Below are positions 1-64,000 of a stretch of 64,000 nt of DNA, one piece after another. The notes beneath the pieces were generated by a model, which ran no database searches, was not told the DNA's origin, and was given only the letters and a program-made list of their open reading frames with translations. Source of the stretch: Malus domestica (Eukaryota; Streptophyta; Magnoliopsida; Rosales; Rosaceae); the NCBI RefSeq assembly GCF_042453785.1, contig NC_091673.1, forward strand, positions 14,479,501 through 14,543,500. The letters run 5' to 3'. The stretch's first letter is position 1, and every line of letters starts with the position of its first letter. Both the position numbers and the translations under genes were made by a program.

Positions 1-7
1 ATGCATT

Positions 8-1402
8 CTATATGGACAATATTGTTCCATTTGGTAATATAATCTGGGTTTTTCCTGAGCCTTCAATTACATCTGATTGCCCTGATATTGTTGTTACCTT
101 TACTTTTGCAAGTACCAAATTCGAGAAATACTTTCGATCTCGAAGTATTGAATGCGTGGTTGCGCTGTCTGCAAGACAAAAGTCTCTGTCATTGCTCTTG
201 TTTTGAAAATAACTATAATTTTTATCCATGTTCTCTGAGTAAAGAAAAAGCAGTTTATTCATACTGGAATACTACTTTTATTGAATTGAAAATGCGAGCA
301 TTAAACCACAAGTACAAATAACAAGAGTACAATAAACATAAATAATTCAATTGAACCCATAAGCTTCATTCCCTCTTTCATTAATAAAGTTTGTAGCATC
401 CAGGTGGGTTGTGTTTAACTGTCTTGATAAATTGGTCATTGGATCAGATGTTTCCATTGGTTGAGCCTGGTCGAAGAAATTGATCTCGACACCCTTCTCC
501 ATGAAGGAGACTTGATATCGATCCACCAGATGCTTTGGGGTGCAACAAGTACGCGCCCAATGTCCGTTGCCACCACACCTATGGAAAACTCCTTCAGGAT
601 TTCTAGGAGTGTTCATATGAGCTTTTCCTTTCTGGCATTTGCATTTTTAAAGCTCGGGCTTGGGTTATGCCTTGGAACCTGGTTGTGAAACTGGACACCA
701 TGGTTCTTGCCTTTCCTGTTCCACCGGCCTCGCTTGTGGCCACGTCCTCGTTTGTAATTATTGCCACGAGAGGATATGGTATTCCCTTCAAGGGAAGTAG
801 CATTCACTTTTGGGAACGGTGTTGATCCGGTCGGTCGGGACTAATGATTTTTCATCAGAAGCTCATTGTTTTGTTCAGCTACCAAAAGCACAGATATTAG
901 CTGGTTGTATTTAGTGAAGCATCATGCTCTATACTGCTGCTGCATGAGCACGTTAGAGGCATGAAATGTGCTGAAAGTCTTTTCCAGCAAATCTTCCTTA
1001 GTAATAGTATCCCCACATAGCTTCATCTTAGATGTAATTCTAAACAACGCAGAATTGTACTCTGCCACTTACTTGAAATCTAGGATCCTTTGGTGAGTCC
1101 ATTCATAGCGAGCTCTTGGAAGAATCACCATTGTCTGGTGATTGTATCTGTTTCTCAAGGTCTTCCAGAGGGTTAACGGATCTTCAACCGTTAAGTACTC
1201 GTTCTTTAGTCCCTCATCAAGATGGCGACGAATAAAAATCATGGCTTTCGCTCGATCTTGAGAGGATGAGATGTTTTCTTCCCTAATGGTATCTCCAAGA
1301 TTCGTTGCTTCCAGATGGATCTTGGTATCCAGTACCCAGGTAAGCTAATTCTCCCCAGTAATGTCCAGGGCAGCAAAATCAAGCTTTGCTAAGTTTGCCA
1401 TT
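8..1402 (-). pseudogene. Decayed Copia gag-protease region (element continues beyond the left edge)
   Basis: Read on the minus strand, an ATG at 1402 opens a Copia-type Gag that begins MANLAKLDFAALDITGEN. Further on come a zinc-knuckle region (near 560-600) and a protease segment with LADSATTHS (near 150-185), the usual Copia order. The reading is broken: a TAG at 1345-1347 lies where relatives have a tyrosine codon, no long frame crosses about 810-1340, and the knuckle reads FHRCGGNGHWARTC, so its first cysteine has become Phe. The protein would have packaged element RNA and matured the polyprotein; this copy cannot. Integrase, RT and the second LTR lie outside the window. Confidence 0.8.
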
Positions 1403-2159
1403 TTCTTTTCTTAAAGAAAATGAGATGTGTAAGAACTTGCAATAATATGTGTTTAGGAAGAATATATTGTTAGAACTTCTGGTTCTTACAAATTTTTTAT
1501 GTTTAGGACAAAATGATAAGTACTCGAAACTTCAGGCTCAAGATTTACATGATTAATGAGAAGGGCGATTGTACCGCACCATTCTCATCGAAACAAGTAT
1601 AGGATGGGCGATTATTCTGCACCACTTTAAACAGCAGGAAAATTTAAATATGTAGAGCAAGGTGGACGATTATACCGCACCACCTAAAATTGCGATAAAA
1701 TTTAAATATGCAAAGTAGGGTGGACGATTATACCGCACCACCTAAAATTGCGATAAAATTTAAATATGCAAAGCAGGGTGGGTGATTATTCCGCACCACC
1801 TAAAATTGCGATAAAATTAAATAGCAGGCAAATTTAAATATGCAAGATAGGGTGGGCGATTATACCGCTCCACTTAAAATTTGTAGTAAAATTAGATCTG
1901 CAGTCAAAGATAGGCAATGATACCGCACCATCTTGGATTGCATAAATAAACACTGGGTTAGTAGTCAAGAGTTACACCAAATAAGAAATCAAAGATATAA
2001 GTAACTGTTAGGTTGAGAATTAGAAGTAAGCATGGTGCAAACAATTCTTCGCGATGGTATATCCAGCAATTGAGGCAGAGGAAGAAGAAGAACAGTAAAA
2101 ACCTTAGAGGAAACATTTTTTTTATGTTTCGGTGAAGGGAAATGAGAAATGATTAGAGA
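1403..2159 (-). other. Untranslated leader of the Copia element
   Basis: This is the stretch between the primer-binding site and the Gag start. It holds no open frame and contains the tandem repeat array listed separately. At about 757 bases it is long for a Copia leader. Confidence 0.6.
1600..1910. repeat. 58-bp tandem repeats in the Copia leader
   Basis: The phrase GATTATACCGCACCACC followed by an AAAATTGCGATAAAATTTAAATATGCAAAG-like segment recurs. Unit starts at 1661, 1719 and 1777 are exactly 58 bases apart, and the next start at 1851 is 74 away because of a short insertion. More diverged copies flank the array at about 1560-1660 and 1850-1960. Confidence 0.85.
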
Positions 2160-2174
2160 GTCGTGCTAATAACG
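2160..2174 (-). other. Primer-binding site matching the anticodon arm of tRNA-Ile(AAU)
   Basis: The plus strand reads GTCGTGCTAATAACG directly beside the LTR. From memory this equals the anticodon stem and loop of plant tRNA-Ile(AAU), so the element's sense (minus) strand is complementary to the middle of the tRNA, not to its 3' end. Drosophila copia also primes from an internally cut half-tRNA, of initiator Met. The site abuts the LTR end, where a primer-binding site belongs. Confidence 0.65.
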
Positions 2175-2474
2175 TGTTATAAATAAGCAAAAGTTAGAGA
2201 AATAACCTTTGCCAAGAGCAATGACGAAGTGGTGCAAAATATCACACTATTTAGTTTTTTTATTACCACCACAAAAGTATTGCAAGTATTAGAAAATGAG
2301 GGATACTGAGAGTATTATATTTCTTCCTTTTTTTTTCTTGATATTCTCTAACTTTGAACAATCGAAGTGCTCTATTTATAGAACCACTTCAATGGAAACT
2401 TACAAAAGGGTTACTATTTAGCATATGAGTCTTTACTATACACATGTAGGCAAACATACCCACTATTTACAACA
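2175..2474 (-). mobile_element. 5' LTR of the Copia element
   Basis: The 300-bp block starts TGTTATAAATA and ends TATTTACAACA on the plus strand, giving near-perfect inverted ends with TG...CA. It lies directly against the primer-binding site. A TATA box is present on the element's sense strand. The other LTR is outside the window, so a target duplication cannot be checked. Confidence 0.75.
2371..2380 (-). promoter_or_regulatory. TATA box of the Copia LTR promoter
   Basis: The minus strand reads TATAAATAGA inside the LTR, about 200 bases before the primer-binding site, as expected for the LTR core promoter. The spacing supports the minus-strand orientation of the element. Confidence 0.6.
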
Positions 2475-2799
2475 TTGTTTAATTTTTTTACATTGTCAAC
2501 ACCCAAACAGAATTACGAACAAACTAATACTCCAAATATGATCATCCAAGATTGCAAGAACACAATTAGAAAAGGCAAAATACCTCTTTTGACTTTTCGG
2601 CAACCCAAAATACCCGGAGATTTTCCGACCTTTTTTGTCTTCCTCACAATTTTACTTCCTTTCTCTCTCTACTAAAACATCCCAACTTTCCCACATCCAA
2701 AACCCCCCAATTTCTAATGTTTCAAATGGATTCGGTTGCCTTTGCAATTAGAGACAACCTCCCAAAAGTCCCCAAAAACTAATACCAAAACACGACAGG

Positions 2800-3852
2800 A
2801 TGGCCTTGTTGAGTACGCCAACCCCTCTCCCTATACTCCTTGGCCTCCTGTCCATCCTCCTCTTCCACCCCATCACCACCACCTCCGGCATTCGCCTAGG
2901 CATCCTTCGCCGTCCCTCCCCTCACCTCCCTGTCTTCCGTGAAGCACCCGCCTTCCGAAACGGGGAGCAATGTGGCTCCGAAAACACGGATGCCATCCAT
3001 GTTGCCATGACTCTAGATGCCAATTACATCCGCGGCACAATGGCTGCCGTGTTCTCCTTGTTGCAACACTCGACGTGCCCCGAAAACCTCTATTTTCACT
3101 TCCTCTCCGCGCGTATTGCACCGGAGTTCTTTTCCAGCATAAAGTCTACGTTCCCTTACTTGAACTTCAAGACATATGCCTTTGATTCGAACCGGGTTCG
3201 CTGGAAGATATCAAAATCTATAAGGCAAGCATTGGATCAGCCAATTAATTATGCTAGAATCTATCTTGCTGACATCCTTCCGACCGATATGAGGCGTGTT
3301 ATATACTTGGACTCGGACCTCATTGTGGTGGACGACATTGCCAAGCTATGGAGCGTGGACATGGAAGACAAGGTGGTGGCTGCACCGGAATATTGCCGGG
3401 CAAATTTCTCACAGTATTTCACTGACGCATTTTGGTCTGACCCGGATTTGTCGAAGACATTCCAAGGAAGAAACCCGTGTTATTTCAACACAGGAGTGAT
3501 GGTGGTGGATGTGGATAAATGGAGGAAAGGAGGGTATACACAGAAGGTTGAGGAGTGGATGGCGTTGCAAAAGCGAAAGAGGCTATACCATTTGGGGTCT
3601 TTGCCGCCCTTTCTGCTGGTTTTGGCCGGAAACATCAAGGGTGTGGATCACCGGTGGAACCAGCATGGGTTAGGAGGTGACAACTTTGAAGGAAGGTGTA
3701 GGAACCTCCACCCTGGTCCCATTAGTCTTCTGCACTGGAGCGGGAAGGGTAAGCCATGGTTGAGGTTGGACGCCCGGAAGCCATGCACCGTCGATCATCT
3801 CTGGGCACCGTACGATCTCTACCATTCGGCGAGACACTTTCTGGAAGAATAA
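2800..3852 (+). CDS. Galacturonosyltransferase-like protein (GATL, glycosyltransferase family 8)
   Basis: Single-exon gene for 350 residues, the usual length and structure of GATL genes. A hydrophobic N-terminus (about residues 8-28) is a signal peptide or anchor leading into the secretory pathway. The GT8 fold shows the metal-binding DSD at residues 171-173 in [11 protein letters not shown], a conserved [11 protein letters not shown] segment, [12 protein letters not shown] at 284-295 and [11 protein letters not shown] at 310-320. GATL proteins act in the Golgi in pectin and xylan synthesis; the exact activity of this member cannot be read from sequence. The ATG at 2800 starts just before the hydrophobic segment and no longer in-frame start is plausible. 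The 325-base upstream gap (2475-2799) is pyrimidine-rich and shows no clear TATA box. Confidence 0.93.
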
Positions 3853-4182
3853 AAGAGAAGAAAGTGAACCGCGAAGAGACAGAGAGCATGCAATGAAGGA
3901 GATAAAATGCAGACTCATGAACTATGCACATCATAACACAGCCCATGAATGGCAATTGTATTCCGAGGAGGCAGACTTCGCGACGGGATCTCGGGTTCTC
4001 CTGCGAAGAAGCTGGGGCCTGGATGGTACTCTAGGCTAAATTTTGTTGCCAAGAGTAGACCATCCAACTTGTAAATGGCCATTTGAAGGCTTCTTTGTAT
4101 GGTTGGAAACCTGTATATTCTTGTATTTCAACTTTCAAGGAACAAATGTAAAGGAATGACAGTTAAAAGCAAAATCAATTAA

Positions 4183-4345
4183 AAAGGTCGTACCCAGTGC
4201 ACAAGCTCTCGCTTTACGCAGGGTCTGGGAGAGATGAATTTCGGCTTGCCTTACCCCCATTTATGGAGAGGCAGCTCCTAAGTCTCGAATCCGAGACCTA
4301 CCGCTCATGGGCGAAGGCACTTGCCATCGCACCAAGTGCGACCTC
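4183..4345 (+). mobile_element. SINE (Au-like) with perfect 19-bp target duplications
   Basis: A 163-bp block runs from AAAAGGTCGTACCCAGTGC to CAAGTGCGACCTC. It is flanked on both sides by the identical 19-mer TAAAAGCAAAATCAATTAA (4164-4182 and 4346-4364). The interior contains a TACCCAGTGCAC start (A-box-like) and TCTCGAATCCGAGACC (B-box-like), which suggests a tRNA-derived SINE reading on the plus strand. It resembles the widespread Au SINE family from memory. It sits about 330 bases past the GATL stop codon, in or just beyond its 3' UTR. Confidence 0.8.
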
Positions 4346-4364
4346 TAAAAGCAAAATCAATTAA

Positions 4365-4905
4365 GCGAAAAAAAACAGGTCAGTTCTCAGCCGAACGCAT
4401 TGATTGACTTCTCACTTCCAACACTAAATAAAATTACACGAATGATCTATTCAGAAACTTCAATTTCCGAAAGCCATTCCATAACAAACCAGACCATAAA
4501 CTTTTGCTACAGCAGCAGACGGGCATCTACCCAACGTATTCCACAAAATATAATCGCCCGAAGTAACCTGTTTAACAAATGAAAAGAAGCAATATGGATT
4601 GACAAGAGTACTCTTAACTTTCACATTTAAACAACGAAATTGTTACCATTAGAAGAAACAAGAAACCGAGGAGAATTTTACTTTCATAGGTTATGAAGCC
4701 ATCATTGGTCGAATACATTAACAGATATTTGTAGATTATCTGCAGCATTGCTTTGCTTACATATAATATACTTCTGCAAGTTCTATATCTGATGCGCACA
4801 ATGATGTCGGCAAACATTTTCTAACAATTTTTCCGCAGCGTGCACTGTCAGAGCTAAGAAAAGTATATCAAGCTTGAAGATAGAGAATTCTGATGAAAAA
4901 CCCAC
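4365..4905. other. Non-coding stretch
   Basis: AT-rich, with no gene recognised. The last exon expected for the AP-5 mu gene was looked for here on the minus strand and not found. Confidence 0.5.
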
Positions 4906-5172
4906 CAGAGTAGAGAACTCCACTGGTGCTTTAACAGTTGGATAAACGCTTACCTGCATGTAGCAGAAACAATTAAGAGAGCCAGCAAAAAAAAAATAAT
5001 ACAAGTATATATGAGATAAATACAACAAGAATACTCCTCTTATGGCCTATCCCTGGGTTCCTGTAACGACCTAGACCATGAGAGGTGAATTAGAGGAAGC
5101 AAAACTTACAGATTTTGGATCCGAATCCGATGACATTCCAGACAATGAAGCTCCAACAATCTTGAACAACAC
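4906..5172 (-). pseudogene. AP5M: 3' exons of a broken AP-5 complex mu subunit gene (AP5M)
   Basis: Two short minus-strand exons are visible. The first, 5172-5110, encodes VLFKIVGASLSGMSSDSDPK plus Ser; it follows a TATAG acceptor and ends at GTAAGT. The second, 4953-4906, encodes VSVYPTVKAPVEFSTL after a TGCAG acceptor, then meets a GTGGGT donor. Together they match the C-terminal part of the plant AP-5 mu adaptin, a medium chain of an endosomal coat complex (recalled, not searched). The rest of the gene lies at 18031-19318. Between the parts is the LINE insertion, and the exon that should join them is missing. The final exon is also absent. If the GTGGGT site is read through, the frame stays open to 4783 with an unrelated tail. 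Confidence 0.7.
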
Positions 5173-5265
5173 CTATACACGTGAGTCAGAAAACGCCATC
5201 CTCTGTTAAAGCTTGGTCTTCAATAAATGCTTAAACACTTTAAAGTCCAAAAGTGTGCTTGACTA

Positions 5266-5891
5266 CAACAACAACAACAACAACAACAAAGCCTTTTCCC
5301 ACTAAGTGGGGTCGGCTATATGAATCCTAGAACGCCATTGCGCTCGGTTTTGTGTCATGTCCTCCGTTAGATCCAAGTACTCTAAGTCTTTTCTTAGAGT
5401 CTCTTCCAAAGTTTTCCTAGGTCTTCCTCTACCCCTTCGGCCCTGAACCTCTGTCCCGTAGTCACATCTTCGAACCGGAGCGTCAGTCGGCCTTCTTTGC
5501 ACATGTCCAAATCACCGGAGCTGATTTTCTCTCATCTTTCCTACAATTTCGGCTACTTCTACTTTACCTCGGATATCCTCATTCCCAATCTTATCCTTTC
5601 TCGTGTGCCCACACATCCCACAAAGCATCCTCATCTCTGCTACACCCATTTTGTGTACGTGTTGATGTTTCACCGCCCAACATTCTGTGCCATACAACAT
5701 CGCTGGCCTTATTGCCGTCCTATAAAATTTTCCCTTGAGCTTCAGTGGCCTACGACGGTCACACAACACGCCGGATGCACTCTTACACTTCATCCATCCA
5801 GCTCGTATTCTATGGTTGAGATCTCCATCTAATTCTCCGTTCTCTTGCAAGATAGATCCTAGGTAGCGAAAACGGTCGCTTTTTGTGATCT
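5266..5891 (-). pseudogene. LINE 3'-end fragment with (TTG)n tail, copy 1
   Basis: The minus-strand protein reads from [20 protein letters not shown] to the C-terminus, where RTE elements have [20 protein letters not shown], then a 3' end with CCCACTTAGTGGGAAAAGGC and the TTG repeat. One early stop and changes such as [11 protein letters not shown] are seen. The fragment begins abruptly at about 5891, inside the RT C-terminal region, exactly as in copy 2. Confidence 0.75.
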
Positions 5892-5925
5892 TCGCTAGAT
5901 TGCTCCGGTCATTAGTGTGGATAAG

Positions 5926-5935
5926 TATATAAATG
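5926..5935 (+). promoter_or_regulatory. TATA-like motif at the cargo start, copy 1
   Basis: TATATAAATG stands about 35 bases inside the cargo; the equivalent in copy 2 is at 13233-13240. It faces the coiled-coil ORF. Promoter function is inference. Confidence 0.4.
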
Positions 5936-7259
5936 GATAGAGATAGGAAAGCAAACACAAGATGTACGTGGTTCACCCAGATTGGCTACGTCCACGGAAT
6001 AGAAGAGTTCTCATTAATTGTGAAGGGTTTACACAAGTACATAGGTTCAAGCTCTCATTTAGTGAGTACAAGTGAATGATTTAGTACAAATGACATTAGG
6101 AAATATTGTGGGAGAATGATCTCGTAATCACGAAACTTCTAAGTATCGGAGTGTGGTGTCGTCTTGACTTGCCTTATCTGTCTCATAGGTAGATGTGGCA
6201 TCTTCTCTGGAAGTACTCTTCCTCCATCCAGGGGTGGTATCTTTAACTGGTGGAGATGCACAAGGTAATGTATCAATTTCACTTGAAGCTTACTTGTAGT
6301 TTCAAGCTTGGTCAAGCGCGATACAAACCATGTAGTAGGAGTCCCCCAAGTCGCCGAGCTAGGGGGTCTGCTGAAAGAGGTGACAGACAAGGTAAGCAAT
6401 CAGAGCTCCGACTGATTGTTCACCTTCTCCCCATCTTGCAGCAGCATGAAGGATAAAGAGAAGAAAAATGAGAAAAGATGATATGAGATACTTTTGCTTT
6501 TGAAGAAGTAACTTTCCACAGGCTTATTCTTGAACTGAGCTGGAGGGTTTTCTGGTTTCCTACAGAGTATAAGGCCGACTGAAGAATTTGAGGGTCAAAA
6601 CAAGTCCATCAAATCTAGAGTACGTTCTACCCTGCTGATATGGGATACTTTTGCTTTTGACAGAGTAATGGATGTATCGGCACGTGTGCTGTTACGCTTG
6701 TCTCCACATGCTTCCTTGTATCCTTCGCACTTGCCCTATCTGTTCCTCAAGCAGATGCGGAATCTTCCTTGGAAACATAAGATGTTGAAGATGAGTACTC
6801 GAGAGCAATGCCAGGTAAGTAATCAGGTAAGGGGTTCCAGGCAGTCAGTTCCTGGCTGGAAGCTTGATTCCAAGTGCTGACTGATTGCTCTCTTTCTCCT
6901 TGTCTTGCAGGTAAAAACAAGGCCAAAGGAAAAGACAGGGAAAAAGCATGATATGGGATACTCTTGCTTTTAACCCTGATGATATGAGATATTCTTGCTC
7001 TAGTATAGCTTGTTTGCAGAGGTATTATCGGGGGGAAAGAAAGCTGAATATTTCGAAAGGCTTCGTTGGGAGTGCCCTCTTAGATATGATGAAGGGTTGA
7101 GCATTTTTGCAGGTCTGCCTGTCCGTTGGGGATGGAGGTCGACATATATAGGAGTCTCCCTAACAACAAGTAGTAATGCTATTCATTTACCCTGCTTGGT
7201 CATAGCACAGTAGTGGGAGCTGCCAGTTTCACATGTTTTAACTCTGTCAGAGCACTTTG

Positions 7260-9260
7260 AAAAAGTGGTCTGTGGTATCTGGCTCTCGAGATTCGGAGAA
7301 CGATGTCTCTTCGATTTTTGAGAAAGCAATCATGCTGGGGGTCTGGCTCTCGAGATTCAGAGAGCAGTGTCTCTTCGATTTTTGAGGAAGTAATCATGTT
7401 GGGAGTCTGGCTCTTGAGATTCGGAGGGCGGTGCCTCTTCGATTTTGGAGCAAGCAATCATGTTGGGAGTGTTGTCTCGAATGTGAGTAAAGGTTGGGCA
7501 TGTTTGCTAGTCTACCTTGCCACGAAGCACAAAGGTTGACACACAGGGACTTTCCAATTATCTAGCAATGGTACTGTTCCTTTACCCTCTCTTCGCTTTT
7601 GAGAAAGTAGTCATGTTGGGAGTCTGGCTCTCGAGATTCGGAGGACGGTGCCTCTTCGATTTTGGAGCAAGCAATCTTGTTGGGAGTGTTTTCTCGAATG
7701 TGAGTAAAGGTTGGGCATGTTTGCTAGTCTACCTTGCCACGAAGCACAGAGGTTGACACACAGGAACTTTCCAATTATCCAGCAATGGTACTGTTCCTTT
7801 ACCCTTGTGGGTAATAATATGGTAGCTAGACCTTCAAAATTTATGTGTCTAAACTTTGTTAGTGCTGTTTCTTTGCTATTCTTTTACCTTTCTTGGTCAG
7901 AGCGATGTAGTGGGAGCTGCAAGCTTCACGTGCTCAACTTTGGCAGAGAACTTTGGCAAAGTTATCTGTGGTACCCATGAGCTATTGTTGCGTGTGGGAA
8001 GTGGGTGGTTGAACAGTAAGATTCATGTGCTTTCTACTTCACCAGATGTCTTCGACAGAATGCCCATAATTTCTGCAAAGCTGAGTGTGCGTGTGACAGG
8101 TGCTGACAAGGCTAGAATAGTAGGTGCCTCTTCGATTTCTAAGATCGGCCCTCGTGGTCTCTGAGCAGCCCAGCTTTTGAGAAAGCGAGCGCCTCTTCGA
8201 TTGATTCGGAGAACGATGCCTTATCGATTTTTGAGAAAGCAATCATGCTGGGGGTCTGGCTCTTGAAGATTCGGGGAGCAGTGTCTCTTCGATTTTTGAG
8301 AAAGTAATCATGTTGGGAGTCTGGCTCTCGAGATTCGGAGGACGGTGCCTCTTCGATTTTGGAGCAAGCAATCTTGTTGGGAGTGTTTTCTCAAATGTGA
8401 GTAAAGGTTGGGCATGTTTGCTAGTCTACCTTGCCACGAAGCACAGAGGTTGACACACAAGGACTTTCCAATTATCCAGCAATGGTACTGTTCCTTTACC
8501 CTCTCTTCGATTTTTAAGAAAGTAGTCATGTTGGGAGTCTGGCTCTCGAGATTCGGAGGACGGTGCCTCTTCGATTTTGGAGCAAGCAATCTTATTGGGA
8601 GTGTTTTCTCGAATGTGAGTAAAGGTTGGGCATGTTTGCTAGTCTACCTTGCCACGAAGCACAGAGGTTGACACACAGGGACTTTCCAATTATCCAGCAG
8701 TGGTACTGTTCCTTTACCCTTGTGGGTAATAATATGGTAGCTAGACCTTCAAAATTTATGGGTCTAAACTTTGTTAGTGCTGTTTCTTTGCTATTCTTTT
8801 ACCCTTCTTGGTCAGAGCGATGTAGTGGGAGCTGCAAGCTTCACGTGCTCAACTTTGGCAGAGAACTTTGGCAAAGTTATCTGTGGTACCCATGAGCTAT
8901 TGTTGCGTGTGGGAAGTGGGTGATTGAACAGTAAGATTCATGTGTTTTCTACTTCCCCAGAAGTCTTCGACAGAATGCCCATAATTTCCGCAAAGCTGAG
9001 TGTGCGTGTGACAGGTGTTGACAAGGCTGGAAAAGTAGGTGCCTCTTCGATTTCTGAGATCGGCCCTCGTGGTCTCTGGGGAGCCCAGCTTTTGAGAAAG
9101 CGAGCGCCTCTTCGATTTCTGAGATCGACCTTCGTGGTCTTTGAGCAGCCCAACTTTTGAGAAAGCAAACGCCTCTTCGATTTCTGAGATCAACCCTCGT
9201 GATCTCTAAGCAGCCCAGCTTTTGAGAAAGCAAACGCCTCTTCGATTTCTGAGCAGGCGC
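7260..9260. repeat. Nested tandem repeats in the cargo, copy 1
   Basis: Three levels are visible. A unit of about 215 bp (CTCTTCGATTTT...GTTGGGAGTCTGGCTCTCGAGATTCGG...) recurs at about 7400-7800 and 8320-8720. A block of about 915 bp, 7540-8160 versus 8455-9075, holds these plus GTGGGTAATAATATGGTAGC. A unit of about 66 bp, CCTCTTCGATTTCTGAGATCG...CAGCCCAGCTTTTGAGAAAGC, is repeated at 9040-9255. Confidence 0.8.
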
Positions 9261-9294
9261 CACTTCGATTTCTGAAGCTCCGTCGAGTGCAGAT

Positions 9295-9304
9295 TTTTAT
9301 AGGG
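9295..9304 (+). promoter_or_regulatory. TATA-like box before the cargo ORF, copy 1
   Basis: TTTTTATAGG lies about 115 bases before the ATG, after the end of the repeats and before a pyrimidine-rich leader. The same sequence precedes the ORF in copy 2 near 16139-16148. Confidence 0.4.
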
Positions 9305-9414
9305 GCTGGCATTAAGTTCCAAAGCACACTTGAATCTCCACCAGTAGAAGCTTCATTCTTGCACTTCTAAGATCTTGATTTGTCCGACCTCTTCTCTCTT
9401 CAACACCTTTGAAA

Positions 9415-10089
9415 ATGTCTGGCCCCTCCGACCGTCGTTTTGACTTGAACCTTGTTGAAGAGGCAGCCCCGCCTTCTCCAGACAACATATGGCGCCCATC
9501 CTTCGTCTCCCCGACTGGTCCTCTTACCGTTGGGGATTCCGTGATGAAGAATGATATGACCGCTGCGGTGGTAGCCAGGAACCTTCTCACTCCCAAAGAT
9601 AACAGACTAATTTCCAAACGGTCTGATGAGTTAGCTGTTAAGGATTCGCTGGCTCTCAGTGTTCAGTGTGCAGGTTCTGTGTCTAATATGGCCCAACGCC
9701 TATTTGCTCGAACCCGCCAAGTTGAATCATTGGCGGCTGAAGTGATGAGTCTCAAACAGGAGATTAGAGGGCTCAAGCATGAGAATAAACAGTTGCACCG
9801 GCTCGCACATGACTATGCTACAAACATGAAGAGGAAGCTTGACCAGATGAAGGAAACTGATGGTCAGGTTTTACTTGATCATCAGAGATTTGTGGGTTTG
9901 TTCCAAAGGCATTTATTGCCTTCGTCTTCTGGGGCTGTACCGCGTAATGAAGCTCCGAATGATCAACCTCTGATGCCTCATCCTTCTAGGGTTCTGTCCA
10001 GTACTGAGGCTCCAAATGATCCCCCTCCGGTGCCTTCTCTTTCTGGGGCTCTACCGACTGCTGAGACTTCTCCTAAGCAACCTTTGTGA
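9415..10089 (+). CDS. Coiled-coil protein of unknown function carried by the LINE cargo, copy 1
   Basis: The intact 224-residue frame starts at ATG 9415. An N-terminal SDRRFDLNLVEEAAPPSP segment contains an EAR-like FDLNL. A central heptad-rich helix (about residues 95-150, VESLAAEVMSLKQEIRGLKH onward) is expected to form a coiled coil. The C-terminus is Pro/Ser-rich with two NDxPxxP-type repeats. No enzyme or nucleic-acid-binding motif is seen. A polyadenylation signal follows at 10157. Copy 2 differs at ten residues and neither has a stop. I recall similar predicted proteins in rosaceous genomes but know no function. It lies antisense to the LINE that flanks it and could be part of a non-autonomous element. 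Confidence 0.6.
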   Translation: MSGPSDRRFDLNLVEEAAPPSPDNIWRPSFVSPTGPLTVGDSVMKNDMTAAVVARNLLTPKDNRLISKRSDELAVKDSLALSVQCAGSVSNMAQRLFARTRQVESLAAEVMSLKQEIRGLKHENKQLHRLAHDYATNMKRKLDQMKETDGQVLLDHQRFVGLFQRHLLPSSSGAVPRNEAPNDQPLMPHPSRVLSSTEAPNDPPPVPSLSGALPTAETSPKQPL

Positions 10090-10156
10090 AGGCTCCCTCT
10101 TGTGTGTTTATTTTGACTCATGTATATGTACATATTTGTAGCTTATCGGGAATATC

Positions 10157-10162
10157 AATAAA
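10157..10162 (+). terminator. Polyadenylation signal after the cargo ORF, copy 1
   Basis: AATAAA lies 68 bases past the stop codon, within CAATAAATAAGC. It is conserved in copy 2 at 17004-17009. Confidence 0.5.
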
Positions 10163-10349
10163 TAAGCTTTCCTTCATTTCAACGTATTGTGTTAAATACA
10201 CCAAAGCCTTCTTCGCTAAGTTCTTTGAATTTTCTTTTGTTGAAGCTTGTATGTTGAAGCTTTCTGAGTGGAGCATGTAGGTTGGGGTAGTGTTCCCTTA
10301 ATTTCCCGAGTGAGGAAAACTTCTCGGTTGGAGACTTGGAAAATCCAAG

Positions 10350-12572
10350 TCACTGAGTGGGATCGGCTATATGAATCTTAGAACGCCATTGTGCTCGATC
10401 CTGAGTCATGTCCTTCGTTAGATCCAAGTACTCTAAGTCTTTTCTTAGAGTCTCTTCCAAAGTTTTCCTAGGTCTTCCTCTGCCCCTTCGGCCCTGAACC
10501 TCTGTCCCATAGTCGCATCTTCTAATCGGAGCGTCAGTAGGCCTTCTTTGCACATGTCCAAACCACCGTAACCGATTTTCTCTCATCTTTCCTTCAATTT
10601 CGGCTACTCCTACTTTACCCCGGATATCCTCATTCCTAATCTTATCCTTTCTCGTGTGCCCACACATCCAACGAAGCATCCTCATCTCCGCTACACCCAT
10701 TTTGTGTACGTGTTGATGTTTCACCGCCCAACATTCTGTGCCATACAGCATCGCCGGCCTTATTGCCGTCCTATAAAATTTTCCCTTGAGCTTCAGTGGC
10801 ATACGGCGGTCACACAACACGCCGGATGCACTCTTCCACTTCATCCATCTAGCTTGTATTCTGTGGTTGAGATCTCCATCTAATTCTCCGTTCTTTTGCA
10901 AGATAGATCCTAGGTAACGAAAACGGTCGCTCTTTGGTATTTCTTGATCTCCGATCCTCACCCCTAACTCGTTTTGGCCTCCATTTGCACTGAACTTGCA
11001 CTCCATATATTCTGTCTTTGATCGGCTTAGGCGAAGACCTTTAGATTCCAACACTTCTCTCCAAAGGTTAAGCTTTGCATTTACCCCTTCCTGAGTTTCA
11101 TCTATCAACACTATATCGTCTGCAAAAAGCATACACCAAGGAATATCATCTTGAATATGTCCTGTTAACTCATCCATTACCAACGCAAAAAGGTAAGGAC
11201 TTAAGGATGAGCCTTGATGTAATCCTACAGTTATGGGAAAGCTTTCGGTTTGTCCTTCATGAGTTCTTACGGCAGTCTTTGCTCCTTCATACATATCCTT
11301 TATAGCTTGGATATATGCTACTCGTACTCCTTTCTTCTCTAAAATCCTCCAAAGAATGTCTCTTGGGACCCTATCATACGCTTTTTCCAAATCTATAAAG
11401 ACCATGTGTAAATCCTTTTTCCCATCTCTATATCTTTCCATCAATCTTCGTAAGAGATAGATTGCCTCCATGGTTGAGCGCCCTGGCATGAACCCGAATT
11501 GGTTGTCGGAAACCCGTGTCTCTTGCCTCAATCTATGCTCAATGACTCTCTCCCAGAGCTTCATTGTATGACTCATTAGCTTAATACCCCTATAGTTCAT
11601 GCAATTTTGTACGTCGCCCTTATTCTTGTAGATAGGCACCAAAGTGCTCGTTCGCCACTCATTTGGCATCTTCTTCGTTTTCAAAATCCTATTGAAAAGG
11701 TCAGTGAGCCATGTTATACCTGTCTCTCCCAAAAGTTTCCACACTTCGATTGGTATATTGTCTGGGCCTATTGCTTTTTTATGCTTCATCTTCTTCAAAG
11801 CTACAACCACTTCTTCCTTCCGGATTCGACGATAAAAAGAGTAGTTTCTACACTCTTCTGAGTTACTCAACTCCCCTAAAGAAGCACTCATTTCATGTCC
11901 TTCATTGAAAAGATTATGAAAATAACCTCTCCATCTGTCTTTAATCGCGTTCTCTGTAGCAAGAACCTTTCCATCCTCATCCTTGATGCACCTCACTTGG
12001 TTTAGGTCCCTTGTCTTCTTTTCCCTTGCTCTAGATAGTTTATAGATATCCAACTCTCCTTCTTTGGTATCTAGTCGTTTATACATATCGTCGTAAGCCG
12101 CTAACTTAGCTTCTCTGACAGCTTTCTTCGCCTCTTGCTTCGCTTTTCTATACCTTTCACCATTTTCATCGGTCATCTCCTTGTATAAGGCTTTACAACA
12201 TTCCTTCTTAGCCTTCACCTTTGTTTGTACCTCCTCATTCCACCACCAAGATTCCTTTTGGTGTGGGGCAAAGCCCTTGGACTCTCCTAATACCTCTTTT
12301 GCTACTTTTCGGATACAACTAGCCATGGAATCCCACATTTGGCTAGCTTCCCCCTCTCTATCCCACACACATTGGGTGATTACCTTCTCTTTGAAAATGA
12401 CTTGTTTTTCTTCTTTTAGATTCCACCATCTAGTCCTTGGGCACTTCCAAGTCTTGTTCTTTTGTCTTACTCTTTTGATATGTACATCCATCACCAACAA
12501 GCGATGTTGATTAGCCACGCTCTCTCCTGGTATAACTTTGCAATCCTTACAAGTTATACGATCCCCTTTCCT
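10350..12572 (-). pseudogene. RTE-type LINE reverse transcriptase, 5'-truncated but open
   Basis: About 740 codons are open on the minus strand. They start in the last part of the APE endonuclease ([20 protein letters not shown]), followed by a linker and a full RT domain. RT landmarks are [49 protein letters not shown] and FADD at 11115-11126 (catalytic Asp pair). The C-terminal zone ends [22 protein letters not shown] makes cDNA at the nicked target. The first codons of the longest frame are only the neighbouring TTG tail. No stop interrupts the RT, so the insertion looks young, but loss of the endonuclease makes it inactive on its own. Confidence 0.88.
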
Positions 12573-13210
12573 CAACAACAACAACAACAACAACAACAAA
12601 GCCTTTTCCCACTAAGTGGGGTCGGCTATATGAATCCTAGAACGCCATTGCGCTCGGTTTTGTGTCATGTCCTCCGTTAGATCCAAGTACTCAAGTCTTT
12701 TCTTAGGGTCTCTTCCAAAGTTTTCCTAGGTCTTCCTCTACCCCTTCGGCCCTGAACCTCTGTCCCGTAGTCACATTTTCGAACCGGAGCGTCAGTAGGC
12801 CTTCTTTGCACATGTCCAAACCACCGGAACCGATTTTCTCTCATATTTCCTTCAATTTTGGCTACTCCTACTTTACCTCGGATAACCTCATTCCCAATCT
12901 TATCCTTTCTCGTGTGCCCATACATCCCACGAAGCATCCTCATCTCCGCTACACCCATTTTGTGTACGTTGATGCTTCACTGCCCAACATTCTGTGCCAT
13001 ACAACATCGCTGGCCTTATTGCCGTCCTATAAAATTTTCCCTTGAACTTCAGTGGCCTACGACGGTCACACAACACGCCGGATGCACTCTTACACTTCAT
13101 CCATCCAGCTTGTATTCTATGGTTGAGATCTCCATCTAATTCTCCGTTCTCTTGCAAGATAGATCCTAGGTAGCGAAAACGGTCACTTTTTGTGATCTTC
13201 GCTAGATTGC
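12573..13210 (-). pseudogene. LINE 3'-end fragment with (TTG)n tail, copy 2
   Basis: Equivalent of 5266-5891 with the same abrupt start at [10 protein letters not shown]. It is frameshifted (the text around 12960 drops three bases of the HQHVHK segment and one base elsewhere) and so is non-functional. Confidence 0.7.
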
Positions 13211-13232
13211 TCCGGTCATTAGTGTGGATAAG

Positions 13233-13240
13233 TATATAAA
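13233..13240 (+). promoter_or_regulatory. TATA-like motif at the cargo start, copy 2
   Basis: TATATAAA at the same relative place as in copy 1. Function is inferred only. Confidence 0.35.
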
Positions 13241-13254
13241 TGGATAGAGATAGG

Positions 13255-13430
13255 AAAGCAAACACAAGATGTACGTGGTTCACCCAGATTGGCTACGTCC
13301 ACGGAATAGAGGAGTTCTCATTAATTGTGAAGGGTTTACACAAAAGCAAACACAAGATGTACGTGGTTCACCCAGATTGGCTACGTCCACGGAATAGAGG
13401 AGTTCTCATTAATTGTGAAGGGTTTACACA
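13255..13430. repeat. 88-bp tandem duplication near the cargo start, copy 2 only
   Basis: The segment AAAGCAAACACAAGATGTAC... through GAAGGGTTTACACAA occurs at 13255 and again at 13343. Copy 1 has it once, at 5948-6035, so the duplication arose after the copies separated. Confidence 0.85.
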
Positions 13431-14749
13431 AGTACATAGGTTCAAGCTCTCCTTTAATGAGTACAAGTGAATGATTTAGTACAAATGACATTAGGAAATA
13501 TTGTGGGAGAATGATCTCGTAGCCACGAAACTTCTAAGTACCGGATTGTGGTATCGTCTTGACTTGCCTTATCTGTCTCATAGGTAGATGTGGCATCTTC
13601 TCTGGAAGTACTCTTCCTCCATCCAGGGGTGGTATCTGTAACTGGTGGAGATGCACAAGGTAATGTATCAATTTCACTTGAAGCTTACTTGTAGTTTCAT
13701 GCTTGGTCAAGCGCGATACAAACCATGTAGTAGGAGTCCCCCAAGTCGCCGAGCTAGGGGATCTGCTGAAAGAGGTGACAGACAAGGTAAGCAATCAGAG
13801 CTCCGGCTGATTGTTCACATTCTCCCTATCTTGCAGGCAGCATGAAGGATAAAGAGAAGAAAAATGAGAAAAGATGATATGGGATACTTTTGCTTTTGAA
13901 GAAGTAACTTTCCACAGGCTTATTCTTGAACTGGGCTGGAGGGTTTTCTGGTTTCCTCCAGAGTATAAGGCCGACTGAAGAATTTGAGGGTCAAAACAAG
14001 TCCATCAAATCTAGAGTACGTTCGACCCTGCTGATATGGGATACTTTTGCTTTTGACAGAGTAGTGGATGAATCGACACGTGTGCTGTTACACTTGTCTC
14101 CACATGCTTCATTGTATCCTTCTCACTTGCCCTATTTGTTCCTCAGGCAGATGCGGTATCTTCCCTGCAAGCATAAGATTTTGAAGATGAGTACTCGAGA
14201 GCAATGCCAGGTAAGTAATCAGGTAAGGGGTTCCAGGCAGTCAGTTCCTGGCTGGAAGCTTGATTCCAAGTGCTGACTGATTGCTCTCTTTCTCCTTGTC
14301 TTGCAGGTAAGAACAAGGCCAAAGGAAAAGACAGGGAAAAAGCACGATATGGGATACTCTTGCTTTTAACCCTGATGATATGAGATATTCTTGCTCTAGT
14401 ATAGCTTGTTTACAGAGGTATTATCGGGGGGAAAGAAAGCTGAATATTTCGAAAGGCTTCGTTGGGAGTGCCCTCTCAGATAAGAGAAAGGGTTGAGCAT
14501 TTTTGCAGGTCTGCCTGTCCGTTAGGGATGGAGGTCGACATATATAGGAGTCTCCCTAACATCAAGTAATAATGCTATTCTTTTACCCTGCTTGGTTATA
14601 GCACGGTAGTGGGAGCTGCCAGCTTCACATGTTTTAACCCTGTCAGAGCACTTTGAAAAAGTGGTCTGTGGTATCTGGAAAGCTGATGTTGCGTGTGAAG
14701 ATTACAGACAAGCTTTATCCAAGGAGATCCAGCTCTTGAAGTTGGGAAA

Positions 14750-16110
14750 GTGGTGCCTCTTCGATTTTCGAACAAGCAATCCTGTCGGGGATCTGGCTCT
14801 CGAGATTCGGAGAACGATGCCTCTTCGATTTTTGAGAAAGCAATCCTGCTGGGGGTCTGGCTCTCGAGATTCGGAGAGCGGTGTCTCTTCGATTTTTGAG
14901 AAAGTAATCATGTTGGGAGTCTGGCTCTCGAGATTCGGAGGGCGGTGCCTCTTCGATTTTGGAGCAAGCAATCTTGTTGGGAGTGTTTTCTCGAATGTGA
15001 GTAAAGGTTGGACGTGTTTGCTAGTCTACCTTGCCACGAAGCACAGAGGTTGACACACAGGGACTTTCCAATTATCCAGCAGTGGTATTGTTCCTTTACC
15101 CTCTCTTCGATTTTTGAGAAAGTAATCATGTTGGGAGTCTGGCTCTCGAGATTCGGAAGGCGGTGCCTCTTCGATTTTGGAGCAAGCAATCTTGTTGGGA
15201 GTGTTTTCTCGAATGTGAGTAAAGGTTGGGCATGTTTGCTAGTCTACCTTGCCACGAAACACAAAGGTTGACACACAGGGACTTTCCAATTATCCAGCAG
15301 TGGTACTGTTCCTTTACCCTCTCTTCGATTTTTGAGAAAGTAATCATGTTGGGAGTCTGGCTCTCGAGATTCGGAGGGCGGTGCCTCTGGCTCTCGAGAT
15401 TCGAAGGGCGGTGTCTCTTCGATTTTGGAGCAAGCAATCTTGTTGGGAGTGTTTTCTCGAATGTGAGTACAGGTTGGGCATGTTTGCTAGTCTACCTTGC
15501 CACGAAGCACAGAGGTTGACACACCGGGACTTTCCAATTATCCAGCAGTGGTACTGTTCCTTTACCCTTGTGGGTAATAATATGGTAGCTAGACCTTCAA
15601 AATTTATGTGTTTAAACTTTGTTAGTGTTGTTTCTTTGCAATTCTTTTACCCTTCTTGGTCAGAGCGATGTAGTGGGAGCTGCAAGCTTCACGTGTCTCA
15701 ACTTTGTCAGAGAACTTTGGCAAAGTTATCTGTGGTACCCATGAGCTACTGTTGCGTGTGGGAAGTGGGTGATTGAACAGTACGATTCATGTGCTTTCTA
15801 CTTCGTCAGAAATTTTCGACAGAATGCCCATAGTTTCCGCAAAGCTGAGTGTGCGTGTGACAGGTGCTGACAAGGCTGGAAAAGTAGGTGCCTCTTCGAT
15901 TTCTGAGATCGGCCCTCGTGGTCTCTGAGCATCCCAGCTTTTGAGAAAGCAAGCCTCTTCGATTTCTGAGATCGGCCTTCGTGGTCTTTGAGCAGCCCAG
16001 CTTTTGAGAAAGCAAACGCCTCTTCGATTTCTGAGATCGACCCTCGTGGTCTCTAAGCAGCCCAGCTTTTGAGAAAGCAAACGCCTCTTCGATTTCTGAG
16101 CAGGCGCCTC
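14750..16110. repeat. Nested tandem repeats in the cargo, copy 2
   Basis: Same unit families as in copy 1 in a different arrangement. Three units of about 215 bp lie in series (14900-15560), with a partial internal duplication of CTCTGGCTCTCGAGATTCG at 15385-15410. The run of about 66-bp CTCTTCGATTTCTGAGATCG units lies at 15890-16100. The large 915-bp duplication of copy 1 is absent, which accounts for the length difference. Confidence 0.8.
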
Positions 16111-16261
16111 TTCGATTTCTGAAGCTTCGTCGAGTGCAGATTTTTATAGGGGCTGACATTAAGTTCCAAAGCACACTTGAATATCCACCAGTAGAAGCTC
16201 CATTCTTGCACTTCTAAGATCTTGATTTGTCCGACCTCTTCTCTCTTCAACACCTTTGAAA

Positions 16262-16936
16262 ATGTCTGGCCCCTCCGACCGTCGTTTTGACTTGAACCTT
16301 GTTGAAGAGGCAGCCCCGCCTTCTCCAGACAACATATGGCGCCCATCCTTCATCTCCCCTACTGGTCCTCTTACCGTTAGGGATTCCGTGATGAAGAATG
16401 ATATGACTGCTGCGGAAGTGGCCAGGAACCTTCTCACTCCCAAAGATAACAGACTACTTTCCAAACGGTCTGATGAGTTGGCTGTTAAGGATTCTCTGGC
16501 TCTCAGTGTTCAGTGTGCAGGTTCTGTGTCTAATATGGCCCAACGCCTATTTGCTCGAACCCGCCAAGTTGAATCATTGGTGGCTGAAGTGATGAGTCTC
16601 AAACAGGAGATTAGAGGGCTCAAGCATGAGAATAAACAGTTGCACCGGCTCGCACATGACTATGCTACAAACATGAAGAGGAAGCTTGACCAGATGAAGG
16701 AATCTGATGGTCAGGTTTTACTTGATCATCAGAGATTTGTGGGTTTGTTCCAAAGGCATTTATTGCCTTCGTCTTCTGGGGCTGTACCGCGTAATGAAGC
16801 TCCAAATGATCAACCTCTGATGCCTCCTCCTTCTAGGGTTTTGTCCAGTACTGAGACTCCGAATGATCCTCCTCCGGTGCCTTCTCTTTCTGGGGCTCTA
16901 CCGCCTGCTGAGACTTCTCCTAAGCAACATTTGTGA
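16262..16936 (+). CDS. Coiled-coil protein of unknown function carried by the LINE cargo, copy 2
   Basis: Intact 224-residue paralogue of the 9415-10089 protein, with ten amino-acid differences (for example V to I, G to R and V to E in the N-terminal third; the DLNL motif and coiled coil are kept). Silent changes are about as frequent as replacements, which given site numbers hints at mild constraint but is too few to prove it. It has the same upstream TATA-like motif, pyrimidine-rich leader and downstream AATAAA. Function unknown. Confidence 0.6.
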   Translation: MSGPSDRRFDLNLVEEAAPPSPDNIWRPSFISPTGPLTVRDSVMKNDMTAAEVARNLLTPKDNRLLSKRSDELAVKDSLALSVQCAGSVSNMAQRLFARTRQVESLVAEVMSLKQEIRGLKHENKQLHRLAHDYATNMKRKLDQMKESDGQVLLDHQRFVGLFQRHLLPSSSGAVPRNEAPNDQPLMPPPSRVLSSTETPNDPPPVPSLSGALPPAETSPKQHL

Positions 16937-17003
16937 TGGCTCCCTCTTGTTTGTTTATTTTGACTCAAGTATATGTACATATTTGTAACATATCGGGGAT
17001 ATC

Positions 17004-17009
17004 AATAAA
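17004..17009 (+). terminator. Polyadenylation signal after the cargo ORF, copy 2
   Basis: AATAAA 68 bases after the stop codon, as in copy 1. Confidence 0.5.
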
Positions 17010-17196
17010 TAAGCTTTCCTTCATTTCAACGTATATTGTTAAATACACCAAAGCCTTCTTCGCTAAGTTCTTTGAATTTTCTTTTGTTGAAGCTTGTATG
17101 TTGAAGCTTTGTGAGTGGAGCATATAGGTTGAGGTAGTGTTCCCTTAATTTCTCGAGTGAGGAAAACTTCTTGGTTGGAGACTTGGAAAATCCAAG

Positions 17197-18030
17197 TCAC
17201 TGAGTGGGATCGGCTATATGAATCTTAGAGCGCCATTGTGTTCTGTCCTGTGTCATGTCCTCCGTTAGATCCAAGTACTCTAAGTCTTTTCTTAGGGTCT
17301 CTTCCAAAGTTTTCCTAGGTCTTCCTCTGCCCCTTCGGCCCTGAACCTCTGTCCCATAGTCGCATCTTCTAATCGGAGCGTCAGTAGGCCTTCTTTGCAC
17401 ATGTCCAAACCACCGTAACCGATTTTCTCTCATCTTTCCTTCAATTTCGGCTACTCCTACTTTACCCCGGATATCCTCATTCCTAATCTTATCCTTTCTC
17501 GTGTGCCCACACATCCAACGAAGCATCCTCATCTCCGCTACACCCATTTTGTGTACGTGTTGATGCTTCACCGCCCAACATTCTGTGCCATACAGCATCG
17601 CCGGCCTTATTGCCGTCCTATAAAATTTTCCCTTGAGCTTCAGTGGCATACGGCGGTCACACAACACGCCGGATGCACTCTTCCACTTCATCCATCCAGC
17701 TTGTATTCTATGGTTGAGATCTCCATCTAATTCTCCGTTCTTTTGCAAGATAGATCCTAGGTAACGAAAACGGTCGCTCTTTGGTATTTCTTGATCTCCG
17801 ATCCTCACCCCTAACTCGTTTTGGCCTCCATTTGCACTGAACTTGCACTCCATATATTCTGTCTTTGATCGGCTTAGGCGAAGACCTTTAGATTCCAACA
17901 CTTCTCTCCAAAGGTTAAGCTTTGCATTTACCCCTTCCTGAGTTTCATCTATCAACACTATATCGTCTGCGAAAAGCATACACCAAGGAATATCACCTTG
18001 AATATGTCCTGTTAACTCATCCATTACCAA
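17197..18030 (-). pseudogene. 5'-truncated LINE RT fragment fused in frame to AP5M
   Basis: The LINE sequence enters at [22 protein letters not shown], just before the catalytic FADD, and runs open to the LINE C-terminus. The reading frame is continuous with AP5M coding sequence upstream (18717-18031), so one 506-codon frame joins about 229 adaptin residues to about 277 LINE residues. The RT lacks its N-terminal motifs and cannot work. Confidence 0.85.
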
Positions 18031-19318
18031 ATCAGCTGGATGAAGATCCTTGCTCATTTTTTCCGTTAAGAACTCATCTACATTTACCATATTATTATTG
18101 TTACCATCTGTCTCAATATCGCTATCTTCATCAGCTATGGTTCCAAAGGCTGAACTAGAGATAGGTGATTTTTGAGGTTTCCATGGTGCAAACTGGACTT
18201 TCCCAGGGAAAATTGCCTCAATACTTTTGGTGAGGGCCCTCCCACCCGTGACAATCTTCCATACCACAGAATGGTCTGTAGTGGATACCAATCCAACCGA
18301 TGGAGTGCCATCAAAAGATACTACCCTTCTTGTCGGAAAAGGCATAGTCACAGTACAAAACTCCATAGCGAGAGGCGACTTGTATCCATCCATTAGTTGC
18401 AATTTGAATAAGAAATCACCTTTGTCTTCAGAGACCACAGACAACTGATAAAATCCTTCTATGGGTGGTCCAAGACCACAGACTGCTTGGTAACGCATTA
18501 GAACAAAATTACCTAACGGGGGTGAAAACATCACAGCTTGCTTATCAACACCTTGTTCTGGAACTTGAGCACAAGGATGAAATGATAAAACTTCAATGTG
18601 ATCTGCGTTCAACCCTATTAAGGGGAAGGACACATCAGGCAATCCTTCTAAATCTGCTCGGCAATTTATTTGGCCAGAAATTGATAAACTATCTGGAATC
18701 TCGTCTTGGTCATACAAAGCAGCATGGACAGTCTCATGAACTGAGTATTCTCGGCCTTCCTTTGTATAGGCAAGGCTTCCAAGCTGGTTGCTTCAGGTCC
18801 GCAAGAGGAAGATCTGACGAAGAAAAGCCATTAACCCAAATGGAAAGAATATTGGGGAAGCTCAAATCCAATGGTGTTCCTATATGTACCAGTACAATCA
18901 GCAAGCATATGAGACACTAAACCAGCACCAGGCCAAGGCAAAGGTGAACCACTAAATTGTCAATAGTGATAATGATAGTAAAGAAATCCCGAGATGAGAA
19001 ATACCATAGTAAAAAGTACCAACCAAATGGCATTGAACTAGTTATGAAAGTTCGGAGAGCATCTTTATCTAAAGGCCTAGAACCGGTCTTGTGAGCATCC
19101 GATGTAACAGTTCCTGTTGCTGCAATGCCGGAAGGGGATGAGGATGCAACTGGTGCAGCTACAGGTTTCGCCCTTGAGGAGATGCTTGATATTCCTATGC
19201 TGGCGGTTTGTGAGTTTAACAATCCTCGGACAGATGGGGATGCACTTACGAACACTTCAGGTTCCACCACATCACCAGTTATTAAGTCACCAATAGCATG
19301 TGCCATGCCACCATAAAA
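18031..19318 (-). pseudogene. AP5M: Main part of a broken AP-5 complex mu subunit gene (AP5M)
   Basis: Minus-strand exons are recalled as plant AP-5 mu. Exon 19318-19024 carries HAIGDLITGDVVEPEV through DALRTFITSSMPFG. After an intron, exon 18879-18031 carries TPLDL... and, from 18717, [20 protein letters not shown] through [16 protein letters not shown]. It belongs to the mu-homology domain that binds cargo in AP-5, an endosomal coat adaptor. Defects: a 5-bp tandem duplication TGCCATGCCA at 19301-19310 shifts the frame, about five bases are missing near 18741-18746 (TGA soon follows), the first exons are not seen, and the LINE cuts the gene after PADL. The 3' exons lie at 4906-5172. An intact paralogue is likely elsewhere, since the plant lineage keeps this gene. 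Confidence 0.75.
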
Positions 19319-19586
19319 GCAATAGGGGAAAACGAAAAAGAAAAAGAACTGCTTAATGTCTTTAAAGAAAGTCGCACATGCCATTTACACGGTAGATTCA
19401 GTTTATACTTTATAGAGTTTATACAAACATGCAATGCCAGCCCCCCCCCCCCCTGAAATGTAATGGAGAAAAGAGAAATGTGGTGAAAAAATAGGAAAAG
19501 AAAATAACTTGGAATCAGCTGCATCCCCATCGATAGAAGGCAAATACGGAATGTGCAAGGTTTCATGTTATTTTCCCCCGTAGCTT

Positions 19587-19644
19587 TAGCTCAAAAGACA
19601 TTCGCTAGAGGAGGCACACATTTAATATTTTAGGTTCGAGTCTC
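19587..19644 (+). repeat. Possible tRNA-derived SINE head
   Basis: TAGCTCAAAAGA (A-box-like, 19587-19598) and GGTTCGAGTCTC (B-box, 19633-19644) are spaced as in pol III promoters. No cloverleaf tRNA can be drawn with confidence, and no target duplication was found. Confidence 0.35.
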
Positions 19645-20040
19645 GTTGTAAGAAAATGTGTGACAAAGAAAAGACCAGAGAAAATTGGCCAGATGGTTAC
19701 ACCATCAGAACATTTACTTCTTTTATTTCTTTCTCCAACACTCCGAATACTTCTATTATTACAAAAACATTACAAACATTTATTGCTAATATTACAGATA
19801 CGGCCACAAAAATAAACAAGAAACAAAAAATAACTTAAAAAAGGAAACAAACGATCTTGGGCATGCGTACATAACTGGCTTTTACATGGAACGGGATACC
19901 ACGGTGGCGTTGAATGCGTTTCATGTAAGTCCGCCTAAGGGAGGTTGTGCCTCCAGATTTTGTCTTCCATATAGTGCTGTTCTGAATTAAGCAAGCTGTG
20001 GGTATGCACATAAATGTAAGCGGACTGGAGACATTACAGT
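19645..20040. other. Intergenic stretch and FBL4 3' UTR
   Basis: Most likely the 3' UTR of the minus-strand F-box gene. No further gene is seen. Confidence 0.5.
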
Positions 20041-23000
20041 CTACAGGTCCACGCAAAGATAGGAAATGACAGAGGCTGCCCTCCGTTTGGTCCTCGGGCT
20101 GACCTTACACTTCTCAACCAGGACCTTCTTTATGTTTGGGCAACTCGAAACCACAGTGGCTACTCCGGCAGAAGTTATGCCCGGGCAATAAACCATGTGG
20201 CAGGATGTAAGCATTGTGCAACTTTTAACAAGATGGTTTATACCAACATCTGTTAACTGACGGCAATGTGACAGCACAATGTCCTTCAGGTTTGGACAAC
20301 CTTCTCCTAGTTCAGCCATTGCCATGTCCCCCAAATTCTTTTCAAAACGAAAATCATGTTAGATTGAACAAGGATTGGAAAAACGCATTCATGTTAGGTT
20401 GCGTGTGCATCAATATGAACATGAAAAATTTCTACCATTTCTATCAAATGTAACAAGGGTGCATCCGGTGCTTCAGATATAAGCCACCAGATGCATGTGT
20501 TCGTTGGTGTGGGTGGGTGGGAGAGGGAGGTGGGGTGGGAGGGGAGAGGAGAAAGGAAGAGAGAACACACCTGCAGAACACTCACGTCTAGGTAACTAAG
20601 TTGCGGGCACCCTCTAGCAATGGCTATCAATCCAGCATCACCAATTTGGTGGCATCCACTGACATTCAGATATTGTAGGGAGCTACATTGAGCAACAGCA
20701 ATAAGGGCCTGGTCCCCCACTCTAGTAGTAAAAGGTAAGATTAGGATATATCTCATGTGATATACAACGTTAAAGACATCTTTAAGTAATCAAGGATGTA
20801 GATTCCGACCACAAAACATTGAAAAAAATTTGATTGAATGTTTGAAACAGCACATTCTCAACTGAGCAGATAGAACATAAGCATCTGACTTGCAAATAAG
20901 TGGTGTGGTACAAGAAAACTAAAGAGAAAGATACGGAAGATGAGAAGAAACTTTACCTATCACAAAACCGGAGGCTAAGGCCTGTGAGAGACCTACAATA
21001 TTCTCCAACTGCTACAACTCCCTTGTTTCCAATCTATACCAAAAGGCAACAGATATTATCCAAATAGGTAACAAACAAGGAATTTTTTACAGAAGCCAGA
21101 TAGCAAATGAATCTGTTCAACATAAAAGAGCACATTTATCGTTAAAGATAACATATCAAAAAAGGTGATACAACTCAAATGTAGGACAAAGCAATGCATT
21201 TTCTTGTTCCTGCATATTGTTCCGCTCCTCCAAACTAAAGGAAATATCAAATAATAGCAAACTTTTGCAAAAATAGCTATAATCATATTCTGTAAATGAA
21301 GAATAAATATGGTGGTGAATAAATCATTGTTAAGGTTGAGAGAACCTCATAACATCGACGAATATGAAGTTTCTTCAAATTTCTACAGCCTTTAGCTATA
21401 TTACAAATGGCTTCATCTCCAATGCTTGAGCAATCTACCAGATGAAGAGACTGCAAGAACTGACAGCCTCGTCCAACCTCACTAAGTGCAAAGTTGCCTA
21501 TCCTTTGGCAATACAATAATGCTAACTCAGTAAGACGCCTGCACATTTCAAATTCTTCAGATTAACCAACCATCAACAGACAAATGAATACATACTTAAC
21601 ATGAATGTAACACCAACTAGGTATTACCATATGAATGCAAGAAATTATATTAACGAACACAATCATAAAATCTTCCAACTGAGCTCAATGTAACCCGTTC
21701 CAAGGATACAAATTCTGAATGTACATAGTTTTCCATTGACGGGCAAAACTGACAGCTAAACATCCATGCTAAATGTATCCTATAACCCATTCAAAGAAAA
21801 ATACTAGTGAAAGCCTGTAGCTTAATGGAATTCTTCCACAGTTTAGCAGCATCAATAAGCTAAACATGAGAACCACTCAAACCATCCATATAATTATTAC
21901 CAGCAAAATTACCAATTTAAGTTAAACCAAAAGAGGAACATACGGGCAAGATTTTCCAATGGATTCCAGACCCAATGTTCCAATATTGTGACAACCATTC
22001 ACTTCAAGATGTGTAAGTTCCTTGCAGCCAGTTGCAATTGATTCCAAAGCATTGTCACTCAGAAAGTAGCAGTCACTAACAATAAGGTTTTTTAACTTCT
22101 TACATCCTTTCCCAATAGCCCGTAAACCTCTGAAATGTCGCAGACATGAAAACAAAGAGATAGTCATTTAACTGCAGGAGCTGAATTAATAAAATGAAAG
22201 AGACAAGCTCAAAACTTTTTATTTTTTCTGTAATCTTATAAAATAATGTGTACAGGCACAATCTGAAGTTGAGTGAGAAACTGTAGTGACTCGCTCCAAA
22301 AGGAAGTTTCTTATTGGAAAGAAGCCAATAATAAACTACTAAGGAACAAAGAGAATAATGAGTACTCACTTATCAGTAAATTTCTGGAAGCTGTATAGAG
22401 CCAACACCTCCAGCGACGAACAAGAAGTTCCAACAGCAGTCAAAGCCTCATCTGTGACATTAATACATTGAAGCTTCAAAGATTTCAAAGCAGGACATCC
22501 TTGGGCCACAGAAACCACCCCTTTGTTGTGTATGCACTCTGCATCCAACGACAAGTTTTCGAGAGACTTGCAGTGCAGCCCCACTGCTTCCATTGCAGTA
22601 TCAGTTATCTTTGCACACGCAGTGATACCAAGAGACTTTAATGAATTCCCAACACCAAGGGCTAATTCAACCACACATACGTCAGTCAATCCCTCACAAA
22701 ACCGCAAATTCAAATCTTCGAGCTGCTTGCAACACTGTCCCACGGCAGCTAGGCCCTGATCCCCAACATAGCAACCCTTCATAAACAGAAAATTAAGGTT
22801 ACCTGATGCTTCAAGTCATGGACTTGCCATGTATATCAAAGAGCAAATATATGATTTTAAAATTATCAGGAACAGTTATTGGCACTCCAAAAAAATCATC
22901 GCACTCCACTAAAGTGCAATTTCTCTCCTATGTTTTTACAAGGAGTGCAGGATAACATTTATTTCCAATGCTTCCGGAAAAGATTGCATCTTTAATGAAA

Positions 23001-23834
23001 GCAAGACTGCAAGACAGCACCTCAAAAGAAACCCCATGTAGGAATGTACCAATAATTTCCACTTAAGTATTCAAACGAAGAATTGTAGACTTCAAGCATT
23101 AAAATTTAACTTTAACAAAGCAATAATAGACGAGATTAAAAGCCAATTAAGCAAAAACTCACCTGCAAATCCAATGATTTCAACATTTTACACTTATCAG
23201 CAAGCGAAATTAGACCGATACTGGAGACATTGGAGCACCAGATTAAGCTCAACTTTTCGAGCTTGGGGAATCCGTCTCCGATAGCAGTCATACCGGCGTC
23301 CGATAAGCTGTTCGAATCAAGCACGCCGGAGCCATTGGCAGAATGCAGCCTCACCGACGAAACCGCCGCAATATCCGTCCCGCGCCTCCTCCCCTTTTTA
23401 AAAAAAAAAAACAAAACCAAAATCGTTAAGGCCCTGTTTGTTTCGACGAATTATAATAACCCAATTCGAAACAAAACCAAAATCGTTAAGGCCCTGTTTG
23501 TTTCGACGAATTATAATAACCCAATTCGTACCGAATTGGGGATCGATCGAATCGGTTGAGTGATTACAGGGTGAGTAGGGAGCGAAATGTTGAGGCGCTC
23601 GTCAATGTGTACGGTGCGGACGTTGCGGAATAGGCGGGCGAGGAGGTCGACGACGAGGTCGGGGCTGCCGGTGGCGCCGATGCGGAGGGTGGTGCGGCTG
23701 AGGCGCTCGAGGGCGAGCCAGCGCTTGCAGACAAGGGAGCAGGCATCGCGGCTGGGCTTGGAGTCGAGCCGCCGGAAGACCTCGAAGATCAGTTCGTCGG
23801 GGAGACACGTGTTGATCCGATCGTGGCCTCGCAT
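20041..23834 (-). CDS. FBL4: F-box/LRR-repeat protein 4 (SCF ubiquitin-ligase substrate adaptor)
   Basis: Eight exons on the minus strand: 23834-23568, 23393-23163, 22776-22370, 22129-21944, 21538-21346, 21033-20957, 20721-20571 and 20337-20041. They join in frame to 602 residues, close to Arabidopsis FBL4 as recalled. The F-box is at about residues 8-50 (CLPDELIFEVFRRLD... CSLVCKRW) and would bind SKP1. The rest is a run of about 18 Cys-containing leucine-rich repeats (GCxxLxxLxLxxC), the presumed substrate-binding surface, ending SVISYLCVDL. The chosen start MRGHDRINT is the family start; an in-frame ATG at 23933 would add an unlikely leader. Exon 2's acceptor lies in an A/T run (AAAAAG) and is the least certain border. 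Intron 1 contains a 60-bp tandem duplication. Confidence 0.93.
23409..23528. repeat. Exact 60-bp tandem duplication in FBL4 intron 1
   Basis: The 60-base unit beginning AAACAAAACCAAAATCGTTA and ending CCCAATTCG occurs twice in succession (23409-23468 and 23469-23528) without a visible mismatch. It sits right beside the poly-A stretch before exon 2. Confidence 0.9.
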
Positions 23835-25345
23835 CGCATCGGGATTCGAGATTGTTGAGGTGAGTTGATGAGCTGACGGGGGGGGGGAAGAGAGAGAGGA
23901 GGTTTTGGGGATCGAAATGGATGGATGAATCAATGAAAAGCGGTTTTTGGAGGGGATCGGTGCGGTTTTTGGAGGGGATCGGTGGAGTCAGCGGTTAAGA
24001 TGCGAGCTGCTTTGTCGATAATGCCCCTGATTGTTCGACATAACTGCCGGGATTCCAACACAAGATTTTGTACTTTCTACTTTTGTTTTGGTCCATTTTC
24101 GTACTTTCGTTCCTCTTTAGCCTCCACCCGAAACATGTTTTGCTTTCCCTTGTTTGAGTGGCCTGTCAATTTCAGTACATTTTTAGGGTGTTACCTTCGA
24201 ATCTTGTAAATAATGAATTCGATAGTAAATTAAATTATTTATTGTGTGACTTAATCAAACTCTTTCACTGCTCACTACAGAAATATCAATGTACTCAAAA
24301 AAAATAAAAAACGAATTTTTAATTTAGAGAAGAAATAAAAAATAAAAACTTAAATCGTTATATCTCATATCTCTAGTGTAAATTAGTAAACGGATTGGGT
24401 TATTATTCGTTAACAAAACGATTGTTTTTTAACATTTACTATTTTTGAAAGTGAACTACTCAAAGGGGTTGTGTACATTCTCAAATAATCTCGAATGTTT
24501 ATATTTTAAACTTTGAAAGTAATGTTAATAGCCCAATTGAGACTAAATTTTTGTTTTTAACAAAACTGAGAGTGATTTTAAGGGAACCAAAATTACTTCG
24601 AATGAGAAGTCTCAATCATCTCTTAATCACTTCTAAACATGTTCTAATAGGCTACTTTCAATGATTTATTTTCTTCTTAATTCTTATAGATTTTTATTAT
24701 AAAAAAAAAACATTCCATATTACAAACACTAACATATGAAAGAGCAGACTAAACATTTCAGTAGGCTAACCTTAATAATTTAGTTCGAATTCATTTTTTG
24801 ACTAGAATTTAAGTGACAATTCTTATGAGGAGAAATGCTAAGAGCATCTCCAAATAAGATGTCAAAATATCCACATCAACATTAACGGTGAACAATAAAT
24901 TATAGATATTTGAAAATAGTCTATGGAGATTTTTTTAGAGTGGAACTCTCTTGTACTCTCAACACCTCATTTTTAAGTAAACAATAAATTCTCAATATTT
25001 GTCCCATTAAAGACATTATTCAATCATGAAATAAACTACCGAGGTGTCATGGTTTATTTAAAAATTAATTATGATTATTTTTGTTTTACCTTTTTCTTTC
25101 TTTTTTTTTTTGGCCATAGTAGGTACATATTATTTCACTTTCATTTTTACATACCCGCGTTTTATCGCATAAAAGCAAAAACATAAATAATTTTTTTGTT
25201 TACGTCGCGAAAATAAAAAGCTGAGATTCGCACTGAGCCAAAAGAGACTGGCTTTTCTCAATCGCCATTGACGAAAGCTCCGCTGTATTTCCCTGAATTC
25301 TTCTTCGAGAGATAGAGAGAGGAGAATTGAACGACACCGTCGATC
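23835..25345. other. Intergenic region between divergent FBL4 and MO25-like genes
   Basis: The shared upstream region of two divergent genes. It includes the FBL4 5' leader with a poly-G run (23878-23889, GGGG...) and an exact short duplication of GGTTTTTGGAGGGGATCGGT at 23942-23983. The rest is AT-rich. A segment at about 24838-24935 (AGAGCATCTCC... GGAGATTTTTTTAGAG) has MITE-like ends but no clear target duplication. Confidence 0.5.
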
Positions 25346-28300
25346 ATGTCGTTCTCGTTCTTCAAGCCGTCGAGGCCCAAAACCCCACAGGAGGTGGCCA
25401 AGGCCATCAACGACAGCCTGTCAGCCCTCGACACCCAGACCGTCGTCGAAGTCAAAGCCCTCGAAAAGGTCCCCTCTCTCAATTTCTAGGGCTTTTGATT
25501 AATTGTTCTTGTTCCAATTTCCCAAACTTGCATTTGTAATTTGGTTATACAATTGGGGGCAAAATCTTTGCTTGGTTTTGCTTTGTGGGTGTGTGTGTCT
25601 GCAGCATTGCATTTATCAATGGGAAACTGTCAATCGGGTTGATTTATATGGACCTAAATCTAAGAAATTTGATTAGTACAAGCAAATTTGCAAGTGTAGA
25701 AGTGCTTTTCGAGTCGAATATCGTGAGTGAGTATGCAAAGTTACTAGCTTTTGTTTCCCCAATTTCGTTGGCACTTGGCGTTACGAAGCTTAATTGCTAG
25801 ATATACAGTTGCGATACGAAGTTAATGCCGTGATATATTTCTTTGATTAATGATTTGCTAGTTCTTTTAGTATGATGCTGCTCTACTTTATTATAGGCTT
25901 TGGAAGAAGTTGAAAAGAATTTCACAACAATGAAATGTTTGCTTTCTGGAGATGGGGAGACCGAACCAAATATGGATCAAGTTTCGCAGCTTGCGCTCGA
26001 GATTTGTAAGGAGGGTGTTTTTGACCTTCTAATTCACAAGTTACCTATACTGGGATGGGAAGTAAGTTATGGTCATTTGTGTCGTAATGTCTGGCATATG
26101 AAGCATTGGTTACATGCGATGATAAATTGTTTTCATTTCAGGCAAGAAAGGATTTGGTCCATTGTTGGTCCATATTGATGAAGCAAAAGGTTGAATTGAC
26201 TTATTGCTGCGCAGAATACATGGAGAACCATTTGGAATTATTAGACTTTCTTGTCGTGTGGTAAGTTTATTTAATGCTTTTTTAAGTACTTCTGTGTAAA
26301 ATATATATTCTTTCCTTGGTCTTTTCCTAACATGTTGTTTCCACATGTTTGAGGTGTAAGTTTAATTTAATCTTTCCCTTTCTCCTTCACTTTTAGGAGA
26401 ATTCGTTTTCTGTTGCCAATCCAGTGTGTTAAAGAAAGGGTTTATTTGAGGGAAGTTATCAGAATGAAACCATGTGACTTGTGTAGCAACTATATCATAT
26501 TGTTGTGTAGTGACAGGATAATAATGATGATGCTCTTGCGAGACATTTGGTGGAAGAGGGCATATGAAGTGTTGGATACTAGAAGTATATCTGAAGTGTT
26601 AGGATACTAGAACTACGCCGACGGTATAATCATGATGATTCTAAAGCAATATACCCGCAAGAATACTACAGCCTGTTTGCTAATCAATCATCAATTATTA
26701 TATTGTGAATTGGCAAGGTCTCTTTGTTGACTGTCATGTCATATTTTGACCGCAGACATCATGTTCTCTATCTATGCAATAAACATTTTGCATTCATAAT
26801 TCTGTTTCACGAGTGCATGTATTTTTCCATTCATAATTCGACTGTTTTAAAATTTGTTTATAAAACATTTTGCACAACCAGAGTTGTCTTGTCTAAATTC
26901 TGCTGATGTCGTCTTGCAGTTTCTTTACTTAAAGTTTATGTAAGTGAACCACAGACTCATGCACGTAGCTAGGTGTAAATTTCACCATCAGCTATGACTA
27001 ATGAGACATTGTCCCTAATGTTTTATAAATTATACTTGTCGTCATACTTTTTCAACTGGTAAATTAATAATTGCACGACACTTATTGGTTTCTTTTTCAA
27101 GCAGCTATGATAACAAGGAAATTGCTTTGAATTGTGGAAGTATGTTGAGGGATTGCATTAGATTCCCTGCACTTGCAAAGTAAGACATTTAAACTTTTCA
27201 CCTTTTTTTTCCCCTAATGGTTGTTGCAGGTCGGTAAGCCTAAAGTAGATCTTATTTTGTAAAAGGAGCTGCTCTGTTGCGTTTCATTAGAAGATTGTTA
27301 ATGATTGTAAAACAGGAAACTTTTGGATTAACTAATATGTGGGTGCAATAGAGCTGCTACCCTCTTTTGTTCGTTCTTTTTATCTTTAAATATTTCAATT
27401 TTCCTTCAAAATAGCAAAGCAAGTTTCTTTTATTCACACATTTGATTTGTGTAGTATTTTTCAGATACATACTGGAGTCTGCGAGCTTTGAGTTGTTTTT
27501 TAAATTTGTGGAGCTGCCTAACTTTGATGTTGCTTCTGATGCATTCTCTACCTTTAAGGTCAGAACCTCGATCTTCAATGATGTTGGACCTTTGTATTCG
27601 TTGCTGAGCTTTTATGGCCCTATCTGTTCTTTCATAATATGTCCCTGAATTTGGCAGGATCTACTTACTAAACATGGAACGGTGGTATCTGAATTTTTGA
27701 CTGCTCACTATGATGAGGTTTGCTCAATCTTCATCTTAATATACTTTTCTGTACAAATATAGTCAGTGGCAATTGTAGCTGTGTGACTTTGTCATATGTT
27801 TATGTTGATTGAATATTTTTTTCACTTACGATATCTGCTCAACTAAGATGCGTCTTCACTAGCGTATTGGTAGATTGTAGTGCATATTATTTTGAGCTTA
27901 TCTGATAAGAAATTGTTGTTCTAGTTCTTTGATCTATATGAGAAGCTCTTGACATCTCCAAATTATGTGACCAGGAGGCAATCTTTGAAGGTTGGTTCTG
28001 GTTATCTAACTTTGCAGCTTCTGTCTATTATTCTTTTGGTCCATGAGATAGCACTAAAGAATAAATTGTATATGGATTTTAGCTTCTCTCCGAATTCCTC
28101 TTGGAGACTCCAAATTCACATATAATGAAGCGCTACATCTTAGAAGTTCGGTACTTGAAAGTCATGATGACGTTGCTCAAGGTATTGAATTTACTATTGA
28201 TATTACTGTCTAGGACTATGAAGACCAAATCATGGGTTCTACATTGAAGTGTGCGTAAATATTGTTACTTCGTGCATTTAGCATGTTGTTTAATATATTT

Positions 28301-29007
28301 TGTAATATGAGCAGGATTCAAGTAAAAACATCCAAATCTCTGCCTTCCACATCTTCAAGGTGCGTCCCCTGCTCATTTTTCCTCTCCTGCTCCCTGGATG
28401 TGTGTTTGTATGAATGTGATTAGAATATGGAGTGCATTTTGTACGCTGCTTTTTGAACGTCATGCAGTGAGGGATGTGGGTTGGAACAATGTAAAGATGC
28501 ATATAGCGTACGAGTTAATCGACTTTGTAGGATGGGAATGTTGACTGGCCGTCTGATATTGATCCATAACTTCACGTTTGTCAACTTCATAAATAAAAGT
28601 CTGAGATTACTTCGATTCCCAATCATGTTTCTCAATTTTTTGCATTTCGTTTAATACTGATTATTCTATATCTGTGTTCTAAATGCAGGTCTTTGTTGCG
28701 AATCCTAATAAACCACGGGAAGTAAAACTTATCCTGGCTAAAAACCATGAAAAGTTGACGGACTTGCTTCAGAATCTTTCTGCTGGAAAAGGTTCTTAAC
28801 TTTTTACCTTTCTGGCCATTCAACTCTTTGCAGGAATTGGCTTGTGAAAGAATGATGGCGCTTCTAAAAATATTTTTAACTTTAATGTCATATTTATCCC
28901 CGCTGATTTATAGTCTCATTACAGGCGATGAAGACGAGCAATTTGAAGAGGAAAAGGAGCTGATCATCAAGGAAATCGAAGGAGTATATCAGCTAGTTAA
29001 TCTGTAG
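25346..29007 (+). CDS. MO25-like protein (CAB39 family scaffold)
   Basis: Eleven exons join in frame to 343 residues, the family's usual length: 25346-25468, 25897-26061, 26142-26260, 27105-27179, 27465-27558, 27658-27717, 27925-27990, 28083-28181, 28315-28359, 28689-28791 and 28925-29007. All borders are GT-AG. The start MSFSFFKPSRPKTPQEVAKA is typical of plant MO25. Armadillo-like helical repeats fill the protein, with YCCAEYMENHLELLDFLV, ASFELFFKFVELPNFDVASD and FVANPNKPREVKLILAKNHE as family signatures, and an acidic C-terminus DEDEQFEEEKELIIKEIEG. MO25 proteins bind STE20/GCK-type kinases and stabilise their active form in the cytosol, with roles in polarity and division. The exons show no truncation. 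Confidence 0.94.
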
Positions 29008-29465
29008 AATACCTCTCACATCTGCTTGTCGTGCTTGTTCTGATATCCGATTTTCTGCAATTATCGTCCGACAAAACGCCATGTGCCAAAGAAAAGGGAA
29101 AAGAGTATGGATGGAGTATAATGCTTTCCGGAGTCGTGTGTATCAACAACTGTATGCCCTTGTAATCTTTGTTGAACTACGAAAAGAGAAGCAAAAAGGA
29201 AAATTGTTTTGATACATGTCGTAAAATCTCCGAAAAAGTATGTAAAAATGGTTGTTTTTCAGTGCTCATGAGCACTTGTGAGCTATATATTTGTTCTTCT
29301 GTGGGTTTGCCATCTTATAAAGGTTTTGTGTTTGCAAGGTTTTGTGTTTGCTTGATTGATCAAACTCCTACAGATTGGAGAGTTCTACATGGTAATGATT
29401 GAGAGAAGAATTTTAAAACTAGTTTGCTCAGAAGTTGCCCATAATCTTTTTGAATTTGATTCTTA
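29008..29465. other. MO25-like 3' UTR and intergenic DNA
   Basis: No gene seen. The first 200 bases probably form the 3' UTR of the MO25-like gene. Confidence 0.5.
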
Positions 29466-29681
29466 GAGCAGTTCCATCGTGGGAAAGGCCCCCCAGGCAA
29501 TACATTATACTATCCATTCCATCCAGTGAAGAGTAACTGCTCTTAACAGTAACAGTCTTTTGCATCTTCACCGTTGCACTTCAATAGCCCTGGCAATAGG
29601 TAATAAAATATTAGTATTTTTTTTATTTATAAAATAATATCAAGATAATTAAAAAAAGACAAAGCAAAGAGCAGCATCTGA

Positions 29682-29686
29682 CTCTC

Positions 29687-29728
<42 letters not shown>
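29682..29728. repeat. CT microsatellite
   Basis: A (CT)n run just before the ATG of the captured gene start, as in many plant 5' UTRs; probably taken along with the gene piece. Confidence 0.8.
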
Positions 29729-29729
<1 letters not shown>

Positions 29730-29733
29730 TGAA

Positions 29734-30110
29734 ATGAAGACTACCAACACGGCCACCACAAACACAAAGCTTATCCTCCTCCACCCCCAAGCAATCCACA
29801 AACCCACCACAAACGGCGAAAGCCACTGCCTGTGGCTCCTCTTCTTCTTCACCTTCTTCACCCTCGCATTCACCCTCCCTCTCATCAGCACCACCATCCC
29901 CCAAACCCTCCCCACCTCCTCCCTCACACCCACCTCCGTACTCCCCCTCCCGCCTGCCGTCCTGGACGCATTTCTTCACTACACCATTTCATCATCAAAC
30001 ACCTCGTCAGCACCCCACATGTCCCCGCCGGAACTCACCTCCATATCCTCTGCCCTCACCCGCCTCTACGCACCCAACTACAATTTCCTCGTTTTCGACC
30101 TCACCGGTCC
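29734..30110 (+). pseudogene. Captured 5' part of an IRX15/IRX15-like (DUF579) gene
   Basis: From the ATG, about 125 codons match the N-terminal part of plant IRX15-type proteins. They give a short tail with TKLILLHPQAIHK, a membrane anchor (about residues 33-52, LWLLFFFTFFTLAFTLPLIS), a Pro/Ser/Thr stem, then PLPPAVLDAFLHY and APNYNFLVFDLT. After GPEPN the homology ends and element sequence follows; the frame runs on for 70 unrelated codons to 30324. DUF579 proteins act in the Golgi in xylan synthesis or methylation. The catalytic domain is absent, so no enzyme is made; a short membrane-anchored peptide is possible. Confidence 0.65.
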
Positions 30111-30323
30111 AGAACCTAACAGAAAAAAAAATTTAAAAAGGCGTCTAACGTTAGCTGACGTCAGAACCACCTTAGGCACTCGGGCCGACATGAATATACA
30201 GGCCTGGCACTCGGGCCTACTTAGGCTCCCTTGCCAGCCAACGCTGGACTTCCTCCCTTGGGCAATCAGGCCCTGTGCTAAAGCTTGTCCATCGAGCAAA
30301 AGCTCCCGCTGGAGCTGCTCTTA

Positions 30324-31727
30324 GAAGCATGTGTTTCCTCAACTCATGATTGACTTGGAGATGTTAGTTGACTTTTTTTTACGGCTACAATAATTTGGTA
30401 TCAAATGCCGCTATTTACAAGATATGGGCTTTCATTTTCACTTACAAACAAAGAATAATCACCAAGAGTCAAGTCTCCCTCTCGCTATATTATTTGTAAA
30501 ACAAATAGAGAATAAAAGTTAATTTGGTATATAATGATTTGAATTTTTATGATCAAATTAGGACTTGGTCTGACACTTAATAAGATATGAGTGTTGTTAT
30601 TTCTACTAGTATCTTATGTTCCCACTCACTTTTTAAAGAAATTTTCAATTACAAGTTTGTTATTTGTAAAATGACAGATAAAGACCTTATTTACCCTCTT
30701 TTAGGGTTATCTTTTTTATAAAAAAAAACTAATAAAAATGGCTTTAAAACTTTGAATTTAATCAAAAGCACAAAAATGTGTTTGTAAGTGAATAGTACCA
30801 AGAGTGACTTTTTAGAGTAAAAATGTTATTTTTCGTTAAAATGAACAATACCGGAGTGTTTCGTTAAAATTCCCTTTAAAACAACCAAAATGTTGGCACA
30901 ATCAATTTGTTAAATAAACAAGTTGGGCGTAATAACTCCCATGTTTTGTTCATAAACGATTTGTCTAGCTTTAAACCCTAACTCAAATTTTTAATTCCCT
31001 TCATTCAAAGAAAGCAGAAAGCAAAACGAAAATGGGCTTAGAAGATGACGTTGTTATTGAAGAGGTAGAAGATTAAGTTTTCATGAAAAAGATAGAAGAT
31101 GACGTTTCCATGAAAGAGGTAGAAAACGATGTTTATATATTATTTGTTTATAATTTTTTTAACTTTTTATGGTGGGTGAATTAAACTATGACTCAAAAAA
31201 TAAGACAACGAAGTGAGTATAACAGCTCCCAAGTTAATTTTTTTTAACTATATCAAAACGCCCGTTTAAACAACTCTATTTACAAAAAGAGATCGGACTT
31301 AAGTAAAGAAATACAGTATTGATCAACTGATTTAGTTAATGATTGCTTAGTGAGAATATTCCGGTGGATATTGTATTTAAAATTGTTTATTTATTTTACA
31401 ATTTCGGTGCGTCATACATGGTACCATATACATCTTAATTCTATAAAAATTATTTTATTTAAAATACATCTTGTGTAGAAGAATTAAGAAAAAAAAATAT
31501 TCTAATTTAGCATTTAAAGGGATATTTAATTCACATTTTCCTTTCAAAATATTAAAAGTTAGATTACGCCACCTTGTCGCTATTCTTGTAAAGAGTATTT
31601 ACTCGATACGGATACAGAGTCCCGGTTCATCTCCGACTCCGAATCCGATTTCAGAAAATCTCTATCCCCCCAAATCCCAGAAAATTCCCGCAAATCTCGA
31701 AAACCCCAACCTCTCCTGCTCTCATCC
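30324..31727. other. AT-rich intergenic region and 5' leader of the BSD gene
   Basis: No gene found. The stretch 30790-30890 (AGAGTGACTTTTTAGAG... TTTCGTTAAAATTCCC) resembles a dispersed plant repeat from memory. Around 31020-31130 a short GAAGAGGTAGAAGA motif recurs. Confidence 0.4.
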
Positions 31728-33059
31728 ATGGATTTCTTTAAGTCGGTCTTCTCCGACGACCCCCTTCCCTCCGACGATCTGCACCCGGACGCCCAAAACG
31801 ACGGCGGCCACCCGAACCCGGACTGGGAACCGGACCGCAGTCCGCGTCCGAATTACGGCGCCGGGGCGTGGAGCTTCGGAGGTCTGATCACGACTCTGGC
31901 GACGAAGTCCGAGTCTGTCATCCAGAACTACCGCCGCGATCTCGAGGAGTTCGGGTCCGGGTTGAAGAAGGAGACGGCGGTGATCCGGCAGGTGGCTTCG
32001 CGCGCCGTCAAGGGTCTTCCTGGTTCGCTCGAGGTCGGCGCGTCGGTGGCTCAGGAGTCGCTGGAGACGGTGGGGCAGGCGATCGATGATATCGGAAGCA
32101 CCGTCTGGAAATCGACGGCGAGGATCATCTCTCACGGTAGGGACGCAATCTTAGCTGATGATGATGTTGAATCTGATAATTTGGATGATAATGTTAGTGG
32201 TAATCGTGAGATTGGTGGTGATGATAAGAGATTAAGTAGCAGTGGTAGTGATTTGAGAAAGTACAGTAGGTTTGAAGCTCAGGTGCGTGCGGTTCAGAGT
32301 AATTTGAGGACTTATTTGGAGGAACCGGAGGATTTGGAGAGCTATGGGAGCTGGAAATTAGGGTTTGTGCTGGACGAGAAGGCGGAGGAAGTCGAGAATT
32401 TGATGAGGGAAAATGGAGTGATTGGTGAGATTCATGGGGAGATTGTGCCTGGTAAGGTTGACAATGAGAGCTTCTGGGCTAGGTACTTTTATAGGGTGCA
32501 TAAGCTGAAGGAAGTGGAGGAGGCGAGAGCTAAGCTCGTGAATCGGGCAATTTCAGGTGAGGAGGAGGATTTGAGTTGGGATTTTGATGATGATGATGAA
32601 GATGTAGGGAAGGAAGAGGGTGATGGGTCGGATTCGAAGGTGGGTTCGAGTGGGAATGTAGAGTTGGAGAAACAAAAGGGAGCTTCTTGTGAGGCTGCTG
32701 CAAGGGAGGGTGCTGATGTTGAGAGTGTTGAAGTTGCTGCAAGGGAATCAGTAAGTAGCGATGGTGGGGATAAGGCAGAATCCAAATTTGATGGAGTGTC
32801 GGAGGGGAAGACGGATGGTGGTGATTCTTGCAAAGAGAGTGATGTATCGATTGTTTCGAGCCAGCCCTCAATGCCTGAGGAAGAGGATCTTGGGTGGGAT
32901 GAGATTGAAGATTTAGGAAGCATAGACGAGAACAAAGGGGATGCAACGGGGAGCAGCGCAAACAGAGCTGATTTGCACAAGCGGCTAGCAGAGGAGGAGG
33001 AGGATTTGAGCTGGGATATCGAAGATGATGAAGAAGATGGCGCTATAAAATCACATTGA
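31728..33059 (+). CDS. BSD domain-containing protein
   Basis: Intronless frame of 443 residues beginning MDFFKSVFSDDPLPSDD. The N-terminal third has an amphipathic stretch (WSFGGLITTLATKSESVIQNYRRDLEEF and onward) typical of plant BSD proteins. The BSD domain lies at about residues 204-262, with the diagnostic FWARYFYRVHKL near 249-260. The C-terminal half is acidic and low-complexity, with two EEDLSWD(I/F)(E/D)DD motifs, the second almost at the end. The BSD fold occurs in TFIIH p62, synapse-associated proteins and DOS2-like proteins; the cellular role of this plant subgroup is not established. The codon-rich GC start (31728-32140) contrasts with the AT-rich flank and marks the true start. 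Confidence 0.9.
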   Translation: MDFFKSVFSDDPLPSDDLHPDAQNDGGHPNPDWEPDRSPRPNYGAGAWSFGGLITTLATKSESVIQNYRRDLEEFGSGLKKETAVIRQVASRAVKGLPGSLEVGASVAQESLETVGQAIDDIGSTVWKSTARIISHGRDAILADDDVESDNLDDNVSGNREIGGDDKRLSSSGSDLRKYSRFEAQVRAVQSNLRTYLEEPEDLESYGSWKLGFVLDEKAEEVENLMRENGVIGEIHGEIVPGKVDNESFWARYFYRVHKLKEVEEARAKLVNRAISGEEEDLSWDFDDDDEDVGKEEGDGSDSKVGSSGNVELEKQKGASCEAAAREGADVESVEVAARESVSSDGGDKAESKFDGVSEGKTDGGDSCKESDVSIVSSQPSMPEEEDLGWDEIEDLGSIDENKGDATGSSANRADLHKRLAEEEEDLSWDIEDDEEDGAIKSH

Positions 33060-33571
33060 AACTGTTTTCGCAAGAAGATCGCAAATGGTATGTGAAGATA
33101 ATTGTTTATTTGGTTGTTACACGACGTAAATATATTCTCTTACTTATCTGTTACTTTGAAGTATAAGTGATTTACATTCACATTTATGTCACATTTTGTG
33201 GTTCACTTAAATTAGAAAACCCGATACGGGTTTCCTTTGCTATATGTTCAATGGAGCTCCTTGCACCCTAATTTGATACCTAATTCGATATGGCGTGTGT
33301 CATAATTTCTCTTATGATCAAAACACAAACATGTCTAGCGAAATAAGAAAATCCGGTGTTCGAACAAGTTGAGCAACCAAATCCATAAAACGGAAAATGA
33401 ATCGCATAAATGAAAACGAATCGCTCGGTATTCGAACTGTTTAAAGAGTAAAAAGGAAACATATACTCTACATCCACAATGATTATGTTCAGGCTTGGAC
33501 CATATACTATGTCCACAATGAGCCAAAACCAGACTGCAGAGAGTTGAGTCGGTAGTCGGTACTCAGCATGA
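33060..33571. other. Convergent 3' region between the BSD and LIFEGUARD genes
   Basis: Holds the 3' UTRs of two convergent genes. No other feature seen. Confidence 0.5.
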
Positions 33572-35059
33572 CTAATTGTTGCTTTCCCTCAGCATCCGCA
33601 ATATAGTCAGGAACAGGTTCAGAATGTCAAGATAAAGAGTGATGGAGGCCCAAATGTACTCATCGTATGTGAAGCGCTTGATCAGGTTGTCGGTGTCATA
33701 GACAATGTACCCAGAGAAAATGATAGCGCCAATGGCACCATATACGGCGTTAGTTGTAGGGCCAAGAGGGAAGAACATCTACACAAGGGCACAAGATCAC
33801 CAAGTCAGATCGATATTTCAAGTATTTAGGGTATAGTATGCGCATGCATTTGACTAATTAGACTCAAAGAGTTAGCCAAACAAAGTAATAGAAAGACAAT
33901 CCGACCTGCATGAAACCAGTTAGGAGGAGGACAATGAGGCCGGTGAACAAGACTGGTCCGAGGAAGCTGAAGTCCTTGCCCTTCCTCGAAGCCCAGAAGG
34001 TGTAAGCAGTCAAGGATGCAACCACAGCCGAGGTTAGAATTAAGGCTTCAAGCACAATTGCTCCTGAAACCACAAACATAATCAGATGAAAAATCAGCAA
34101 CCGAAATAAACCCTACAATCGTTTCCAGATTGCAAGATGTCAGTAAAACATTCAAAATGTAGGGAAATAAAACTAACCGTCTGTATTCGCAACGGCCACA
34201 CCAACCGTGACACTCAAACTCAGAGTGAAAAGTCCGAGGAAGACAAAATTGAGGGGATGCTTCTGCTGATACACATGCAGGGGCCACAACACTGCAGCAA
34301 CATTCAAAGGTTAATAAGATGAAGCAAATATTTCCCCAAGTGTAATGTTATCAAGGACTTACATGTGAAACACCCAGCAAGCAATTGGTTCACTGATTAA
34401 TTCAATATAACGAGCACAAATCTATCTTAGAAGCAGGCATTTTTCGAGTTAGACATCAATACGATCATATCACCGACACGATAAAATCTCTAATTTTCCG
34501 AGTATTTGTAACAATGTAACCGCATCACAGATAAGAAACTAGATAAACCAAACAATACCCAAATTCGATCACCATTTAAAAAGACCAAGATCGCCCACAG
34601 AATACTCAAATCTGAAGCACTTTTAAATCTAGTACCAAATAATCACCCACCAAAACCCCAAATCAACGAAAAAGCCTCCATCTTTGAATCCAAAATCCAA
34701 ATCTCAGATCTAAAATCAATATCTATAAAAACAATTACCACAACTAATGCAAAAAACTAGAGGTTTTGAGTTTAGGGTTACGTACAGATTAGGGGAAGGA
34801 TGGCGAAGAAGAGGAGAATTCCAGGGCTGCCCTTGAGGAGATCGTTGATCGGAGCGTAGAGGACGGTGACGAAGGAGACCAGAGTGGTCAAAACCATCTG
34901 GGCGGCCAAGATTCCGTACACCTTGCGGATGAATCCCCATCGGAGCTGGTTCTCGCCTTTGCTCAGACCTGGGTACAACAACTCCCCCGACTCTATGTCT
35001 ACCTCCACCGCCTTGCCGCTATTCGTACCCACCTCCGTGTACCCGTGCATCTTGTTCAT
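33572..35059 (-). CDS. LIFEGUARD-type BAX inhibitor-1 family protein
   Basis: Four minus-strand exons (35059-34786, 34291-34178, 34063-33906, 33778-33572) join in frame to 250 residues, the family size. The start MNKMHGYTEVGTNSGKAVEV is followed by a short cytosolic tail and LRWGFIRKVYGILAAQM. Seven hydrophobic segments follow, with ILTSAVVASLTAYTFWASRK, KDFSFLGPVLF and IFSGYIVYDTDNLIKRFTYD as UPF0005/TMBIM signatures; the last holds the conserved Asp pair. The end is LDILNLFLTILRMLRESNN. Plant LIFEGUARD proteins sit in endomembranes, mainly ER, and restrain cell death and calcium release, with links to mildew susceptibility. All introns are GT-AG and nothing is broken. Confidence 0.93.
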
Positions 35060-35340
35060 GATTTTCTCGCTCTTTCTCGAGAACTTTCTCTATCAGAGGA
35101 ATTTTCTCGGGAAAATTGGGAGGGAGAGGGGAAAAACGTTGTTGTGGAATGATGGGGGTTTGTTTCTTTTTGTTGGTGGATGATTCTATTGGTCTCTCTG
35201 GCCGTTTTGATAGAGTGAGTGGCGGGTCTTTTTTGGACCGTGACGCTGCATTTTATGGTCGATGGATTCCAAGACGCGTCTTTGATTTATGACGATGATA
35301 ATGATTAAAATAACATAATTTAATTGAGACTTAATTAAAT

Positions 35341-35432
35341 GGTTAAAAATGCATTAACATTATATTAGGTCAAGTGGCTCCGGATCCCTTCCACCATATT
35401 AGGTTAAAAATGCATTAACATTATATTAGGTC
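35341..35432. repeat. 31-bp direct repeat, 61 bp apart
   Basis: The 31-mer beginning GGTTAAAAATGCATTAACAT and ending ATATTAGGTC occurs at 35341-35371 and 35402-35432. It lies upstream of the LIFEGUARD gene. Confidence 0.85.
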
Positions 35433-35674
35433 CTGTGGAAGCTTTTCTAGTGAAGTCGTGTTGTCTCAAAAGACGTTGAAGATAAAAATAAACAAGCATG
35501 CATAATTAAGTTTTGAAGAAGACAACCAAATTAATAAGGAAGACTTTACAAAGAGATGCATGCATAGCGCTCATTTTCAGAAAGAAAAAAAGAATCACAT
35601 TTAGGTACAATTGCTTCTTAATTGGTGGAATTCTTGAATAACAAATTAGTGGATAGTGACCGATGCAATTCTTG

Positions 35675-35763
35675 AAGGATGAAGGCAACTCTCCTACAAA
35701 TCTGTTGCTTCTTATTTTCAATGTTTTCATGTGATATAGTGAGCCTACTGTGGATGAAGGCAA
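35675..35763 (-). pseudogene. Fragment of an LRR receptor-like gene
   Basis: The minus strand reads GSLYHMKTLKIRSNRFVGEL PSSFKNC, which fits one and a half extracellular LRRs (LxxLxLxxNxFxGxLP). The match ends where other sequence begins, and no signal peptide or other repeats are nearby. It is too short to be functional. Confidence 0.5.
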
Positions 35764-36656
35764 GTCTCCTTAGCATTTCTCTACAATACTTGTTGACTTG
35801 TAGGGCATACATAAAGTTGGATAAAATTTATGTGGTCATTTAATCAATCAACTGTAGCAAATAAATATACAGTTCATGATACTTAATTTCAGTTTACAAC
35901 CCTCAAGTTTTTTGGTTTTCGACATTTGGTACATTGATTTTTTTTTCATTCCAAAATGGTACTTAAAGTCATAATTCAGGGATACTTTCATACATTTGTT
36001 AAGGTTAATGTTAAATCAACCGTTGACCAATGACATGACACACACTTGGATAATAACTAGACGTAACATGTCAATATAGACCCCACATGAATATTAAAAA
36101 AATTAAAAAATGAAACTTGAAAAAATCAATATGGGCATTACGCTCAATAATAAATTTTGTTTCAAATGGTTTTTTTTTTTTTTCTTCTCTTTTATTTTTG
36201 GTCAGAAAGGTTTATTCTTCTCAACTCCTATCTTTTCCCATGACCCCAAGGACCCCAAGACATTGGGGAGAGAGGGAGAGAAATCCATTGAAAAGAAAAT
36301 TAATTACCAACCATAGGATGTGAATCCAAGGGCCAAAATGAATTGGTTAGTCGGATCCGAGCCCATCCCCGAGGACCACTTCCAATCTGGGCTGACTGGG
36401 GCGCCACTTTCAGAAGCTCCCAGATCCGATCTGCCACCACTTTCTCCGATGCATCTGCCATTTCATCTCAAACATGCTACAAATGTAATCATCATAGACA
36501 ATTTAACAGGTGACCAAAACATAGCCACATCTTTATACAGGAATTAAAGTTTCCACAATTCAAGTGGGAATGTATTAACTTCATGACTTAGTAATTTTAA
36601 GTCTTGGTCCTTGGAATTATTAGTTGAGAAAACACAAATATTTGTTGACCTGTAGT
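35764..36656. other. Intergenic DNA with a dispersed-repeat copy and a GC-richer fragment
   Basis: 35780-35900 is a copy of the dispersed family described at 40184-40450. On the minus strand from 36455 a frame MADASEKVVADRIWELLKVA continues for about 38 codons in GC-richer DNA; it looks like a gene piece, but I do not recognise it. The rest is AT-rich with a poly-T run at 36170-36185. Confidence 0.35.
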
Positions 36657-37525
36657 TAGGGATGGACAATGGTTATACGGACGGGTAACCGCGGTTAATT
36701 TACCCATAACTGTTTATACTCATACCTGCATAACCGTTTACCCGTTGGGTAATTGCCTAAACGGTTATACCCATACCCATAACCGTTTATAAACGGTTAA
36801 CCATACTCATAACCGCATACCTATTTAACCATAACCGTTTAATACCCGTTTACTCATTTATCATTTTTAACCCATTTATCTTTTTTTTTTACCATTACCC
36901 TTTTTTCACCCGTCTACATGTTTTTTAACAACTTGAAAATTAAAAAAAATTTGTCATAATTTTTTTTTGACAATGAAACACCGTTATAGGTACATTCATC
37001 ATACATTTCCATATTTTAATTTTTAAAGTCCTTATACCATTTCAATAATTGAAATAATAGTTTACGGACGATATTTTTAATTGTTACCAATGAAGGTAAA
37101 TATAATATTTACTAAGTATTCTTGGGTTACAAAAATTGTTTAGAAGAGATTTCTGTCAATTTCACGGTTACCCGCAAGGAATTTAAATTAATTTGGCCAA
37201 TTCTTTGATGATGAGAATCATCATTCCTGTAGTAGTGTTATTGAGAGAATGACAGATGAATTCCTTGCTAATTTATTGGGTGCTAAGTATTATTGGATCG
37301 AGAACATGGTTTGTGTTAGTTTTACATATATAAAATAAATGGGTAAACGGTTACCCATTTATAACTGTGGTTAATACCCATAACTGCCCATTTAAATTTC
37401 GTGGGTAAATGGTTATACCCATAACCGTTTATTTATCTAAACGGTTACCCATAACCGTAACCGTTTAATTTAAATGGGCGGGTAACCACAGTTACCCATA
37501 ACCAATGGGTATTTGCCCATCCCTA
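36657..37525. mobile_element. Non-autonomous hAT element (869 bp)
   Basis: Ends are TAGGGATGGACAA and, inverted, TAGGGATGGGCAA. Flanks are CCTGTAGT (36649-36656) and CATGTAGT (37526-37533), an 8-bp duplication with one change, as hAT elements make. Both ends are packed with copies of AACCGTTTA and ACCCATAACCG (roughly 36680-36860 and 37340-37510), typical of subterminal transposase-binding repeats. No transposase frame. Confidence 0.8.
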
Positions 37526-37617
37526 CATGTAGTGCATGCAAAAAGTTGGATAAAATCTATATACTTAGGATTTATTATTTGTTTTAAATGTTGTTTGCCT
37601 TAGCCCTTTGGCATGTG

Positions 37618-40183
37618 TGACACACCCCGACCCAGGATGTCCACCATGACTCCGAATCGAGCTGTGCTGGCCGACACCTGGAAGGTGACGAAGTCATAAA
37701 GTGTGATAATGTATAAAATGTGAGTAAACTAAAACCTAAAAGTCCCTAAGTACATGAGTGCGCGGTGAGCGGATCTGGACCCATTTCACGCGTGATACAG
37801 AGCATAGGTATAGTGCAGTAAGATGAGACAATGATCATACCATCACAAGAAAACATTTGTACCAAAAAGTGCCACGAATCCTCGTCGATACGGAACTCTG
37901 CTGCTAGAACCTGAAGGGGTACAAAAATAGAAAATGTGAGTGAGTGAAACAAAACTTTTCAAACCAATTCCAACTATCAAAGGTAGTAGCCCCTCACCGT
38001 AATACCTGTATAATTTCCTGAAAAATAACAAGTGTGACTATAAATCAATACCATAACCAAAATAATAGTCTCATAGTTATACCGTGTCAAATATCTCAAT
38101 AAGAATAAGTACTCAGGTGAAATAAATCAATATGAAATGACATATTAGCCGGATCGACCTATAGTGGCATGTACGGCTGAAATAGCTCATCAACATGCTA
38201 GCCGGAGTCACCTCACGTGACATGTAAAACTTATCCATATCTCATCAATCAAGACTAGCTCATAAGTCGGAGTCACCTCTACTGATCTGTATGACCTATA
38301 CATATCTCATCACATATCTCATCATATATGCTAGCTCATCACATATTTCATCATATATGCTAACTCATCACATATTTCATCATATATGCTAGCTTATAAG
38401 TCGGAGTCACCTCTAGTGACCTATACGACTTATCCATATCTCATCACATATGCTAGATAATCACATATTTCATCATATATGCTAGCTCATCATATATCTC
38501 ATCATATATGCTAGCTCATAAGTCGGAATCACCTCTAGTGACATGTACGACTTATTAATAGCTCAATAAGTATACCTGCACACGAGTCGGAACCACCTAA
38601 AGTGGTCGTACGGCAGGACTGGATGTAAATAAATACGCTTAAGTGCTACAATCACATGAAGACTGTGCGAATAATCGTGGGTCACCTACAAGTCGGAACC
38701 ATATAAAGTGGTCTGTACGACAGGACTGTGCACCTACCTTGGATCCGAGGTGAGCGTAAGGTGCGGGAGGTGAACATCACGTGAAGGACTGTGCCCTAAC
38801 CACGGGCGGGATCACTAACACCGGGGTGTAGGTTTATGAGCTCTGACTGTATCTATTGTTATATATACGATTCATAGGCAACCTGTACGACAGTGTCGGA
38901 GTTGCCTATTATTGCAACCTACATGACCAGGTCGGAGTTGCCTAAACATACATGTAGTCATACCATAACCCCATCATTTCAACTAATACTATAAACTCAC
39001 CTGAACTTACCTGGGTGTCCTGCGTTCACCTTTGCACTTCAAAACGTTCATAATAATTATGTGCAGGTAATATACATATAGATAAACCACGATGAAATCT
39101 AATACTCAACCACGTTATAGCATTTCCAATTATATACATATATATATAACTAATGTGGCATAAAAATGCATAAACTATAACGCCCTACTCCCGAATTATT
39201 TATTTTTGGGAATAATTATCGGTGACAAGCCCAACTAGACACTAGTTTAATTAATTATCATTACTTACGCTTCCTTACTTCAAATTCTTGATTCTTTACA
39301 CATTGATTTATGACCAACATTTAACCACAAAATCATAAGGTTAAATCTCATATTTTCCACCAACGTTAGATGCAGGCGTCGCCGTGAGTGACGGTCAACT
39401 GCCCCGACTTGCCGGAAAATTCAACTATTTCTAAAAATTCTCAAAAATTACGAAAATGAAGATCTCGAAGAGTAGAGAAAACTTTATACCTGCTGCCAAG
39501 GCCAATTTGGCTTGGAAAGGCTTTAATTTTACGAAAACCCACAGGAACCCTAGTTTTTGGGTATTTTCGATTCGACTCCATGGATGCTCCGACGCCTCTA
39601 CCATCACTTGGGTTTTGTTCCTGAGGTTGAGGGGAGCCTAATGGTAGTGACAATTGGCTAAGTTAGCTTCACGATTTGTGGATTACCGCCAAACACCCAC
39701 ACGTACCACCGGTGCATCTCTCTTGAATCTAAGGTCAAATTGTACGAATTTAGGGGTATAAATGGTAGAGGGAAGGCTAGCGAGGTGTTTCTAGGTGATG
39801 GTTTGGCTTAATTCACCGAAATTTGGCCAGGAAACCATCGGTTTCTATGGTTCCCGTCACACGGATCAAAGAAGACCCGTTTTGGGTTCCCTCATTTTCT
39901 TCTTCTCTCATTTCCCTCTTGGTTCTTCTCTCCCATTCATCAATCTCACTCTCTCCTCATTTCTGATTGGGTAGTGCCCATCTCCTTCCTCTCCCTCTCT
40001 TTCGCTGCCATCAGGCAGCCATCCCCCTTCCTCTTTCTTATTCTATTTTCCCTCTTCCTCTCCCTCTCTTACGCGTCATGAATTAACGATCAACAAAAAT
40101 CAATACCCTCACCTCTAGGGAATTCTCGTAAATTTCACATTTTAAGATTTATAAAACAATAAAATTTGGGACGGGCTGTCACA
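37618..40183. mobile_element. Solo LTR (2566 bp) of an LTR retrotransposon, probably Ty3-type
   Basis: It begins TGACACACCCCGACCC and ends GACGGGCTGTCACA, so it has TG...CA ends with inverted-repeat character. It is flanked by a perfect 5-bp duplication ATGTG (37613-37617 and 40184-40188). The empty site is visible in the related repeat at 40900-40920, which reads GGCATGTGTGTGATTTACTT without insertion. No coding region lies inside, so LTR-LTR recombination is likely. The Ty3 assignment rests on the CCCCGACC-type ends only. Confidence 0.75.
38130..38720. repeat. Short dispersed repeats inside the solo LTR
   Basis: CATATATGCTAGCTCAT and AAGTCGGAGTCACCTCTA...GTGAC blocks recur many times at 38200-38560, and degenerate AGTCGGAACCA units continue to about 38720. 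A similar CAGGTCGGAGTTGCCTA pair stands at 38890-38945. Confidence 0.75.
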
Positions 40184-40450
40184 ATGTGTGTGATTTACTT
40201 GTAGTGCATGCAGAAAGTTGGACAAAATCTATAAAATCGTTTAGTCAATTAGCTGTGGCAAATAAATAAACAGTTCATAATACTTTTACTCATTTGTTTT
40301 TATATAGTTGAATAACTTAATGATTTCATATTTTACTATTTTTTTTAAATATGATCTTTACAAAGTATTTTATAATATGAATGGTTTCGATCATAAATAC
40401 GAAAATTCTTGAATTGAAAACTAAGTATCTTGAGGAAGTTAATTTAATGA
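40184..40450. repeat. Dispersed repeat family, reference copy
   Basis: Core text: GTGCATGCAGAAAGTTGGAC... GTTTAGTCAATTAGCTGTGG CAAATAAATAAACAGTTCAT... TTTTTATATAGTTGAATAAC. Related copies stand at 35780-35900, 37526-37612 (left part, cut off by the solo LTR), 40865-41160 and 44590-44840. No ends with target duplications were resolved, so the class is unknown. Confidence 0.65.
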
Positions 40451-40864
40451 AAAAAAAATGATGCTATTGTATATAATGACAAACATAGGCATAGTTATGG
40501 GGGGTGGTGGCAACGATAGCAGTGGTGGGGGTAGTGGCGGTGATGGCAGCGGCAAATGTGGGGGTTTGGTGGTTGTGACAATAATAGGGTGTAGAGGTAG
40601 CAGCGGTGGCAACGGTAGTAGTGATGATTGTGGTGGTGGTAATGGTGGTGGTGATATAAGATTAGTCGTTGTAGTGGTAGGTGGTGGCGGTCTTTGTTCT
40701 TCGAGGTCGAAAATATACGTAGAATTATAAATAATGTCAGTTTTCCTTAATGAGGGTATTATAAGAATTAAAAATATTCATTAAACACTTAGCTCCACTT
40801 TATTAAAATTTCTCATTTGTTTTTGTTATGGATAATGTTAGGGAGACCAAATTTTTAACAAAAG
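40451..40864. other. GGT/GGC-rich low-complexity tract
   Basis: 40495-40695 is a degenerate GGTGGTGGC-type repeat. It gives a spurious glycine-rich frame with no signal peptide, promoter or homologue evident. No gene called. Confidence 0.6.
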
Positions 40865-41160
40865 CAAGTCTTAAATGTTGTTTGCCGTAGCCCTTTGGCA
40901 TGTGTGTGATTTACTTTTAGTGCATGAGTTAAGTTGGACAAAATCTGTAAGGTCATTTAATCAATTAGCTGTAACAAATAAATAAATAGTTTATAATACT
41001 TTTATTCGTTTGTTTTTATATAGTTGAATGACTAAATAATTTCATATTTAATTAATTTTTTTGGATATGATCTTTACAAAGTATTTGAACGGTTTCGATC
41101 ATTAATACAAAAATTCGTGAATAAAAAACTAAGTATCTTGAGGAAGAACTCCTCTCATCC
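40865..41160. repeat. Dispersed repeat family, second full copy
   Basis: Contains TTTGCCGTAGCCCTTTGGCA TGTGTGTGATTTACTT, the uninterrupted version of the site hit by the solo LTR, then the GTGCATGAGTTAAGTTGGAC and TCAATTAGCTGTAACAAATA blocks. Confidence 0.65.
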
Positions 41161-41200
41161 ATTGAGTCATGAACGAAGCTAATTCATAATGTTAAATCTT

Positions 41201-42138
41201 CACTTATAAGCATAGTCTGAAATATCGATAATATCGAAGAAATATCGAGGATATTTCGATTTTTTCAAATCATGGATATTTCGGAACATATCCATGTACA
41301 TATCGTTCAAATATCGACAATATCAACGATACTATCGGAAAATATAGATGTCGATAATTTCACTCACACTTTAGCAATATTTTGTCAAAATATCGGTGTA
41401 ATATCGCTAAAAAATCGCTAAAATATCTAAAATATTGATGTAAAGGAAGGAACAAAAAAAGAAAAAGAAGAAAAAAAAGGAAAAAAGGGAGGAAAAAAAA
41501 AACACAAAGGGGATTTGAACCCCTCCAACACCTGTAACCACCATATATCACTTATGTTTTAGTGATAATATGCTAAAATATTTATATTTATATGAGTGGC
41601 ATGTTAACAATTACATGCAAAACTATTTTGGGGATTTATCATTTGATGAATACTCTTCATAATAAACTCACTCTACACATAGAGTGATGAAGATAGTGAA
41701 AATTTTGAACCTTATAGGAACTTTATGTGGTACTAAAGCACTCATGTATCTTACCATGTAATGTATAAAGTGTAAAATATTGTAGTAAATCATTATATAT
41801 AAATGATTATGGTGTGTTTAATTTTTTTTAATTAATTACTACATATTTTCTACACTCACAGTGTTTGCCAGCTCGCTGTATAATCAACTTAAATCAGTTA
41901 AATTCATCATGTAATGCATTTCCTTTTAATTTTTTTTTGATAAACTAATAGATAATTGACTAAATAAACATTCTCCAAAGTTTCAATAAAATTTTCCAAG
42001 TTTTTCTTACAATTTCCGTGGTTTTTATTCAATTTTTATCGATATCGATAATATCCCGATATTTCCATCGAAATTTCCATGTTTTTGGACTACTGATATT
42101 TCTGATATCATCGATATTTTATACCATGCTTACAAGTG
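41201..42138. mobile_element. TIR element with ATATCG-rich ends
   Basis: The left end reads CACTTATAAGCATAGTCTGA then AATATCGATAATATCG. The right end, inverted, reads CACTTGTAAGCATGGTATAA then AATATCGATGATATC. Both ends hold many ATATCG words. The middle is unrelated AT-rich DNA plus a tRNA-arm-like GGGGTTCAAATCCCC at about 41508-41525 (minus strand). A target duplication was not found, so MULE-like or another class is open. Confidence 0.55.
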
Positions 42139-43164
42139 AAAAAGAATACCACTAGACTTTAAAAGTTGCTGTCTATAGGCCATTGCGCTAGAAAAAGGTA
42201 GAATATTTTTTTTTAGCAAACACTTTTTTATTGTTTAACTTTAAATTGAAACAGCTTTATGTGAAAAAAATTAATACCAAATGAGGCCTTAGTGTGGATG
42301 CAAATTTCCGCCGTCTTCTCCCTTGACGAAAATGCACATGTAAAATAATAACAGCTAATATTAAGGTCAAGAGCCTTGCGAGCCCATGATGAATATGGGG
42401 GCTTTGGCCGAAGAATCTCTGATGTCAAAGTTAGAATTTGAGAGAAAGTGTTTAGAGAAATTTGGAGAATTTTGCAAGAGAGTTGAAATTATGTTTTTGG
42501 AGAAATGAGGTGGTATTTATAGGGGTGTGGCCGGCCCCCTTTGGAGAGATGGGAACTGGCCACATATGGTAGTTTTTGGGTGTAATTACAAGATATGGTA
42601 GTTTTTAGGAAATTAATCAATTAATTTAGGTAATTAATCATATTTTGAATGAATAATTGAAGGTTACATTGTGGGGATGATTTGATGAGGATGGATGAAA
42701 TAGGTTTTGAATAAATACCTATTTTGATCACTTTTGACTCTGATTGTGCCATGATTGTCCGTTACTTGTGCGTAGAAGTTGCGGTGTGTCTCGAGGGTAA
42801 TATTGTCATTTTACACCCAAAAGTACATATGTCGCCTACATAATTTTCTTGATTATTTTTACTCCACACTTAGTGTTACAAGTTTACACAAAAGGTGGAG
42901 AGAATAAATTTGTTATATTTACACCTTTTTCTTTCATACTTTTTGAATGGGAAATTTTATTTAAACTCATCTAACCTATTTATACACCCAACTTACTCTT
43001 TGCACCCATTTAATTTTAAACTAAACTATTAATATCTCTTTAAACTCAAATTTAATACCTAATATACCCCCATAAAACCAATTCAATCCACAAAATAATA
43101 TATGTATGCATTTAATTCAGAAACCTTTTTAATACAAAAAAAAAAAAAAGTAAATAGACTTGGG
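42139..43164. other. AT-rich intergenic DNA
   Basis: No gene. 42500-42545 has TATTTATAGGGG followed by a GGCCGGCCCCC block, reminiscent of LTR promoters. The same GGCCGGCC motif occurs in the solo LTR near 61463. Confidence 0.35.
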
Positions 43165-43460
43165 AACTCCTCCTCGGCCACTTTGTTTTCTCGTAGAAGC
43201 TCATAAGAAGCAGAGCTCACTTCATGACTACCCTCTCTTTTCACTGCACTCATGCAAAAACACGAATCCCACGAGCTTCTAAATTTTCTTTGAATGATGA
43301 CCAGTTTTCATATGCATCTGGAAGGTCCATTTTGTTAAATGTAACTACATAAGGCTTTTCAACAATTTCAAGGCTAAACAGTTCCAACTCCAGACGAACT
43401 GCATCAAACTCAAATTCTGGCATGTGAAGAGCCATCTACAACATGTATCTGACATTTCCA
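43165..43460 (-). pseudogene. Fragment of an OBG-type GTPase gene
   Basis: Minus-strand reading in three shifted frames gives IHVVDGSS, then [20 protein letters not shown] and [19 protein letters not shown], then [37 protein letters not shown] is the G4 guanine-specificity motif. The order matches plant organellar OBG GTPases, which act in ribosome assembly. One frameshift lies near 43430, another near 43255 (one T lost before CMSAV). The remaining domains are absent and an A-run adjoins the end at about 43135-43150. Confidence 0.65.
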
Positions 43461-45330
43461 GAAAGATGAAGATCTTTTCAATAACAATGGTTTTGATAAA
43501 GAATAAAACAACCACGAGGATTCAACCACATGACTCCGCCTGCAAGGATGAACGCAACTACAAGCCCTTTACAAGTGTATTCTTCATACGCGAAGGAACT
43601 TTAAAGGGCAATGGGAGAGAGAGAGAAAAAAATAAAGAAGAATGAAATAAATTCTTGAAAGTAAAAACAACTAAATATCATTCTTTATTTTTAGTTTCTA
43701 TTGTGCGTGCCCTTCCTTACGCGTTTTTTTACATCTCTCCCACCACCCTTCATTGATTCTTCAACAAATGTAAGATTGAAATCGAAGAAGAAGACTAAGA
43801 AGATGGAGAGAAAATGGGGTTTTGGGTTTATTGATAAATTTGAGTTTTATTATTAATTTCATTTTGTACTTAATAGTAATTATGCAATAGGATAAAATAG
43901 ACAATTAACATTCAAAATTTTAAGTTGGGTGTAAAAAGAGGTTGCATAGGTTTAAATAAAATTTCACTTTTTGAATTCCTTGCTATATTTACACCAAGGA
44001 GTGAAGAGAATAAATTGGTTACAAACTCATAATTTAGATTTGAACCTAAAACTTTTTTATTACAAATAAAAAAAATCATTAATTTGGTATTGTACCAAAC
44101 GTTCGATTAATTTAGTCAGTATTATTCGATGACTATTTATCATATTCGACTGAAATAATCAGTATAATTTGAGGTACCAAACAAGGCCTAAAGTTCTATG
44201 AAAAATTCTATAGTGTAAAATAAATACTCTTTAGCCGTTAAATTGATGAGTTTACTCAAGGACTCTAGATTTATAACTCGCGGCAAATAATGTCTTTTCG
44301 CACATGAAGTAAAAAAGTACAAAACTGGCCTTTTTTTATTTTTTTATTTTTTACAACAAGTACAAATCTGTCTGTTTTGTTTTTTCTTTTTGCTTTTTGG
44401 ATCATCCGAGTGTCCTTGTTTTGTTTTCTTTTGTGCAAGTGAAACTCGGAAGGAAAACAAGATGCATATTATTTTTAACAATGCTAGGATACTAAAAAAT
44501 GAATAGATTTTTTACTCAAAATTCTTCATTTTTGAATCACATAGATAATAGATTTGCTTATGATTAAAATTGTTCATATTATAAGTCATTTTGTAGAGAT
44601 AATCTTTACAAAAAGTGAATTAAAAGTAAGGTCGTTTAGTCAATTTGTTATAATAAATAGATAGACGGTTCATAATTGTTTTAACAATTCCTTTCATCTA
44701 TTTTTATATAGTTTGATGACTAAACGATCTTATTTTCAATTGATTTTTTGGTAGAGGCGATTGTTAAAGAGTGATTTATAATATGAACGTTTCTTATCAT
44801 AAACTCGAAGTTCTATGAATCGGTAACGAAAAGTTACAAAATAAGAACTCCTACTCATTCTTTGAGTAGCCAAATATTATTCTATTATTTTGGTGTGATG
44901 GTTCATAATAATGTAAAATAAAAAGATAAAATGGATCTGAAAAAAATAAATTAAAAACAAATAGATCTGGAAAAAAAAAATACAAAGAGATCATGCAAAT
45001 TCCCAAAAACAAAATGATAAAATAATCCTATCAAAATAAAAAATTGGATGACGATGATGTCAGTGGATGCCCTAATGGGCTCCAAATTACAATCGAATTA
45101 GGTCAAACCCTGAAATAAGGAGCACAAGAACGCCAGCAGAGCAGAGAGATCGAAAACCCAATACACTTGACATTTCATTAATTTCACAAATTCATCAGAT
45201 TTCTGAAGGGCGCCCTCTGAATTTTTCCCCAATCAATTTTCCCGCCAAAATACGCAAACGAAATCCCCCAAATGGCGTCTTGAGCTTCGAAATCATCGCT
45301 CGCCACTCGCAGTGTTGTTAATCTTCCGAA
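43461..45330. other. AT-rich intergenic DNA
   Basis: 44590-44840 is a diverged copy of the dispersed family (GTTTAGTCAATTTGTTATAA; TTTTTATATAGTTTGATGAC). The last 250 bases are the likely leader and promoter of the FAR1-related gene. No other gene. Confidence 0.45.
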
Positions 45331-48109
45331 ATGGGCTTGGAATCCAACTCCACCCACTTCACAAATATCAGAAGGTAATTTGGAACTTAAACCCTAAATG
45401 TGATTTTTTCCCAATTTGATTTATGTCCTACCCAATCAAGCTTAATTCTTTGTTATGCATTTTGTATTTGTGAATTGGGTGTTTTTGATTTTTTGTTGGG
45501 TATTTTTCTTTAGTGTTTTTTAAGTGGATAATGCTGTGTTTGGTTGCTGAGAAATTGTTTTTATTGATTTCATAATTATGTTTTTATTTTATTATTTTGC
45601 TAATCAGTGTTCACATTCATGACTGCTGAGTTGCTGACCGTGTTAATTGATTAGTTTTTGTATAAGTTTGCTTTCGAGGATCAGTTAATGTTGCTTCAGA
45701 TTGTTAATCTAGATGTTGTGGCTAAGGTTGTAGTTTGTAGTGATTTTTCATGTCGTTTTATTTTGTGTGACACGCAGCTTAGATACCGATTCTAAGATTG
45801 AAGACAGTGGGAACAACTTAGTTATAGAGGCATATCCTTTAGGAATGATGCCTCCGATGAATGCTGTCGATGCAGAGGATGGAGAGTCTGGAGTACTGGA
45901 ACCATATGTGGGGTTAGAGTTTGATTCAGCAGATGTTGCCCGTGATTTTTACACTCTCTATGCAGCACGGATGGGGTTTAAAGTTCGAACTGGTCAGTTG
46001 TATCGCTCGAGAACAGATGGGTCAGTTTCTTCTCGAAGATTTGTGTGCTCCAAGGAAGGATTTCAGATTAGTTCACGGACAGGCTGTCCGGCATTAATAA
46101 GAGTGCAGAGACGCGATTCTGGGAAATGGGTTGTAGACCTTTTCCTGAAGGATCACAATCATGGTCTTGATCTTGAATCATCTACAGAGGAAAATCATAC
46201 TCTGATTTTGCAGAAGAAGAGTTCCATGCCGACAAATACTGTTGTTGAAGTGTCTCATAGGCCAAAAGTCAAATTGATTAAGGCAATTGAGGATAAACCA
46301 CATTGCCCGTCTGGAGTTATAAGTGCCAAGCGCTTAAAACGGGGTGAAGAGGAAATGCAGTCAGAAATTGATCTATCTGCAGGTCTAGAGTTCAATTCGG
46401 CCAATGAAGCATACCAATTTTATCATGTGTACGCTGAGAATACAGGATTTAGAATCAGGATTGGTCAATTGTTTCGTTCAAAGCTTGACGGGTCAATTAC
46501 ATCTCGGAGATTTGTGTGCTCAAAGGAAGGGTTTCAGCATCCATCAAGAGTTGGTTGTGGGGCATATATGAGGATTAAGAGACAAGATTCTGGAAGGTGG
46601 GTAGTGGACCGTTTTGATAAAAATCATAACCATGAGTTTGAGTCTCACCTGGAAGTTCAAAAGAAAAATCTATTTTCTTCAAAAAAGTTCATAGAAGAGG
46701 AGATTGGAGGGCTGGAAATTGAAGATATTGTTGACATAAACAGTGGAAACCTTGTCAAAAGACGAAGAGAAAATCACATTGGAAGCGATTGGTACAGTGT
46801 GCTGTTTGACTATTTTCAAACCAAACAGGCCGAAGATACAGGATTCTTCTATGCAGTAGAAGTTGATAATGGTAGTTGCATGAGTATTTTCTGGGCTGAT
46901 GGGAGGTCTAGGTTTTCATGCAGCCAGTTTGGTGATGCCATTATTTTCGACACCTCATATCGGAAAAGTATTTATCTGGTGCCATTTGCCACTTTCATTG
47001 GAATCAACCACCACAAGCAACCAGTGCTTCTTGGTTGTGCCCTAGTTGCTGATGAATCTGAGAAATCTTTTACTTGGTTGTTTCAAACATGGCTTAGGGC
47101 AATGTCAGAGCGTCGTCCTCTGTCAATAATAGCTGACCAAGATGATATGATCCAGCAAGCCATCATGCAAGTTTTTCCAGGAACCCATCATCGTTTCTCC
47201 TTGTGGCAGATCAAGGCAAAAGAAAGTGAGCATCTAAGTGTAATGAATAGTTCTTTTAAATATGAATATGAAAAGTGCATTTATCAGTGTCAAACAGCCG
47301 ATGAATTTGAAACCGCATGGAATGCACTCCTCAGCAGGTATGGGTTGAAGGATAACGCTTGGCTGAAAGCAATGTACGAAAAGCGCAGGAGTTGGGTTCC
47401 GTTATACTTACGAGCTACATTCTTTGCTGGCATCCCCTTCAATGAAAGTATAGAATCATTCTTTGGTGCACGTTTCAATGCCCAAACTTCACTTAAGGAG
47501 TTTGTTTCACAATATGAAAGAGGCCTCGAGCGACGGCGTGAAGAAGAAATAAAAGAGGATTTTAACTCTTTTAACTTGAAGGCCTACTTGCAGACAAAAG
47601 AACCATTAGAAGAACAATGTAGAAGATTTTATACACTGAACACATTCCGGGTATTTCAGAAAGAACTTCTACAATCCTATAGTTATCTAGGATTTAAGAT
47701 TTATGATGAAGGGGCTATCATCAGGTATTTGGTCCGCAAGTGCGGGAATGACGATGAGAAATATGTAGTCACTGTTGGTGCATCCATTCCTGAAGTGAGC
47801 TGTAGCTGTCGAATGTTTGAATTTGAAGGTATATTATGTAGGCATGTGTTGAGAGTTTTCCAAATCTTGGACATAAAAGAAGTACCCCCCTGCTATATCT
47901 TACGCCGTTGGACTAGAAATGCAGAATATGGTATTCCTTGTGAATCTGAATTGGGTGGAAATCCCCGAGAACTGAAGACCTTGATGGTGTGGAGTTTGAG
48001 AGAAGCAGCGTGTAAATACATAGAGGCTGGGGCAACATCTCTCGAAAAGCACAAGCTCGCCTATGAAATTATGCGAGAGGGTGGACGGAAACTTTGTTGG
48101 CAGAGGTAA
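45331..48109 (+). CDS. FAR1-related sequence protein (FRS7/FRS12-like, domesticated MULE transposase)
   Basis: Two exons, 45331-45374 (MGLESNSTHFTNIR) and 45778-48109, join at GT-AG to 791 residues. Two FAR1 DNA-binding domains follow each other, at about residues 55-145 and 213-305, each with RRFVCSKEGFQ, a GC(P/G)A(L/Y) stretch and a (D/N)HNH end. The MULE transposase-like domain spans about 395-500 (IIFDTSYRKSIYLVPFATFI, IIADQDDM). A SWIM zinc finger, CSCRMFEFEGILCRHVLRVF, is near 690-708. The double FAR1 layout fits the FRS7/FRS12 pair as recalled, nuclear regulators of light and growth responses. No break in the frame. The MIFHV start that a plain frame would suggest is intronic. Confidence 0.93.
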
Positions 48110-48873
48110 GCGAGTGGGGAACAATAGTCAGTCATCTCGGTTACTCTGTATGGATAGATTTTGAAGTTTTTGAGCTGCATAAGTGGCTAGTCCTTGATTT
48201 GCCTTGGATAATTTGCTGTTGGTGAGTGGATCAGTCATGTAAATATTTTGTTCCCAGTTGATGTAATGCCATATTTTCCTGGAGACTTGACTTCCACTGT
48301 ATTTGCTGTCAATTCCATCAATTGAAGCGTCACTGGGAATGCATGAAAGTCTAATGTCAATCCCCCCTGGAATTTTACTTCAATCTCTCTTTACCCACTG
48401 AATCAAATTTTGCAACTTAACTCCTTGAAACAGGATTCCTTAATGATCAACCATAACCAATGCAGAAAACATCCGAGTCCGTATTATTAACACTGCCACT
48501 ACCGCATCTGACCGTAGAAAAGAATCTGGACCGTTTTATTAATTCGGCGACTATTTTATACATAAGCGCACTAAACACCCGAGTCCGTACTATTAATCCT
48601 ATCAAATTCCTTATAGGAGCTGCCAAATGAGGCCTTATTTCAGTATCCCCTAATTAGGATTTCTTTCCTCTTTGACCTCCAATCCGACAATGTAATCCTA
48701 ACAATAAACATAAAATAAACCACAAGATAATCAAAAGTAATAAATATCGTAAGAAAATTGTATTCGCACGCTTGTTAAAAACACGCATATTTACGCACGA
48801 GTGTTAGTAATTAGGTTACCTTTTCTTTTTGTGAAAAATTTGGTTACCTTTTACCGCAAGAAATTTTGATGCC
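48110..48873. other. FAR1-related 3' UTR and intergenic DNA
   Basis: No further gene. The phrase CCGAGTCCGTA(C/T)TATTAA occurs twice (about 48474 and 48580). Confidence 0.45.
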
Positions 48874-48881
48874 TATATAAA
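48874..48881 (+). promoter_or_regulatory. TATA box of the glycine-rich protein gene
   Basis: TATATAAA lies 66 bases before the ATG, a normal distance for a plant gene with a short leader. Confidence 0.6.
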
Positions 48882-48946
48882 CGCAAATCTCATGATCGTA
48901 TTTTCATCTTTTATCATAGGAAAATTTGAGATTAGTTACAATTCTT

Positions 48947-49387
48947 ATGGCCCCAACTTCACGCTCGTTTGTGAAAGTTGTGGCTGTGCTCGTTTTCATC
49001 ACCACAGTCACAGCGGCTGCCGCAGTGGTAGTCCCTGGCAGAGGCGGCAGTAGAGTTGGTAGTCGTGGCGGCAGTGGAGGTGGTGGTCGTAGCGGCTATG
49101 GAGGTGCTGGTCGCAGTGGTAGTGGAGTCGTAGTCCCCGTAGGTGGTGGTAGCGGCAGTGGAGGTGGTAGTACTGGCGGCAACAGTGGACATAGCGGCAG
49201 TCCGCATAGCACGCCGGGTAGCTCATCTAATAAGAATGCCAGGGTGCCTACATATGGTATTAGTAATACGATCGTTTGGTACACAGCGTTTCATTACTTG
49301 CTGAATGCCATGGGGCGGTGGTTAAAAAAAAAAAAAAGACGGCTTAATTTTGTGTATTTTACTTTAATACAAATATCGGTCATATAG
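48947..49387 (+). CDS. Small secreted glycine-rich protein
   Basis: The 146-codon frame starts at ATG 48947. MAPTSRSFVKVVAVLVFITT VTA is a good signal peptide, with cleavage expected near Ala-23 to Ala-26. A Gly/Ser repeat domain (GGSGGGGRSGYGG and similar, about residues 30-85) follows, then a non-repetitive tail with NTIVWYTAFHYLLNAMGRW. The layout is that of cell-wall glycine-rich proteins. A clear TATA box precedes it. The last 20 residues come after a 14-base A run and may be altered by a frameshift there. Function unknown. Confidence 0.6.
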   Translation: MAPTSRSFVKVVAVLVFITTVTAAAAVVVPGRGGSRVGSRGGSGGGGRSGYGGAGRSGSGVVVPVGGGSGSGGGSTGGNSGHSGSPHSTPGSSSNKNARVPTYGISNTIVWYTAFHYLLNAMGRWLKKKKRRLNFVYFTLIQISVI

Positions 49388-50267
49388 TAGTTTAGATTAC
49401 GACCTAGTTTGGGAGTGAGGTGCTTAAAAAAAAGCACCTATGAAAAAAAGCTGTGAGGGTTTTAGGTGTTTGGTAAATTGAAAAAAAAAAGGCTTATTTT
49501 GGAAGCTGCTATGAGAATAAGCTGAAATCAAAGGAAAAAGCTGAAGCTGCTATTTGTAGCTTTGGAAAACTGGCTTTTTTTCAAAGCACATGGAGCTACA
49601 GTGCAAATACCCCTTCTATTAAAAATACAAAGATTTGGACTCTCAGTTCCTAGCTACTAATGTTATTTAACCGAAGCTTATTGGTTTTCAATTTTGATCG
49701 AAGTCTTTGACTTTTAATATTAATGTATTTCCATATTAGTTTTTTTTTAACTTAAAATTGGAGTTTGTAGTTGTGTATATTTATCTATATATATATAGTG
49801 AGCACCCTAAAGTGTGAAACATTCAAAATATCATAAATTGCCATTTAAGAATTTCATAAATTACAATTGAACCAAAAGAAGCTAAAGTATTTAACCATAT
49901 TTTTATTTTGAATGAATTTGATATTTAAAATTATAGAAAACAAAAAAAAAAAAACAAAACCTCCCACGTTAGTGGGTGGTTTCATGTCTTTAATTCATTT
50001 TTTTTATAAATAATTTTTAAAAAATATGTAAATTAATTATTTAAATAAAAATATATATAAAGGTCAATTGCCACACACATATGCGTATGACAAGAAGCTG
50101 GTAATATTTTAAATAAAATTCATAATTTGTGGGATTGAAAATATTGAAAGATAAAAAAATTCAAAATCAATAGAGAAAATTATGTTTTTCCATAAAAAAA
50201 CATGTACATATAAAAATAAGAAACATATTGTATACATATATATATATATGTATATGTATATACATAT

Positions 50268-50317
<50 letters not shown>

Positions 50318-50573
50318 GTATAACTGTTGAAACTAAATTTGCGCACAGCAAGAGAAGGTGGAGGTGCTCAAACCCGTTTTTCTTTAATAGAACGCATCGG
50401 GGGTATGACGGTCAAAGACTCTCCTATGTTCCCACTTTCTTTTTCTGAAATTACAAAGACAGATTCCACGTCAGAAAAGAAAAATATAGAAATAGGATTG
50501 AGCACGGGTCATTTTGACAAGACAATTTATGGTATTATCAATGAGTAGGTGATGTACGATCATCAACCGTAAG
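49388..50573. other. AT-rich intergenic DNA with MITE-like piece
   Basis: 49395-49610 (CCTAGTTTGGGAGTGAGGTG... AGCACATGGAGCTACAGTG) looks like a dispersed MITE, with no target duplication resolved. The rest is AT-rich. Confidence 0.35.
50227..50325. repeat. AT/ATGT microsatellite
   Basis: About 100 bases of alternating TATA/TATG text, able to form hairpins. Confidence 0.9.
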
Positions 50574-52695
50574 TAGGCCTGGCAAACGGGTCGTGTTTGT
50601 CGTGTTCGTGTCGTTTTTGTATAACACATGTTATCTTAACGGGTCATGTCGTGTCACACCTGTTATCTTAATAGGTTCTTAATAGATCGGGTCACTTTAC
50701 CCAACGGGTAAAGTGACCCGACCCGTTATAAGGGTAAAGTGTCCCAATCCGTTATAACCCGTTATGACTTGTTAAAAAAATTATATTTTTTTCTTAAATT
50801 TCCACATACCACACTTTGCCACATAAATATTACTTCAAAACATTAAAACATATAATTTAATATATATATATATATATATATAATTATTTTAGTTTTTAGG
50901 AGTATAAAAATGTTAAATTAATGTATATAATTATTATAGTTTATTCATACTCATTAAGTATAACATAAGATTTTGTGGTATCTACTAGTGTAATTTTTTT
51001 AATTGAAGATCGAATTCATTCATTGTATTCATATAGGGTCTAGGAGTGTAGCTGTAAAGAATCATCAAAATCGGAGTTAAAATAACCGTTAAATCATGAT
51101 TTTTCTTTTTATAACCGTCGAAAGGTTTTATCTCGTTACTTGATCTCTATATGTTTGTTTTTTGCAATTTTTGGTGTATGCAATCTCGAAGTATATACAA
51201 ACATGTTTAACAGTTGGATCGTTGAAACTAGTTTTGTAGAATGCGTATCCCATCAAAATAATAGATTCACTAACACTTAGGAGTTTATTCATACTTTCAT
51301 TAAGTATAACAAGATTTTGTGGTATCCACTAGTGTAAATATTTTAAACTGAAGATCGAATTCATTCATCGTATTCATATAAGGTCAATGAGTGTAGTTGT
51401 AAAAATCATCAAAATCGGAGTTAAAATAACCGTTAAATCATGATTTTTCTTTTTATAACCATCGAAAAGTTTTGTCCCGTTACTTGATCTCTGAATGTTT
51501 GTTTTTTGTAATTTTTGGTGTATGCGATTTCGAAGTATATACAAACATGTTTGACGGTTGGATCGTTGAAACTAGTTTTGTAGAATGCGTATCCCATCAA
51601 AACAATATATTCACTAACAATTAAGAGTTTATTTATACTTTCATTAAGTATAACATAAGATTTATTATATCCACTAGTATAAATATTTTAAATTGAATAT
51701 CGAATTCATTCATTATATTCATATAGGGTCAAGGAGTGTAGCTGTAAAGAATCATCAAAATCGAAGTTAAAATAACCGTTAAATCGTCATTTTTCTTTTT
51801 ATAACCGTCAAAAAGTTTTGTTTCGTTACTTGATCTCTGAATGTTTGTTTTTGCAATTTTTGGCGTATGCGATCTTGAAGTATATACAAACATGTTTGAC
51901 GGTTGGATCGTTGAAACTTGTTTCGTAGAATGCGTATCCCATAAAAAAAAAAGATTCATTAACACTTAAGAGTGTATTCATACTTTCATTAAGTATAACA
52001 TAAGATATCCACTAGTGTAAATATTTTAAATTGAATATCAAATTCATTCATTGTATTCATATAGGGTCAAGGAGTGTAGTTGTAAAAAATCATAAAAATC
52101 GGAGTTAAAATAACAATTAAATCGTGATTTTTCGTTTTGTAACCGTTGAAAAGTTTTGTTCGGTTACTTGATCTCTGAATGTTTGTTTTTTGCTATTTTT
52201 TAATGATGCAATCTCGAAGCATATACAAACAAGTTTGACGGTTGGATCGTTGAAATTAGTTTCGTATAATTCATATCCCATCAAGTTTAATGGTGTATAT
52301 ATATATATATATATTAAGTAGATTTAAATCTATTTATTATGTACGTATAATTATTATAGTTTTTAGGGGTATAAAATTTAATTTAAAATTATATATATAA
52401 TTATTATAGTTAATATTTTGGGGTATAATTATTATAGTATATATAATTATTATAATTATTATAGTTAATTTAATATATATATATAATTATAGTAATTTTT
52501 AGGGTTATAAAATTATAAAATTAGTATTCTGCTTATCGTGTATCGTGTTATCCACGTGTATATCCGAACCAACTCGTTATCTTAACATATGCTTATCGGA
52601 TTACTTGATAACGATCCGATTCGTTATCGTATCGACCCGTACACCTATTAATTTTGTGTTGAGTTATCGAATCGTGTCAAGAATTGTCAGGCCTA
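50574..52695. mobile_element. Non-autonomous hAT element (2122 bp)
   Basis: Ends are TAGGCCTGGCAA and, inverted, TAGGCCTGACAA. Flanks are ACCGTAAG (50566-50573) and ACTGTAAG (52696-52703), an 8-bp duplication with one change. Subterminal text has the CGGGTCGTG/CGTGTTCGTG and GACCCGTTA words usual in this hAT group. No transposase frame; the middle is filled by four long repeats. Confidence 0.85.
50930..52290. repeat. Four tandem copies of a ~340-bp unit inside the hAT element
   Basis: Units start with a TTTATTCATACTTTCATTAA-like phrase at about 50939, 51287, 51628 and 51975 and end near TGCGTATCCCATCAA. Each contains AAAATAACCGTTAAATC, GATCTCTGAATGTTTG and ACGGTTGGATCGTTGAAA. Copies are about 85-95% alike by eye. 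Confidence 0.85.
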
Positions 52696-52703
52696 ACTGT
52701 AAG

Positions 52704-53930
52704 GAAGGAGGGATGATTCGCGCACATGCGTGATTGCTTCATGTAAAACTTTTTATACTTTTTATGTGTTGCATTTGTTGTGGGCTGCATACCAGTCCGA
52801 AGGAAAATCTTTTTAGGATAAAATTCTATATCAAACCGAAAGGCTCTCAAAAGATGGATATATATTGCATTATTTTTGGAGTGTGATTTTTTGCGCACAT
52901 TAATTTTGAGATTGAAGGAACTCCAGGAATATAACAAATTGGCTGAAGACTTGTTGGATCATGTTCCCGTGTTTTGTAGAATAAGAATGGTCAATCTCAA
53001 CGAAGTCGTTCGGTATATGACTAAACTTTTGAAGTAACCGATCTACTTTCTTGGAAAATCATGATTCCACACCCGCACCCGCACAACGCTATAATTTATT
53101 GCAAGGAAGTCGAAAACAGGATTTCAACCAATACAGGCTCAGGAAGATTTGACTCCATTCTATTGAGATGTGGTGTTATGAATACCAAGGTATAATAAAT
53201 TATAATGGTCATTCTGAAGAGCCAACAATTTCCTTGCGACCAGATCCCATCGTCATCAATAAATTCAATTAGTTTTTCTTCTGCCAGCCTCCTTGCATCT
53301 TCAAAACCAAAATCATGACCTTCATCATTATCGCCACATCCCCTCGACCGCTTCCGGTAAGTCCTTCTCCTGCTGCTTCCTAATTTGGATTCGGAATCCC
53401 CTCCCCTGGAGGTGCTGCTGCTGCCGCTGCGGATGCGGTTAGACTGTACATCTAAATCTATTCAGAAATCGCAACTGGTTGATTGCTCTAGTAATCTTTT
53501 GCGTCTCAGTTTTAAATCCTCTTCCTCTTTTTTGGTGTATAATATGGCTTGTAATAAAAAAAAACCTCATCAGAAACCAGCTTAACCAACTGTACAGATT
53601 GGTATTGCAAACAGGGAAGATGAAGGGAGCCAAACAGAAGATTGTGATATCCATATAACCCTCCCTGAATCCTGAACCAGGAGCCAAACAGCAAGAAAGA
53701 AAATAGAAGGCCAAGGCCCAAACGTCCCAAAATTTCGATAGAAACAGAGCGATAAAAAGGCCCAACAAGCAGCAGGTAACCACCAGTCCGCTGCATTTAT
53801 AAGAACCCTGTTTAAAGACTCTTTTTCCTCTCAAATCTCTCTCTACACAGTCTTCGAGCTCTCCGCCTCTCCCTCTCTCTCCTCCATTTCTCACTTCTTC
53901 CGAAATCAGATCTCTCCTCTGTCGACTCCA
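52704..53930. other. Region with unrecognised coding-like fragments
   Basis: Plus strand 52915-53037 reads LQEYNKLAEDLLDHVPVFCR and onward to a stop. Minus strand about 53345-53195 reads DNDEGHDFGFEDARRLAEEK then IEFIDDDGIWSQ. Both look like gene remnants, but I cannot name them. 53810-53930 is a pyrimidine-rich leader for the short exon that follows. Confidence 0.35.
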
Positions 53931-53972
53931 ATGGCTTCCCCTGCCATTTCCACCTCTTTCATGCCCGCTCTA
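53931..53972 (+). pseudogene. Lone first exon of a nuclear gene
   Basis: ATG after a CT-rich leader encodes MASPAISTSFMPAL, then a GTAATT donor. This looks like the beginning of a plastid transit peptide. The DNA that follows is intron-like and then, at 54107, the F-box inverted repeat, and no second exon is found. Probably a gene start cut off by rearrangement. Confidence 0.4.
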
Positions 53973-54294
53973 GTAATTGGATAACTTTTCTGTCTTTCTT
54001 TCCCTTGTTTTTTTCTTTGTTTTGTGTCTGGGTTTGTGGTTGTAGATTTGGATCCTCATATTGTTGAATTTGTGAATCTAGGTAGATTTTTTGAGCTGGA
54101 TATTTAACCGTTTACTCATTTTCCTTTATTTACAATGTAAAACATTTGAGCCTTTGTTCTATTTTTAAAATTTATTTAACCGTTGGAATGTTAACCCCCC
54201 CGCCACAAAACTCCTACCGGCATTTCTTTGCCAATCACAGATTTCTAAAGATTCTTTCACTTTCCAAAAAGCTCAAGCCTTTTTTTTTTCCACC

Positions 54295-54620
54295 ATGGCA
54301 GATCTTCTATGCTTTCCGTCCCATATAGTTGACCACATTGTCTCCCTGTTACCGTTTGCGGATGCTGTTCGGACAAACATCTTGTCAAGAAATTGATATC
54401 ACAGTTGGACCTGCATCAGAGTTTTAAACTTCGATCCCTAGTCATCTCTGAAATTCTACAGCGCCGCGTCGTTCACATAGATGCAGACATTAGCACCAGG
54501 AATCAAGAAATAGCAAGATTCGTTCGTTGGGTAGAAAATACTATTTGGAGACACACAGGTGCAACAATCGAAACCTTGCATGTTGTTTTTCCGTTGGATG
54601 TCCTGCAACAAACTAGACCT
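54295..54620 (+). pseudogene. F-box gene fragment, left arm
   Basis: Starts MADLLCFPSHIVDHIVSLLP FADAVRTNILSRN, then a TGA where the right arm has the Trp codon of NWYHIW. Downstream text continues in another frame. It ends at the centre of the inverted repeat. Confidence 0.7.
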
Positions 54621-54948
54621 AGGAATCTTCCAATGCTTGCTGCAGGACATTCAATGGAAAAACAACATGGAAGGTTTTGATTGTTGCACCTGTGTGTCTC
54701 CAAATAGTATTTTCTACCCAACGAACGAATCTTGCTATTTCTTGATTCCTGGTGCCAATGTCTGCATCCATGTGAACGGCGCTGTAGAATTCTAGAGATG
54801 ATTGGGGATTGAAGTTTAAGACTCTGATGCGAGTCCAAATGTGATACCAATTTCTTGACAAGATGCTTGTTTGAACGGCGTCCGCCAACGATAACAGAGA
54901 GACAATGTGGTCAACTATATGGGACGGAAAGGATAGAAGATCCGCCAT
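54619..54948 (-). pseudogene. F-box gene fragment, right arm
   Basis: Open for 109 codons from MADLLSFPSHIVDHIVSLLS. An F-box (about residues 5-45, with SILSRNWYHIWTRIRVLNF) is followed by the start of the region that in F-box/LRR/FBD proteins reads ARFVRWVENTIWRHTGATIK TFHV. It stops at the repeat centre, so the LRR and FBD parts are missing. A full protein of this class has about 400 residues. Confidence 0.7.
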
Positions 54949-55172
54949 GGTGGAAAAAAAAAGGCTTGAGCTTTTTGGAAAGTGAAAGAATCTCTAGAAA
55001 TCTGTGATTGGCAGAGAAATGCCGGTAGGAGTTTTGAGTCTGCACTTGTGCTTTTCAACGCAAAAGTGGGGGAGGGGGGGTTTAACATTCCAACGGTTAA
55101 ATAAATTTTAAAAATAGAACAAAGGCTCAAATGTTTTACATTGTAAAAAAAGGACAATGAGTAAACAGTTGA

Positions 55173-57569
55173 TTTCTTTCCTAAACTTTCTTAGTTTTTG
55201 ATTTTTTCCTTGAACTTTTCTAATGGAAAATTAAGGACTCAAATTAATTTTTTTAGCCGATTTGCCCCCTACCGTTAGTTTTTCATATATTCCATCAATA
55301 TTTATGTTAAGTGCACAGTCGTTGTTTAGAAATCTAGGGTTTACAGGCGATTTGCAAGGTGGGTGTTCACTGAAACTTGGGAGAAATTGTGAAATCTTGT
55401 TCCTGGATTTCACTGTTATAATCTACGTATTTGTATTATTGAGATTTTATATTATTTCTCGAGAACTTATTTTAATTTGTTTGAATTTAGATTTTAATAA
55501 AACCAGTTATGAAGTTTGAAGTTTGGAAATTAATTATTTAAAATCTGTACACCTTTTGAGGTCACAATTTATATTTTTGAATAGATCTTGAAACCACAAA
55601 TGTTTAGGTGAAAGCCGTTTGCGAGTCCAGATTATAACGGTATAGTTACGGACATTTTAGTAAATTCAAGTGGAACTTTCTGGAAGCCAAGGACTTCCTT
55701 TTTCTTCTTTCCTGCGTGAAAAACCATGGGGGCTGCTGATTCTTCTACCCTTTAATTCTCCTTCACTCCAAAAATTTCATAGAATCATAACTTTCTCGTA
55801 CGGCAACGAAATCATGCATGGTCGAAGCCTATGTATTCGTAGTGAAGCGCTCTTCAAATTGATACCAAACCAATATGCTGGAACCAAACGTGCCCATATT
55901 TTGAAGCCTAGAAGCTTCGATGGATTTTGTGATTTTTTCGCCGATTCCGGCTAACCTTGCCGGAGATAGGTCTTGACCCAAGAGGGAATAATACTCTTCT
56001 CTTCATGCACTTCCAAGATATGTGAGTGGATCTTCCGAATTTCGAATTTTATTTTCCCACAAGTTTGAGATTTATGTGTTTAACTTGAATTTTTGGTGTT
56101 CTTGATGGGGAGTTCTGGTGGTAACATTGATTCAAGAGCTTAGTAGCTAAGTGGAGATTGATGAACGACTTTGGAGGGTAGGACAAGAACAAGAAATTGT
56201 ACATACTTTAATTTTATTGAATTGTTTGTAGTCTTTGGCTGAAAGAGGAAGAATTAAGCATGTTATAGGTAAGCTAACACATTGAACTAGAAGTTAAATA
56301 TGATTCCTGAATAGTTTGGGATTGCCCTGAAATTGTAAATTGGATTAAACTAGTATGGGTTTTACATTGCAGAAAACTTATTCATTTTGCAAAGGGACAC
56401 TATGTTTCAATTAGCCTACTTTGGCTCTTGATTTCTATGTCCTTGTGAGCTCCTTTGAACTAATATTGTGTGTTTTGAAAATAGACATGTCCATGATCAC
56501 AACCCATCTGATTTCACTTAATTCCATTGAATTTTGGTTGACCAAAACTATGATCAAATTTGAGTCACAAAGCTGCCAGACAACAAGTTCTGCATTTCTA
56601 GTTTTGGGATCCATTTTATAATTGGCATTACTTCCAATTTAGAGCTCTGTTTTCTACCAACATTATGTGGTTATAAATTACACAAAACATGTCTCCAAAA
56701 ACATTTAAGTTCGTACCATTTAGTTCAAGATTGAGCTTTCAAAAGTGAGTTTCAATTTGGTTAATCAAAGCAGTTTTTATGCAGCTTTTGTGGAGGAGTA
56801 TTGTTTCTTTAGTACTCAATCATTCTCTTGTTTTTCTTTAAATTACTTTTGATTTATACTAGTGTTGTTATTTGAAGTATAAGTTGCACTAAAATAATGT
56901 CTAAGCTACACAAGTTAATAATTTGTAATTACTCGCTTCCATGCTTGCTAATATGTGTTTACTTGTGTTTGTTTTCATTTGTTCATGCGTTTGTAAATTG
57001 GTTTAGATGTTGTGCTGGAAAGTTTGGAGGACTTGTGTTGACAAAGATAGTCGAACACGAGGTAGGAGGTTCTAGGAGAACTCCATTATAAGTATTATTC
57101 TTTATTATTCGTATTAATTTGGGATTTAAATATTGTTTGATAATTATTTGGATATGATTGCCAACTGAATACCTATATGAACTTAGCATTACTACCTAGT
57201 GTGGGATAGAGATGAAAGTCAGAAGATGAGTCAGGTACTTTATTAGTTTTTTTTGTAGAAATAGTAATTAAGGGAATTTCGTGTGTTGTGCTCCATATGA
57301 CTATATGCTTGGTTGATACGTGGAATCGATAGTGTGTATGCGTACAACTATGTATAATGTGTGTTGAATTTACTGCACCATGTAGCAGTGGTACATGGAT
57401 GGTCCTGTTTGGTTAATCCGCATTAGGGGACCATACTATATATGGATAGCGCTTGGTTAATCCGTGTTGGGGGGTCACTAATGGTCCTGCTTGGTATATC
57501 CGCGTTGGGGGACCATATGCATTCTAGAAGTGAGGATGATTAGTTGTACTTGGTACATTTGATGAAGGA
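55173..57569. other. Unassigned, probably retrotransposon-derived DNA
   Basis: No protein family recognised on either strand. 55670-55960 has a moderate open frame (MELSGSQGLPFSSFLREKPW) without family features. 57400-57500 has three GGTCCTG/GCTTGGTTAATCCGCGTT GGGGGACCAT repeats. Confidence 0.35.
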
Positions 57570-57860
57570 ATCATATGCTTGTTTGGATTCCGTTGATTGA
57601 TGGTCCGGAATCGTATATACTCGGATTCCGTTGAGAGATAGTCTTAAATCCCTTCTACTCCGCGATTCCATTGAGTGATGTTCCGGAATCGTATCTAACT
57701 TGGGTTTCATTTAGTGGTGATTATGCATTGTACTCTGCGATTCTGTTGAGTGATGGTCTGGAATCGTACCCACTTGGATCCCATTAAGAGGGTTTGGAAT
57801 CCCTCATACTTCGTGATTCCGTTGAGAGATGGTCCGGAATCGTGTTCACCTTGGGGTTTA
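57570..57860. repeat. Short tandem repeats with GGAATC/GATTCC words
   Basis: GATTCCGTTGAGxGATGGTC CGGAATCGT-type units recur about six times. The alternating GATTCC and GGAATC words allow local hairpins. Confidence 0.75.
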
Positions 57861-58369
57861 TTGAATTTGGATTGAGATAGCTTCAAAGATGTAGACTTCG
57901 GCCGAACTACATCCCTCTAGCCCTAGTTTTTAATGTACATATGAACGATGGATTTTGAGAATCTTGTGGTTTGAATTAAAAAGGCCGTTGGATGTTTGGG
58001 TGACTCATTTGGAGTTATTAGAGACTTGACAATGTAATCATATTTACGAACTTAAATTTGAGATTTATAAACTATGATCGATGGCACTGATTTTACATGC
58101 AACAGGTATGGGTAGATTACGAGAAACCGATTGATATTTTGGTTCCGTTGAGTGGTTTGGAATCCTTACTCTTGCACATTTCCAAAAGGTTTGCAAAGCT
58201 TCACATACAAAGCTTCAGTGCAGGGTATACAAATACCGCATCCGAACAACCGTCACTTCGGCCTATACATGGATTCAATTTGAAGTCTCCAGCCAACAGA
58301 CTCTATTGACCGAAGACTTGAGGGAATACATTATGTACCATATATTGGGCCTCAACTGGGCCTCATGGA
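57861..58369. other. Unassigned retrotransposon-like DNA
   Basis: No gene. The phrase CAATTTGAAGTCTCCAGCCA ACAGACTC (58273-58302) recurs as a variant at 59018-59042, so it bounds the TATA-repeat region. Confidence 0.4.
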
Positions 58370-58860
58370 AAATACTTGGGGGACTTAGCCCATTATCTAT
58401 GTACTGAGGAGCGAGCCTTTATTTTATAAAAGGGACTCCCTTACTTTCATTAGAAAGCACTCATGAAAATACTTGGGGGACTTAGCCCATTATCTATGTA
58501 CTGAGGAACGAGTCCTTATTCTATAAAAGGGACTCTCTCACATTCGTTAGAAAGCACTGCTGCCAGCTGAGCAACCGCCTCGCCACGAGCATCACTCCTA
58601 ACCCATTATTCTTGTACTGAGGAACGAGCCCTTATTTTATAAAAGGGACTCTCTCACCTTTGTTAGAGAGCATCGCCGCCAGCTGAGCAACCGACTTGTC
58701 GCGAGCATCACTCATAGCCCATCATTGTATTGAGGAACGAGCCCTTATTCTATAAAAGAAACTCCCTCACCATCATTAGAGAGCATCAACTCTAGCCCAT
58801 CATCCATGTATTGAGGAGTGAGCCCTTATTCTATAAAAGGGACTCCCTCACCTTCAAACA
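58370..58860 (+). repeat. Tandem repeats each carrying a TATAAAAG motif
   Basis: Five units read GTACTGAGGAACGAGCCCTT ATTCTATAAAAGGGACTC, with TATAAAAG at 58435, 58522, 58638, 58751 and 58832. A sixth, degenerate one (CATAAAAGGACCC) is at about 59187. Units 2 and 3 share a CTGCCAGCTGAGCAACCG insert. This looks like a repeated U3 promoter of an LTR element. Confidence 0.85.
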
Positions 58861-59069
58861 CCACAGGCCGAGCTAACCAAGGCAACATAAGCCACGAGCC
58901 GAGTAGCCTCGCAGCGTGTGCTACTTCTAGTTGAACATCATTTCAGATTGAGCACCGTCTCATATCGAGCATCAGTTCAAGATAACATCTAGTTACTTCG
59001 GCCCACACATGGACTGAATTTCAAGTCTCCAGCTAAAAGACTCTCTTGACTAATGACTTGGGGGACTAC

Positions 59070-59362
59070 TGTTTATACCATATTTAGGGCCTCGTATTTA
59101 AACCTCGTATAAATTCTCGAGGGACTTAAATGTAATTATGTAATAAAGGAAGGGGCAAATATGTAATAAGTGATGAGTCCTTATTCCATAAAAGGACCCA
59201 TCACCCTCACAATTAAGGGAGGCCAATTCCTAGGCCCTCTCACCCCCTCTCAACGCTCTCACTCTCAGAGCTCTCTCTCCCTCAAATAAATACAATCAGT
59301 GTGGATGTAGCCCAAACCTTGGGGTGAACCACGATACATCTTGTGTTATTTACATTTCATGC
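59070..59362 (+). mobile_element. LTR-like piece (U3-R-U5)
   Basis: Begins TGTTTATACCATATTTAGGG and contains CATAAAAGGACCCATC, a CTCTCTC leader and GTGTGGATGTAGCCCAAACC TTGGGGTGAACCACGATA, the R/U5 text typical of such LTRs. It is cut off near 59362 by other sequence. No matching second LTR or target duplication seen. Confidence 0.55.
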
Positions 59363-59429
59363 AGATTCACAGCGGGATTTACGTTGTTCCAAGACCTCCA
59401 GTTTTGTGCATCAACATAGGTCATCTTAA

Positions 59430-62400
59430 GGATGGAAAGTATGTTGATGGTCTTGTACAGTGGGTGGACAACTTGGACGCTGACTTAATGTCTATGCTAA
59501 ACATATATGATATGTGGCTGTATCACTTGGCTACAACCTCTTGGACGCTGACTTAATGTGTATGCTAGACATATATGATATATGGCTATATCACTTGGCT
59601 ACAACCATCTACAGACAGGGTTTCATTACAAAGACAAAGTAAAGGGGTTTGTCCCTCTTATTGCAGATATATGCCCATGTTAGTGAATTTGTTTCTCATA
59701 TACCTTAATCTAGGGTTCAAGTTTTATATTTCACAAATACTGGACCATGTTAAAACCAAGAATAAACGTTTGACAAGAATGTATGTGTGAACGTGCACAC
59801 AAGAACTGGGAGAATATTTCTTATTTAAATTCAAGAACATAAGATGGCATTAAATAGCCATGCAAAACAAACTGAAATGAAAGCGTAACAACCCACGTTT
59901 TCACAACCCTAATTATGTGGTGCATTACTAGTGATGGAAACAAACTAAACAACGTATCCCTCAAAGTTAGGGATTATTATCCACTACTTGAAACAAACCT
60001 ACAAACAAGGAAGCCCAACCCTAACGGCTAGGTAACCCTAAAACTTCAACATCCACCATTAAACCGATTCCTATTAGCAATCAGTTTATACTTGGATATA
60101 AACAAATACCCAACAAGTCATGTAGCTTTAAGAACACATCAAGCTTCAGAGGTTTTGTCATTATATTTGCAACCTGCTCTTGAGTACGGCACTGAACCAA
60201 CTGTTGGAAATGTGCCCTAAAGCCAATCATGTGATGATACTTTACGGACATTTCACATGTTAAACTAATCTAGTTTTACATATAAAGGGCATACATTATT
60301 GTTTGAGTCGTCTCATATAAATGTTATATGCTTAAACGATAAAGTCCAAGGAATATGTGATTGGGAGAATGTAATCTAATGAAGTTAGATTCATGAGACC
60401 ATTCTTTCGTAGACACATCCTAAACGTTCCTGATCATAGGATTGCCAATTGGGCGTTGACAGTCCGTTAAGATCAGTACGTACTATGTCTTCTCTCAAGG
60501 AGAGTGATTAGTCTCGAGTCATTGGTGTGTGTGACATCAAGACAAGTACGTAAGTGCTCAATAAGAGAATGAGTTCACTGAACGTGATCAACGAAGAGTT
60601 CTTATATTCCATGTCACATGAGAACTCATGGTTGGGATAATGCAAAGTAGTCCTTTGACCTGAGGCATCACAGTTGTCTTGTGGTTAAGTCCTTAATCTT
60701 TGATTATGTCTAATTCACCCCCCTCGGGGTGTCACGGCATCGTTGGGGTTAAGCCACTTAGCTATGGAGACAAGTGAATGCGCAACAAGGGATCTCTAAC
60801 CTTCAAACAGTTGAGGGAGAATACTCTATGATATGATTTGGAATCTCTGGCCAGAGTATGAATGAGATTGGGGAATGCGTTCCAAATCACATTCAAGGAA
60901 ATCATATAAGCAAACGATTCACATTGGATAGTAGACATGAGTAAATAAACTATCATACCAAACAATGTGGTCAAGAGTATTAGATTAGAGAAGGACCGTA
61001 TTGCATTTGTAATCCCAAACTGAATAGGTTCTCTATCCTCTTCTGATTAGCTTGGGTAACCATGATATGCTGCTAGGTGTCACTCATGGTTTGTGGAAGC
61101 CCTAAACGTGTGTAATCACTAAAGGGAGAATTGAAAATAGTTTCAATTCACAATCGATGTAAAATGGTTTTAATCGCCCACTACCTCGCTAAAAGGAACC
61201 TAATGGATCGCACACCATAAAAGGTGGAGATTGAAGATTAAACGGAAATGAGTAAGAATGATTAAATGGTTTAATCATTTATTTATGGCAAGGATTAATT
61301 AATATGTTAATTAATCAAACGAATAAGTTCGTTAAAGACTTCGGGATAGTTTTGGACCTTAAGGCCCAATGGGCTTTGAACGTCAAGCCCATTAACTTAA
61401 GTTGTATGACAATTTAATGAATGAAGATTCATTAAAGCCCAAAAGCCCAAAATCCCCTAAATGGCCGGCCATGGTGTGATGAATTAGGGTTTTGGTTATT
61501 TAGGTCACTTAAAGAAGTGACTATATAAATGACTTTATAACTAAATATTCATTAGGTGATTAAGGGTTTATTTTGGGGAAAATTGGTGAGAATTGTCTCT
61601 CCATTTTCTCTCTAAAGAGGCCAACACCTTGGAGGGTACATCTAGCAATCCTACTACTCCAAGGTCACTCATTTCTTCTACAATCAAACCTTGGTGAAGA
61701 GACTTAGAGGTTCCCTATTTTGGGAACTTGGAGAAACCTATTTTTCCATCCAAATCCATGGATCTAAGAAGCAAGGAATGAAGGCCCTATCTCTTTGGGT
61801 GATTAGCCTTTGCTTATGCAAAGAGGAATCTACAAAGGTAATAATTTCAACTCACTTTGTTTTGAGTTGATTATTGGTTCACCAATCTACTAGGCTTTGA
61901 ATTTCATGGTAATGTTTTGTTTTTGAGTACATGCAAGCATGATTCCGCCTTTAATTGTTAATTGCATGCCATATGATGTTGCTCAAATGAACATGTTTTT
62001 CAAAATAAATCCTTCACCAACTGCACAACTTCATCTTTGGTGAGCTGACGAAGAAAGTGAAAGCGTACATCTATATGTTTGTTGCGGCCATGCATCACAG
62101 GATTCCTTAAAAGCTTAATTACTGAGCTATTGTCACAATATACTATTGTAACCTTACATTGATCATAAGTTCATAACCAAGCTGCTGCAGAATTCTTCTT
62201 AACCATACTACTTGACAAGCACTCGATGCTATAACAATGAATTCAGCTTCGGTGGTAGACAAGGTGACCATTGGTTGTTTCTATGAAGACCATGCATTGC
62301 CCTTGAGCTTAGCATAAAAACATATCCTGAAGTACTCTTCCTATCATCCTGATCACCGGCATAATCACTATCTGTATACCCAATAAGCTCTTTATTTCCT

Positions 62401-62743
62401 CCATTCCTGTAAACATCCCAAGACTAACTGTGCCCTTCAAGTATCTCAACGCCTTTTTAGCTGCTCGTAGATGAATGTCAGTGGGACACTCTATATATCT
62501 ACTAATCAAACTTACTATAAACATCATGTCAGGACGTGTGGCAATCAAGTACATTAGACTTCCCACGATTTGTTTATAGAGAGTGCCGTTAACCTGTACC
62601 CCATCTTAATCTTTGATAAGCTTGAAACCATGAACAATAGGATTATGGACTGGGTTGCACTGATCCATGTTGAACCTCTCTAACACCTCCTGAGCATATT
62701 TCCGTTAACCAATAAATATGTGGTCTTATAGAAATTCACCATG
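59430..62743 (-). pseudogene. Copia 3' region, tandem copy 1 (split by a solo LTR)
   Basis: Minus strand: 62743-62022 carries the end of RT and RNase H, with YLIATRPDMMFIVSLISRYI ECPTDIHLRAAKKALRYLKG T, then frameshifts. After the solo LTR, 60201-59430 carries the pol end (LKLNVFLKL.DLLG) and the untranslated 3' region. The same ~1.5-kb text repeats from 62744. Stops and shifts make it inactive. Confidence 0.75.
60202..62016. mobile_element. Solo LTR of an Angela/BARE-type Copia element (1815 bp)
   Basis: Begins TGTTGGAAATGTGCCCTAAA and ends ATAAATCCTTCA, flanked by a perfect 5-bp duplication CCAAC (60197-60201 and 62017-62021). The TGTTGGAAATRTGCCCTARA start and ~1.8-kb length fit the Angela lineage as known from BARE-1. 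No internal coding. The empty site is present in tandem copy 2 (63524-63540, GAACCAACTGCACAACTTC). Confidence 0.85.
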
Positions 62744-64000
62744 GAGGTCATCTTAAAGATGGAAAGTATGTTGGTGGTCTTGTACAATGGGTGGACAACT
62801 TGGACGCTGACTTAATGTCTATGCTAGACATATATGATATGTGGCTGTATCACTTGGCTACAACCTCTTGGATGCTGACTTAATGTCTATGCTAGACATA
62901 TATGATATATGGCTGTATCATTTGGCTACAACCATCTACAGACAGGGTTTCACTACAAAGACAAAGTAAAAGGGTTTTGTCCTTCTTATTGCAGATATCT
63001 ACCCATGTTAGTGAATTTGTTTATCATATACCTTAATCTAGGGTTCAAGTTTTATATTTCATAAATACTGGACCATGTTAAAACCAAGAATAAACGTTTG
63101 AAAAGAATGTATGTTTGAACGTGCACACAAGAACTGGGAGAATATTTCTTATTTAAATTAAAAAACATAAGATGGCATTAAATAGCCATACAAAACAAAC
63201 TGAAATGAAAGCATAACAACCCACGTTTTCACAACCCTAATTACGTGGTGCATGACTAGTGATGGAAACAAACTAAACAACGTATCCCTCAAAGTTAGGG
63301 ATTATTATCCACTACTTGAAATAAACCTACAAACAAGGAAGCCCAACCCTAACAGCTAGGTAACCCTAAAACTTCAACATCCACCATTAAATTGATTCCT
63401 ATTAGCAATCAGTTTTTACTTGGATGTAAACAATACCCAACAAGTCACGTAGCTTCAAGAACACATTAAGCTTCAGAGGTTTTGTCATTATATCTGCAAC
63501 CTACTCTTGAGTATGGTACTGAACCAACTGCACAACTTCATCTTTGGTGAGCTGACGAAGAAAGTGAAAACGTACATCTATATGTTTGCTGCGGCCATGC
63601 ATCACAGGATTCCTTAAAAGCTTAATTGCTGAGCTATTGTCACAATATACTGTTGTGACCTTACATTGATCATAAGTTCATAACCAAGCTGCTGTAGAAT
63701 TCTTCTTAACCATATTGCTTGACAAGCACTCGATGCTGCATCAATGAATTCAACTTCGGCGGTAGACAAGGTGACCATTGATTGTTTCTTTGAAGACCAT
63801 GACATTGCCCATGAGCTTAGCATAAAAACATACCCTGAAGTACTCTTCCTATCATCCTGATCACCGGTATAGTCACTATCTGTATACCCAATAAGCTCCT
63901 TATTTCCTCCATTCCTGTAAAACATCCCAAGATTGACTATGCCCTTCAAGTAGCTCAACGCCCTTTTAGCTGCTCGTAGATGAATTTCAGTGGGACGCTC
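62744..64000 (-). pseudogene. Copia 3' region, tandem copy 2 (runs off the window)
   Basis: Repeats copy 1 from GGTCATCTTAAAGATGGAAA (62744) on. Minus-strand 63958-63614 is open for 114 codons of RNase H: YTDSDYTGDQDDRKSTSGYV FML, SWSSKKQSMVTLSTAEVEF and ACQAIWLRRILQQLGY, with the acidic residues of TDSD and AEVEF in place. Stops before and after show that it is not a full pol. The rest of the element lies beyond 64000. Confidence 0.75.

Follow-up and report, generated by a model that had tools for sequence, protein, structure and literature searches.

The two units in the 64,000-nucleotide window of apple DNA analysed here are very probably copies of a composite RTE-type LINE that carries LTR-retrotransposon sequence as cargo and was moved as one piece by target-primed reverse transcription. 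The composite forms a young family whose mobile form is ~8.3 kb long, of which ~4.5 kb is cargo.

Organisation of the two units

Both units lie on the minus strand, head to tail, within an AP-5 mu-like host gene (Table 1). Each has, in order, an RTE-type LINE body, ~4 kb of cargo, the last ~600 bp of an RTE and a (TTG)n tail. Self-BLAST of the window and sequence inspection gave the same two internal junctions in units A and B, in agreement with the first-pass annotation. The closing RTE tail of unit A is 93.7% identical to the last 586 bp of the body. The RTE frame ends at a stop codon at 10352-10350 in unit A, supplied by the cargo side, and at 17199-17197 in unit B. The start of unit A directly adjoins the (TTG)9 tail of unit B, with a TG overlap, which bears out the earlier placement of one copy on the tail of the other. 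The accompanying idea that the tail attracts new insertions finds its example in this pair only, the element being present in the 1-kb 5' flank of none of 20 other copies.

The units differ at 12 of 826 positions in the body (1.5%), at 19 of 594 in the tail and at 56 of 1547 and 46 of 1361 in two cargo stretches (~3.4% for cargo and tail). The lower divergence of the body could also come from gene conversion. A 913-bp internal tandem duplication revealed by self-BLAST in unit A is absent from unit B. Divergence from the majority of the young family is 0.53% for unit A and 2.95% for unit B, which differs from A by 3.35%. The distance of B to the majority is not a direct age, since the subfamily of B lies outside the sample. 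Most likely, the young unit A inserted at the tail of the older unit B.

An uninterrupted AP-5 mu-like relative on C16 is 94% identical to the host gene. It contains 304 bp (39 of exon and 265 of intron, with the splice site placed by reading) that are missing from the window at 18030. This position sits therefore on a host deletion and finds no support as the simple 5' truncation point that had been proposed.

Table 1. Features of the window.
Feature	Positions	Strand	Evidence or remark
Host gene resumes: intron end and next exon	5101..5264	-	Comparison with the C16 relative
Unit A, (TTG)n 3' tail	5265..5289	-	Same 3' end in 20/20 fetched copies
Unit A, closing RTE 3' end, ~600 bp, terminal hairpin CCCACTTAGTGGG	5290..5886	-	Self-BLAST; fold
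Unit A, cargo, LTR-retrotransposon sequence containing tandem repeats and the 913-bp duplication	5887..10350	-	Edges ±~12 bp
Unit A, antisense frame, 236 codons (ATG at 9415, 224 aa)	9379..10089	+	Inside cargo, antisense to LINE
Unit A, RTE body (RT, 5'-truncated)	10351..12572	-	Pfam RVT_1 3e-36
Unit B, 3' tail (TTG)9	12573..12599	-	Sequence
Unit B, closing RTE 3' end	12600..13196	-	Self-BLAST
Unit B, cargo, older copy, without 913-bp duplication	13197..17197	-	Self-BLAST
Unit B, antisense frame	16226..16936	+	Inside cargo, antisense to LINE
Unit B, RTE body, 3' part of RT	17198..18030	-	Self-BLAST, Pfam
Host exon, AP-5 mu-like gene, cut at insertion	18031..18792	-	Pfam Adap_comp_sub 4.6e-24; PDB AP5M1 match 6.8e-7

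Copies of the composite in the genome

A probe inside the cargo, searched against the window's own genome (651 Mb), gave at least 39 other full-length matches at 99% (40 were scored of 2822 first-look candidates), 20 of which were fetched for structure analysis. The probe favours young cargo-bearing copies, so that RTEs lacking the cargo, and cargo lacking an RTE, are under-sampled. All 20 fetched copies are closed by the RTE tail and (TTG)n. The cargo runs into the LINE body in 16, the remaining four being 5'-truncated inside the cargo. Their 5' ends vary, with five copies having one exact common 5' end (~8.3 kb), each of them bearing a target site duplication (TSD) of 12-20 bp. Exact TSDs of this length are found in 8 of the 20 copies and none of 380 mismatched flank pairs reached 8 bp; in the other 12 copies no duplication exceeds 5 bp. 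The 913-bp duplication is present in all 20, a count to be read with the fact that the probe spans the duplication and favours such copies. In one copy (L027), a cargo fragment is joined to the body start.

The flanks of the 20 copies (1 kb on the 5' side, ~0.5 kb on the 3' side) gave no match between loci and none to the element; a single match, of 99 bp, linked the 5' flank of one locus to its own 3' flank. Since the flanks are unrelated, the copies do not result from segmental duplication, which had been named beforehand as a case against movement as one unit. That movement, the central claim of the first-pass annotation, is upheld by the common tail, the body, the varied 5' ends and the TSDs.

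Origin of the cargo

The cargo is LTR-retrotransposon sequence whose right end is an LTR end, CATCAACA. In two copies (L032 and L041) this end is followed by the primer-site-like TTTGGCGCCGTCTGTGG, and in four others (L039, L040, L042 and L045) by unrelated DNA. The terminal CA is thus continued by a stretch like a tRNA primer site, as in 5' LTRs, or by plain DNA, as in 3' or solo LTRs, which fits a Gypsy-type source of the cargo; TGGCGCC marks a Gypsy-type primer site. The whole cargo may lie within a single LTR, of which no start was found. Cargo with its own termini, independent of LINEs, had been foreseen as evidence against the composite. LTR copies ending at CATCAACA without any RTE do exist, but they are diverged relatives (three have an extra ~290-bp segment). 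A parental-type copy has CACGACCCACTCAGTGACTTGG at the junction and no RTE; one such copy, in several pieces, matches the greater part of the cargo and extends beyond the left junction. The possibility that the body-cargo junction is the LTR's own TG start was rejected because the parental-type copy continues upstream of it.

The join between body and cargo falls in ~12 nt of microhomology. It cuts the native 3' hairpin of the body, and the RT stop codon comes from the LTR side. Older composites have longer RTE tails with the LTR end flush with the RTE, and one of them is near-full with a body. An LTR retrotransposon or LARD would have a directly repeated pair of LTRs with TG...CA ends and TSDs of 4-6 bp. 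The composite instead starts with a LINE 5' end, finishes in (TTG)n and has TSDs of 12-20 bp, and no long direct repeats flank it other than RTE sequence. The 586-bp repeats were considered as LTRs and rejected, being RTE RT sequence with differing ends.

Reading frames of the composite

One 1057-aa frame scanned with Pfam gave hits to Exo_endo_phos (1.8e-9) and RVT_1 (5.7e-36). An apurinic-type endonuclease and an RT are thus combined in one frame, as in the RTE clade, and 5' truncation with TSDs accords with target-primed reverse transcription of an RTE-clade LINE. We take the element to belong to this clade from its tail and its likeness to a known family, rather than from a tree. RTE-clade 3' ends are given as (TTG)n or (TTGATG)n in the part of PMC3747384 consulted; (TTG)n closes both window units as well as the fetched copies. 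RT-frame variants seen once in 16 copies comprise 45 synonymous changes of 107 (27.4% expected, p = 0.0008), the true frame having the lowest value of six frames, and the bodies of A and B differ by 8 synonymous and 4 nonsynonymous changes (p = 0.005). Variants common to at least two copies have no synonymous excess (4 of 12, p = 0.43). The excess in single-copy variants and between A and B suggests, at the sequence level, that the composite's own RT has been under selection.

The antisense 236-codon frame in the cargo is open in 20 of the 21 copies that span it. It belongs to no Pfam family, and its Pfam and PDB matches are weak, mostly to coiled coils. Its single-copy variants include 21 synonymous changes of 52 (27.1% expected, p = 0.026); the true frame is again the lowest of six, a result that is not significant once corrected for six frames. 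Shared variants are synonymous in 4 of 8 cases. Comparison with two older composites gave 15 synonymous, 20 nonsynonymous and 1 stop change for one and 11 synonymous and 17 nonsynonymous for the other, while parental-type pieces gave 13 synonymous, 36 nonsynonymous and 2 stop changes, as for neutral sequence. Selection on this frame is unproven from such counts. It is conceivable, though rather unlikely, that an autonomous LINE lineage fused with an LTR retrotransposon has kept the cargo over several forms for a function, the antisense frame coding for a coiled-coil protein from which the element benefits, or an LTR promoter driving antisense transcription. If true, the LINE would be a two-gene, bidirectional element.

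Proposed mechanism and alternative explanations

The mobile form consists of a 5' leader, the endonuclease-RT frame, the LTR-retrotransposon sequence, a second RTE 3' end and (TTG)n, the LTR-retrotransposon sequence standing in place of the usual RTE 3' end. Since the body-cargo join interrupts the native hairpin, transcription would have to continue across the whole cargo and take in the downstream RTE tail, to which the RT encoded by the element would bind in cis. Target-primed reverse transcription would then yield the fixed 3' end, the variable 5' truncation and the TSDs. We infer that the composite was born from an LTR element inside an RTE copy, giving RNA able to carry LTR and RTE tail. 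During its copying, an RT template switch (or DNA recombination) at the ~12 nt of shared sequence may have joined it to a second, nearly complete RTE. The LTR-RTE boundary was probably lost stepwise in later versions, the shortest being the one most recently amplified.

The composite might move only in trans, as a non-autonomous passenger that uses RT from elsewhere in the RTE population, in the manner of a very large SINE or SVA. This is improbable, but it is the alternative with most in its favour: three of seven full- or near-full-length copies have in-frame RT stops and retain the same structure, shared RT variants lack the synonymous excess, and the 3' tail alone could recruit RT, as in the RTE-tailed SINEs covered by the consulted part of PMC3747384. 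Against it stand the 1057-codon frame, open in the other four, and the RT variants, which are enriched in synonymous changes both when unique to one copy and when A is compared with B. That cargo and LINE parts are an independent LTR element and its chance nested neighbours is practically out of the question, even with LTR copies that have their own end and no RTE. For the young family it is refuted by the RTE tail and TSDs of the fetched copies, and the body follows in every one of the 16 that extend to the other junction. A search pattern for cargo edges lacking RTE, which would miss more than half of unrelated continuations, matched once, in a 5'-truncated copy.

The arrangement in the window admits two further explanations besides insertion of A at the tail of B. 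If both units had entered together through end-to-end template jumping, the abutting of A's 5' end on B's TTG tail would be accounted for, and the join in L027 is such as template jumping or rearrangement would leave; yet the unequal divergence of A and B from the young majority and the 913-bp duplication in A only make it quite unlikely. Still less credit is due to a local tandem duplication of one insertion. It would explain why the units are adjacent, head to tail and with identical internal junctions, and the host loss at 18030 means that B may once have been longer. It is largely refuted by A being closer to dispersed copies on other chromosomes than to B, with which it does not share the 913-bp duplication found in A and all fetched copies.

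Significance and comparison with known systems

The composite is a multi-generation case in which the 3' region of a LINE was replaced by a piece of a retrotransposon of another class, the RT frame was kept and amplification continued. It shows that full-length copying of a template as long as 8.3 kb is within the capacity of RTE machinery and that the 3'-end signal of a LINE can be re-supplied from downstream; its stepwise junctions allow tests of how LINEs acquire new 3' ends. Class boundaries in transposable element annotation can be crossed; copies of the cargo may be labelled as LTR elements, and the RTE ends may be taken for scattered fragments. Titles and abstracts of the literature searched, Repbase being outside this scope, contain no RTE with LTR cargo, and no match came from viral contigs, plasmids or phages.

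The SVA and LAVA elements of apes are composites assembled from several elements. They contain tandem repeats and sequence of retroviral origin, and LINE machinery moves them. The apple composite is alike in its several components, its tandem repeats and its LINE-driven movement. SVA and LAVA have no RT of their own, whereas the endonuclease-RT frame here is open in several copies (4 of 7). In L1 3' transduction, downstream sequence reaches a new site as part of a read-through RNA. In the apple composite, the transported piece is closed by another LINE tail, has been kept through several forms of the family and stands in place of the 3' end that the element had before. Tobacco TS, a SINE with an RTE tail and (TTG)n in the account consulted (PMC3747384), likewise mobilises foreign sequence via an RTE 3' end, but is described there as short and tRNA-derived, in contrast to an 8.3-kb composite with RT. 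HODOR (sequence KX869746), which the excerpts consulted of PMC6901071 and PMC8558331 present as an LTR element with many copies in apple and pear, resembles the cargo by description, both being LTR sequence of high copy number in the same plant group. Closest are the plant RTE-clade LINEs such as RTE-1_Mad of apple (PMC9033089, in the part consulted), compared by name rather than by consensus, which share the single endonuclease-RT frame, (TTG)n, 5' truncation and TSDs. To this plan the composite adds ~4.5 kb of LTR sequence and a second RTE 3' end after the RT frame, while its body has lost the native 3' hairpin and takes its RT stop codon from the LTR side.

A mobile composite element

The two units of the window (A, the younger composite, and B, its older neighbour) lie head to tail and have the same order on the minus strand, an RTE-type LINE body, the cargo, the last ~600 bp of an RTE and (TTG)n. 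Both internal junctions are identical between them in the window sequence, as the first-pass annotation had read them. A 913-bp tandem duplication in the cargo of unit A is present in the 20 genomic copies fetched and absent from B, and further short tandem repeats have unequal copy numbers in A and B. The window also carries tandem repeats outside the composites (see table).

Coordinates of the features and forms of the cargo-tail junction
Feature	Position	Strand	Remarks
Unit A	5265..12572	-	younger composite
Unit B	12573..18030	-	older neighbour
Tandem duplication, 913 bp	7290-9128		cargo of A
Cargo probe, 1001 bp	8000-9000		entirely within cargo
Antisense 236-codon frame	9379-10089 and 16226-16936	+	coiled-coil-like
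Tandem repeats	50938-52284		unit near 345 bp
Junction form 1	RTE from 2406 of element		LTR end complete; L029, L043
Junction form 2	RTE from 2456		L030, L031, L033, L034
Junction form 3	RTE from about 2677		window A, B and 20 young copies

The window lies on contig 13 of a 651 Mb genome of 19 contigs. With scoring limited to the best 40 of 2822 first-look candidates, the cargo probe had at least 42 matches in this genome, two of them partial and 40 full-length, namely the window and 39 more at 99%. The full-length matches are spread over 15 of the 19 contigs. For 20 of the 39 we retrieved the surrounding 10 kb; the probe did not select for LINE parts. The RTE tail is found at the identical place in 20/20 copies, and RTE body continues beyond the body-cargo junction in 16 (only about 25 bp in L012); the 5' end falls within the cargo in four. 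Five copies, 8.1-8.3 kb long, have a common first base, and two more start at bases 33 and 55 of the full length. The expected cargo flanked by a LINE body and a TTG-ended tail, with varied 5' ends, is thus borne out, and the annotation was right on its main point, a composite LINE moving as one unit. Locus L025 holds two composites in opposite orientation within 10 kb. The composite at L027 has a cargo fragment as its 5' end, and this fragment meets the body at element position 767 (oriented 1434-1955, then 1953 onward); template jumping or a rearrangement could give such a join.

The target duplications sought in the annotation are present as exact 5'/3' flank repeats of 12-20 bp in 8/20 copies, including all five with the common 5' end; in the remaining 12 they measure 0-5 bp. 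None of 380 mismatched pairs (flanks of different copies) reaches 8 bp. Among the 20 fetched copies, no similarity between flanks of different copies and no element sequence in the 1-kb 5' flanks were found. By their flank repeats and dissimilar flanks, these copies inserted independently of one another through target-primed reverse transcription, and segmental duplication was rejected as their source on the same grounds. The proposal that the TTG tail attracts new insertions found no support in the sample: 0/20 copies are inserted at another copy's tail, which leaves the window pair as the one case.

The window insertion locus

The host sequence is an AP-5 mu-like gene with 94% identical matches on contigs C16 and C12. 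Relative to the C16 copy, which was the one read, the window is missing 304 bp (39 exon and 265 intron) between the two junctions; its gene, with edges at 18031 and 5264, lacks the splice donor together with the final 39 bp of the exon and 265 bp of the intron. Position 18030, described earlier as a 5' truncation point, is indeed where the body of B ends, but this end coincides with the 304-bp host deletion and is therefore a deletion junction, which dates from the insertion or from a later event.

Unit A starts on the TTG tail of B with a TG overlap. Distances from the young majority are 0.3-1.0% for the 20 young copies, 0.53% for A and 2.95% for B; since only A is part of the young burst, the tail of B was most likely in place before A inserted into it.

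Coding frames

Seven copies are full or near-full length. A single 1057-codon frame is open in four and has in-frame stops in three; the one scanned contains Exo_endo_phos and RVT_1 domains. Of the codon differences between bodies A and B, 8 are synonymous and 4 nonsynonymous. Across the 16 copies besides unit B, single-copy variants in the RT frame number 45 synonymous, 55 nonsynonymous and 7 stop, against a 27.4% synonymous expectation derived from how other cargo sequence mutates (p = 0.0008), and variants common to more than one copy 4 synonymous and 8 nonsynonymous (p = 0.43). In a six-frame control the true frame is lowest and its mirror frame, which has the same codon positions, is the sole other below 0.05; no frame is below 0.05 in non-coding cargo. 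The pattern suggests, without proving it, that the RT was under selection in source copies.

The antisense frame of the cargo is open in 20/21 spanning copies, window units included, with zero insertions or deletions; a stop interrupts it in L027, and the start motif is altered in L018. Of the two older copies, one also has it open. Of its 52 single-copy variants 21 are synonymous (27.1% expected, p = 0.026, not significant after six-frame correction), the synonymous lean being strongest in the true frame of six. Comparison with the parental-type copy, cargo-like LTR-element sequence beside L032, gives a neutral pattern, and no Pfam family was found for this frame. Among the parts of the composite that are still unproven, this frame is the most interesting.

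Origin of the cargo and of its junctions

A search pattern for the cargo right edge, set to exclude the RTE continuation of the young copies, had 200 matches, of which 100 were listed; among those listed are a few young composites with a small indel. Also among them are five cargo-edge matches ~32 kb apart on one strand at C4:7264165-7392376, an array that looks like a tandem segmental duplication. We read 13 loci, six from this listing and seven fetched later, picked to include less common endings. Six are composites whose RTE tail is longer (forms 1 and 2) and L044 is a diverged relative. The LTR end GTGCATCAACA is followed in L032 and L041 by TTTGGCGCCGTCTGTGG, a primer-site-like stretch, and in L039, L040, L042 and L045 by unrelated DNA. 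The cargo right end is thus an LTR end, and the LTR is oriented as the LINE is. The LTRs of L039, L040 and L045 have about 290 bp extra at one point, and in L032, L041 and L042 similarity ends after 125-242 bp. No LTR start was found for the cargo in the loci read, and LTR proper may make up all or part of it; the cargo as such is now assignable to an LTR retrotransposon. The whole LTR end directly abuts RTE in L029 and L043, an arrangement that looks like the insertion of an LTR element into an RTE.

On the body side, the parental-type copy, inverted and adjoining L032, is 85-90% identical in pieces across most of the cargo and reads ...CACGACCCACTCAGTGACTTGG..., without RTE, at the junction position. 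The RTE 3' end is GCCGACCCCACTTAGTGGG. Since the composite is continuous through the stretch common to both, the join lies in a microhomology of about 12 nt; the RTE TAG has become CAG and the RT frame stops at a TGA from the LTR side. A pattern of this edge without RTE, whose design misses over half of unrelated continuations, gave one match, a copy 5'-truncated there. The RTE end folds as a CCCAC/GTGGG hairpin that is missing from the body; from this loss, the body, having no end of its own, would depend on the downstream RTE tail.

Two older composites read at length, one with a body from position 68 with gaps, are 5.3-5.5% from the young majority, and the fusion therefore predates the recent burst. 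We infer that the junction forms arose in the order 2406, 2456, about 2677. In the composite, an RTE-type LINE that carries its own RT has thus acquired both sequence of an LTR retrotransposon and the tail of a second RTE.
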